This document shows, piece after piece, positions 1 through 40,868 of a DNA stretch of 40,868 nt (positions are counted from its first letter, which is position 1; each line of letters begins with the position of its first letter). This stretch comes from Terriglobia bacterium. Lineage in GTDB: Bacteria > Acidobacteriota > Terriglobia > Acidiferrales > UBA7541. The stretch covers positions 1-40,868 of the forward strand of contig JAIQGD010000020.1 in NCBI GenBank assembly GCA_020072765.1, written 5' to 3'. The position numbers and the translations under genes are program-made. The notes beneath the pieces were generated by a model, which did not search any database, was not told where the DNA came from, and worked only from the letters and a program-made list of their open reading frames with translations.

Positions 1-24
1 GAAATAGACAGGTCAGAGCGCTGA

Positions 25-1572
25 TCAGAAGCGCCCAAACCGAGTCCTTCGATCCCACTCTAACAGTGCGTCGCGCCGATTAAATCCAAAACCCGGACCA
101 AGTTGCGACAGTTTTCCCGACTTCAAGTCTGCTTCTAGGATTCTTAAAGCCTCATGCATTCCACCACAATTCTTGGCTTTCTGCTTGAACCAGTCTAAGG
201 CTTGGGAAGTTGAGTCGGCCTGATCGTCATATTTTCCCTTAGGGAAGCTAGCAAGTTCGTGTAGATATTCGCCGAGCCAAGGAGCTTTGTCAGGAAGGAC
301 AACAAAGCCATTCTCAATGGTGCTCGTGACCGAATGCATCCGCATGATCTTGTCGCCGTCGGGTGCATATTTCTTGACTGCGTGCATCCCCTCACTGATT
401 AGGTCTTGGATCAGTTGTGTGCCCGAGGCCTTGTCTTCGATCAGTACGGTCTTCGCCTCGAACATCTGAGCTTGCTCCCGAACGGCTCGCTTCAATTCTG
501 GATAGCCGATCCGTTTGCGAAAGACCGCCAACAGGTAAAGTTTCTTCTTTGCTACACCCCAAGTAGTGCAGACGCTGCAGTTGTTGAGTTCGCCTGGTTT
601 GTTGGCCGTATCCCAACTCTGGAAGAGCAGCTCAAATTTCTCCGGCAGATCAGCCGCAGTGTATGTCTTAAACCATTCCGTCTTCACTAATCCTCCGCCC
701 AGTGGCGAAGGGCTCTGTTGGTACTGACCCGAGAAGTGATATTCCCCTTGAGCCTCGCGCAGGTGATTCAGCACCTCGAGTGGTTCTCGCTCCGGATGGA
801 GGGCCGCGCCTGCCTCGCGCTTAAAGTGTCGTCTCCCCGAAAGCGTTTGGACCACATGAATCTCGTCCTCTTCAGCAATAGCGGCAAGCCGGATCAACGT
901 CCAGGGCTCCATTCGGAGAACGTGCCCCACCAGATCGTCCTCATGCAGTCTCTGCATGATTAAGATGATGCACCCCTTCCTCTTATCGTCTAAGCGACTG
1001 TAGACTGTGTGATCAAACCAATCGTTGACTCCCTTGCGCTGGGTATCGGAAAGAGCTTCGTCTGGTTTCAGAGGGTCGTCGATGATGATGTAATCTGCAC
1101 CTCTCCCTGTCAGCACGCCACCGACGGACGTCGAAAGGCGAAATCCCTGTTCTGTAGTGATAAATTCCTGGAGCCCTTGGCGCTGAGACAACAAACGGGT
1201 ACGGGGAAACAAGGCCCGGTACCAAGCACTATTCATAATCGTGCGGCAATCCATAGCGTGCTTGTTAGCTAGGTCCTGACCGTAGCTGGCGCAAATGATT
1301 TTGGCAGAGGGGTCATGGCCCAGAAGAAACGCGACAAAAGCAACCGAGGCGCAGTGCGATTTGAGAGAGCGCGGTGGCTGATTGATAATGAGTCGGGAGG
1401 TCTTTCCACGTCTGCAGTCTTCTAGGGCCGACGAAACCACCTGGATATGCCAGTTCCGCAGGAATATCGTCGTCGGATTTAGTTCGTAGAAACATTGTTC
1501 GGTGAAGGCATATAAATCCTGTCGCAACAGCGCAGCATAGTCACTCGGTGTCAGTATCGGAATCATCTGCAT
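25..1572 (-). CDS. Phage terminase large subunit
   Basis: Predicted DNA-packaging motor: an ATPase that translocates phage DNA into the capsid plus an RNase H-like nuclease that cuts the concatemer. The 515-residue length is normal for the family. An N-terminal ATPase shows a variant Walker A at residues 64-72 (NQPPRSLKS) and a Walker B ending in two aspartates at 161-166 (YIIIDD). The C-terminal nuclease shows its acidic set at D321 (FQSWDTA), E379/D380 (IEDKASG) and D449/D450/D453 (KYDDQAD). It overlaps the DUF5681 gene upstream by 32 nt, which suggests translational coupling. No portal or capsid gene is visible, but the window starts just after this gene's end, so these may lie outside. 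The assignment is firm from motif order; whether the phage or element is functional cannot be judged. Confidence 0.93.
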   Translation of the reverse strand: MQMIPILTPSDYAALLRQDLYAFTEQCFYELNPTTIFLRNWHIQVVSSALEDCRRGKTSRLIINQPPRSLKSHCASVAFVAFLLGHDPSAKIICASYGQDLANKHAMDCRTIMNSAWYRALFPRTRLLSQRQGLQEFITTEQGFRLSTSVGGVLTGRGADYIIIDDPLKPDEALSDTQRKGVNDWFDHTVYSRLDDKRKGCIILIMQRLHEDDLVGHVLRMEPWTLIRLAAIAEEDEIHVVQTLSGRRHFKREAGAALHPEREPLEVLNHLREAQGEYHFSGQYQQSPSPLGGGLVKTEWFKTYTAADLPEKFELLFQSWDTANKPGELNNCSVCTTWGVAKKKLYLLAVFRKRIGYPELKRAVREQAQMFEAKTVLIEDKASGTQLIQDLISEGMHAVKKYAPDGDKIMRMHSVTSTIENGFVVLPDKAPWLGEYLHELASFPKGKYDDQADSTSQALDWFKQKAKNCGGMHEALRILEADLKSGKLSQLGPGFGFNRRDALLEWDRRTRFGRF

Positions 1573-1975
1573 CGCCCTCGTTGTTCCGTTTCAGGCGTTC
1601 CAAAATACCCTGCACAACCCTCTCGTCGACCTCGGGAAGGACAGGATTGGAGGCGGTCGCATCGCTCATGCGCTCCTCAGCAGACGCGACTAAAGCTGAC
1701 AATAGCCGCAGCGCGCTGAGGTCTCCCGAGGCCGCCTTGTTCGTGAGCTGTTTGAGAGCAGCTTCGAACTTGCTGATGGTCTTGCGCTTGCCGTTCTCAA
1801 TGGTGCCCACCTTTTCACGCAATATACGTCCGAGCATGGTCGCCATGTTCACGGAGCCCCTCGGGCGGCCCTTGGGGTTACCGGACTGGCCTGGTTTGAA
1901 ACGCGTATGCTCCGGTGGTCTACCGTAGCCCACGCTTGCGGACTTTCGTTTCTTTGATTTGATTCGCTTCTTCAT
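1541..1975 (-). CDS. DUF5681 domain protein (terminase-associated)
   Basis: A 144-residue protein with a very basic N-terminus followed by the Gly/Pro/Lys-rich DUF5681 signature (RFKPGQSGNPKGRPRGS), then a helical acidic C-terminus. DUF5681 proteins are usually encoded immediately before terminase large subunits and are suspected small-terminase or DNA-binding partners; that role is inferred from context. A longer reading frame extends upstream, but the ATG at 1975 is preferred. It is preceded by a strong ribosome site (GGAGGAGGAG, 4 nt before the ATG), and the protein then begins MKKRIKSKKRKS. It overlaps the methyltransferase gene by 56 nt and the terminase by 32 nt, so the three form one leftward operon. 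Confidence 0.8.
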   Translation of the reverse strand: MKKRIKSKKRKSASVGYGRPPEHTRFKPGQSGNPKGRPRGSVNMATMLGRILREKVGTIENGKRKTISKFEAALKQLTNKAASGDLSALRLLSALVASAEERMSDATASNPVLPEVDERVVQGILERLKRNNEGDADDSDTDTE

Positions 1976-3287
1976 TACTCTCCTCCTCCATTTCGGCGAA
2001 GGATCTGCCGTTCGCCGCATGTACTGCGGTCCCTCCGGTGAACTCTTGCCAACGGCGTACAGCTGTGTCGACGTAAATGGGGTCGAGCTCCATGCCGTGG
2101 CAGATCCTGCCCGTTCGCTCAGCCGCAATCACCGTCGTGCCACTGCCCAAGAACGGGTCAAGAACGCGCTCGCCACGGGAGGAACAATCCATGATTGCGT
2201 CCGCAACGAGTGCCACGGGTTTAACAGTCGGATGAAGCGCCAAGAGATTACCCTCACTCGTATTCCGAGAAAAAGTGTTGGCTCCGGGGTATCTCCACAC
2301 ATTGCTGCGCGACCGACCAAATCGCCCCAGCTGGATATTGTTGCGATGAGAAGCCTTGCCGTTCCGGAACGCGAAGACCAGTTCGTGCTGACTCCTATAA
2401 AGAGACCCCATGCCCGCGTTATCTTTGGTCCAGACACAGACATTTAGAAGGTCCAAGTGGTCAGCGCATCCTGCCGCAAGCAGCTCTCCCATGTGGCGCC
2501 AGTCAATGCACACGTAGATGACGCTTGGAATTCTGCTGCTCGCGGCCACGCGAGCGAGGGCTTGCGTCAAGAATTGACGAAACTCCAGTTCGCTCATCTC
2601 ACCGGAAGCCATTACAAATTCACGATGAGATGTCTTTCCATTGCCGCTGGCGTGACCTGCAATTCGCACGTTGTAGGGAGGATCGGTGAAGACCACGTTC
2701 GCTTTATGGCCATCCATCAGCATCTCGTAATCAGCCAGGGAAAGCGCATTCCCACATAAGACTTTGTGCTTTCCCAGAATCCACAGATCGCCGAGTTCGC
2801 TGACTACTGCAGATGAGGCCTCAGGCATTGCATCAGCGGGGTCCTCCTTTCCCTGCGGTGCGAGAGACAGGTTTTCGATCATCAAATCAATCTCGCCCAT
2901 CTCGAATCCCGTCGTCTCCAAACTGAAATCGATCTCAGCCTCCGACAGAATCTTCAGCTGTTCACCCAGCAGCTGTTGATCCCAGGCAGCGTTTTCTGTG
3001 AGCCGGTTATCTGCAATCCCAAACGCGCGAATCTGCTGTTCCGAAAGGTGCTCTAAACGGATCGTCGGGACGGTCGCAATACCTAAAACCTTGGCCGCGC
3101 ACACCCGCCCATGCCCTGCGATAACATTCGACTTCGCATCGATCAGAATCGGGACATTAAAACCAAAAGCCCCGATGCTGCTCGCCAACTGCGCAACTTG
3201 CTTGTCCGTGTGGATGCGTGTGTTTCGGGGGTTGAGCTTAAGGCGAGCAATTGAAATATATCTGACAGAGAGAGGGCATTGGGCCAT
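1920..3287 (-). CDS. ParB-like domain / DNA methyltransferase fusion
   Basis: A 455-residue two-domain protein. Residues 1-95 form a ParB/Sulfiredoxin-like domain with the GHGR motif (57-61, VIAGHGR). Residues 165-430 form an amino-methyltransferase with DPPY at 202-205, HPTVKP at 352-357 and the AdoMet-binding DPFLGSGTT at 377-385. The order DPPY before FxGxG is that of beta-class N6-adenine/N4-cytosine methyltransferases. Such fusions are common beside phage terminases and are thought to modify phage or host DNA, possibly to evade restriction. No partner endonuclease is adjacent, so it is an orphan enzyme. The start has a strong site (AAAGGAG about 8 nt upstream). The target sequence cannot be predicted. 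Confidence 0.9.
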   Translation of the reverse strand: MAQCPLSVRYISIARLKLNPRNTRIHTDKQVAQLASSIGAFGFNVPILIDAKSNVIAGHGRVCAAKVLGIATVPTIRLEHLSEQQIRAFGIADNRLTENAAWDQQLLGEQLKILSEAEIDFSLETTGFEMGEIDLMIENLSLAPQGKEDPADAMPEASSAVVSELGDLWILGKHKVLCGNALSLADYEMLMDGHKANVVFTDPPYNVRIAGHASGNGKTSHREFVMASGEMSELEFRQFLTQALARVAASSRIPSVIYVCIDWRHMGELLAAGCADHLDLLNVCVWTKDNAGMGSLYRSQHELVFAFRNGKASHRNNIQLGRFGRSRSNVWRYPGANTFSRNTSEGNLLALHPTVKPVALVADAIMDCSSRGERVLDPFLGSGTTVIAAERTGRICHGMELDPIYVDTAVRRWQEFTGGTAVHAANGRSFAEMEEESNEEANQIKETKVRKRGLR

Positions 3288-3348
3288 GTTCAGGACTCCT
3301 TTCGAACGAACATGGCCTAAGGTGAAGGGTCTCGCGCAGGAATACCAG

Positions 3349-3795
3349 TTACATTTGGGTCCAAAACGACCAGATTGAGTGGGGGCGTTTCACTTTGGGG
3401 GTCCTCTTGTTATGGCGAGGGTAGATCGGTCTTGTAGCAGCGCACAAATCGAACACTTTCGTTATCTGAGGCACAACCGCCTCCGGTGCAGGCATTGGAA
3501 GGCCAAGAACTCTATGTCTCATAATCGCAAGATCTTTCCAGACTGAGCGAAATCTGCCCTGGAACTGCTCGCTCGGATCCGCCGGTACGCCCATTAATAT
3601 CGTTCGAACCCCCTTCGGTCGATGTTTGGCCAAAGCCCTCCTTACGGTGGTGTTCGAAACTCGGGCTCCTGGGAAACTCTCCCGATATTGTTGCATCGCT
3701 TCTTCTATAGCCACTGAGTGTTTCTCTCCCCTGCTGCGCGCTTCATCGTAGAACCGCATAAGCCTGTAATCACGTTCAAATCGCCAAAGTTTCAT
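3349..3795 (-). CDS. Hypothetical protein, first gene of the terminase operon
   Basis: A 148-residue basic protein, not recognised. The N-terminal half is predicted helical (MKLWRFERDYRLMRFYDEAR, then a helix ending in a VSNTTVRRALAKH stretch that resembles a helix-turn-helix recognition region). The C-terminal half is Pro/Arg/Lys-rich. The start is well supported by an AAAGGGG ribosome site 6 nt before the ATG. It lies 61 nt upstream of the ParB-methyltransferase gene on the same strand and is therefore the promoter-proximal gene of the leftward phage block. A DNA-binding or small-terminase-like role is possible but is only inferred from the basic composition and position. Confidence 0.65.
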   Translation of the reverse strand: MKLWRFERDYRLMRFYDEARSRGEKHSVAIEEAMQQYRESFPGARVSNTTVRRALAKHRPKGVRTILMGVPADPSEQFQGRFRSVWKDLAIMRHRVLGLPMPAPEAVVPQITKVFDLCAATRPIYPRHNKRTPKVKRPHSIWSFWTQM

Positions 3796-3932
3796 AGAAT
3801 TCCCCTTTCATGGTAGTCAACCTGCGCCTCCCCTTGGCGGGTCATGCCAACCCTATCGGCAAAGTGTTTATTTCCCAAGGGCTGATTTTGAGCACACTTC
3901 AACTTCCTCGGTTCGGAATCTAGCAAAGTAAA

Positions 3933-3992
3933 CTCCGGCGGGCACATTCAGCAGTGTCTGTTCGCACGCGCTCGTAATTGAGTTCGCCGGAG
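3933..3992. repeat. 8-bp inverted repeat in the divergent promoter region
   Basis: CTCCGGCG at 3933-3940 is the exact reverse complement of CGCCGGAG at 3985-3992, with a 44-nt spacer. Position between two divergent operons is compatible with an operator or a recombination-related site. An 8-bp match in GC-rich DNA can also be chance. Confidence 0.35.
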
Positions 3993-4003
3993 CCTCTACT
4001 GCC

Positions 4004-4032
4004 TTGACCCACCTCCCTCGAGCAATTAAATG
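4004..4032 (+). promoter_or_regulatory. Candidate promoter for the DUF2924-recombinase operon
   Basis: A TTGACC -35 hexamer (4004-4009), a 17-nt spacer and TAAATG as a weak -10 (4027-4032), pointing toward the DUF2924 gene about 120 nt downstream. The -35 and spacing are good, the -10 is poor. Confidence 0.3.
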
Positions 4033-4159
4033 ACTTGCCCCTTAATTGTCCAGTGTTTCCCGACCCCTTTCCTCCCTGGCTTTCTTCTCCCGAGGGGCGA
4101 AGTTCGCTTGACTGTTTGCCCCCCGCGAGCGTGAATGTGCTGATGTTTAGGAGGAGAAA

Positions 4160-4621
4160 ATGGGCGCAAACATCTCAGGTCAGATCGCCAAATTGCGCGC
4201 CTTGCCACGGCAGCAGCTGCTCGAGATTTGGCAGAAGGTTTACCGGAGGGCTGCCCCAGAAGGAATCAGAAGAGAGCTGCTAGTTCCATTTATCGCCTAC
4301 AGAATCCAGGAAATCGCCCATGGTGGTCTCAAGCCCTCGACGCTCTCCGAACTCCGCCGAATTGCACGAGGCCTTCAAAAGCCTGGAGGGTCGACCGGGT
4401 CGAGAAGTCGGACCAGAATCAAATCCGGGACCCGCCTCATTCGTCAGTGGCGGGGGGAAGCGCACGAGGTCGGAGTAGCTGAATCGGGCTATGAGTACCG
4501 CGGGACCACCTACCAAAGCCTCTCCGAAATTGCGCGCAAGATCACCGGCACGCGTTGGTCCGGCCCTGCTTTCTTCGGTCTGAATGGCCCCAGGACTGTT
4601 CGAGGTCGCAGCAATGGCTGA
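4160..4621 (+). CDS. DUF2924 domain protein
   Basis: A 153-residue basic protein with the DUF2924 layout: an N-terminal helical stretch beginning IAKLRALPRQQLLEIWQKVY, a middle with an (L)RRELLVPFIAYRIQE helix, and a C-terminal module with the YEYRGTTYQSLSEIARKITG(T)RWSGPAFFGL pattern. That C-terminal module resembles the RAMA/SAWADEE-like modules that end in WxGP..FF. DUF2924 genes almost always precede a large serine recombinase, as here, and may help DNA binding or directionality; that role is not demonstrated. The ribosome site AGGAGGAG lies 3 nt before the ATG. Its stop codon overlaps the recombinase start (ATGGCTGA, 4614-4621), so the two are translationally coupled. Confidence 0.88.
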   Translation: MGANISGQIAKLRALPRQQLLEIWQKVYRRAAPEGIRRELLVPFIAYRIQEIAHGGLKPSTLSELRRIARGLQKPGGSTGSRSRTRIKSGTRLIRQWRGEAHEVGVAESGYEYRGTTYQSLSEIARKITGTRWSGPAFFGLNGPRTVRGRSNG

Positions 4622-6332
4622 CAAACGCGTTCGGTGTGCCATCTACACCCGTAAATCCTCAGAGGAAGGTCTTGAGCAGTCTTTCAACTCTCTTGAGGCT
4701 CAACAGGAAGCCTGCCGCGCCTACATCCTGAGCCAGAAGCACGAGGGTTGGACGGCACTAAACACTCGGTACGACGATGGCGGTTTCTCTGGTGGCACGA
4801 TGGAGCGCCCCGCACTGAAACAACTGTTGGACGACATTCTGGGCGGCAAGGTCGAAACAGTCGTCGTCTACAAGGTTGACCGCCTTACTCGTTCTCTCAG
4901 CGATTTTTCCAAGATTATCGAGGTGTTCGATTCGCACGGCGTCAGCTTCGTGTCCGTCACCCAGCAGTTCAACACGACCACTTCGATGGGCCGGCTTACC
5001 CTGAACGTCCTGCTATCGTTCGCCCAGTTCGAGCGGGAAGTTACCGGCGAGAGGATTCGGGACAAGATTGCCGCCTCGAAAAGGAAGGGAATGTGGATGG
5101 GAGGTGCCGTCCCTCAGGGCTACGATTGCGTGGAGCGTCGCCTTATAATCAATCCCCGAGAAGCGAGTATCGTACGAACAATCTTCCGCGAATACCTGCG
5201 CCTAGGCTGCGTCAGTGAACTCAAACGCTATCTGGATCAGAAGCAAATCCGCAGCAAGGCTCGAGTCAGTGCCGCAGGGCGAACCTATGGAGGTGCGACA
5301 TACTCACGGGGAGCCCTCTATCACCTGCTGAACAATCGCATTTACATTGGTGAAATCGCCCATCGAGGTAAGGCTCACCCCGGCCTACACGAAGCAATCG
5401 TTCCGCGAGAGCTGTGGAATAGGGTCGCAGCCCGCCTCGGAGAAAACAATCAGGCCCATCGAATCAAGAAGTCTCAGTCGACGCAGAGCTTGCTTACCGG
5501 CAAGCTGTTCGATAGCAACGGTATTCGGTTCACGCCAACACATGCTGTCAAGAACGCGAAGCGGTACCGCTACTACACTTCACAGACTGTGATCCAGCAG
5601 GCTGGCATCAAGCCCGTGATTTCTCGGTTCCCTGCTCAAGAACTGGAGCAGTTCGTCACGTCGCAGGTACGGCTCTTGCTCCGGACACCCTCCAAGTGCA
5701 CAGCCGGGATGAAAAACAGCCCAGTTAAAGGTGCGGCCACGGAACGATCCGAGGAGATGGCAAGCAGATGGACGAAACTTGAGACCTCGAAGCAGCATGA
5801 GTTCGTCAGGAACATACTGAGACGCGTAACGGTCGGTCAGACAACAGTGTGGATCGAGATAGACAGAATCAGCCTGCTAGCAACCTTACTGGGGCAGCGC
5901 CCCGAAGCTCTTCGTCCTGAGTGCGCGCGCAACCTTGGCATCCTAAGACTGACGGGCGAGTTCCAGGTTCTCCGCCGAGGAGGCGAACTTCGTGTCATCT
6001 CGCCTCACGGTGACCTATCGTTCCAAGGGAAGCGCGTGCCATCGTTGGTGAAGGCGGTCGCCCGCGCCCGCGACTGGTACGAACGAATCGTTGCCGGCGA
6101 GGTCACCACGATCAGTCAACTCGCGCAGAAATCAGGTCTGACCCGACGATATATCAGGCGAATCTTACAGTGCGGATATCTATCACCCCAGATCATCGAG
6201 GCACTTTTAACGGGCAAACATCGGCCCAACCTCACGCTCAAGCAATTCCTGCGCGGCGTGCCACTCAATTGGCGAGAACAAGAAGAAAGACTCCTTCGGC
6301 CACATCCCCGGCTGCCAGCGTTCTCCTGGTGA
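4614..6332 (+). CDS. Large serine recombinase (site-specific integrase)
   Basis: A 572-residue recombinase. The N-terminal resolvase/invertase catalytic domain (about 6-160) has the nucleophile serine in YTRKSS (S15/S16), the SLEAQ segment and the VYKVDRLTRSL arginine motif. It is followed by a 'recombinase' domain (about 175-290, NNRIYIGEIAHRG) and a long C-terminal region. The usual Cys4 zinc ribbon is replaced here by a cysteine-free stretch (LLTGKLFDSNGIRFTP), as in other DUF2924-linked recombinases. The role is integration, excision or inversion of the surrounding mobile element at att sites that I cannot identify. The ATG at 4614 is chosen because it overlaps the DUF2924 stop and gives MADKRVRCAIYTRKSS; an earlier ATG at 4584 adds ten non-conserved residues. 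Confidence 0.93.
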   Translation: MADKRVRCAIYTRKSSEEGLEQSFNSLEAQQEACRAYILSQKHEGWTALNTRYDDGGFSGGTMERPALKQLLDDILGGKVETVVVYKVDRLTRSLSDFSKIIEVFDSHGVSFVSVTQQFNTTTSMGRLTLNVLLSFAQFEREVTGERIRDKIAASKRKGMWMGGAVPQGYDCVERRLIINPREASIVRTIFREYLRLGCVSELKRYLDQKQIRSKARVSAAGRTYGGATYSRGALYHLLNNRIYIGEIAHRGKAHPGLHEAIVPRELWNRVAARLGENNQAHRIKKSQSTQSLLTGKLFDSNGIRFTPTHAVKNAKRYRYYTSQTVIQQAGIKPVISRFPAQELEQFVTSQVRLLLRTPSKCTAGMKNSPVKGAATERSEEMASRWTKLETSKQHEFVRNILRRVTVGQTTVWIEIDRISLLATLLGQRPEALRPECARNLGILRLTGEFQVLRRGGELRVISPHGDLSFQGKRVPSLVKAVARARDWYERIVAGEVTTISQLAQKSGLTRRYIRRILQCGYLSPQIIEALLTGKHRPNLTLKQFLRGVPLNWREQEERLLRPHPRLPAFSW

Positions 6333-6333
6333 A

Positions 6334-7086
6334 ATGGATCATCTGCAAAGAGTTGTCACAAAACTAAATAAATTGCTTGTGCAGAACTCTCCAAAGACTT
6401 TCAGCAGTGCGTGGATTCTTAAGCGTGCTCCCGGCTGTTACCGCTTCATCCGCAAACACATTCGGTCCGAGGTGGGCAGGATCGACTGGGACAGAATAAC
6501 CTGTGCACTTGAGCCGAAGCATCAAAAGCTCTGGACACCGCTAAACAAAAGAAAGGCTACACCATATAGCGATAGAGGAGAAGTTCGGCTGATTCTGAAT
6601 AAATATAGGAACAAGCTTTACGTTTTCATCGCCCCAGCCGACGCTATAGATTTACAAATTAGAGACAAAATCGCAGTGGCTCTTGTTCGCGTGGCCCAAG
6701 CAGGCAATTTGTTAGCCGCAACCGAGGTGGTTGAGCTCGTCAGCTACACAATTGGTGGATGGCTAGACAACCATCGCTACATCTCTCGTTGGAGAGGCCG
6801 CGAGGATGAGATTCGCGAGCAACTTGAGGGATGTATTCGTCGATATCGATACTCCGGTTCGTTTCTCAGGTATGTCTTCCGGACTCTCGAATGTGCCGGA
6901 AGAGGCATTGTTTCGCTTCATGCTTGCTCGCTGGATGAACCGATAGCTACGGATGTACGGGAGCGCAAGATAGACAAGGTAATCCACGATCCCGAGACCA
7001 ACGAAATAGCCTCTTACAAGCCACGGAGAGTGTGGTCTTTTGAATCGGGATCATCAGCTCGGTGGCAGGAAAGGAGCCGTCGGTGA
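6334..7086 (+). CDS. Putative sigma-70-like protein, third gene of the recombinase operon
   Basis: A 250-residue protein starting 1 nt after the recombinase stop, so co-transcribed with it. The first 100 residues are not recognised. Residues 115-190 resemble sigma region 2: a helix AVALVRVAQAGNLLAATEVV, then a helix with EDEIREQLEGCIRRYRYSG, then SFLRYVFRTLE, matching the pattern of a sigma factor's DD..Q.....AI..Y....F..YL. Residues 199-204 read SLDEPI, the phrase that opens region 3 in many sigma-70 proteins, followed by an acidic VIHDPETN stretch. No region 4 helix-turn-helix is seen. It may be a degenerate or anti-sigma-like regulator of the element. The family call is inference from pattern similarity only. 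Confidence 0.45.
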   Translation: MDHLQRVVTKLNKLLVQNSPKTFSSAWILKRAPGCYRFIRKHIRSEVGRIDWDRITCALEPKHQKLWTPLNKRKATPYSDRGEVRLILNKYRNKLYVFIAPADAIDLQIRDKIAVALVRVAQAGNLLAATEVVELVSYTIGGWLDNHRYISRWRGREDEIREQLEGCIRRYRYSGSFLRYVFRTLECAGRGIVSLHACSLDEPIATDVRERKIDKVIHDPETNEIASYKPRRVWSFESGSSARWQERSRR

Positions 7087-7272
7087 CGCCTGCTCCAGAT
7101 AGTACGTTTTATGAATGTCAGGCATAGCGGCACAGCTTCGGTCGAGGGTGAGCCAACGCTCCGAGCGCTGTAAAGGTCTCGAGCATGTTCTTACCGGACT
7201 CGAACGGACTCAAGTTTCAGCGGGCGCAGAAAAGTCCAATCGACTAGCCAATTGAATTTGCAGGAGGTTGGT

Positions 7273-7326
7273 TGGTGGACGCGATCGGGATCGTACCGCT
7301 CCTCGTATTTGGTCGTCAGACAACCA
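7273..7326 (-). pseudogene. Possible degenerate tRNA 3' part (CCA end, anticodon-arm-like hairpin)
   Basis: Read leftward, the piece ends in a CCA triplet (7275-7273) preceded by a putative acceptor strand CGCGTCC, then a T-arm-like segment with loop TACGATC (TTCGATC expected) whose stem has one mismatch. Upstream is a 5-bp hairpin (TGGTT/GACCA) with loop GTCTGAC, which would give anticodon CTG. The variable region is nine nt, and no matching 5' acceptor strand (GGACGCG) or D-arm precedes it. It could be a decayed tRNA remnant or a coincidence. Confidence 0.25.
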
Positions 7327-7726
7327 CAGTCTACTCGGATCCAAGAAGCCAACATTGTTATGGAATCAAGTGACCAAAAACCCCTCCCTGCCCAGAATCC
7401 CCAGTCCCTCGGTCTGTCGGAATCATTGGAAATTCGCTTGCCCAAAAATGCGCCGAGACCCGCCTCAAAAAGAACTGTTTCTGGGCACCCATGTGAGCTC
7501 GGCGCTTCGAACTTGGATGGAGTGGCAGCACATACGCAGTTGGAACACGCCGAGCGTGCTCAATTCTGAAATCCGTACTATGGCGCAGCAAATCGTGGCA
7601 TCTGTGACGGTAACTAGGTTCTCTTTAGCAGCCAGAATAACTTTGCAGTGTTTCAACAACACCTTCGTATAGTTACAAAGTGTTTCGCTTCGTCTCTCGA
7701 AATGCCTCAATTGTTGAAGAGGACCG

Positions 7727-7773
7727 TCCGGCCGAGCGGATTTGAACCACCGGCCTCCTGGTCCCGAACCAGA
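7727..7773 (-). pseudogene. tRNA-Pro(CGG) 3' half, probable attachment-site remnant
   Basis: Corresponds to tRNA positions 27-73. The anticodon stem TCTGG/CCAGG encloses loop TTCGGGA (anticodon CGG, with G37 as expected for Pro). The T-arm GGTGG/CCGCT encloses TTCAAAT, and the acceptor strand CGGCCGG is followed by A73. Similarity stops immediately 5' of the anticodon stem: no D-arm and no 5' acceptor (CCGGCCG) follow at 7774-7830. Instead there is a TTCCA/TGGAA inverted repeat (7774-7778, 7786-7790). This is the usual footprint of an element integrated into a tRNA 3' end. By orientation the intact gene should lie at higher coordinates, outside the window. Confidence 0.7.
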
Positions 7774-8123
7774 TTCCAAGGCTTATGGAACTCTGTTGAC
7801 CTCTGGTGTTCTTAGCTGCTTCTTGTTGAAAGCGTTGCGGCTCGCTGGTCGAAACGTGTTGAACTTTGATGAACTTGGATGCTTTCACCGGCACAAGTTC
7901 ATCTACATCTGCAGCGCTTGTCACGGATGGAAATCGAGCCACGGCTGAGATTTTGGCGAGGGACAGGACATAAGTATGTTCTGGATGGGCCATAGACCGA
8001 AGGCGATGTCCGAACTGTATTCCTGCATGGACGAGAACAGGATTTTCACTCGGGTTCTTGTGTTGGCTCGGGCGGGTCCGCATGTCGGAAGCGACTCCGG
8101 CATAATCACGGCCCGTCTTCGAT

Positions 8124-10748
8124 CTACGGGCTGGCCAGGCGACCCGTTCTTTTCCGGCTCTTGCATCGCTTCTGAATCACATCGGCCGCCAGTACGGCGG
8201 GGATGGCCAGCAGCGCGGTCAAGTAGCCGGCCGCGTTGGGCGGCCCCTGCCCCATTACCTTAGCGAGCGGCGAAATATACAGAAAGCCAGCCAGCATGGC
8301 AATTTCGCAGACAATCGCGACAACGAGGTATCGATTCGAGAGCCATCCGAGCTTTCCCGGCCATAGACTCGCGCTGCGACTAGCAAAGGCATTCGCCACT
8401 TGGCCGGCAACCACTGCTGTAAAGGCGGCGCCGGAGGCCGCCAGGAGGCCGGGACCAGCCGGGAAGGGCAAACCCGGCCTCCATCCCGCGGATGAAAGCC
8501 CTGCAAGAAATGCAATAATCTCGATGAGAGATTCCGTCAGCCCAAGAACACAGAAAGCTCGAAATAGCAGGCGCCAATCCACTAGGTGACGTCCTTGTGG
8601 TAGCGGGCTCAGCACCCTCGGGCGGGACGGTTCGGCTCCTAACGCAATGGCGGGGAGAATGTCCGTTCCGATGTCCAAGCAAAGCACCTGCAAAACACCG
8701 AGCGCCAGCGGGAAGCGTCCTGCCGACAGCGCCCACACTACGAAAGGCGTTAGCTCGGCAACATTGTCTGTCAGATGATACGCAAGAAATCTCCTCGCAT
8801 TGGCGAACGTGGTCCGGCCCTGCTCGATGGCGGCTACGATCGTCTCGAAGTTGTCGTCGAGGAGCACAAGATCTGCCGCCTCGCGTGCCACATCCGTCCC
8901 GCACAAACCCATGGCCACGCCGATGTTTGCTTCCTGCAGGGCGGGAGCATCGTTGACGCCGTCGCCGGTCATCGCCACCACGTGTCCACGCTTGCGCAGC
9001 GCGCGCGCAATGAGAAGCTTTTCCTCCGGCGAGACACGGCTGATTACAATGCCGTCGCGATCGACCAATGCGCCAAGACTTTCCTCGTCGAGCGGCAGGT
9101 CTTTCCCTTCGATCACAACACTGTCGGAGTTCAACAGTCCTACCTTGCGAGCGATGGCGCGTGCCGTCTCTGGATGGTCCCCTGTAACCATCGCCACCCG
9201 GATGCCCGCTCCTCGGCACACGGCGATGGAAGCCGAAATACCGGACCTCGGCGGATCTTCAATGCCTATCAAGCCCAGGAGAGTAAGGCCGATTTCGATA
9301 GCCTCGGGCATGTCGAGAGCCTCGAAACCGTCCAACTCTCGTACCGCAACGGCAATCACCCGCAAGCCGCGCTCAGCCATGCCCTCGAGGGCCTCTTCCG
9401 CCCTGCCAATCTCTTGGCAGCACTCAAAGACGGCTTCCGGGGCACCTTTTACAAGCGCGCGTTGCCCTACAACGACCGACACTCTCCGGCGCCGGGGATC
9501 GAACGGGAATCGTTGTGTGGCCGGAAAGGCCGTTTCTTGACCTTGGACATCGACCTTCAAGCTGCGAGCAAAGGCGTCCAGCGCGGCCTCCAGGGGATCG
9601 CCCTGCGCGATCCAGCGGCTTCCACGCAAGACAGCCCTCCCGGTCGAACAGCGTACCGCCGCCAGGGCCATCTCTCGAAGCATGGGCAACAGTCTGGCCT
9701 CCGCATGGACCTTGGCTTCCGGCCCATAACCCACAGCCTCGACAGATGCGCTGCCACTTGGCGTCCACACTTCCACGACCGACATTTCGTTCCGTGTGAG
9801 CGTCCCCGTCTTGTCGGTACAAATGAAAGTGGTCGAACCCAGCGTCTCCACGGATTCTAACCGTCGGATTAGAGCGCCACGTGTCGCCATCCGCTGCGCG
9901 CCGATAGCAAGCGAAAGCGTAACCGTCGGGAGCAGTCCTTCGGGAACCAGAGCGACCATTACCCCGAGGGCGAAAAGAAAACCATCGGTCAGGCGAAGCC
10001 CCACCAGCCACGCGATCACCAGAAATACGAAGCCAACGCCGATGGCGACGCGCGCGATCACGCGCACGACCCGATTCAATTCAACCGCGAGAGGACTGGG
10101 CGGGCGTCGTACCGCCGCTGTCAGTTGTGCGATTTGGGAGAGCCGGGTCGAATTCCCCGTGGCAGTGACAATCCCGGCCCCTTCGCCTTCCAGCACGAAA
10201 GTGCCCGCGAATACGGTTTCCCCAGGTTGTGGAGTTGTGGGAACGCTCTCTCCAGTGAGGGTGGACGTGTCCACCGAAAGGCCGTGCACTTCAACCAGGC
10301 GCATATCCGCGGAGATACGGTCGCCTGCGTAAACAAGAATGATGTCGTCGGGTACCAGTTCGGCTGCGTTGATTTCGTCGCGGCGTCCATTCCGTATCAC
10401 CGTGGCGCGCCGGGGTAGCAAGTCGCGGAGCCGCTCGCTGGACCTCTCGGCACGGTACTCCTGAAAGAACGCAAACAGACCATTGAGCACAATGACAATG
10501 AAGATGGCCATGCCGAGCTGCGGCATGCCCGCCAGGATCGCCAGGCCGCCGGCAACCCAAAGCATCACAGCAAAGAAATGGACCAGTTGGGACAGGAGGT
10601 GCTGCCAAATTGGAAAAGGCCGTCGGCGGGGCAGCAGATTCGGGCCGTATTGCTTCTGGCGCTGCTGGACTTCTTCCGCAGCTAATCCTGCGGATGCAAG
10701 CGAGTGCACCTGGACATTCCGGCTCTCGTGAGTGCTTTCATGAGACAC
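8124..10748 (-). CDS. P2-type cation-transporting ATPase (Na+/K+-ATPase-like)
   Basis: An 874-residue inner-membrane P-type ATPase that exports or exchanges a cation using ATP. Domains in order: N-terminal cation-ATPase region, M1-M2 (about 55-97), actuator with TGES (165-168), M3-M4 with PEGLL (269-273), phosphorylation site DKTGTLT (312-318), nucleotide-binding VKGAPE (433-438), hinge MTGDGVNDAP (593-602), and C-terminal membrane segments. M5-M6 contains ELTPF and LCLDIGTD, close to the Na+/K+- and H+/K+-ATPase pattern rather than SERCA, so Na+ or K+ transport is more likely than Ca2+. The start is GTG at 10748; no in-frame ATG precedes M1. It is last in the leftward run, 20 nt after the antiporter gene, suggesting a joint ion-homeostasis function. 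Confidence 0.92.
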   Translation of the reverse strand: MSHESTHESRNVQVHSLASAGLAAEEVQQRQKQYGPNLLPRRRPFPIWQHLLSQLVHFFAVMLWVAGGLAILAGMPQLGMAIFIVIVLNGLFAFFQEYRAERSSERLRDLLPRRATVIRNGRRDEINAAELVPDDIILVYAGDRISADMRLVEVHGLSVDTSTLTGESVPTTPQPGETVFAGTFVLEGEGAGIVTATGNSTRLSQIAQLTAAVRRPPSPLAVELNRVVRVIARVAIGVGFVFLVIAWLVGLRLTDGFLFALGVMVALVPEGLLPTVTLSLAIGAQRMATRGALIRRLESVETLGSTTFICTDKTGTLTRNEMSVVEVWTPSGSASVEAVGYGPEAKVHAEARLLPMLREMALAAVRCSTGRAVLRGSRWIAQGDPLEAALDAFARSLKVDVQGQETAFPATQRFPFDPRRRRVSVVVGQRALVKGAPEAVFECCQEIGRAEEALEGMAERGLRVIAVAVRELDGFEALDMPEAIEIGLTLLGLIGIEDPPRSGISASIAVCRGAGIRVAMVTGDHPETARAIARKVGLLNSDSVVIEGKDLPLDEESLGALVDRDGIVISRVSPEEKLLIARALRKRGHVVAMTGDGVNDAPALQEANIGVAMGLCGTDVAREAADLVLLDDNFETIVAAIEQGRTTFANARRFLAYHLTDNVAELTPFVVWALSAGRFPLALGVLQVLCLDIGTDILPAIALGAEPSRPRVLSPLPQGRHLVDWRLLFRAFCVLGLTESLIEIIAFLAGLSSAGWRPGLPFPAGPGLLAASGAAFTAVVAGQVANAFASRSASLWPGKLGWLSNRYLVVAIVCEIAMLAGFLYISPLAKVMGQGPPNAAGYLTALLAIPAVLAADVIQKRCKSRKRTGRLASP

Positions 10749-10768
10749 GGGTCAGAGATCTGCTTGCG

Positions 10769-12219
10769 TTATTGTACGTCCGAAGAAAGTTCACCCTTGC
10801 TGAAATCGAGGAACCCTTTTCCGTCAGGAATTCCCACGCGGAAGCTGGACCCGTCGGGCGGCGAACCGATGCCGCCTGGGCCCCCGTCTGTCGGGGGCGA
10901 AGCCTCCGGCTCGCTGGATGCACCGAGGATCGGATTGGGACTCGCCAGTCCTTCTTCGATATCCTGGCGGGACTTCAGTTGGAACGCGCCGCGCAGGGCG
11001 ATGGGCGTCAACAGCGTGGTGAGGAGCACGACGGCAACCATCACCGCCACCTCGGCTCGCCCGAAAATTCCCGTGCTGGCGCCCATGGCAGTGACGATCA
11101 GCCCGACTTCGCCCCTCGAGACCATGCCGCAACCGATGCGGAGGCTGCGCACCCAATCCATGCCGGAGCCCAGCGCCGCCAGTCCGCAGCCCACCAGCTT
11201 GCCGACAACCGCAACCAGGAGGATCACAAGCATCAAGGTCCAGTGACCCGCGAGCGCGCGATAATCACTCGATAGGCCGATGGAGACAAAAAACAGTGGA
11301 ATCAGAAGGCCGTGGCCCATCGCATAAAAGCTGCGCTCAATATCTCTCTTATATTCCGATCCCGCGAACACATACCCCAGCAGGTAGGCCCCGGTAATCC
11401 CCGCCACGCTCCCGAGCCACTCGGCCGAGATGGCGTAAACCAGAACCAATGCCAGAACACAACTTGGGACCGCCTCGTTGGCCGTCAGTTTGCGCAGCTG
11501 CAGCATCAAGGGGTCCAGCCAGCGCTTGGCCGCAGCGTACCCGGCCACGAAGAAGACGGTCACGCAAACACTGATCATCGCCATTTGGATAATCAGGGGA
11601 TGGGCTGCCGCCGGCGCAATCTGCCGCTGCAACCACGCGCTCGCCATCGGCGCGAGGCCGAACGCCTCGCCGTGCGCTGTAGTGACCGACGCGGCGAGAA
11701 ATGCCAGCACAAACAAACCCATCACGTCGTCGATCACCGCCGCGCCCAGGATCACCGTGGCTTCCGGAGAAGCCATCTGCCCCGCGTCCATCAACGTGCG
11801 GGCGGAAATGGAAACGCTCGTCGCCGTCAACGCGCCGCCCAAAAAGCACGCCGTGGTCCAGGAGAGACCGAGAAGATGGCCGACGCCAGCTCCCAGCAGA
11901 AACGGCCAAATCACGCCGGACAGTGCGACCAGGAAGGCGACCACGCTGGCTTCGCGCATTCGGTCGATGTCCGTTTCGATCCCACAAACATCAGCACGTA
12001 TCCGCCGACCTGTGCGAGCAGCAGCAGCGCGCCGGTGGCCTCCCCGCCGCGAAACAGGTGCAGCTGCAACAGGTTGAACGCGCCCGGCCCCAGCACGACG
12101 CCCACCAGAAGTTCCCCGAGAATCGCGGGAATTCCAAAGCGGCTGCACAGCGAGGATGCCACCTTGCTGGCCGGCAGCAGGATGGCAACGAGCAGCGCAA
12201 GTTGGAGGGCAGGTTGCAT
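10769..12219 (-). pseudogene. Cation:proton antiporter (CPA2/Kef-NapA type), frameshifted
   Basis: Encodes a multi-spanning Na+(K+)/H+ exchanger in two frames. The N-terminal frame (12219 to about 11985) gives the family's first helices, with SRFGIPAILGELLVGVVLGP and ending in VLMFVG. The next expected residues, (G)IETDIDRMREA, continue in another frame that runs to 10769 and includes AVIDDVMGLFVLAF, the conserved Asp-Asp region, GAYLLGYVFAG and SRGEVGLIV. The break lies at the CCC run near 11981-11983 and is explained by one missing base. It may be a real mutation, a programmed shift or a sequencing error. The tail after the last helix is Pro/Gly-rich. The start is 2 nt after the TPR gene stop; the P-type ATPase follows. 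Confidence 0.85.
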
Positions 12220-12221
12220 GT

Positions 12222-12812
12222 TTAGCTGATGTCTACCGTGGCCAGAGCCTCGGTTGCGCCTCGATTCCGAGTCCAGAGCCTCCGCAGGCGAGACAGCGAA
12301 AGCCAGGAAATCCCGTACGCGCCGCGCTCAATCCCCTCGCGCCGCATGGTTCGAATTGTCGCCGCCTGCCGGCGCGCCGCCTCCGACTGCGCCAGATTCT
12401 GCGCCAGCAGGGCCGCCTGCCGGGTGTGGTCTTCGGCTTTGGGCATGACCCGAAGCCGCATCCACAATTCGCCCATTTTGAGATGGGCGACGAAGCTGTG
12501 CGGAGCCAGGCTGACCGCTTCGCCGAGTTCTTCCATGGCGGCCTGTGCGTCCAGGTTGACGCACAGCGCCATCCCCAGCAGCACGCGCAGTTCCGCGACT
12601 TCCGGCTGCCGCGCCACACACTCGCGCAGTTCCGCCACCAAGCCGGCGCGGTCGTCCTTTTGCAAGAGCTGCGGATCAGCGAACATCCGGAGCAGCAGGC
12701 CCTGTGCTTGGGGCGGCAGGGCAGCCAAAAGCGGCGGGGCGCCGGCCGTGCTGAGAGCGCCGGATATTTCTGGAGTGCTGGTCATCATTTCGTCACGCAT
12801 CATCGGGTTCAT
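12222..12812 (-). CDS. TPR-like helical repeat protein
   Basis: A 196-residue soluble protein without signal peptide. Residues about 70-150 contain tandem helix pairs of TPR type (PEVAELRVLLGMALCVNLD.., ..AAMEELGEAVSLAPHSFVAHLKMGELWMRLR.., ..PKAEDHTRQAALLAQ). These indicate a protein-interaction scaffold of unknown partner. The ATG at 12812 is preferred over the upstream alternative at 12857 because AAAGGA lies about 9 nt before it; the first residues are then MNPMMRDEMMTS. It sits between the ammonium transporter and the antiporter on the same strand, 2 nt from the latter, so it is probably in their operon. Function unknown. Confidence 0.7.
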   Translation of the reverse strand: MNPMMRDEMMTSTPEISGALSTAGAPPLLAALPPQAQGLLLRMFADPQLLQKDDRAGLVAELRECVARQPEVAELRVLLGMALCVNLDAQAAMEELGEAVSLAPHSFVAHLKMGELWMRLRVMPKAEDHTRQAALLAQNLAQSEAARRQAATIRTMRREGIERGAYGISWLSLSRLRRLWTRNRGATEALATVDIS

Positions 12813-12921
12813 GGTCTGAGATCCTTTGTAGGCCGTATTTTTGCGAATGCGCGCCACCGGACCGGCAAGGCGCGTGGCCGAGGCGCGCCTTGCCGGCAGG
12901 TGTGCGTACAGCTAACCCGGA

Positions 12922-14622
12922 TTACGCCGCTGTATACGCTTGTTCGGCGTGCAGCAGGACATCCGGTTCCGGTTTGAAAACAAACTCGGGATAGCCGAGT
13001 TGCCCCATTTCCGGAAGGTCGAGACCGGCTACTTCCGTTTCGATCGAAACGCGCTGCCCGACGAAGTATTCGAGCACCAGGTTCAGAACAAAACTGAAAG
13101 TGAAAACGAAGCCGATCAGCGTGGAGATGGCCACGAGCTGCGCAGCAAGCTGGCTGGCGTCGCCGTAGAACAATCCGGTGACTGAGCCCGTGACACCGTT
13201 CCAGCTTCCTCCGTAGTTGCTCGTGCCGTCCGCAAAAAGACCGACGGAGAGCACGCCCCACAGGCCGTTGGTTCCGTGGACGGAAATCGCGCCGACCGGA
13301 TCGTCGAGTTTCAGCACGTTTTCCACGAACGAGCAGCTCAAGCAGACCAGCACGCCGGCAATGAGCCCGATGATGCAGGAGTTGGTCGCACTGACGAAGC
13401 CGCTGGGCGCGGTGATCGCGACCAGACCCGCCAGGAGACCGTTGCCGCTCATCGAAGCATCCACCTTACCGTTCTTCATCCACATGAACAGGATGGCGCC
13501 CAATGTGCCCGTGCAACCAGCGAGCATCGTGTCCACGGCAATCGAGCCGATCCGCAGATTCCCGGCTGCCGAGGCCCCCAGCGTGCTGCCGGGATTGAAC
13601 CCAAACCAGCCGAACGCCAGGATGAAGCAGCCGATCAGCACCGCGGAAATGTCGTGCCCGATGATCGGGTTGCTCGAACCGTCGCGGTTGAACTTGCCGA
13701 TGCGCGGGCCGACGATGAAACACACGGCCATGGCCGTGAGTCCTCCGACGGCGTGCACCACGCCCGAGCCGGCAAAGTCACAGTAGCCATGGCCCAATCC
13801 CACGTTGGCTCCGAGTTGTGAGAGCCAGCCCGCGCCCCAGGCCCAGTTGGCGTACAACGGATACGTGATGGCGCCCATGATGGTCGAAGACACGCAGAAG
13901 GCCAGGAACTTCCAGCGCTCCGCGCATGCTCCGGTGACAATCGTGAGAGCCGTATCCATGAACACCATCTGGAACAGGAAGATCACCATGACGCCCACGT
14001 CATACGTGTGGCCCGAAAGGAAATACCCGGTCTGGCCAAACAGTCCCCAGGTCTTGCCGAACAACGAGAGCGTATGTTCGGACGACAGAGACTGGAGGCC
14101 ACCCAGGTTCCCATTGCCGGCTGCTCCGCCCATCTGTATCGCGAAGCCTAAGATCCAGTAGGCGAACAACCCGCAGGTGTACACGAAGAAGTTCATCATG
14201 TACGTGTGATTGGCGTTCTTCACCCGGCACAGGCCCGACTCCACCATCGCAAAGCCGGCCTGCATGAACATGACGAGGAAACCCGTGACCAGGGTCCAAA
14301 CAAAGTTGATGGCGATCTTGTCTTGGCCCGTTTGGTTGGCTACATCCGAAAGCGTCAGGCCCGTCTTCGAGTCGGACACCGGCACGTCGCTGATCGTTCC
14401 CGTGATCGTGCCGCCGGGGTCGCCCTTGGCCAAATCCGCCGTGGCCGGTGCTTTGGCCGCGGCGGCCGCCAGTTCGGCGGTCGCCGCCGAAGGAGGAGGT
14501 GCGGATGCTGCAGCGGCGGCTGGCGGGGCTGCCGCCGGGGCCTGTGCGTGGGCCGCTGCTCCCAGCATCAAGCCCAGTGCGAGAATGCAAAAACCGAGAC
14601 AACTACTTCGGATTAGTTTCAT
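12922..14622 (-). CDS. amt: Ammonium transporter with exported Ala/Pro-rich N-terminus
   Basis: A 566-residue Amt/MEP/Rh channel moving ammonium across the inner membrane. It has a cleavable signal peptide (MKLIRSSCLGFCILALGLMLGAAAHA), then about 70 residues rich in Ala/Pro that should lie in the periplasm, then eleven membrane helices. Signatures: FAMVESGLCRVKN, ..GSGVVHAVGGLTA (first pore histidine), ..GFNPGST, and ..AISVHGTNGLWG (second pore histidine). The core is of normal length; the low-complexity N-terminal linker is unusual. The start at 14622 is supported by GGAGCG about 8 nt upstream; an upstream frame extension lacks support. No glnK gene is adjacent. It is preceded by three small genes and, further upstream, a GAF-ANTAR regulator that may control the cluster. 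Confidence 0.93.
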   Translation of the reverse strand: MKLIRSSCLGFCILALGLMLGAAAHAQAPAAAPPAAAAASAPPPSAATAELAAAAAKAPATADLAKGDPGGTITGTISDVPVSDSKTGLTLSDVANQTGQDKIAINFVWTLVTGFLVMFMQAGFAMVESGLCRVKNANHTYMMNFFVYTCGLFAYWILGFAIQMGGAAGNGNLGGLQSLSSEHTLSLFGKTWGLFGQTGYFLSGHTYDVGVMVIFLFQMVFMDTALTIVTGACAERWKFLAFCVSSTIMGAITYPLYANWAWGAGWLSQLGANVGLGHGYCDFAGSGVVHAVGGLTAMAVCFIVGPRIGKFNRDGSSNPIIGHDISAVLIGCFILAFGWFGFNPGSTLGASAAGNLRIGSIAVDTMLAGCTGTLGAILFMWMKNGKVDASMSGNGLLAGLVAITAPSGFVSATNSCIIGLIAGVLVCLSCSFVENVLKLDDPVGAISVHGTNGLWGVLSVGLFADGTSNYGGSWNGVTGSVTGLFYGDASQLAAQLVAISTLIGFVFTFSFVLNLVLEYFVGQRVSIETEVAGLDLPEMGQLGYPEFVFKPEPDVLLHAEQAYTAA

Positions 14623-14670
14623 CGTGTGCGCTCCATGGTAATTTTGGCTGCCGCTGTGAAGTCGGCGCAT

Positions 14671-15060
14671 TCAGCTCTTCCAAACCGCGTTCTTGTTGAA
14701 AGCTGCCGGCAAAATAACGAGCATCCCGAACAAGCTGACTCCAATGCCCACCAAGGCGAGAACAATGCGCCCGCTGGTGCTGGGCGTGATGTGCATGCCG
14801 ACCAGCGTAATCAACCACCCCAGCGCACACACGCCAGCACCCGCCAACTTCATCGCCCCGGGCCCTGGCTTCAGTGCGGTCTTTCCCTCCAGCGGCTTGA
14901 TCTTGAGCATTCCGAACAAGCTGGCTAGAAGGCCGGCCGCTCCGATCACCAGCATCAGCTTTCCGGAACCACCCTCCAGATACGCGATGCCGGCGCAGAA
15001 CACGGTCGCCGACACCAACAACAACGTGTAATAACTTCCCTGTGACCTGTTTGCTGCCAT
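14671..15060 (-). CDS. Small four-helix membrane protein upstream of amt
   Basis: A 129-residue hydrophobic protein with four predicted membrane helices (about 10-28, 33-51, 68-87, 96-115) and short loops. A GxxGLLASLFGMLKIKPLEGK motif follows helix 2, and a near-repeat, VGIGVSLFGMLVILP, follows helix 4, suggesting internal duplication of a two-helix unit. No enzyme motif. It lies 48 nt upstream of the amt start on the same strand, so co-expression is likely. It could be an accessory subunit, but that is only context. The family is not recognised. Confidence 0.7.
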   Translation of the reverse strand: MAANRSQGSYYTLLLVSATVFCAGIAYLEGGSGKLMLVIGAAGLLASLFGMLKIKPLEGKTALKPGPGAMKLAGAGVCALGWLITLVGMHITPSTSGRIVLALVGIGVSLFGMLVILPAAFNKNAVWKS

Positions 15061-15087
15061 TGAGACTGCCTCCTCGACCCCAAAGGG

Positions 15088-15564
15088 TCATGCGCTGATC
15101 ATGAGTTGCAAACTGCTGTCTTCCACTTCCAGCGGCCCGAGCACTCCGTCATCCAGACGGAAGCGAAAGCCGTACAACTTTGCCCTCATCGCGGGAGAAG
15201 TCACCCTCAGCACGGCGGGGACTTCCCTCGTGACGCGGCCCGTGATGACCAAGTGAGGCGGCTCACGGGCCGACTGGCGAAACGCCCGAAGCTCGGCGGT
15301 CTGAACTTCGGGCAACACGGCAAACAACATCTCGCGGAGCGCCATTGCATCCTGCAGCGCCTGCAACGACGCGATGCGGTCACGCTCCCGGCGGGGCAGA
15401 GTCGCGTCCCAAACGTCCGCCGGGCGCGCCACCCAGGAGAATTCCGCCGTTTCGCCGTACAACTGCAGGCGCAACAGCCGCAGCGGCGCGCGGGAAAGCT
15501 CTCCGAAACGCATCCGCGTTCGCAGCCCTCGAACAAGATCCGCGGCTTGAAGCAAATACTTCAT
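15088..15564 (-). CDS. Hypothetical protein, coupled to the upstream membrane protein
   Basis: A 158-residue soluble protein with no recognised motif; Arg- and Leu-rich with a mixed alpha/beta pattern. The C-terminal part contains short beta-like segments (PHLVITGRVTREVPAVLRV, KLYGFRFRLDDGVLGPLEV). A reading frame extends upstream to 15813, but the ATG at 15564 is preferred: it overlaps the stop of the upstream gene as ATGA (15561-15564), giving MKYLLQAADLVRGLR. It lies 28 nt before the four-helix membrane protein gene. Probably the cytoplasmic partner of the small membrane proteins encoded on either side. Confidence 0.6.
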   Translation of the reverse strand: MKYLLQAADLVRGLRTRMRFGELSRAPLRLLRLQLYGETAEFSWVARPADVWDATLPRRERDRIASLQALQDAMALREMLFAVLPEVQTAELRAFRQSAREPPHLVITGRVTREVPAVLRVTSPAMRAKLYGFRFRLDDGVLGPLEVEDSSLQLMISA

Positions 15565-15869
15565 TTGCTCGGCACTCGCTCCTGGGCCTGCGTCCACGTC
15601 GGCAGCGCCACAAAGATGAGGAACTGCAGCGCCACCATCACTTCCAACACCAAGGGCGCTCCCCGTTGCAGCCGGATCACCAAAAGAAAGGCCACCATCG
15701 AAAACCACTGCCACCGCGAACGCCGCAGCCGTTCCAGGCGCCCCGGAAAACGAAACAGACTGCCCCAGCGCACCTTTTGCGTGGGGGCCGCCGGAACCCA
15801 ACTGCGGATACACGCTACGGCGAAGAAGCCCGCCAGCATCAACTCCACCAGCATCGTTTCTCGATTCAT
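15561..15869 (-). CDS. Small two- to three-helix membrane protein
   Basis: A 102-residue membrane protein with an N-terminal helix (MLVELMLAGFFAVACIRSW), a basic Arg/Trp-rich loop (GRLERLRRSRWQW), then two further hydrophobic stretches (FSMVAFLLVIR and VLEVMVALQFLIFVALP). The positive loop should be cytoplasmic. No recognised family. Its stop overlaps the next gene's start by 4 nt (ATGA), so the two proteins are translationally coupled and may form a complex. It is the first convincing gene after the 436-nt spacer that follows the ANTAR regulator. Confidence 0.6.
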   Translation of the reverse strand: MNRETMLVELMLAGFFAVACIRSWVPAAPTQKVRWGSLFRFPGRLERLRRSRWQWFSMVAFLLVIRLQRGAPLVLEVMVALQFLIFVALPTWTQAQERVPSK

Positions 15870-16057
15870 TCGCTCATCCCCTCACGTATTGGCTGCCGGT
15901 TCGTGCCAGGCGCCGAAATCTGGAAATCGATCTCCCCGCATCCGCCATGCACATCACGGCAGAAACACGGGTCCTCATCGCGGCGGGCTCCCCCGAAAAA
16001 CAGAGACACTCGCCCTCTCACCGCCACTGGCGGCGCGCCATCGGGCTCTTGCTCCAC
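15866..16057 (-). CDS. Possible small Cys-containing protein
   Basis: A 63-residue frame with a GTG start and three clustered cysteines (PCFCRDVHGGC). Its stop overlaps the start of the next gene as ATGA (15866-15869), and its codon use looks coding-like. Against it, there is no clear ribosome site and no known family. It could equally be the untranslated leader of the membrane-protein operon. Confidence 0.25.
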   Translation of the reverse strand: MEQEPDGAPPVAVRGRVSLFFGGARRDEDPCFCRDVHGGCGEIDFQISAPGTNRQPIREGMSE

Positions 16058-16130
16058 TGCGATGTGCCTATAGAACGGACACGGCTCGGTGTCCTAAGAA
16101 ACCTACAAGACGCAGAAACTTGCTGCGGGT

Positions 16131-16184
16131 TCTCCCGTCGTCGTGGAAGGGAGAGATTGGAACGGCTGCACCACCAGTTCCAAT
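16131..16184 (-). promoter_or_regulatory. Two adjacent hairpins between the ANTAR gene and the amt cluster
   Basis: On the leftward transcript, hairpin 1 (16184-16156) has a perfect 8-bp stem ATTGGAAC/GTTCCAAT with a 13-nt loop. One nt later, hairpin 2 (16154-16131) has a 6-bp stem TCTCCC/GGGAGA with a 12-nt loop. Tandem hairpins are the form of ANTAR-target leaders. However, I do not see the classical hexaloops with A at position 1 and G at position 4, so the link to the adjacent ANTAR protein is a hypothesis. Confidence 0.35.
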
Positions 16185-16238
16185 TGCGGGCTCAGTGTGC
16201 GGGACGCATCGTGCGGTGTCCAACTCAAATTCTGGATT

Positions 16239-16262
16239 GGAACTATCGGGATTCGTAATCCC
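16239..16262 (-). terminator. Hairpin after the GAF-ANTAR gene
   Basis: A perfect 7-bp stem (CGGGATT/AATCCCG) with a 3-nt loop about 45 nt after the GAF-ANTAR stop on the leftward transcript. No U-run follows, so it may be a processing or attenuation element rather than an intrinsic terminator. Confidence 0.3.
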
Positions 16263-16305
16263 GGTCCACGGGGATAATGCGGGGCGGAAAATGCGGGGCA
16301 ATGAC

Positions 16306-17034
16306 TTACCGCTTGCGCTTCAATTCCTCGCTGAGAACAAGGGCTTCGGCGACTTCCTTCATGGACTTGCGGCGCTGGCGGCTCTCGCGCTGCAGCGTGA
16401 GATACGCCTCTTCTTCGTTGATCTTCAAATCGCGCTGCAGGATTCCCTTGGCTCGCTCGACCACTTTTCTGGTTTCCAGTTCGCCGGAAAGCTGCAAGTT
16501 CTCGCTCTCCAGCCGCGCTCTCTCGATCTCCGCGCCTGCCAGGAAACCCACGGTCGCAATCAGGCTGATTTCGCGTTTGCTGTATAGGTGCTGCGCGCGA
16601 TCCTGCACGTTGATGACTCCGACCAGGCGTCCGCCGCTCACCACGGGCACCGACAAGAAAGCCTCGAAGCGATCCTCCGGGAGTTCGTTGAACACCTTGA
16701 AGCGCGGATCCCGGAAAGCCCCCTGGGCCACCGCGACGGGCTCGCGGTGCTCGGCCACCCAGCCGGTGATGCCTTGCCCCACTTTCATCTTCAGCCGGTC
16801 CACCACTTCCGGATGGGGATTCTTCGAGGCGCGCAGGACCAACTCGTCGTTCTCCAGCACATACACCATGCAGGAGTCGCATTTCACCACGGCCGTCACG
16901 AATTCCACGACATCCCGCAGCACTTCTTGCAGCGGCGCTGCCGTGGACATGCGGCTGGCGATCCGGTTCAGCAGCGTAAGGTCGAAGTCTTCCCCGCTGT
17001 GTCCCTGCTGTGCATCATGGGCGGGCGCTGACAT
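16306..17034 (-). CDS. GAF-ANTAR transcription antitermination regulator
   Basis: A 242-residue cytoplasmic regulator. Residues about 15-165 form a GAF sensor domain (VVEFVTAVVKCDSCMVYVLE, KVGQGITGWVAEHREPVAV, FLSVPVVSGGRLVGVINVQ). A helical linker leads to a C-terminal ANTAR domain (about 180-235; LETRKVVERAKGILQRDLKINEEEAY, ending KSMKEVAEALVL). ANTAR domains bind paired RNA hairpins and prevent premature termination, often of nitrogen-metabolism genes. Next downstream is the amt cluster with hairpins in its leader, so autonomous control of ammonium uptake is a fair guess. The GAF ligand is unknown. The start is uncertain: ATG 17034, ATG 17082 or TTG 17118 all leave the GAF domain intact. 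The FixJ-type regulator gene is immediately upstream. Confidence 0.88.
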   Translation of the reverse strand: MSAPAHDAQQGHSGEDFDLTLLNRIASRMSTAAPLQEVLRDVVEFVTAVVKCDSCMVYVLENDELVLRASKNPHPEVVDRLKMKVGQGITGWVAEHREPVAVAQGAFRDPRFKVFNELPEDRFEAFLSVPVVSGGRLVGVINVQDRAQHLYSKREISLIATVGFLAGAEIERARLESENLQLSGELETRKVVERAKGILQRDLKINEEEAYLTLQRESRQRRKSMKEVAEALVLSEELKRKR

Positions 17035-17154
17035 GGATAGGGGCCGCCGGTCAGCCGGATACGTTGTCCAGGACCTCTTCATGCGTCGGAGACTAGCAAG
17101 CACCGGGCGGCAGGGCAATTATCCCTTGGTATGGGTCTGTTGTGCAGCAGAATT

Positions 17155-17781
17155 CTACCGGTGGGAGTGCATCCCGAGCTTTCCTGCCAGTTGCACCAAG
17201 CCCGCGAGGGTGTCCGCCCCCATGTTCTGCATCATTTGGCTGCGGTGAACCTTGATGGTAATTTCGCTCAAGCCTAGCTTCGCGGCGATCTCCTTGTTGG
17301 TGAACCCTCCGACGACGAAATGCAAGACTTCGCGTTGCCGTGACGTGAGTTTTCCGAACCGGGATCGAAGCACGGAGAGTTTCGCTTCTTGCTCGCGTCG
17401 GGCGCGGTCTCGATCGAGGGCCTGACGGATCGCCGCCAGCAGTTCCTGCTTTTGAAACGGTTTGGTCAGAAATTCCACCGCGCCGGCTTTCATCGCCCGG
17501 GAGACCATGGGAATGTCCCCGTGGCCGGTCACAAACACGATGGGAATTCCGATTCCGGCCCTTGCCAGTTCGCCCTGAAGCTCCAGGCCGGTCATCCCAG
17601 GGAGCCGCACATCAAGCACCAGACAACTGGGGATTTCCCGCCGGCTCGCGCTGAGAAACTCCTCCGCGGACCCGAACGCCTCCGCGCACAACCCCACCGA
17701 TCGGAATAGGCTGGTCATCGAGTCGCGAACCGGCGCGTCATCGTCGACCACATACACGATGCAATCACGGTTACTCATCAT
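17155..17781 (-). CDS. FixJ-family response regulator (REC-LuxR)
   Basis: A 208-residue DNA-binding response regulator. The receiver domain (about 6-122) has the acidic pair in VVDDD (13-15), phospho-acceptor D57 (CLVLDVRLPG), the Thr in VFVTGHGD and the Lys in FLTKPF. The C-terminal LuxR/FixJ helix-turn-helix (about 140-200) has LTSRQREVLHFVVGGFTNKEIAAKLGLSEITIKVHRSQ. These proteins are activated by a PAS-histidine kinase, but none is encoded in this window, so it is an orphan here. The start at 17781 (or the adjacent ATG at 17778) is preferred over the longer frame from 17847, whose first 22 residues are not conserved. It precedes the GAF-ANTAR gene by about 120 nt and probably shares its transcript. 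Confidence 0.92.
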   Translation of the reverse strand: MMSNRDCIVYVVDDDAPVRDSMTSLFRSVGLCAEAFGSAEEFLSASRREIPSCLVLDVRLPGMTGLELQGELARAGIGIPIVFVTGHGDIPMVSRAMKAGAVEFLTKPFQKQELLAAIRQALDRDRARREQEAKLSVLRSRFGKLTSRQREVLHFVVGGFTNKEIAAKLGLSEITIKVHRSQMMQNMGADTLAGLVQLAGKLGMHSHR

Positions 17782-17913
17782 GGTCTCGCAAACCCGTCGG
17801 CACCGTAAACCGAAAGGGCGAACCGCCGCCCGAAAGCGTTCCGGCATAGTGAGCCCCTCGCGTGTGGATACTTCTGGTGATTCAGGCCCCGGTGCGCTGC
17901 ATCCACGGCGCCG

Positions 17914-18138
17914 CTAATGGATCCACCGCTGATGGCTGGAGATGGCTGGAAGCCGAACCTCCAGTATCCATTGGTTGTTTTCCAGTTCATAGATCCTGCA
18001 AAAGGCGCGGTTCACCAACGCCGCGACGAATTCAGCGGCGCACCCTAACTGTTTCTCGGGTGATCCGGCCGCCGACAGGGGGCTGGTGATCGGGTCCAAC
18101 ACCCCGCGCTCATCGTCCAAAGGAATCAGTACATGCAC
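17914..18138 (-). CDS. Possible small hypothetical protein
   Basis: A 74-residue frame between the pseudokinase and response-regulator genes with coding-like codon use (ending ..FCRIYELENNQWILEVRLP). The start is GTG at 18138 without a clear ribosome site. No family recognised. It could be a remnant of a longer gene, or non-coding. Confidence 0.3.
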   Translation of the reverse strand: MHVLIPLDDERGVLDPITSPLSAAGSPEKQLGCAAEFVAALVNRAFCRIYELENNQWILEVRLPAISSHQRWIH

Positions 18139-18246
18139 AAACGGAGCCTAGCAACGGCGGGAATACGTGTCCAATTCGTCCTTTCGATGCAAGCGATACG
18201 TTTTCGTGGAACCGCACGCGCCCAGCCGCAATGTTTCCGGCTGCGC

Positions 18247-19203
18247 CTAGCGCCGTGCGAAGTAGAGGAGCAACCCAAAAACCAAAAGGGGAATTAGCAC
18301 CATCGCGGCGTAGGACAACACTCGTCTCCATTCCGACGCGCGCTGTTTCTTCCAATCTCGCAACTCGGCTCGTTCGGTGACTCCCACTTGATCCGGATGT
18401 TCGAGGTCCCGTGCGAAGTCATGGGCATTCGGATAGCGATTCTTATGCTCGCGTTCGAGAGCCCGGTAAATCACTTCCTGCAATTGGGGCGAAATCGTGG
18501 AATCGATCTCGCGGGGCGGAACGGGATGCTTCAGGACCCGGTCGAACACATCGGTCTCCTCGAAGGGGGTCCTCCCCGTCAGCATCTCGTACAGAATCAC
18601 TCCCAGCGAATAGATGTCGCTGCGGGCATCGCCGCGCTTTCCTGTCAACTCCTCGGGGGAAATGTATGGCGAGACGCCTACCATCTGCGCCAGGCTCGTA
18701 AACGTCAGCCGCGGGGCCCCCTCCTTGGCAGCGACATCAAAACCCGTCAGCTTGATGTGATCCTCCGCGCCGACGAGGATCTTCTCCGGCCGCAGGTTGC
18801 GGTGCACGATTCCGTGGTTGTGGATGTAACCCAGAGCGTCGCAAATGCCTCGTGCGATCCTCACCGCGCGTTCCGAAGGAAGCTTCTTCTGCTCGGTAAG
18901 AATCTGCCGCAGCGGCTGCCCCTCAAACCACTCGGTCACCAGATAGGGCCGAGTACGATGGTCATCCGCAACGACTTTCAGCAGGCCGGCATGATCCAGC
19001 GACTTGCCGATCTCCTCTTCGCGGTGAAAGCGGTCGAAGAAAGTCGGGTCACTTTCCATCTCCGCGTGTGGAACCTTGATGGCTACCGCCCGGTTCGTGC
19101 GGAGATCCGTCCCCCGAAAGACAGTCGTCGCGCGGCTGCGCGCAACCACGCCGTCAATACGGTAGTGGTCCAGTTGATCGCCGGGATTGATTGGAGTCTT
19201 CAT
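18247..19203 (-). CDS. Ser/Thr kinase-fold membrane protein, predicted pseudokinase
   Basis: A 318-residue protein with a bacterial Hanks-type kinase fold (about 13-270) and one C-terminal transmembrane helix (about 296-315), so the kinase domain faces the cytoplasm. K43 in VAIK, an alpha-C glutamate (E62-E64), the SPE motif and SDIYSLG are kept. Three essential sites are lost. The catalytic loop reads HRNLRPEK: N136 replaces the catalytic Asp, and K141 replaces the metal-binding Asn. DFG reads GFD (154-156), and the glycine-rich loop (18-27, GVVARSRATT) lacks its glycines. Catalysis is therefore unlikely and a scaffold or allosteric role is more plausible. There is no PASTA or other extracellular domain. 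The ATG at 19203 follows GAGG. It heads the leftward regulator block. Confidence 0.9.
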   Translation of the reverse strand: MKTPINPGDQLDHYRIDGVVARSRATTVFRGTDLRTNRAVAIKVPHAEMESDPTFFDRFHREEEIGKSLDHAGLLKVVADDHRTRPYLVTEWFEGQPLRQILTEQKKLPSERAVRIARGICDALGYIHNHGIVHRNLRPEKILVGAEDHIKLTGFDVAAKEGAPRLTFTSLAQMVGVSPYISPEELTGKRGDARSDIYSLGVILYEMLTGRTPFEETDVFDRVLKHPVPPREIDSTISPQLQEVIYRALEREHKNRYPNAHDFARDLEHPDQVGVTERAELRDWKKQRASEWRRVLSYAAMVLIPLLVFGLLLYFARR

Positions 19204-19590
19204 CGGTCCTCGTTAGCGGACATCGTTGGCAAGCGTGAAATCATAAGAGCCTGCGTTGTCATCCGCAGCGCAGCCCGTGCGTGGAACCCTTCGAACGCAG
19301 ATCGGCCTCGCGGATTGATATTACCAATTCCGTCTTGCTGGTTGACAATATCCACGGCCTTCTTAGCCGACGTTTGAGGTGCCCCTGGCTTCGAAGCGCC
19401 ATGCCCAATCCGTCGCGAGTCTGATCGGTCTTGACGCTCAGGCGATGGTTGACTCAACTCATCTTCGGCGCCCTCGGTGGGGTGCGCTCCTGTCGGGAAA
19501 TACATCAGCCAATCATAGTACGCCCAAGAATGCTCATGGTTCCAATGCGACGTTTTGATGGCAGGAATCAATGATTCAAATGGCCTGTGG

Positions 19591-19677
19591 TTCGCCAAGA
19601 CTCTGACCGACCGCAGAATCAGTAACTTACTGCCGTTGTCGTTCGCCAAAACTCTGGCCGACTGCGAAATCAATGAC
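19591..19677. repeat. Two imperfect 36-bp direct repeats
   Basis: Units at 19591-19626 and 19642-19677 both begin TTCGCCAA(G/A)ACTCTG and end in AATCA(G/A)T(A/G)AC, with a 51-nt period. They lie just left of the transposase remnant. They may be insertion-element debris or binding sites. Confidence 0.55.
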
Positions 19678-19721
19678 ATGGCTGCCGCCGTCTCACCAGC
19701 ACTCTGTTACAACTCCTGAGC

Positions 19722-19856
19722 ATGTTTCGATTCCTCAGACTGTGCTTCGGAGTGTTCACTCGTCTCTCTCACGCGCGCCGAAGTCCCCTCCTCGAGAATC
19801 TCGCGTTACCGGAAGTGTCCCAAAAACATGTGTTTGTGGGCAGCCTAAAGTGCTGA
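19722..19856 (+). pseudogene. Truncated integrase-core transposase (N-terminal remnant)
   Basis: A 44-codon frame starting MFRFLRLCFGVFTR and continuing to LLLENLAL-like sequence (SPLLENLAL). This is the characteristic N-terminus of a family of integrase-core transposases, whose next residues are usually RQQLAVLKR. Here the similarity ends abruptly and a stop follows at 19854-19856. The catalytic DDE core is absent. This is the only insertion-element trace beside the defence island. Confidence 0.55.
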
Positions 19857-20174
19857 TCCACGGCCTCGTCTTTTCAAGCAGTTGGAGGCTGACTGACAAA
19901 GGGGTTTTTGGGCAGGCCCTGTACTATCCCTTTCGTTATGCATCGGCGGAGCCGCGATGGAAGGCTGCAAAATCATGCTCACAGCAGAGTGTCGGTTCTG
20001 TTGTAATCAGCGGAAGGCGTACGCTCATTGTTCAACGAGGTACGCATGTCAGCTGAGGGTTGAGCCGTTACGTAATGGGGCATTTCAATCAGAAGCAATG
20101 GTGAATTATTGCGTCACGGCAATCGTCGGTTCAAGCGTGGGCAGTAGGGGTCACTTTTGGTGGTAGTATCCCCC

Positions 20175-20203
20175 CTGATAATCCAGTTGCACTTTGATAT
20201 ATT
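20175..20203 (+). promoter_or_regulatory. Candidate promoter of the restriction operon
   Basis: CTGATA (20175-20180) as a 4/6 -35 hexamer, a 17-nt spacer and TATATT (20198-20203) as a 5/6 -10 hexamer. It lies 46 nt upstream of the first gene of the four-gene operon and is the best match in this spacer. Confidence 0.45.
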
Positions 20204-20249
20204 CCATCTGGAGCGGATCGTGTCAGACTTACGGTTGTGAAACTCAAAC

Positions 20250-23200
20250 ATGGATAACCAGTTTTTTGAACGCCCGATTCTGAACTCGCCGTACAGCTAC
20301 CCGGGACGCCATTGGGAGCTGGATAGCGCGGGACAGCCCACACAGAGGATTATCGAGACCCGGCGGCGTGCAGAGTTCATCACGCCGATCCCCAAGCCCA
20401 AGAAGCAAAAGCGAAAAGCGAGCCAGGACACACTGGTCTTTGACGAGGGTAAAGGGCTTTCGACAGAGAAGCAGCTATACGATCCAACGCCAATCATCAA
20501 TGATCTCCGCTATCACGTTGACGAATGGCGGAAGCTGCCGAATCCTCGGGACTGGCTGGTGACGCCCGAGACTGAACGTCTCCTTCAGCACTGGCGGCAC
20601 CACAGCTTCAGCAGTTTCCGGCCGTTCTTCTGCCAAGTCGAGGCCATCGAGACGGTCATTTGGCTGACCGAAGTCGCTCCAAAGGTGGGGAAGACTGGCA
20701 AAGGGTTCATCGAACACCTAGGAAATGCCAACCGAGACGCGAATCCTGATCTTATGCGCCTCGCCCTGAAGCTGGCGACAGGCGCGGGCAAAACGACAGT
20801 CATTGCGATGCTGATCGCGTGGCAGACCATCAATGCCAATCGCCGGTCTAATAGCCCACATTTCACGCGCGGATTTCTGGTCGTTGCACCCGGCCTGACA
20901 ATCAAGGATCGCCTGCGCCTCCTCCAACCCAACGACCCGGACAGCTACTATGTCAGCCGGGAATTGATCCCGAGTGACATGCTGGACGATCTCAAAAGGG
21001 CCAAGATCGTAATCACCAACTTTCACGCGTTCAAACTTCGCGAGCGCGTTGAACTATCGGCAGGCGGCCGGGCGCTCCTGCAAGGTCGGGGCGAGGAACT
21101 GAACACGCTTGAAACAGAAGGGCAGATGCTCCAGCGGGTAATGCCTGATCTGATGGGCATGAAAAACATCATGGTGCTCAATGACGAAGCGCACCATTGC
21201 TACCGCGAGAAGCCGGGAGCAGAAGACGAAGATGAGGATTTGAAGGGGGACGAGAAGAAAGAAGCCGAGAAGAACACCGAGGCCGCCCGTGTCTGGATTT
21301 CAGGCCTTGAGGCTGTAAACCGCAAACTCGGCGTCGCACGCGTCATTGACCTGTCTGCGACCCCCTTTTTCCTCAGCGGCTCGGGCTACGCCGAAGGCAC
21401 GCTATTCCCGTGGACGATGAGCGACTTCTCGCTCATGGACGCCATCGAGTGCGGCATCGTCAAGCTGCCGCGCGTCCCCGTGGCCGACAACATCCCCGGC
21501 GAAGAGATGCCCATGTTCCGCAACCTGTGGGAGCACATCCGGACAAAGATGCCCAAGAAGGGGCGGGGCAAGGGCGGCACACTCGATCCGCTCAGCCTCC
21601 CGCCACAACTCCAAACGGCTCTCGAAGCACTCTACGGTCACTACGAGAAGACATACCGTCTTTGGGAAAAGGCCGGCATCCGGGTGCCGCCTTGCTTCAT
21701 CGTGGTTTGCCAAAACACCGCCATCTCGAAGCTGGTTTACGACTTCATCTCCGGCTTTCTGCGGGAGAACGACGATGGCTCGACGACGCCTGTAAACGGA
21801 CGCCTCCCGCTTTTCCGCAACTTCGATGAACACGGCAACCCTTTCCCCCGGCCAAACACGCTGCTCATCGACAGCGAGCAACTCGAATCCGGCGAAGCGT
21901 TGGACGACAACTTCCGTGCAATGGCCGCCGATGAGATTGACCGCTTCCGCCGCGAGATCATCGAGCGCACCGGCGACCCCCGCCAAGCCGAACAAATCAC
22001 TGACCAGGAATTACTCCGCGAAGCCATGATTACCGTGGGGCGGCAAGGGCGGCTGGGCGGATCAATCCGCTGCGTCGTCTCCGTCGCCATGCTCACGGAG
22101 GGCTGGGATGCCCAGACTGTTACGCACGTGCTGGGCGTCCGCGCCTTCGGCACCCAGCTCCTCTGCGAACAGGTCATCGGCCGTGCCCTGCGGCGCCAGT
22201 CCTACGATCTGAATGAAGAGGGTTTGTTCAATGTGGAATACGCCGACATCTTGGGGATTCCCTTCGACTTTACCGCCAAGCCGGTCGTCGCTCCCCCGCA
22301 GCCGCCGCGTGAGACCATCCAGGTCAAGGCCGTGCGTCCCGACCGCGATGCACTTGAAATCCGTTTCCCGCGAGTCGTGGGCTATCGCGTTGAATTGCCC
22401 CAGGAGAGGCTAACGGCGGAGTTCAATGCGGACTCCGTGATGGAGCTAACCCCAGATCTAGTCGGCGCGACGGAGACTCAAAACTCGGGAATCATTGGCG
22501 AAAAAGTGGACCTCAATCTCGTTCACACCAGCGACGTTCGCCCTTCGCAGGTTTTGTATGAACTCGTGTCGCACCTCGTTTTGACCAAGTGGCGCGACCC
22601 AGGCGAAGATCCAAAGCTCCACCTCTTTGGCCAGCTCAAACGCATCGCCAAGGAATGGCTCGACGGTTACCTGGTGTGCAAAGGCGGCACATATCCGGCG
22701 CAGCTCAAATACAAGATGCTCGCCGACATGGCTTGCGAACGCATCACCGCCGGGATCGTACGAAAATTCGTTGGCCAACGACCGATCATCGCCTTGCTCG
22801 ACCCCTACAACCCCACCGGTTCCACCAGCCACGTCAATTTCAATACGTCCAAAACCGACCGCTGGGAGACAGACGCTCGCCGCTGTCACATCAACTGGGT
22901 GATTCTCGACAGCGACTGGGAGGCGGAATTTTGCCGCGTTGCCGAGTCACACCCACGCGTGCGGGCCTACGTCAAAAACCACAACCTCGGCCTTGAGGTG
23001 CCTTACCGCTATGGCTCGGAGATGCGCAAATACATCCCCGACTTTATCGTGCTGGTGGATGACGGGCACGGCGAGGGCGATCTCCTGCATCTGATCGTCG
23101 AGATCAAAGGCTACCGGCGCGAAGACGCGAAGGAAAAGAAATCCACGATGGACACCTACTGGGTGCCCGGCGTGAATCACATCGCCAAATATGGCCGTTG

Positions 23201-23321
23201 GGCTTTTGCCGAGTTCACTGAGGTCTATCAGATTCAGGCTGACTTCAAGGCCAAGGTCGAAAGCGAATTCAATAAAATGATCGAGGCCGTCACTGCCCAG
23301 CCGGTGGAGAAAAAAGAATAG
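20250..23321 (+). CDS. Type III-like restriction endonuclease/helicase (BPTD_3080-type)
   Basis: A 1023-residue SF2 helicase-nuclease, the restriction subunit of the operon. Motifs: Walker A LATGAGKTT (175-183), DEAH (312-315, NDEAHHC), SAT (369-371, DLSATPFF), then VAMLTEGWD and QVIGRALRR in the second RecA domain. A PD-(D/E)xK nuclease at the C-terminus has D931 (YIPDFIV) and E951-I-K953 (LIVEIKG). This layout matches NCBI's BPTD_3080-family restriction endonucleases. It should translocate on or cut DNA whose sites lack methylation by the next gene's product. Residues about 325-345 are a charged Glu/Lys/Asp-rich linker. It is first in a rightward operon; the methyltransferase starts 2 nt after its stop. 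The ribosome site is weak. Confidence 0.92.
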   Translation: MDNQFFERPILNSPYSYPGRHWELDSAGQPTQRIIETRRRAEFITPIPKPKKQKRKASQDTLVFDEGKGLSTEKQLYDPTPIINDLRYHVDEWRKLPNPRDWLVTPETERLLQHWRHHSFSSFRPFFCQVEAIETVIWLTEVAPKVGKTGKGFIEHLGNANRDANPDLMRLALKLATGAGKTTVIAMLIAWQTINANRRSNSPHFTRGFLVVAPGLTIKDRLRLLQPNDPDSYYVSRELIPSDMLDDLKRAKIVITNFHAFKLRERVELSAGGRALLQGRGEELNTLETEGQMLQRVMPDLMGMKNIMVLNDEAHHCYREKPGAEDEDEDLKGDEKKEAEKNTEAARVWISGLEAVNRKLGVARVIDLSATPFFLSGSGYAEGTLFPWTMSDFSLMDAIECGIVKLPRVPVADNIPGEEMPMFRNLWEHIRTKMPKKGRGKGGTLDPLSLPPQLQTALEALYGHYEKTYRLWEKAGIRVPPCFIVVCQNTAISKLVYDFISGFLRENDDGSTTPVNGRLPLFRNFDEHGNPFPRPNTLLIDSEQLESGEALDDNFRAMAADEIDRFRREIIERTGDPRQAEQITDQELLREAMITVGRQGRLGGSIRCVVSVAMLTEGWDAQTVTHVLGVRAFGTQLLCEQVIGRALRRQSYDLNEEGLFNVEYADILGIPFDFTAKPVVAPPQPPRETIQVKAVRPDRDALEIRFPRVVGYRVELPQERLTAEFNADSVMELTPDLVGATETQNSGIIGEKVDLNLVHTSDVRPSQVLYELVSHLVLTKWRDPGEDPKLHLFGQLKRIAKEWLDGYLVCKGGTYPAQLKYKMLADMACERITAGIVRKFVGQRPIIALLDPYNPTGSTSHVNFNTSKTDRWETDARRCHINWVILDSDWEAEFCRVAESHPRVRAYVKNHNLGLEVPYRYGSEMRKYIPDFIVLVDDGHGEGDLLHLIVEIKGYRREDAKEKKSTMDTYWVPGVNHIAKYGRWAFAEFTEVYQIQADFKAKVESEFNKMIEAVTAQPVEKKE

Positions 23322-23323
23322 TC

Positions 23324-26116
23324 ATGGCCAAGAAACCAACCACCAGCAAGACTGTGGAAGCCCTCAAGCACGCGGAGGCCAAGCGGAGAAATATCCCCAC
23401 CGCGGAATACCAGTCCGTCCTGCAAAAGAACGAGCAGGACCCCGTGCGCGTGGCTTACGAGCGCCGCAACCGTGACCTCGACCCGCAGCTCGTCTGGCGC
23501 GGCAAGGATGAGCAGGACTGGAGCGACCTCGTCGTCCACGCCCCGCCGCTCTACATCCAGGAAAAGGTGCAGCCGAAGGCGCTCATTGACGAGCTGCTGA
23601 GAGAGACGAGGGAGCGCGAGCACGACGCCGGGATGACCACGCCCGACCTCTTTGCCGACTTCAACGGCATCCCCAAGGGTGTGGACAAGACCGAGTTCTA
23701 CCAGCACGACCAGAACTGGTCGAACCGCATGATCCTTGGGGATTCCCTGCAAGTGATGGCTTCTCTTGCCGAGCGCGAGGGACTGCGCGGCAAGGTGCAG
23801 TGCATCTACTTCGACCCGCCCTATGGCATCAAGTTCAACAGCAACTTCCAGTGGTCCACCACCAGCCGCGACGTGAAGGACGGCAACACCGACCACATCA
23901 CCCGCGAGCCGGAGCAGGTGAAAGCCTTCCGCGACACATGGCGCGACGGCATTCACAGCTACCTCACCTACCTCCGCGACCGCCTCACTGTCGCCCGCGA
24001 TCTCCTCACCGATTCCGGCTCTATCTTCGTGCAGATCGGCGATGAAAATGTCCACCGCGTCCGGGCGGTGATGGATGAGGTGTTTCGTGATGAAAACTTC
24101 GTGTCGCAAATCGTCTTTGAGAAAACGAGCAGCACATCGACCGAGGAAATGGCGTCTATCAGCGACCACATCTTGTGGTTCGCAAAGAACAGGTCAGCCC
24201 TGAAATTCAGGGCGGCGTATCGGATGAAAGTTCTCGGTGAGCCAGGCACAACTCAATACGTGTGGTTTGACGAAGGATGCGGATATGACCGGAGATTGAG
24301 TGCCGAGGAAACCGCGAACAACGCCAACGAGATTGAACGAAGCAAAGTCTTTGCGTGTGACAACTTGACGAGCCAACGGCCCGCACAGGGGGCCGATGTA
24401 ACATCATTTCCATACAATGGAGCCGTCTTCACTCCTAGCAAAGGAACCTTCAAAACGGACGCAGGGGGATTGGCCCACTTGGCAAGGGCTGGGCGACTCC
24501 GTCCAATCGGCAAATCACTCATGTATCGCCGACTCTTATCGGACTTTCCCGTCGTTCCAATCGCGAACTACTGGAACGACGTAAAAATGACCGGATTCTC
24601 CGAGGACAAAACGTATATCGTGCAGACCGGTCAGAAGGTCATTGAACGCTGCCTCCTCATGGCCACCGACCCCAGCGACCTCGTGCTTGACCCGACCTGC
24701 GGCTCCGGCACCACCGCCACCGTCGCCGAGCAATGGGGCCGCCGCTGGATCACGATTGACACTTCGCGCGTGGCGCTGGCGCTTGCCCGTGCCCGCATCA
24801 TGGGCGCGCGTTATCCGTTTTACCTGCTAGCTGATTCGCGCGAAGGTCAGCTCAAGGAAGCCGAAGTCGTCCGCACAGTGCCGAGTTCGCAGCCAGTGCA
24901 CGGAAACATCCGGCACGGCTTCGTCTATGAGCGCGTGCCGCACATCATGCTCAGTTCCATCGCCAACAACGCGGAGATCGATGTCATCTGGGACACATGG
25001 CAGGGGAAGTTGGAGCCGTTGCGCAAGTCATTAAACACCGCACTCAAGAAGACCTGGCAGGAGTGGGAGATTCCGCGCAAGGCCGATGCCAAGTGGCCGG
25101 ACGCTGCGAAGAAGCTGCACGCCGACTGGTGGCAGGCCCGCATTGCCCGGCAGAAGGAGATCGACGCCTCCATCGCCGCCAAGGCAGAGTTCGAATATCT
25201 CTACGACAAGCCTTACGACGACAGGAAGACGGTCCGCGTGGCTGGGCCGTTCACAGTCGAGAGCCTCTCACCACACCGCGTGCTTGGTGTGGATGAAAAC
25301 GACGAATTGATTGACCCCGCAGCGAAAACCGGCGCTGGCTACGAGGAAAAGCAGACCTTCCCCCAGATGATCCTGGAGAACCTCAAGACCGCCGGTGTCC
25401 AGCAGGCGCACAAGGATGACCGGATCACATTCACCGCGCTCACGCCCTGGCCCGGCGAGATGGTCTGCGCTGAAGGCCGCTATCTGGAGGGCCATGCCGA
25501 GAAACGCGCAGCCATCTTCATCGGGCCTGAGTTCGGCACCGTCCAGCGGGCCGACCTGGTGGAAGCCGCCAAGGAAGCGGGCGATGCCGGATTCGATGTG
25601 CTGATCGCCTGCGCCTTCAACTACGAGGCGCACGCCACGGAGTTCAGCAAGCTGGGCCGCATCCCCGTGCTCAAGGCACGGATGAACGCCGACCTGCACA
25701 TGGCCGGCGACCTCAAGAACACCGGCAAAGGCAACCTCTTCGTCATCTTCGGGGAGCCGGACATCACGCTCCTTACGGAGAAAGACGGCAAGATCCGCGT
25801 GAAGGTCAACGGCGTGGATGTGTTCCACCCACAAACGGGCGAAGTTCGCAGCGACGGGGCGGAGGGCATCGCTTGCTGGTTCATCGACACCGACTACAAC
25901 GAGGAGAGCTTCTTCGTCCGCCACGCCTATTTCCTCGGTGCGAACGATCCATACAGCGCGCTCAAAACCACTCTCAAAGCCGAGATCAACGAGGAAGCCT
26001 GGGCTACGCTGCATAGCGACACCTCCCGCGCCTTCCCTAAACCGAAATCGGGCCGCATCGCCGTGAAGGTGATCAACCACCTGGGGGATGAAGTGATGAA
26101 GGTTTTTAAGGTATGA
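23324..26116 (+). CDS. Type III-like DNA methyltransferase (Mod subunit)
   Basis: A 930-residue adenine-specific (or N4-cytosine) DNA methyltransferase. DPPYGIKF at 164-171 precedes the AdoMet-binding DPTCGSGTT at about 455-463, the beta-class order of type III Mod proteins. The region between them (about 200-430) is the likely target-recognition part; its DNA composition is lower in GC near 24.1-24.6 kb than the flanks, as expected if this module is exchanged. The C-terminal 300 residues (e.g. FDVLIACAFNYEAHATEF, NADLHMAGDLKNTGKGNLF) are an extension beyond classical Mod length. They are typical of partners of this Res type, with unknown role. It should protect host DNA and confer specificity on the Res protein. 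Its stop overlaps the DUF429 start as ATGA. Confidence 0.93.
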   Translation: MAKKPTTSKTVEALKHAEAKRRNIPTAEYQSVLQKNEQDPVRVAYERRNRDLDPQLVWRGKDEQDWSDLVVHAPPLYIQEKVQPKALIDELLRETREREHDAGMTTPDLFADFNGIPKGVDKTEFYQHDQNWSNRMILGDSLQVMASLAEREGLRGKVQCIYFDPPYGIKFNSNFQWSTTSRDVKDGNTDHITREPEQVKAFRDTWRDGIHSYLTYLRDRLTVARDLLTDSGSIFVQIGDENVHRVRAVMDEVFRDENFVSQIVFEKTSSTSTEEMASISDHILWFAKNRSALKFRAAYRMKVLGEPGTTQYVWFDEGCGYDRRLSAEETANNANEIERSKVFACDNLTSQRPAQGADVTSFPYNGAVFTPSKGTFKTDAGGLAHLARAGRLRPIGKSLMYRRLLSDFPVVPIANYWNDVKMTGFSEDKTYIVQTGQKVIERCLLMATDPSDLVLDPTCGSGTTATVAEQWGRRWITIDTSRVALALARARIMGARYPFYLLADSREGQLKEAEVVRTVPSSQPVHGNIRHGFVYERVPHIMLSSIANNAEIDVIWDTWQGKLEPLRKSLNTALKKTWQEWEIPRKADAKWPDAAKKLHADWWQARIARQKEIDASIAAKAEFEYLYDKPYDDRKTVRVAGPFTVESLSPHRVLGVDENDELIDPAAKTGAGYEEKQTFPQMILENLKTAGVQQAHKDDRITFTALTPWPGEMVCAEGRYLEGHAEKRAAIFIGPEFGTVQRADLVEAAKEAGDAGFDVLIACAFNYEAHATEFSKLGRIPVLKARMNADLHMAGDLKNTGKGNLFVIFGEPDITLLTEKDGKIRVKVNGVDVFHPQTGEVRSDGAEGIACWFIDTDYNEESFFVRHAYFLGANDPYSALKTTLKAEINEEAWATLHSDTSRAFPKPKSGRIAVKVINHLGDEVMKVFKV

Positions 26117-26721
26117 CGGGAGGCGGAGCGCCGTGGGTCGGGGCTGATCCTGGCGGCGAAGGCAACTTCGGCATCGCCATCCTGACAGACAGCCATGAGC
26201 CGCAAACCTTATCCGTGGATTGCGCCGATGAGGCACTCGCTTTCGTTCGCGCGCATCTCGACCGCATGCCCGCAGGTGTAGGCGTTGACGCCCCCCTGTG
26301 GTGGTCGTCCGGGCGTTCAGGTGACCGCTCTGCGGATCAATGGCTGCGCCAGCGATACGGGCTCCCCGGCGGCGAAGTGCAGGCAGCGAATTCGCTACGT
26401 GGTGCAGCGCTGACCCAAGGGGCGATGTTCGTCCAACGGATGCGAGAAATCTATCCCGCCGTGCCCGTAACCGAGAGTCATCCGAAAGCTCTCCTGAAAG
26501 CGCTGACACAAGGCAATTGGAAAGCATTTGCAGGTCGTTTCGGGCTAAACACTGCCATCTCAAACGACCACGAACGAGATGCTCTCATTGCCGCTGTCTC
26601 CGCAAGAGAAGGATTTCAAGGAAGGTGGCCGCACGATCTGAGCATTAAGCGGCTACCAGCCGAGCAGGACCCCAGTAGCTATTGGCTGGCACCGATTCAT
26701 TACTTTTGGCCCGAGCAATAA
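26113..26721 (+). CDS. DUF429-type RNase H-fold protein
   Basis: A 202-residue protein with the DUF429 (predicted RNase H-like nuclease) pattern: a first strand WVGADPGGEGNFGIAIL carrying the initial aspartate, a second acidic site in GVGVDAPLWWS, and a C-terminal HERDALIAA helix carrying the last acidic residue. The likely activity is metal-dependent cleavage of a nucleic acid, substrate unknown. It overlaps the methyltransferase by 4 nt (ATGA) and the helicase by 1 nt (TAATG). DUF429 is rarely considered part of restriction systems; its tight coupling here suggests a real accessory role. Confidence 0.8.
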   Translation: MTGGGAPWVGADPGGEGNFGIAILTDSHEPQTLSVDCADEALAFVRAHLDRMPAGVGVDAPLWWSSGRSGDRSADQWLRQRYGLPGGEVQAANSLRGAALTQGAMFVQRMREIYPAVPVTESHPKALLKALTQGNWKAFAGRFGLNTAISNDHERDALIAAVSAREGFQGRWPHDLSIKRLPAEQDPSSYWLAPIHYFWPEQ

Positions 26722-28874
26722 TGGAATTCCTAATCGCAGACACGTTCACTGACAGCCTTGCACGATTGACGGGTGAGGAGCAGAAGGCTGTGAAGACCAC
26801 GGCCTTTGACCTGCAACTGAACCCGGCGCAACCCGGAATGAATTTTCACAAGTTGGATAAAGCGAAGGACAAGAAGTTTTGGTCAGTGCGCGTCAGCGGC
26901 GACCTTCGTCTGATCGTGCATAGGACCGGAACCAGCCTGTTGCTGTGTTACGTCAGTCACCACGACGAAGCGTACCAATGGGCTGAGCGCAGGAAGCTGG
27001 AAACCCACCCCAAGACCGGAGCTGCTCAGTTAGTTGAGATCCGCGAAAGAATCCAGGAAATCACCATCCCGAAATATGTAGAATCCGGACCAACGGTGAG
27101 CGCGAAGCCCTTGCTATTTGCAAACCTGCCCGACAGTGAATTGCTTGGCTACGGCGTCCCTTCGGAGTGGTTGCCCGATGTGCGCAGCGCGAACGAAGAA
27201 ACTCTTCTGGAACTCACCGACCATCTTCCCAAAGAGGCAGCGGAGGCGCTGCTGGACCTTGCGACCGGAGCGACACCGCAAACTGTTCGGCTAATCCCGC
27301 CGCGACTCGAAGTGAGAGCAAGCCCCAAAGCTAGGGAGATTGCTCAACCACGGTCAATTCCGCCGCAGTTGAGACCGGCCGTGGTGTCAGCGGGATCATT
27401 TGAACATCCGGACGCTAGGCGGCGGTTCCGTCTGATAAACAATCTGGAAGAGTTGGAGCGAGCCCTCGACTATCCCTGGGAGAAATGGACCGTCTTTCTG
27501 CACCCCACGCAACGCGAACTGGTGGAGCGCGAATTCAACGGTCCCGCCCGCGTTTCCGGCTCGGCAGGGACAGGCAAAACCATTGTTGCACTTCATCGCG
27601 TCGCTTATCTTGCCCGCACGAACCCTGATTCGCGTCTTTTGCTCACCACGTTTTCCGACCCCTTGTCGAATGCGCTGAGGACGAAACTCAGACATCTGAT
27701 AGGGAATGAGCCGCGCCTTGGAGAACGCATCGAAGTACACGCGATGAATTCCATCGGCAAGCGGCTCTACGAAGCCAATCTTGGGAAACCTCAGTTCGCA
27801 AGCACTGAAAGAATCCGAGAATTAGTTGAGCAGGCGGCTCGGGGCACCAGCGAGAGCCGATTCTCGCTACAGTTCCTGATGGCCGAATGGGAGCAGGTTG
27901 TTGATGCATGGCAATTGGAAACATGGGAGGCGTATCGTGACGTCACGCGGTTGGGACGTAAAACCCGCCTGAAAGAACCGCAGCGGGCCATCATTTGGTC
28001 GATCTTCGAGCAAGTAAGATCAAACCTCAAGGCCCAGGAGCTGATTACACGGTCCGAAATGTTCAGCAGGCTCGCATCATTTTATGCGGGAAACGTCTCT
28101 GTGCCCTTTGATTTTATGGTCGTTGATGAAGCGCAAGACGTGAGTATTGCTCAGCTTCGGTTTCTGGCTGCCCTGGGCAGGGATCAAGGGAACAGCCTGT
28201 TCTTTGCCGGGGATCTGGGCCAGAGGATATTCCAGCAGCCATTTTCGTGGAAGGCGCTGGGCGTGGATATACGAGGACGCTCGACGACCCTCGGAATTAA
28301 CTACCGGACGTCACATCAGATCAGGATGCAGGCGGATAGGCTGCTGGGACCAGAACTGGCGGATGTGGATGGGACGGTAGAAAAGCGCAAGGCGACTTCA
28401 CTCTTTAATGGGCCGCCTCCCACAATCCAAACTCTGGATTCCATTGAACAGGAAACGAAGACTGTAAGTGAGTGGCTGGAGGCAAGGACGAAGGAAGGCC
28501 TTCTGCCCCATGAAATCGCGATCTTTGTGCGTTCTGCCGCTGAATTGGATCGAGCGCAGGCAGCCGTGGAACGTGCGGGGCTTCCATTTAAGGTGCTCGA
28601 CGACACGGTTGAGACGGCGCAAGGAAAAGTCTCAATTGCCACGATGCACCTTGCTAAGGGATTGGAATTCCGCGCCGTCGCGGTGATGGCTTGCGACGAC
28701 GAAGTCATACCGCAACAGAAACGAATCGAAACCGTTGCCGATGACTCTGATCTCGAAGAGGTCTACAACACGGAACGGCATCTGCTCTATGTTGCTTGTA
28801 CTCGCGCCCGAGATCATTTATTGGTGACGAGCGTCTCTCCAGCCTCAGAGTTCTTGGACGACCTGCGGACATGA
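26721..28874 (+). CDS. RelE-fold/UvrD-like SF1 helicase
   Basis: A 717-residue protein. Residues 1-95 resemble a RelE/ParE toxin fold (FHKLDKAKDKKFWSVRVSGD, LRLIVHRTG, LLLCYVSHHDEAYQWAERR). Residues 95-235 are a linker. From about 255 on there is a UvrD/Rep-type SF1 helicase with Walker A GSAGTGKT (280-287), Walker B VDEAQD (D469), INYRTS, an ATMHLAKGLEF motif V and VACTRARDHL motif VI. The toxin-like domain is a known N-terminal addition in some COG0210 helicases and may bind RNA or ribosomes, or simply be structural. The start at 26721 is chosen for the TAATG overlap with DUF429; a frame extension to 26682 lies inside that gene. It is the last gene of the operon and probably unwinds DNA or R-loops for the system. 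Confidence 0.88.
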   Translation: MEFLIADTFTDSLARLTGEEQKAVKTTAFDLQLNPAQPGMNFHKLDKAKDKKFWSVRVSGDLRLIVHRTGTSLLLCYVSHHDEAYQWAERRKLETHPKTGAAQLVEIRERIQEITIPKYVESGPTVSAKPLLFANLPDSELLGYGVPSEWLPDVRSANEETLLELTDHLPKEAAEALLDLATGATPQTVRLIPPRLEVRASPKAREIAQPRSIPPQLRPAVVSAGSFEHPDARRRFRLINNLEELERALDYPWEKWTVFLHPTQRELVEREFNGPARVSGSAGTGKTIVALHRVAYLARTNPDSRLLLTTFSDPLSNALRTKLRHLIGNEPRLGERIEVHAMNSIGKRLYEANLGKPQFASTERIRELVEQAARGTSESRFSLQFLMAEWEQVVDAWQLETWEAYRDVTRLGRKTRLKEPQRAIIWSIFEQVRSNLKAQELITRSEMFSRLASFYAGNVSVPFDFMVVDEAQDVSIAQLRFLAALGRDQGNSLFFAGDLGQRIFQQPFSWKALGVDIRGRSTTLGINYRTSHQIRMQADRLLGPELADVDGTVEKRKATSLFNGPPPTIQTLDSIEQETKTVSEWLEARTKEGLLPHEIAIFVRSAAELDRAQAAVERAGLPFKVLDDTVETAQGKVSIATMHLAKGLEFRAVAVMACDDEVIPQQKRIETVADDSDLEEVYNTERHLLYVACTRARDHLLVTSVSPASEFLDDLRT

Positions 28875-29272
28875 AGTCATACCTTGTCGTTGCAGACAAA
28901 CGAATTCACTGTAACTCTCTGCGTTTTGAGTGCAGCGTGCTAGCCCCTTGAGTGGTCGGTTCTCTTGGAAGTATCAAAAGGAATCTACTCGAATGTGGCT
29001 TCTGCCTTGCGCTCTACTGACCTCCGCATAATATAGGGTCATTCTGGCCACAAAGAAGACTGTTTCCAGAAGGCTGCGATCAAAGTGGGGTGCTAGGCCC
29101 TGAATTGCGCACTGCCCATAATCCTAGCGAGTTGCATGTCCGTAAGTGGTTGATTTCATGCTCCTGAGATTCATACAAACTGCATGCCCAGATACAGATG
29201 ATTCTGGGCACTCATGCGGACATCGTTGGACGTTTCTTATGGTGGGGCTGTTGAGGATCCGACCAGGAGCTT
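28875..29272. other. Convergent intergenic region with hairpin
   Basis: 398 nt between the ends of two converging genes, with no supported gene. It contains a 7-bp hairpin (GCCCAGA/TCTGGGC, 29186-29209) that could end transcription of the leftward STAND gene. No T-run follows on that strand, so it is weak as a terminator. Confidence 0.45.
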
Positions 29273-32200
29273 TCATTGTCGCGATCGGTTGGCAAGAAAT
29301 GCCGCTGTTTCTGACCGGATCTGTACCGCAACGGCGTCGAGTCGCGTACACAGCGTATTCAGGATCGTCTGGAAAGCTTCCCAGAAGTTCCGGTCCGTCT
29401 GAAGCTCCTTTCGGCAGCTTCGCCATGCTGTCCGCACGGCTGACGAAAGCGCGTCCGTCAATCTTTCTTGCCGCCACTCGTAGTCCTCGAAAGAGTCCAT
29501 CGCTTTGGCGAGTTGCGGGAGACCCATCGGAAGAAGTACGCTCCCGGAATCCGATGCCAGAAGATAGGCGAAGGAGACCGCACTCCCCGCGTGACCGAGC
29601 CACGCCCTTACCCACCGACCGTACTCGGGCGCCATGTTCTCAAGGAGAGCTCGATATTCCACGCGTCCGAGCAATTGGACTCCGTAACGCTGTCCCATCA
29701 GGCTGCTCCAAAGAGTCTCCAACCGGTACCAATTCCGGCCTCCTTTGGTTGCCCATACGGTCGAGCCGTTTGCAAACTCGACCATCTCTTTCCAGACGCG
29801 TGCGAAGCGATCTTGGCTCACGCCTTCGCTCAACCCGACGCGGAAAAACTCGATGAGGAATCCCTCAACCCACTCTTCCGCAACTACACCCTGCTCCAGG
29901 ATGGGGCGCCAAAATCGTTCGGCTTTCTCGCGGGAGAGATCGGTACAAATCACATGGGCCGCTATTTGAAAGACCCACCGGTCAAAATCATAGATCGGGC
30001 CATGACTCCGGTCGGCGTTTTCATCCATCACCTTGGGCATCATGCTCAGCTCAAAATCCAAGAATTCCCCGCACCACCTGAGGATATCGTTACGCTCGGC
30101 CCCTGATGCAGTCTCGATTGCGGGTCCTAGGAAAGCGAAACTTAGGCGCAGGACTTCCAGATCAAGGCCAGAGTTTCGGCGCGACGTACCATCCTCACGC
30201 TCACGGTGGGCAGCGTATTCAATTTCCCAAGGTCGGCTCTTTCGTATGCGCTTTCTTGCCAGCCTGGTTCCCAAGCGATCAGCCCTGTCGAGCGACGTTG
30301 GCATCGTTGCGATTCTTCCCCGAAGATAGCGCCCAAGGAGCAGATTCCGGCAGTAGCTTAACGCATCAGTGTCCGTCCCTGAGTAGACCGCTTCGCGTGC
30401 CGCGCGGCGCAGGGCCGCCCAGAGCACAATCAGATTTAGCAATCTCGGAAACTCCACACCCAAGTTGGTTCGCAAACGGTAAGCCGTGCTCAACACGTAG
30501 AGCGTCGCCTGATATTGGAGTGCCGTCGCACCACGAACCACGGCTCGCTTAACCCATTCCTCGTGGAGTTCTGGTAATAGAGCGACGGCGGCCTCTCCCA
30601 GGAACCCTTCTGGTGACAGTTGGTATATGTCGTACTCCCCGGTGCGCTCCGGCACTGGCCGCGATGCGTAATCACGAAGCGTTTCGATGCACCAAGACTC
30701 GACCGCCGGATTGGCTTTCAACCGATCACGATGATCGATTAGCAAGACCGCAATACCTCCGATTACGCCTGCGGCAGCTGACTCGGCCAGAAATTCCTCG
30801 CGATTTCCCCCGTACCCCGAGAGGAATTGGACGCTCTGGAAGAAGGACATGAGGTGTTCATGCGGAATGTGTTTTTGTCCAGATAGACATTCCCGTGAGA
30901 ACCTTGGGAAGGTGAGGGCCAAAGTTCGCAATTTTAGCTCGCGCGACCGCTCACTGAGACGCGCTTCGAGATGCGGAGGCCAATTGCCCTCGAAATCGGT
31001 ACTGCCGTCTTCGAGCTGCACTGCGTGGTAGTTGGCGGGATCAAATCGGGCGAGGAAAAACTCCAGCCGTTCGCGATCCTCCCCGGCGTCCGGGAGGACC
31101 TTCTCCCACTCCGGTCGTCGAGCCGCGAGATATTCTCCCGTCTCTTTGTCTTCGAGCATGAGCCGCGGAGCCAGATCTTGCAACAAAAGCGTACGATGGC
31201 TCATCTGATGCCAATCCTGCGCGAGACCAATTGCCTTCTTTCCCTGGTTCGCCCAAGCGATCATACCAATCGACCAAATGCGCTCGCGGTCCTGCTCAGC
31301 CAGGGCGGATTGAAAGAAATAGACCTCCAAGGTTCCGAGCAACGGTCGTAGAACACCTATAAATCCGCTCGGTTGCTTGAGCCCCACTGCGGTGAGCACG
31401 CCAGCCACCGCCAGCGATCTGTTCATTTCATAGATTTGTTTCACCCAGGGATCGATACTTTCTCCCCGATCCAACAGATCGTAAAACCATTTCTCAAGCG
31501 CCATCAAAGCGCATACGACAACCTCAGGTGTTCCCGTGGCGTTTCGATACCATCCAAAAACGTTGGAATCACCCGCCCATGACACTGCCTCGCCCGGAAG
31601 CACAATCCGGAGGCCGCACTTCTGATAGTCGTCCGGTTGGGGCTTGTGGCCGCTGACCCTTCTTACCCACTCCTCTGTTGCGTAGTTCACGAGACGTAGT
31701 ATCGCGTCAACGCCGGCCTTCGGCGAGAGCCTCAAAAATCCACCGAACGCCCCCTTCCAATACATCGGCGGAGAGCCGCCGCGCCAGTGCGCAAAACCAG
31801 GAAGCGTAAAGGGGGCCGCTCCCGATTCACTTCGACTGCGGGGCTCCTCCAAGCAAACAGCGAGGAGCACCTCCAGAGCGACCTGAGGTTCGATGGCAAT
31901 GAGACCGTCGAGCGCTGGGGTGTCGAGAACAGCCGATCGGAAACCGGAAGGAACTCGCCGATCTGGCCCGTCCGCGGCCGGAGACGTAAGCGTCGCGTCC
32001 AAGGACGCTGGATGTGGCGCGAAGACCTTATTCCTCACTCGCTTAACGCCTTCCTTGTCCTGACTCTGCTGCATTGCCTGACGCTCTCGCGCCTGACGCA
32101 CCTCGGCCGCAATGCCTCGCTGAACGACCACGTCCGAATCGTTTCGGCGCCCGGCCAGCTCTAAAGCCACTTCGGAAACCTCCTTCGGGTATTCCGGGGC

Positions 32201-34585
32201 GGCCCGGAGCAACGCCTCATAGACCGGGCGGTCAACCTGCTCCGTGATGATGACTCCCTCGGCCAACAACCCCTGTATCTCCCGCGCGAGTTCGATCGCA
32301 ACCGCTCCTGCTTCGGTCCGACCAGGAAATCCAGGAGGCATCGTCCGAAGCCATAGCTCAACTGCCTGAGATGCCTGGTACGGTGCGTATCGTGCGACGT
32401 CGCTCGCGTGCCGCTGCAGAACACGTAGAACGGGCAGCCAATAGAGCGGGTGCGGTATGCGGAACCAAGCCGTCGCGAGATCGGCATCCTCTGGATCAAC
32501 TTCCTCTTTCATTCTCCAATCCGGAACGGTTGCCGAATGCAAGAGACGCGCCAGTAGGCGGCCGAGTATTTTCCCTTTCTCTGCAATCAAGTCGGGCCAT
32601 ACTTGTTCAAGCAGAGGCTCTACGTTCGCCGCATAAACAATGCCATCGAGAAATAGATCCGTGGTGAGAGCCGCTTCGACTGTCTGCGTCGCTGAAGTGC
32701 CGAGGATTGCCTTCCAGCCCGCAAGCCCTCCCTCCTGTTCCGCGAGCCCCTGAGCGTAAAGGCGAATCGCCCGGGCCCAAGAAGGTATGGCAACGCTTTC
32801 GCGAATCCGCTTGCCAACGTCGTTTCCAGAAGCGAGCAAGACGCGAAATCTAGCCCAGTCACCGATCAAGTCGTGCGAGAACTGCACGGAAGATTCGGTC
32901 ACGCGGATGACGCCGTCTCTCTGCAGGTCCTGGAGGATGCCGAGTTGCGCAGTTGGAATGCTTTCGAGCGGTACGGCGCCGCCGATTCGCTCTCCTTCCT
33001 TTTCGCCGATGGATCGAAGCAATGCATCCCGCCGAAGTCGATCATTCGGTTGACCGCAAAAATGCTGCCAAATCCATCTGATAAGTTCCGCTTCACCTAC
33101 CCATGCCCGCTTTTCGTCAAAAGGATGAATTCGTTCAGTATTGATCACCCAATGGAGAATGGCTAGATTGCAGAGAATCGGCTGGAGTTCTCTTCGGTGG
33201 AACAATCGCGCCACACCTGGGGCCGTCGCGATCTTCCCGGCGATTTGGTCGGGCTTGGGCTTCGCAAAAGTAAGGACTTCGACGCTGCTGAGACCGGCGT
33301 CGAGAAGAGCACGTCGCGCGTCCAGCCAACTCTGATCTTGTGTGGTGATGAGAATTCTCCAGTGCTTGTCCGCGCCATTGGCCACCGTGCGGACCAATTC
33401 AATGGCCCTCGCGCGGGCATCGCCTTCAAAACGCTCGAAACTGTCCAGGACGAGAATGCCGCGGCTGCTCGTGGAGGTTTCGAGCAAGACCCTGAGAGGA
33501 TGTTGCAATCCGAGATGCTCCGTCAGGTCTGGCTCGCTCGGCTGGTTCAGTTGTTCAGGCTTCAACCAAATGATTCGATCGAACCTGACTCCCTTGCCGA
33601 CCACTAGCGAGACCAGTGCAGATTTGCCGCTTCCCGATTCTCCCACAAGAGCGACAGCTCGATTCTGGACGAGCGAGCCCGCCAGCGTTTGTTCCTCTTT
33701 CTCCCGGTTCAAGTGAATATTGTCGCCAAGAGTTGTGCGGATTTGCGCCATATTGGCCGCCGAACGGCGGCTAACGTTTTCCCAATCTGCCCGGTAATCT
33801 GGATAGTCCTTGAGCTCCACGTCGCCCCGTATTGCGGCCAGCAATCGCGGGACGGAAATTGATGCTCCTGTCGTCCGGCTTTCCGCGGCAAGACCAACCA
33901 GGCATTTCCACAATTGCACGCCGGTCGCGACTGTTTCGGCTTGCGTGCAACGGCTGCACTGCGAGATTGCCTGTCCCTCGTCCGTCGATTGGGGGAACTC
34001 AAAATCAAACGAGAAAACACGAATGCGACTTAAGAGACTCGCCGCCTCTGTTGCTCCGAGTGCTGTCCCTGGTACTGGATCATCAGAACGCAGCACGCTT
34101 TCATAAATGCGCCGCTGAATCGCCGAGGACGCGGCGAGACGCGCTTCCAATCGGTCCGCCGCGCCGCTGGCGGCTTGCCTTTGCAACTCGGCAAACTCGA
34201 GTAGCACTGAGCTCGCCACGCCACTGGTCGCGAGTCCGAGATAGTCACTTTGGCGATCGAACGTCGCGTTCGGCACGCCGCGCCACTGCTCCCATGCGTC
34301 TCGAACAAATTCTTTGGCAAATCCGTTCTTAGTGAGCTTCGAATCGCTCTTCGTCGAAATCGCATAGCGCATTGTTTCCAAGCCATCTCTTAAAATCAAT
34401 AGTAGGTCGTCGAACAGCCAGCCACTCTCTCGTGTCTCGAATTGCACTTCCGTAATCACGCCATGCTGGGTTCCGAGCGAGGGCGTACGGCTCAACATTT
34501 GTAATAAGAACCACGCAGCGACCTTGTCGGCGAAGGAAAAGCCTCCTCCTCCCGTTTCCTTCGTTGTTGCCAGCTCACGAGTCAT
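29273..34585 (-). CDS. Nuclease-STAND NTPase, Avs/AVAST-like immune sensor
   Basis: A 1770-residue single-gene defence candidate. The N-terminal domain (about 12-215) starts with the GGGGFSFADKVAAWFLLQML pattern and has a PD-(D/E)xK-like set: E46 (ITEVQFE), D59/D60 (WLFDDLLLI) and K79 (AISTKSD). It is close to Cap4/Avs-type nucleases. A STAND NTPase follows with Walker A GESGSGKS (315-322) and Walker B GILVLDSFERF (376-386). The remaining about 1200 residues are helical repeats, the expected sensor region that would bind a phage protein. By analogy with Avs proteins, sensing should trigger oligomerisation and DNA degradation. The ATG at 34585 is chosen over the TTG at 34633, because a consensus -10 occupies 34633-34638 and the TTG would lie within it. 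A second copy or partner gene is not seen. Confidence 0.85.
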   Translation of the reverse strand: MTRELATTKETGGGGFSFADKVAAWFLLQMLSRTPSLGTQHGVITEVQFETRESGWLFDDLLLILRDGLETMRYAISTKSDSKLTKNGFAKEFVRDAWEQWRGVPNATFDRQSDYLGLATSGVASSVLLEFAELQRQAASGAADRLEARLAASSAIQRRIYESVLRSDDPVPGTALGATEAASLLSRIRVFSFDFEFPQSTDEGQAISQCSRCTQAETVATGVQLWKCLVGLAAESRTTGASISVPRLLAAIRGDVELKDYPDYRADWENVSRRSAANMAQIRTTLGDNIHLNREKEEQTLAGSLVQNRAVALVGESGSGKSALVSLVVGKGVRFDRIIWLKPEQLNQPSEPDLTEHLGLQHPLRVLLETSTSSRGILVLDSFERFEGDARARAIELVRTVANGADKHWRILITTQDQSWLDARRALLDAGLSSVEVLTFAKPKPDQIAGKIATAPGVARLFHRRELQPILCNLAILHWVINTERIHPFDEKRAWVGEAELIRWIWQHFCGQPNDRLRRDALLRSIGEKEGERIGGAVPLESIPTAQLGILQDLQRDGVIRVTESSVQFSHDLIGDWARFRVLLASGNDVGKRIRESVAIPSWARAIRLYAQGLAEQEGGLAGWKAILGTSATQTVEAALTTDLFLDGIVYAANVEPLLEQVWPDLIAEKGKILGRLLARLLHSATVPDWRMKEEVDPEDADLATAWFRIPHPLYWLPVLRVLQRHASDVARYAPYQASQAVELWLRTMPPGFPGRTEAGAVAIELAREIQGLLAEGVIITEQVDRPVYEALLRAAPEYPKEVSEVALELAGRRNDSDVVVQRGIAAEVRQARERQAMQQSQDKEGVKRVRNKVFAPHPASLDATLTSPAADGPDRRVPSGFRSAVLDTPALDGLIAIEPQVALEVLLAVCLEEPRSRSESGAAPFTLPGFAHWRGGSPPMYWKGAFGGFLRLSPKAGVDAILRLVNYATEEWVRRVSGHKPQPDDYQKCGLRIVLPGEAVSWAGDSNVFGWYRNATGTPEVVVCALMALEKWFYDLLDRGESIDPWVKQIYEMNRSLAVAGVLTAVGLKQPSGFIGVLRPLLGTLEVYFFQSALAEQDRERIWSIGMIAWANQGKKAIGLAQDWHQMSHRTLLLQDLAPRLMLEDKETGEYLAARRPEWEKVLPDAGEDRERLEFFLARFDPANYHAVQLEDGSTDFEGNWPPHLEARLSERSRELKLRTLALTFPRFSRECLSGQKHIPHEHLMSFFQSVQFLSGYGGNREEFLAESAAAGVIGGIAVLLIDHRDRLKANPAVESWCIETLRDYASRPVPERTGEYDIYQLSPEGFLGEAAVALLPELHEEWVKRAVVRGATALQYQATLYVLSTAYRLRTNLGVEFPRLLNLIVLWAALRRAAREAVYSGTDTDALSYCRNLLLGRYLRGRIATMPTSLDRADRLGTRLARKRIRKSRPWEIEYAAHREREDGTSRRNSGLDLEVLRLSFAFLGPAIETASGAERNDILRWCGEFLDFELSMMPKVMDENADRSHGPIYDFDRWVFQIAAHVICTDLSREKAERFWRPILEQGVVAEEWVEGFLIEFFRVGLSEGVSQDRFARVWKEMVEFANGSTVWATKGGRNWYRLETLWSSLMGQRYGVQLLGRVEYRALLENMAPEYGRWVRAWLGHAGSAVSFAYLLASDSGSVLLPMGLPQLAKAMDSFEDYEWRQERLTDALSSAVRTAWRSCRKELQTDRNFWEAFQTILNTLCTRLDAVAVQIRSETAAFLANRSRQ

Positions 34586-34632
34586 TGATGTTCTAGCGCT
34601 TTCGCCGTCCGTCTGGATACCGACCCTTCGCA

Positions 34633-34660
34633 ATTATACTCATTGTCGCAGTCTTGTCGC
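34633..34660 (-). promoter_or_regulatory. Promoter of the STAND gene
   Basis: A perfect -10 TATAAT (34638-34633) and a 4/6 -35 GCGACA (34660-34655) separated by 16 nt, facing the STAND gene. Predicted start of transcription is near 34626, leaving a leader of about 40 nt before the ATG at 34585. This position rules out the upstream TTG as start codon. Confidence 0.6.
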
Positions 34661-35125
34661 CGGAGGCGTGATTGTGACATCTGACGAAATTAGGAAGTAT
34701 ATGCAACGAGAATTCACCATCGATTGCCCGCGCATGGTCCTTCGCAAAAACACCGAATCCAGTCATAGGGACTACGAGGGGCTGCCCACAACCCCACCGC
34801 CAATCAAGTAACCGTCCTGCAATGAGGCAATTCCAAATAGAAACGTCGACCCACCCAATTCATGTTTTTGGGCAGCTGTCCGCAGCTGTAGCCCATCCTC
34901 AATCAGGTATTTCCCGAAGGTCTGAACCGTCACACGCTCGGTATGGGCTATCTGTGCAAGTGCACCTCGACAGTGAATTAGGAGAAATGCGGCACGTTTT
35001 CCGAAAGTTCGAGCACTAATATTCTCCGATAGGCACATGCCGGGGAAGCATCGTCGCAAATTCGGCCAGAAAGCACCGATTTTCGCTCACTGCAGGAGAT
35101 TCAGAGAAAAACGAAGACTGAATGG
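34661..35125. other. Intergenic region between the STAND gene and tRNA-Ser
   Basis: 465 nt with only short overlapping frames. The longest, leftward at 34772-35059 (95 residues), has no recognisable domain or ribosome site. I see no attachment-site repeat of the tRNA-Ser 3' end in it. Confidence 0.4.
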
Positions 35126-35212
35126 CGGAGGGGGTGGGATTCGAACCCACGAGACCCTTTCGGGCCTAACGGTTTTCAAGACCGCCGCCTTCAACCGCTC
35201 GGCCACCCCTCC
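35126..35212 (-). tRNA. tRNA-Ser(UGA)
   Basis: An 87-nt type II tRNA. The 7-bp acceptor GGAGGGG/CCCCTCC is followed by G73. The D-arm region is GGCCGAGCGGTTGAAGGC. The anticodon stem GCGGT/ACCGT encloses loop CTTGAAA, giving anticodon TGA. A long variable arm of GGCCC..GGGTC type is present, and the T-arm GTGGG/CCCAC encloses TTCGAAT. CCA is not encoded. It sits within the defence island, between the STAND protein and the Mrr-PIN protein, where tRNA genes often serve as integration anchors. Confidence 0.95.
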
Positions 35213-35367
35213 GGGTTCGCCTCAGTGTAACCGTCTATGCCCTACCCTTCCAACCCCGAAGGGCAGGGCATCCAAAAAACTACGCCCAACGCAAGGCTGT
35301 TCCACCCGCCTCTAGATTTTGAAAAGGCAGCACCGACTAGACCGGAAATGAGATATCCTAAAGTTTT

Positions 35368-37548
35368 ATGAGTGAGAAGAGATTGCAATTGGCTCTTGAG
35401 AGGCTCTCATTTAGTGATTGGGAGCGATTCGAACGATTTGCGTCTGAGTTTTTAGCCGCCGAAATGCCAGATCTAAGAACTGTTGCTGGGCCCTCTGGGG
35501 ATGGGGGGCGGGACGCTGAATTATTTTCGCCAGTAGATGATCCCACGCAGGTCATTCAATATTCAGTTGCCCGGGATTGGGAACAGAAGATCAAGAGTAC
35601 CGCCACTCGAATATCTGAAACTATTCCGTCAGCCCAGATTCTCATTTACGTTACTAACCAAGTTATCGGCGCTGGCGGGGACAAAATTAAGAAGGAGCTA
35701 CGGAACAACCGGCATCTTCACTTAGACATTCGAGATCGCAGCTACTTCCTTGAGAGGTATCGCAAAGATTCACGCACAGAATCGGCTGCTGAGCATCTCG
35801 CCCGAGACATTGTCGATCCTTATTTGGTCTCGGAAGGGGTGCTGACGCGCCGTCCCCCAGTTCTCGCAACGCACGAGGCGAGAGCCGCGCACGTTTACCT
35901 TTCGCTCCAGTTGCGCGACGAAGCTCAAGAAAAAGGCCTCACCAAACTGTCCTTCGAGGCCCTCGTGAGATCGGTCCTCAGTCGAACAAACTCGGAGCAC
36001 CGAATGTCGCGGGATGACATTAAACGGAGAGTGCGCGAGCTTGTGCCCAATGACCCCGCTGAGCGCGTAGACCATCTGACGAACCGCGCACTGTTACGAC
36101 TGACGAAGCATGCCATTCGACACTGGGTCAAACCCGACGAGTTCTGTTTGACATACGAAGAGAGTGAACGCGTTGCCGAATTTTTGGCCAGCCAGGAGCT
36201 CGGTGAGGTTGCGCTATTAGCTGAAATCCGGGGGGTTGTAGGAGCGCTTGCTCCTGTGCAAGGTGACGCGCCCGCAGAGATCGATGCCGCTACGACGCGC
36301 GTTCGCCGAATTCTCGAACGGTGCCTCTACGACAGGGCTGAGTCATTTGCTTCTTCTATACTCGCTGGCGACGTAAAAGGATTCGCTACGGATCATCTCC
36401 ATGAAGTCGTTCTGAATGATCTTCGTGTCAACATTGCAGTAAAAGGTAGCGCGGACTCCAACCCAGCATGGCTCGAGTCTCTGACGCGTGAGATTCTCGC
36501 AAGTCCCGGCGAAGCGACTCGGCTCTATCTACGTGACTTGGCCGATGCATACACGGTCCTAGCATTCCTCCGACAAACTCCTGATGTGCAGGGCGCTGTG
36601 GACAAAATGTTCTCACACGGCGAGGTCTCGCTTGACACGTCCGCAATACTCCCATTGCTCGCGGAAGAACTGCTTGAGGATCGCAAAGGCCAATTTCAGC
36701 AAATGATAGACATAGCGATCAAGGCCGGCCTAACCTTTTTCGTGACCGACGGAGTCGTAGAAGAACTTGATCGTCACATCAATCGTGCATTGGTTTGCTG
36801 TCGGACGTCTTCATGGGATGGACGACTGCCGTTCCTTTATGAGGCCTTTCTTCAGACGGGACGCGCGGCTGGAGAATTTCCCTCGTGGACCGAGCTGTTT
36901 CGAGGGCCTAATCGGCCCGTGGACGATATCTTCGACTTTCTGCGAGAAAGATTCAGCATTGAGCGCCGAAGTCTTGAAAAAATCGCGTCAGAAGCGGAGG
37001 GGGATTTTCGGCACGCCGTGCAGGAGATCTGGCACACCATTCATACTAAACGCCGTGAAAGGACCAACAATTTTGACCCGATAACAGTGACCCGCTTGAG
37101 TAGACATGATACGGAGAACTATGTCGGAGTGATCCAGCTCCGCAGCCAAGAGAAACCGTCGCCGTTTGGATACAGTGCGTGGTGGTTAACGCTCGATCAC
37201 GCTGCACTTGGAGTCGGTGAGCAGCTCAAGCGGCAGGGCATCAGTCCGCCAGATTCACCAGTACTCAGTCTTGATTTCCTATCTCAGTACCTTACGCTTG
37301 GACCCGTTCGCTCCCGCGTGGCAAAGAGTGCGCTGCGGAGCTTGCCGGTACTGCTTGAACCAAGACTTGTGCGCTTCTTGACACCAGACCTTCTCGATGA
37401 AGCCTCTCGGATACGCAAAGAAATGAAAGATGTGCCTGAGCGAGTTACGCGAAGACGAATTCGCGACCATCTTGATGAAGCCCGACGACGCATGGGCCCC
37501 CTGGCGCAGAGAGGAGTAGAAACGTTCTTTGACGAAATCAAGAACTAG
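35368..37548 (+). CDS. Mrr-like nuclease fused to a PIN-like domain
   Basis: A 726-residue candidate defence protein. The N-terminal Mrr-type nuclease domain (about 14-130) has WERFERFASEFL, GDGGRDAELF (D49 as the metal ligand), QYSVARDW (Q64) and K74. This is the arrangement found at the N-terminus of many anti-phage NTPases, but here no NTPase follows. The middle (150-400) is helical and unrecognised. The C-terminal half has a PIN-like set: D423 (VSLDTSAIL), E465/E466 (FVTDGVVEELDRHI), D581 (RHDTEN) and D610 (WWLTLDHAA). Two nuclease activities, DNA and RNA, are therefore predicted in one chain. No partner gene is adjacent; tRNA-Ser lies 156 nt upstream on the opposite strand. The start is an ATG with a weak ribosome site. 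The PIN call is less certain than the Mrr call. Confidence 0.75.
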   Translation: MSEKRLQLALERLSFSDWERFERFASEFLAAEMPDLRTVAGPSGDGGRDAELFSPVDDPTQVIQYSVARDWEQKIKSTATRISETIPSAQILIYVTNQVIGAGGDKIKKELRNNRHLHLDIRDRSYFLERYRKDSRTESAAEHLARDIVDPYLVSEGVLTRRPPVLATHEARAAHVYLSLQLRDEAQEKGLTKLSFEALVRSVLSRTNSEHRMSRDDIKRRVRELVPNDPAERVDHLTNRALLRLTKHAIRHWVKPDEFCLTYEESERVAEFLASQELGEVALLAEIRGVVGALAPVQGDAPAEIDAATTRVRRILERCLYDRAESFASSILAGDVKGFATDHLHEVVLNDLRVNIAVKGSADSNPAWLESLTREILASPGEATRLYLRDLADAYTVLAFLRQTPDVQGAVDKMFSHGEVSLDTSAILPLLAEELLEDRKGQFQQMIDIAIKAGLTFFVTDGVVEELDRHINRALVCCRTSSWDGRLPFLYEAFLQTGRAAGEFPSWTELFRGPNRPVDDIFDFLRERFSIERRSLEKIASEAEGDFRHAVQEIWHTIHTKRRERTNNFDPITVTRLSRHDTENYVGVIQLRSQEKPSPFGYSAWWLTLDHAALGVGEQLKRQGISPPDSPVLSLDFLSQYLTLGPVRSRVAKSALRSLPVLLEPRLVRFLTPDLLDEASRIRKEMKDVPERVTRRRIRDHLDEARRRMGPLAQRGVETFFDEIKN

Positions 37549-37874
37549 TTTTCATTCCCAAGAAGCTCTCCAAGGTTAAGTTGTTCAAACATTGCAACTT
37601 GGAGGGGCGATTTCGGGACAGTACTACCCGGGCACACCGGCACGCGAAATGGCGCTAGGAGCCCGCGGGGGGATATGGTATAGTTCATTTGCGCTTAATA
37701 CTTTCGGTTGTGTTGCGCGGTCCCTCTGGTTGAGTAGCTGATCCGAGAACACCCGCCCTCAGTTTCCTCCGCACGTCTTCAGCGTAATCTCAGACAAAGA
37801 CTGGCATGCCAGACCATCGCGTTGGCCCGGAACCTTGCGGGCGCCGCGAGCTCTGCCACCAGCAAGAAAGCAAA
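37549..37874. other. Intergenic leader of the DEAD-box helicase gene
   Basis: 326 nt without a supported gene, probably holding the promoter and a long untranslated leader of the RNA helicase. A TATAGT hexamer near 37678 is a possible -10, but I find no convincing -35 partner. Confidence 0.35.
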
Positions 37875-39101
37875 ATGCAAAACTTTTCAGAATTACCCCT
37901 CTCTGCCTACGTGCAGGAGAGACTCGCCGCGGCGCGCTTTACGGTGCCGACACCGGTGCAGGCTGCGGCCATCCCGCAAGCCATGGAAGGCAAGGATGTG
38001 CTGGCGACCGCGCAAACGGGAACCGGCAAGACCCTGGCGTTTCTGATTCCCGTGATCGAGAAACTGCTGCGGGAGAACAGGCCGGGAATCGCGGCGCTGG
38101 TGCTCGTGCCCACGCGCGAGCTGGCCATGCAAGTGGTCGAGCAGTACAACGTGTTGCGGGGCAAGCAGCTGGCGCCCGCGGCCCTGGTGGTCGGGGGCCT
38201 GTCGGAAGGGCCGCAGCTGAACGCCATCCGCAAGGGCGCTCGTTTGGTGGTGGCGACTCCGGGACGGCTGGAAGATTACCTCGACCGGAGGCTGGTCCAG
38301 TTCCCGGCGCTGCACACGCTGGTGCTGGATGAAGCGGACCGCATGCTGGACATGGGATTTCTTCCCGCGATTCGCAGGATTGCTTCGATCCTTCCCAAGG
38401 AGCGGCAGACGATGTGTTTCTCCGCGACGCTGGAAGGATCAGTGGCCCACCTGGTGAAGGACTATACGAGAAACCCGGTACGCCTGGCGTTCGGGTCCGT
38501 TCTGAAGCCTTCCGAAAACGTGCGGCTACAGGCGTTCGAAGTTGCCACGGATGGAAAGCCGGCCATGCTGCACCGCTTGCTCATGAAGGAAAGCGGCCGC
38601 TGCCTGGTCTTCGCGCGCACCAAACGCGGCGCGGAGCGAGTGATGCACAGCCTGGTTCGCCAGGGCGTGAACGCCGCCATGATTCATGGCGGGCGCACAC
38701 AATCCCAGCGGACGGCGGCGCTCGAAGGGTTTCAACAGGGGCGCTACAAGGTCCTGGTGGCGACGGACGTGGCCTCGCGCGGGATTCACGTGCAGGACAT
38801 CGCACACGTCATCAACTACGACTTGCCGGAACTGGCGGAGAACTTCATCCACCGGGTCGGGCGTACGGGCCGCGCCGGCGAGACGGGCGTTGCCTCCACG
38901 CTGTTCGGCAGAGAGCAGCGCACCGAACTGTTCCAGCTGGAACGCACCCTCGGCATCAAGATCGAAAAGATGGCGGTGGAAGGGGACCTGGCTGCAGAAG
39001 AGACTCGGATGCGTGGCGCCATGAATCGCGCGCAGCTGATCGCCAAGTCGCGCATCGGCGCTCTCCCCGGAGAGTTCCTGCAAGCGCAAGTCGAAGGCTA
39101 A
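37875..39101 (+). CDS. DEAD-box ATP-dependent RNA helicase
   Basis: A 408-residue RNA helicase of the RhlE/CsdA group acting in RNA remodelling or ribosome assembly. It has a Q-motif (FTVPTPVQ), AQTGTGKT (motif I), PTRELA (Ia), TPGRL (Ib), DEAD (II, VLDEADRMLDMGF), SAT (III), VFARTKRGAE (IV), ATDVASRGIHV (V) and HRVGRTGR (VI). The C-terminal tail is short, without the basic RNA-binding extension of CsdA. The frame extends upstream to 37806, but the ATG at 37875 (MQNFSELPLS) is the family start. Transcription ends at the strong hairpin at 39134-39188. It marks the right side of the defence island. Confidence 0.94.
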   Translation: MQNFSELPLSAYVQERLAAARFTVPTPVQAAAIPQAMEGKDVLATAQTGTGKTLAFLIPVIEKLLRENRPGIAALVLVPTRELAMQVVEQYNVLRGKQLAPAALVVGGLSEGPQLNAIRKGARLVVATPGRLEDYLDRRLVQFPALHTLVLDEADRMLDMGFLPAIRRIASILPKERQTMCFSATLEGSVAHLVKDYTRNPVRLAFGSVLKPSENVRLQAFEVATDGKPAMLHRLLMKESGRCLVFARTKRGAERVMHSLVRQGVNAAMIHGGRTQSQRTAALEGFQQGRYKVLVATDVASRGIHVQDIAHVINYDLPELAENFIHRVGRTGRAGETGVASTLFGREQRTELFQLERTLGIKIEKMAVEGDLAAEETRMRGAMNRAQLIAKSRIGALPGEFLQAQVEG

Positions 39102-39133
39102 GACGGCGCGGGCTCTGGCCCGCGGCGTTTCTT

Positions 39134-39188
39134 AAGGCGCATTTCATGCCGGAGCGAAAGCTCCGGCCTCTGAAATGCGCCTTTTTTT
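39134..39188 (+). terminator. Strong two-stage hairpin terminator
   Basis: An outer 13-bp stem (39134-39146 with 39171-39183) encloses an inner 8-bp stem GCCGGAGC/GCTCCGGC closed by a GAAA tetraloop (39148-39167). A T-run follows directly (39182-39188). It lies 32 nt after the helicase stop codon. A smaller GC-rich hairpin at about 39107-39125 precedes it. Confidence 0.85.
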
Positions 39189-39400
39189 GTTGTAGCCTCC
39201 CGCGGAACATCGAACCAGCCGCTGCTCGGATGGGCAGGGCGCAGCACGCAGCGCCCCTACAGAGGATTGCGAGCCGTGCACTATTGACCGTTATTTGCGG
39301 GACGCAACGCTAGACGACGCAAGAAGCGATTTCAACCGCCGCGGGGGCGCGGCCGGGTGCATACTGGCAATCTTCATTGTGCGGGCGAGAGGGGGAAGCC

Positions 39401-40504
39401 ATGAAGGTGAGAGCCGCGGTGGCGTATGAGGACCGAGCGCCGCTGGTGATCGAAGAACTCGAATTGAGCGAGCCCGGGCCGGAAGGCATTCTGGTGCGCA
39501 TGGCCGGGACGGGGCTGTGCCACACCGACGTCAAAGTGCGGGCCGGAGGCCTGGGCGTGGCAAAGCCGGTGGTGCTGGGCCATGAGGGCGCGGGGGTGGT
39601 CGAGCGCGTGGGCGAGCGCGTCACGAAAGTGAAACCCGGCGACCACGTGGTGCTGACCTTCGATTCCTGCGGGGCGTGCGGGCCGTGCCGCCGGGGAGCT
39701 CCGGCCTATTGCGACGAGTCCGCGCCGCTGAACTTTCTCGATGGGCGTTCGGGCGCGCCGGGCAGTTTCCAGAAAGACGGAAAGCCAATTCACGGCCATT
39801 TTTTCGGCCAGTCTTCGTTTTCCACCTACGCAGTGGCCCGGCCGCAAAACACGGTGCACGTGCGCCGGGATGCTCCGCTGGAAATTCTCGGCGTGCTGGG
39901 TTGCGGCGTGCAGACCGGTGCCGGAGCGGTGATGAACGCCTTGCGCCCGAAGGCGGGTGACACGATCGCCGTGTTTGGAACGGGCCCTGTGGGGCTCAGC
40001 GCGATTCTCGGGGCCGTCGTATGCGGATGTTCGGCCATCATCGCCGTGGACGTGCTGGCCGCGCGGCTGGAAATGGCCAGGCAACTGGGCGCGACGCATG
40101 CGGTGCTGGCGAATGCCACGCAGGATGCCGCCGAGGAGGTTCGCAAGATCGTTCGCGGGGGCGTGGATTTCGCTCTGGGCACCACCGGGCAGGCGGAGAG
40201 CAACGAGCAAGCGGTGCATGCGCTGGCGGCTAGGGGCACGTTCGGCTTCGTCGCCAGTCCGGCGGGGAGCCACCTGGCGGTGAAGATGTCCACGGTCATG
40301 GGGCGGGGGCTTACGATTCGCGGGATCGTGCAGGGCGATAGCCAGCCGGATGTTTTCATCCCGCAGCTGATCGACCTTTATCTCGGCGGGCGATTCCCGT
40401 TCGACCGGTTCGTGAGCCGGTACAAATTCGAGCAGATCAATCAGGCCATCGAGGATCAGGCGCGCGGCCAGGTGGTCAAGCCGGTCTTTACCTTCGCGCC
40501 CTGA
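39401..40504 (+). CDS. Zinc-dependent alcohol dehydrogenase (MDR family)
   Basis: A 367-residue medium-chain dehydrogenase oxidising an alcohol, possibly aromatic, or reducing the aldehyde with NAD(P). Catalytic zinc ligands: Cys in GLCHTD, His/Glu in GHEGAG and Cys in GCGVQTGAG. The structural-zinc lobe is CGACGPCRRGAPAYC. The Rossmann fold is VFGTGPVGLSAILGAV, ending in an acidic AVDV that favours NAD. The sequence pattern is nearest the aryl-alcohol dehydrogenase group. The ATG at 39401 follows GAGGGGGAAG; an upstream frame extension of eight residues is not supported. It stands alone after the helicase terminator. Confidence 0.9.
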   Translation: MKVRAAVAYEDRAPLVIEELELSEPGPEGILVRMAGTGLCHTDVKVRAGGLGVAKPVVLGHEGAGVVERVGERVTKVKPGDHVVLTFDSCGACGPCRRGAPAYCDESAPLNFLDGRSGAPGSFQKDGKPIHGHFFGQSSFSTYAVARPQNTVHVRRDAPLEILGVLGCGVQTGAGAVMNALRPKAGDTIAVFGTGPVGLSAILGAVVCGCSAIIAVDVLAARLEMARQLGATHAVLANATQDAAEEVRKIVRGGVDFALGTTGQAESNEQAVHALAARGTFGFVASPAGSHLAVKMSTVMGRGLTIRGIVQGDSQPDVFIPQLIDLYLGGRFPFDRFVSRYKFEQINQAIEDQARGQVVKPVFTFAP

Positions 40505-40522
40505 AGGAGGCAGTGCCGCGCC

Positions 40523-40868
40523 TCAAGCGACGCCGGCGAAATCCGCCGCGGGCTCCTGATATGCGACTTCCAGTGCCGGCCGGGCCTTCGCCGCCTTGCG
40601 CAGCATCGCCTCAAACAGCACTTCGTCGAGAAGCTTGCGGATGCTCCCCTGATGGAAGCAGGACATTTCCCACACGCAGTGGCCATCATTGAATCGCGAG
40701 ATCCACCAGCGGTCGTCATCCGGATAGCGGCAGACGAAGGAGCGGGAACCGGTACCAAACAAAACGCGGGCCAATTCGAGGGGAACCCCCTCGGGGGGCT
40801 CGAGAATCACGAGATCGAATGCTTCGCTGCGGAGGAGTTGTGCCTCCTGGACCGAAGAATCCGCCGAG
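40523..40868 (-). CDS. Partial hypothetical protein, 5' end beyond the window
   Basis: A leftward frame open to the window edge, so its start is missing; an internal GTG at 40810 gives 95 residues but is probably not the start. The visible part reads ..EAQLLRSEAFDLVILEPPEG.. then a Trp/Cys-containing segment (YPDDDRWWISRFNDGHCVWEMSCFHQG) and a helical C-terminus. The first stretch faintly resembles the end of a receiver domain's third strand, but this is not enough for a family call. It converges with the alcohol dehydrogenase gene. Confidence 0.45.
   Translation of the reverse strand, partial: SADSSVQEAQLLRSEAFDLVILEPPEGVPLELARVLFGTGSRSFVCRYPDDDRWWISRFNDGHCVWEMSCFHQGSIRKLLDEVLFEAMLRKAAKARPALEVAYQEPAADFAGVA

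Follow-up and report, generated by a model that had tools for sequence, protein, structure and literature searches.

A giant protein with an Avs4-type sensor and a Cap4-like nuclease in a Terriglobia bacterium, member of a widespread sister lineage of Avs4

The gene and its surroundings

The gene described here lies in a window of 40,868 nucleotides, the whole stretch of Terriglobia DNA that was analysed, and is read from the minus strand, a point absent from the preliminary description of this DNA (Table 1). An alternative TTG start would lengthen the product from 1770 to 1786 aa, but the ATG was preferred because the N-termini of homologues coincide with it, beginning about ten residues ahead of a conserved GGxGFxFE motif. 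The reading frame runs through 1770 codons without an internal stop, and relatives of about 1750–1800 aa align with the protein over its full length.

Table 1. Features of the gene, its product and its neighbours, with window coordinates.
Feature	Position	Strand	Remarks
Type III restriction-modification pair	20250..26116	+	neighbour
NERD+UvrD-type helicase	26682..28874	+	neighbour
Whole gene	29273..34585	-	1770 aa, ATG start; homologues begin at the same place
Avs4-type sensor, helical repeats (aa 601-1770)	29276..32785	-	model; structure and profile comparisons
Most conserved sensor core (aa 944-1137), ALMALE motif and beta-hairpin	31175..31756	-	part best matched by Avs4 HMMs
NACHT/STAND NTPase and winged-helix region (aa 263-600)	32786..33799	-	NLRC4 and NOD2 folds; Avs4 profile
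MHD-like motif HDLIGDWAR (aa 571-579)	32849..32875	-	H571 and D572 invariant
Walker B ILVLD (aa 377-381)	33443..33457	-	D381 invariant
Walker A GESGSGKS (aa 315-322)	33620..33643	-	conservation in 56-sequence alignment
PD-(D/E)xK nuclease, Cap4-like (aa 1-262)	33800..34585	-	model, pLDDT mostly >90; match to Cap4 6wam
S77-T78-K79, motif III	34349..34357	-	S77 and K79 invariant in 56 members
D60, predicted catalytic Asp, motif II	34406..34408	-	invariant in 56 members and in a wider 36-row alignment
E50, Gln in 98% of family	34436..34438	-	found in the three A19 proteins
A19, Glu in 98% of family	34529..34531	-	of those examined, only L016 and L069 share it
tRNA-Ser(tga)	35123..35212	-	upstream of gene

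The gene sits between a defence cluster and the tRNA-Ser, that is, in a defence-island context. The cluster is compact (20250-28874, plus strand), with the type III restriction-modification pair, a DUF429 ORF and the NERD+UvrD-type helicase following one another. The window was searched for a repeat of the tRNA-Ser 3' end, which would mark an island boundary, and contains none. Adjoining the tRNA-Ser is an ORF of 726 aa (35368-37548, plus strand) that has no significant match in Pfam, NCBIfam or PADLOC. At the contig end (25-6332) lie a large terminase gene (Terminase_6C, minus strand), an adjacent small ORF, a ParB_N/N6-N4 methyltransferase and a serine recombinase; together they belong to a prophage or mobile element that is truncated where the contig stops. 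A conserved partner gene was sought in 76 loci: each neighbour family was present in five of them at most, and the most frequent ones resemble type I restriction genes, transposases and a helicase. Since no partner gene is conserved, the protein probably acts alone, as a single-gene system. Avs2 and Avs4 act as single proteins.

Domain anatomy

AlphaFold2 models, built on an alignment of 56 sequences, give from N to C terminus a PD-(D/E)xK nuclease, a NACHT/STAND NTPase and a helical sensor of about 1170 residues. The model of residues 1-640 has a mean pLDDT of 89; that of the C-terminal 1176 residues (mean pLDDT 89.3, pTM 0.85) consists of helical repeats with two beta-hairpins. The preliminary description had proposed an Avs-like protein in the order nuclease, STAND NTPase, sensor, with a PD-(D/E)xK-like N-terminus, Walker A and B motifs and some 1200 residues of helical repeats, and all of this was upheld by the models, the profile comparisons and the conservation of the motifs. 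That the protein has this anatomy and is kin to Avs4 can be regarded as very nearly certain.

The predicted nuclease has the alpha-beta-beta-beta-alpha-beta core of its superfamily (helices at 15-32 and 91-101; strands at 43-49, 61-67, 70-79 and 115-121), with D60 and K79 modelled at the expected places. In structure comparisons, residues 9-264 matched the nuclease of Cap4 (6wam; Z 13.3, rmsd 4.3, 199 residues aligned), and hhalign linked the domain to Cap4-type relatives (probability 99.9%, E 3e-32), while no similarity was detectable to the effectors of Avs4 (probability 0.2%, E 0.27) or Avs2 (E 0.53). Sequence searches of the nuclease against Pfam and the PDB gave no significant match, so that its class rests on the fold and on the relatives, among them L018, the N-terminus of which is matched by the PADLOC profile DUF626_VIII (E 1e-26). 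As modelled, the effector is a Cap4-like PD-(D/E)xK domain, and it is predicted to cleave DNA.

Conservation was judged on 56 full-length sequences, the window's own included. Motif III of this lineage is S-x-K, neither Q-x-K nor E-x-K, just as the S-T-K noted in the preliminary description, and it is invariant in all 56, which argues against a sign of decay. Deeper relatives with the same nuclease carry Q-x-K in the 36-row alignment, and S-x-K is thus probably a conserved, derived state. A second peculiarity is restricted to a few members. The window protein, L016 and L069 combine A19 with E50, where Glu19 and Gln50 are found in almost every other member. In the tree these three proteins group in a supported clade (L016 and L069 at 37-45% identity), and a single shared event therefore suffices. 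We infer a catalytic acid relocated from position 19 to 50. With the near-invariant E19 lost, activity of the window copy could be reduced unless E50 stands in for it.

The NTPase is STAND/NLR-like, with Walker A, Walker B, an MHD-like motif and a NACHT fold. Its fold matched NLRC4 (Z 22.2) and NOD2 (Z 20.9), and G315, S317, G318, G320, K321 and D381 are invariant in the 56 sequences. By hhalign it matches the NTPase of Avs4 (99.0%, E 7e-18 over 302 columns); in a domain-by-domain matrix the E-value was 2e-19 against Avs4 and 4e-9 against Avs2.

The sensor had been described earlier as not obviously like any named Avs type, a view overturned by structure, Foldseek and profile comparisons, which all give Avs4. 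Superposed on the EcAvs4-portal structure (8dgf), the sensor model aligned over 904 residues (Z 24.5, rmsd 6.5), the next-best fold being an unrelated, generic helical repeat (Z 11.1), and Foldseek returned Avs4 at E ~1e-19 (TMq 0.61-0.63), with other listed matches at TMq 0.24 or less. Profile comparison with named Avs4 gave 99.7% (E 8e-26, 1012 columns), Avs4 was the sole significant match of the sensor HMM in the PDB (E 3e-17), and the domain-by-domain matrix gave E 4e-21. The Avs2 sensor, used as a negative control, showed no similarity (E 0.18). According to model and profiles, the sensor is an Avs4 fold across its whole length, at a sequence identity of only about 13% and with the C-terminal third as its least conserved part. 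For the N-terminal half, the listed matches include Avs3 (8dgc; Z 13.5, rmsd 16.9), which is absent among the listed sensor rows.

Relatives and known systems

Full-length relatives, 38% and 30% identical, turned up when 396 genomes of the phylum were searched. Scanning GTDB with the single window protein as query yielded no relative, and scanning it with alignment A1 yielded at least 77 loci; those listed are from Acidobacteriota, Bacteroidota, Pseudomonadota, Cyanobacteriota, Planctomycetota, Verrucomicrobiota, Myxococcota, Nitrospirota and others, so the lineage occurs in at least eight phyla. The closest named relatives among the loci listed are L068 and L069, both of Acidobacteriota. Known phage records held no relative and viral contigs held two; some relatives are plasmid-borne, beside integrases, transposases and restriction genes.

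In the NTPase tree, in which the bootstrap is incompletely settled and long branches are present, the window lineage (25 rows, 99/96) is separate from a clade of Avs4 and bridging relatives (100/99), and Avs2 lies far outside both. A tree of STAND and sensor regions showed the same split. The preliminary description had called for an NTPase phylogeny and a structural comparison with known Avs proteins: these gave the sensor fold of Avs4, but did not place the protein within canonical Avs4. Among Avs models, only that of Avs4 was matched by the window protein in PADLOC and NCBIfam. On NF041815 it scored 57.8 bits against a cut-off of 1500, and the Avs4 model was matched, weakly, by 22 of 27 members of the family (best E 9e-29), compared with 2362 bits for the EcAvs4 control on the PADLOC Avs4 model and 1552 bits for an Avs2 control on the Avs2 model. 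The Avs5 model NF041814 had no matches in the phylum and none in the controls either. NF041812, guessed to be another Avs model, proved to be an unrelated family.

Of the known systems, Avs4 (AVAST type 4; EcAvs4 WP_000240574) shares with the window protein the STAND NTPase, the whole sensor fold, a similar total length and the single-gene arrangement, but its nuclease is from another family, common to Avs4 and Avs2. With a score below the curated cut-off, a nuclease of another type and a position outside the Avs4 clade, the window protein was not filed as Avs4: it is a member of a widespread sister lineage that is unnamed in standard defence catalogues. The bridging proteins L019, L060 and L061 have the same nuclease type and the same order of STAND and sensor, but their sensors are far closer to Avs4 (654-732 bits for L019) and their motif reads Q-x-K. 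The CBASS nuclease Cap4 (6wam, 6vm6) is alike in the N-terminal nuclease fold, over about 200 residues, but cyclic oligonucleotides activate it by way of a SAVED domain, whereas the window protein has a STAND-sensor and S-x-K. The PADLOC predicted candidate PDC-M54A is weakly similar over nuclease and NTPase (E 5e-11), with no match reported over the sensor. Avs2 and Avs5 share the general logic of effector, STAND and sensor, but neither the sensor nor the nuclease of Avs2 is detectably similar, and the effector of Avs5 is SIR2 (PMC12931631).

Avs4 is the reference bacterial NLR reading the phage portal by shape, and the window lineage is its broad sister group, the proteins of which are missed by Avs4 models at the curated cut-off. 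Its members share the sensor fold of Avs4 at about 13% identity and bear effectors of several kinds. They offer natural material for testing which sensor region determines the ligand, and for asking whether the portal is recognised through fold or through sequence.

Proposed mode of action and effector exchange

Once terminase, portal or a further phage protein has been sensed, the nucleases of Avs1-4 cleave phage and host DNA (PMC12931631), and Avs4 senses the portal (PMC12724215). We consider it reasonably probable that the window protein, too, is an NLR-like antiphage protein, in which the portal triggers DNA-cleaving abortive infection. At rest it would be a nucleotide-bound monomer in the off state. 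Upon infection, the sensor solenoid would recognise by shape a conserved structural protein of the phage, most probably the portal, which would dock along it; the NTPase would then change state and the protein would oligomerise (Avs4 forms a tetramer), after which the clustered nucleases would cut phage and host DNA, so that the cell is killed or stalled before phage release. Of the two parts of this scheme, DNA-cleaving abortive infection as the output is quite likely; the portal as trigger, a first guess because the sensor is akin to a known portal sensor, stands at slightly better than even by analogy with Avs4.

The ligand may indeed have changed relative to that of Avs4, given the low sensor identity and the weak conservation of the C-terminal third. 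The same architecture and killing could then serve a sensor with a different phage ligand, be it the terminase, an early protein or a structural protein other than the portal, a possibility that we hold as tentative. Ligands do shift inside Avs, as a portal triggered an Avs2, showing that ligand is not strictly tied to type (PMC13141931), and Avs5 is triggered by an unrelated jumbo-phage protein (PMC12931631); the separate clade of the lineage points the same way. However, the sensor retains the fold throughout, in the ALMALE...HR core as well as in the aligned hairpin regions, as would be expected if it had stayed with one ligand class. It is also conceivable, and held with the same reserve, that the lineage is a separate Avs type, an Avs4 solenoid that reads a different phage protein, perhaps a new one as the preliminary description had suggested, and is joined to a Cap4-like nuclease whose active site is rearranged (S-x-K and, in the window copy, Glu moved from 19 to 50). 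Decay of the window copy, or a dead effector, is improbable. Such a reading could draw on the loss of E19, the Ser in place of Gln or Glu in motif III, and D81 and K83, which differ from the common N and Q; but D60, S77 and K79 are invariant in the 56 members, the ORF is intact, and A19 recurs together with E50 in two other proteins of the same clade. To judge from the alignment, this pattern looks like a moved acidic residue rather than decay.

Whatever the trigger, the effector is modular, since relatives with the same STAND and sensor bear other effectors. In L108 (1902-7460), a PNP-type nucleosidase precedes the STAND-sensor, and the protein is 53% identical to the nuclease-bearing L128 across 1518 residues of STAND and sensor; as read from the sequences, this is a recent effector swap with a sharp boundary. 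L125, L135 and L143 have a further N-terminal domain, of about 350-400 aa with a VEGREDLDRF motif, which has no Pfam match of its own. Canonical Avs4 groups with bridging proteins that retain the Cap4-like nuclease, so that the swap may have taken place in Avs4 itself, depending on the root. Cyanobacterial members (L074, L081 and L088) have a short N-terminus in place of the nuclease. At all three loci a homologous ORF of about 700 aa lies less than 2 kb away, with an N-terminus that looks similar, and it is perhaps an effector acting in trans via paired adaptor domains.
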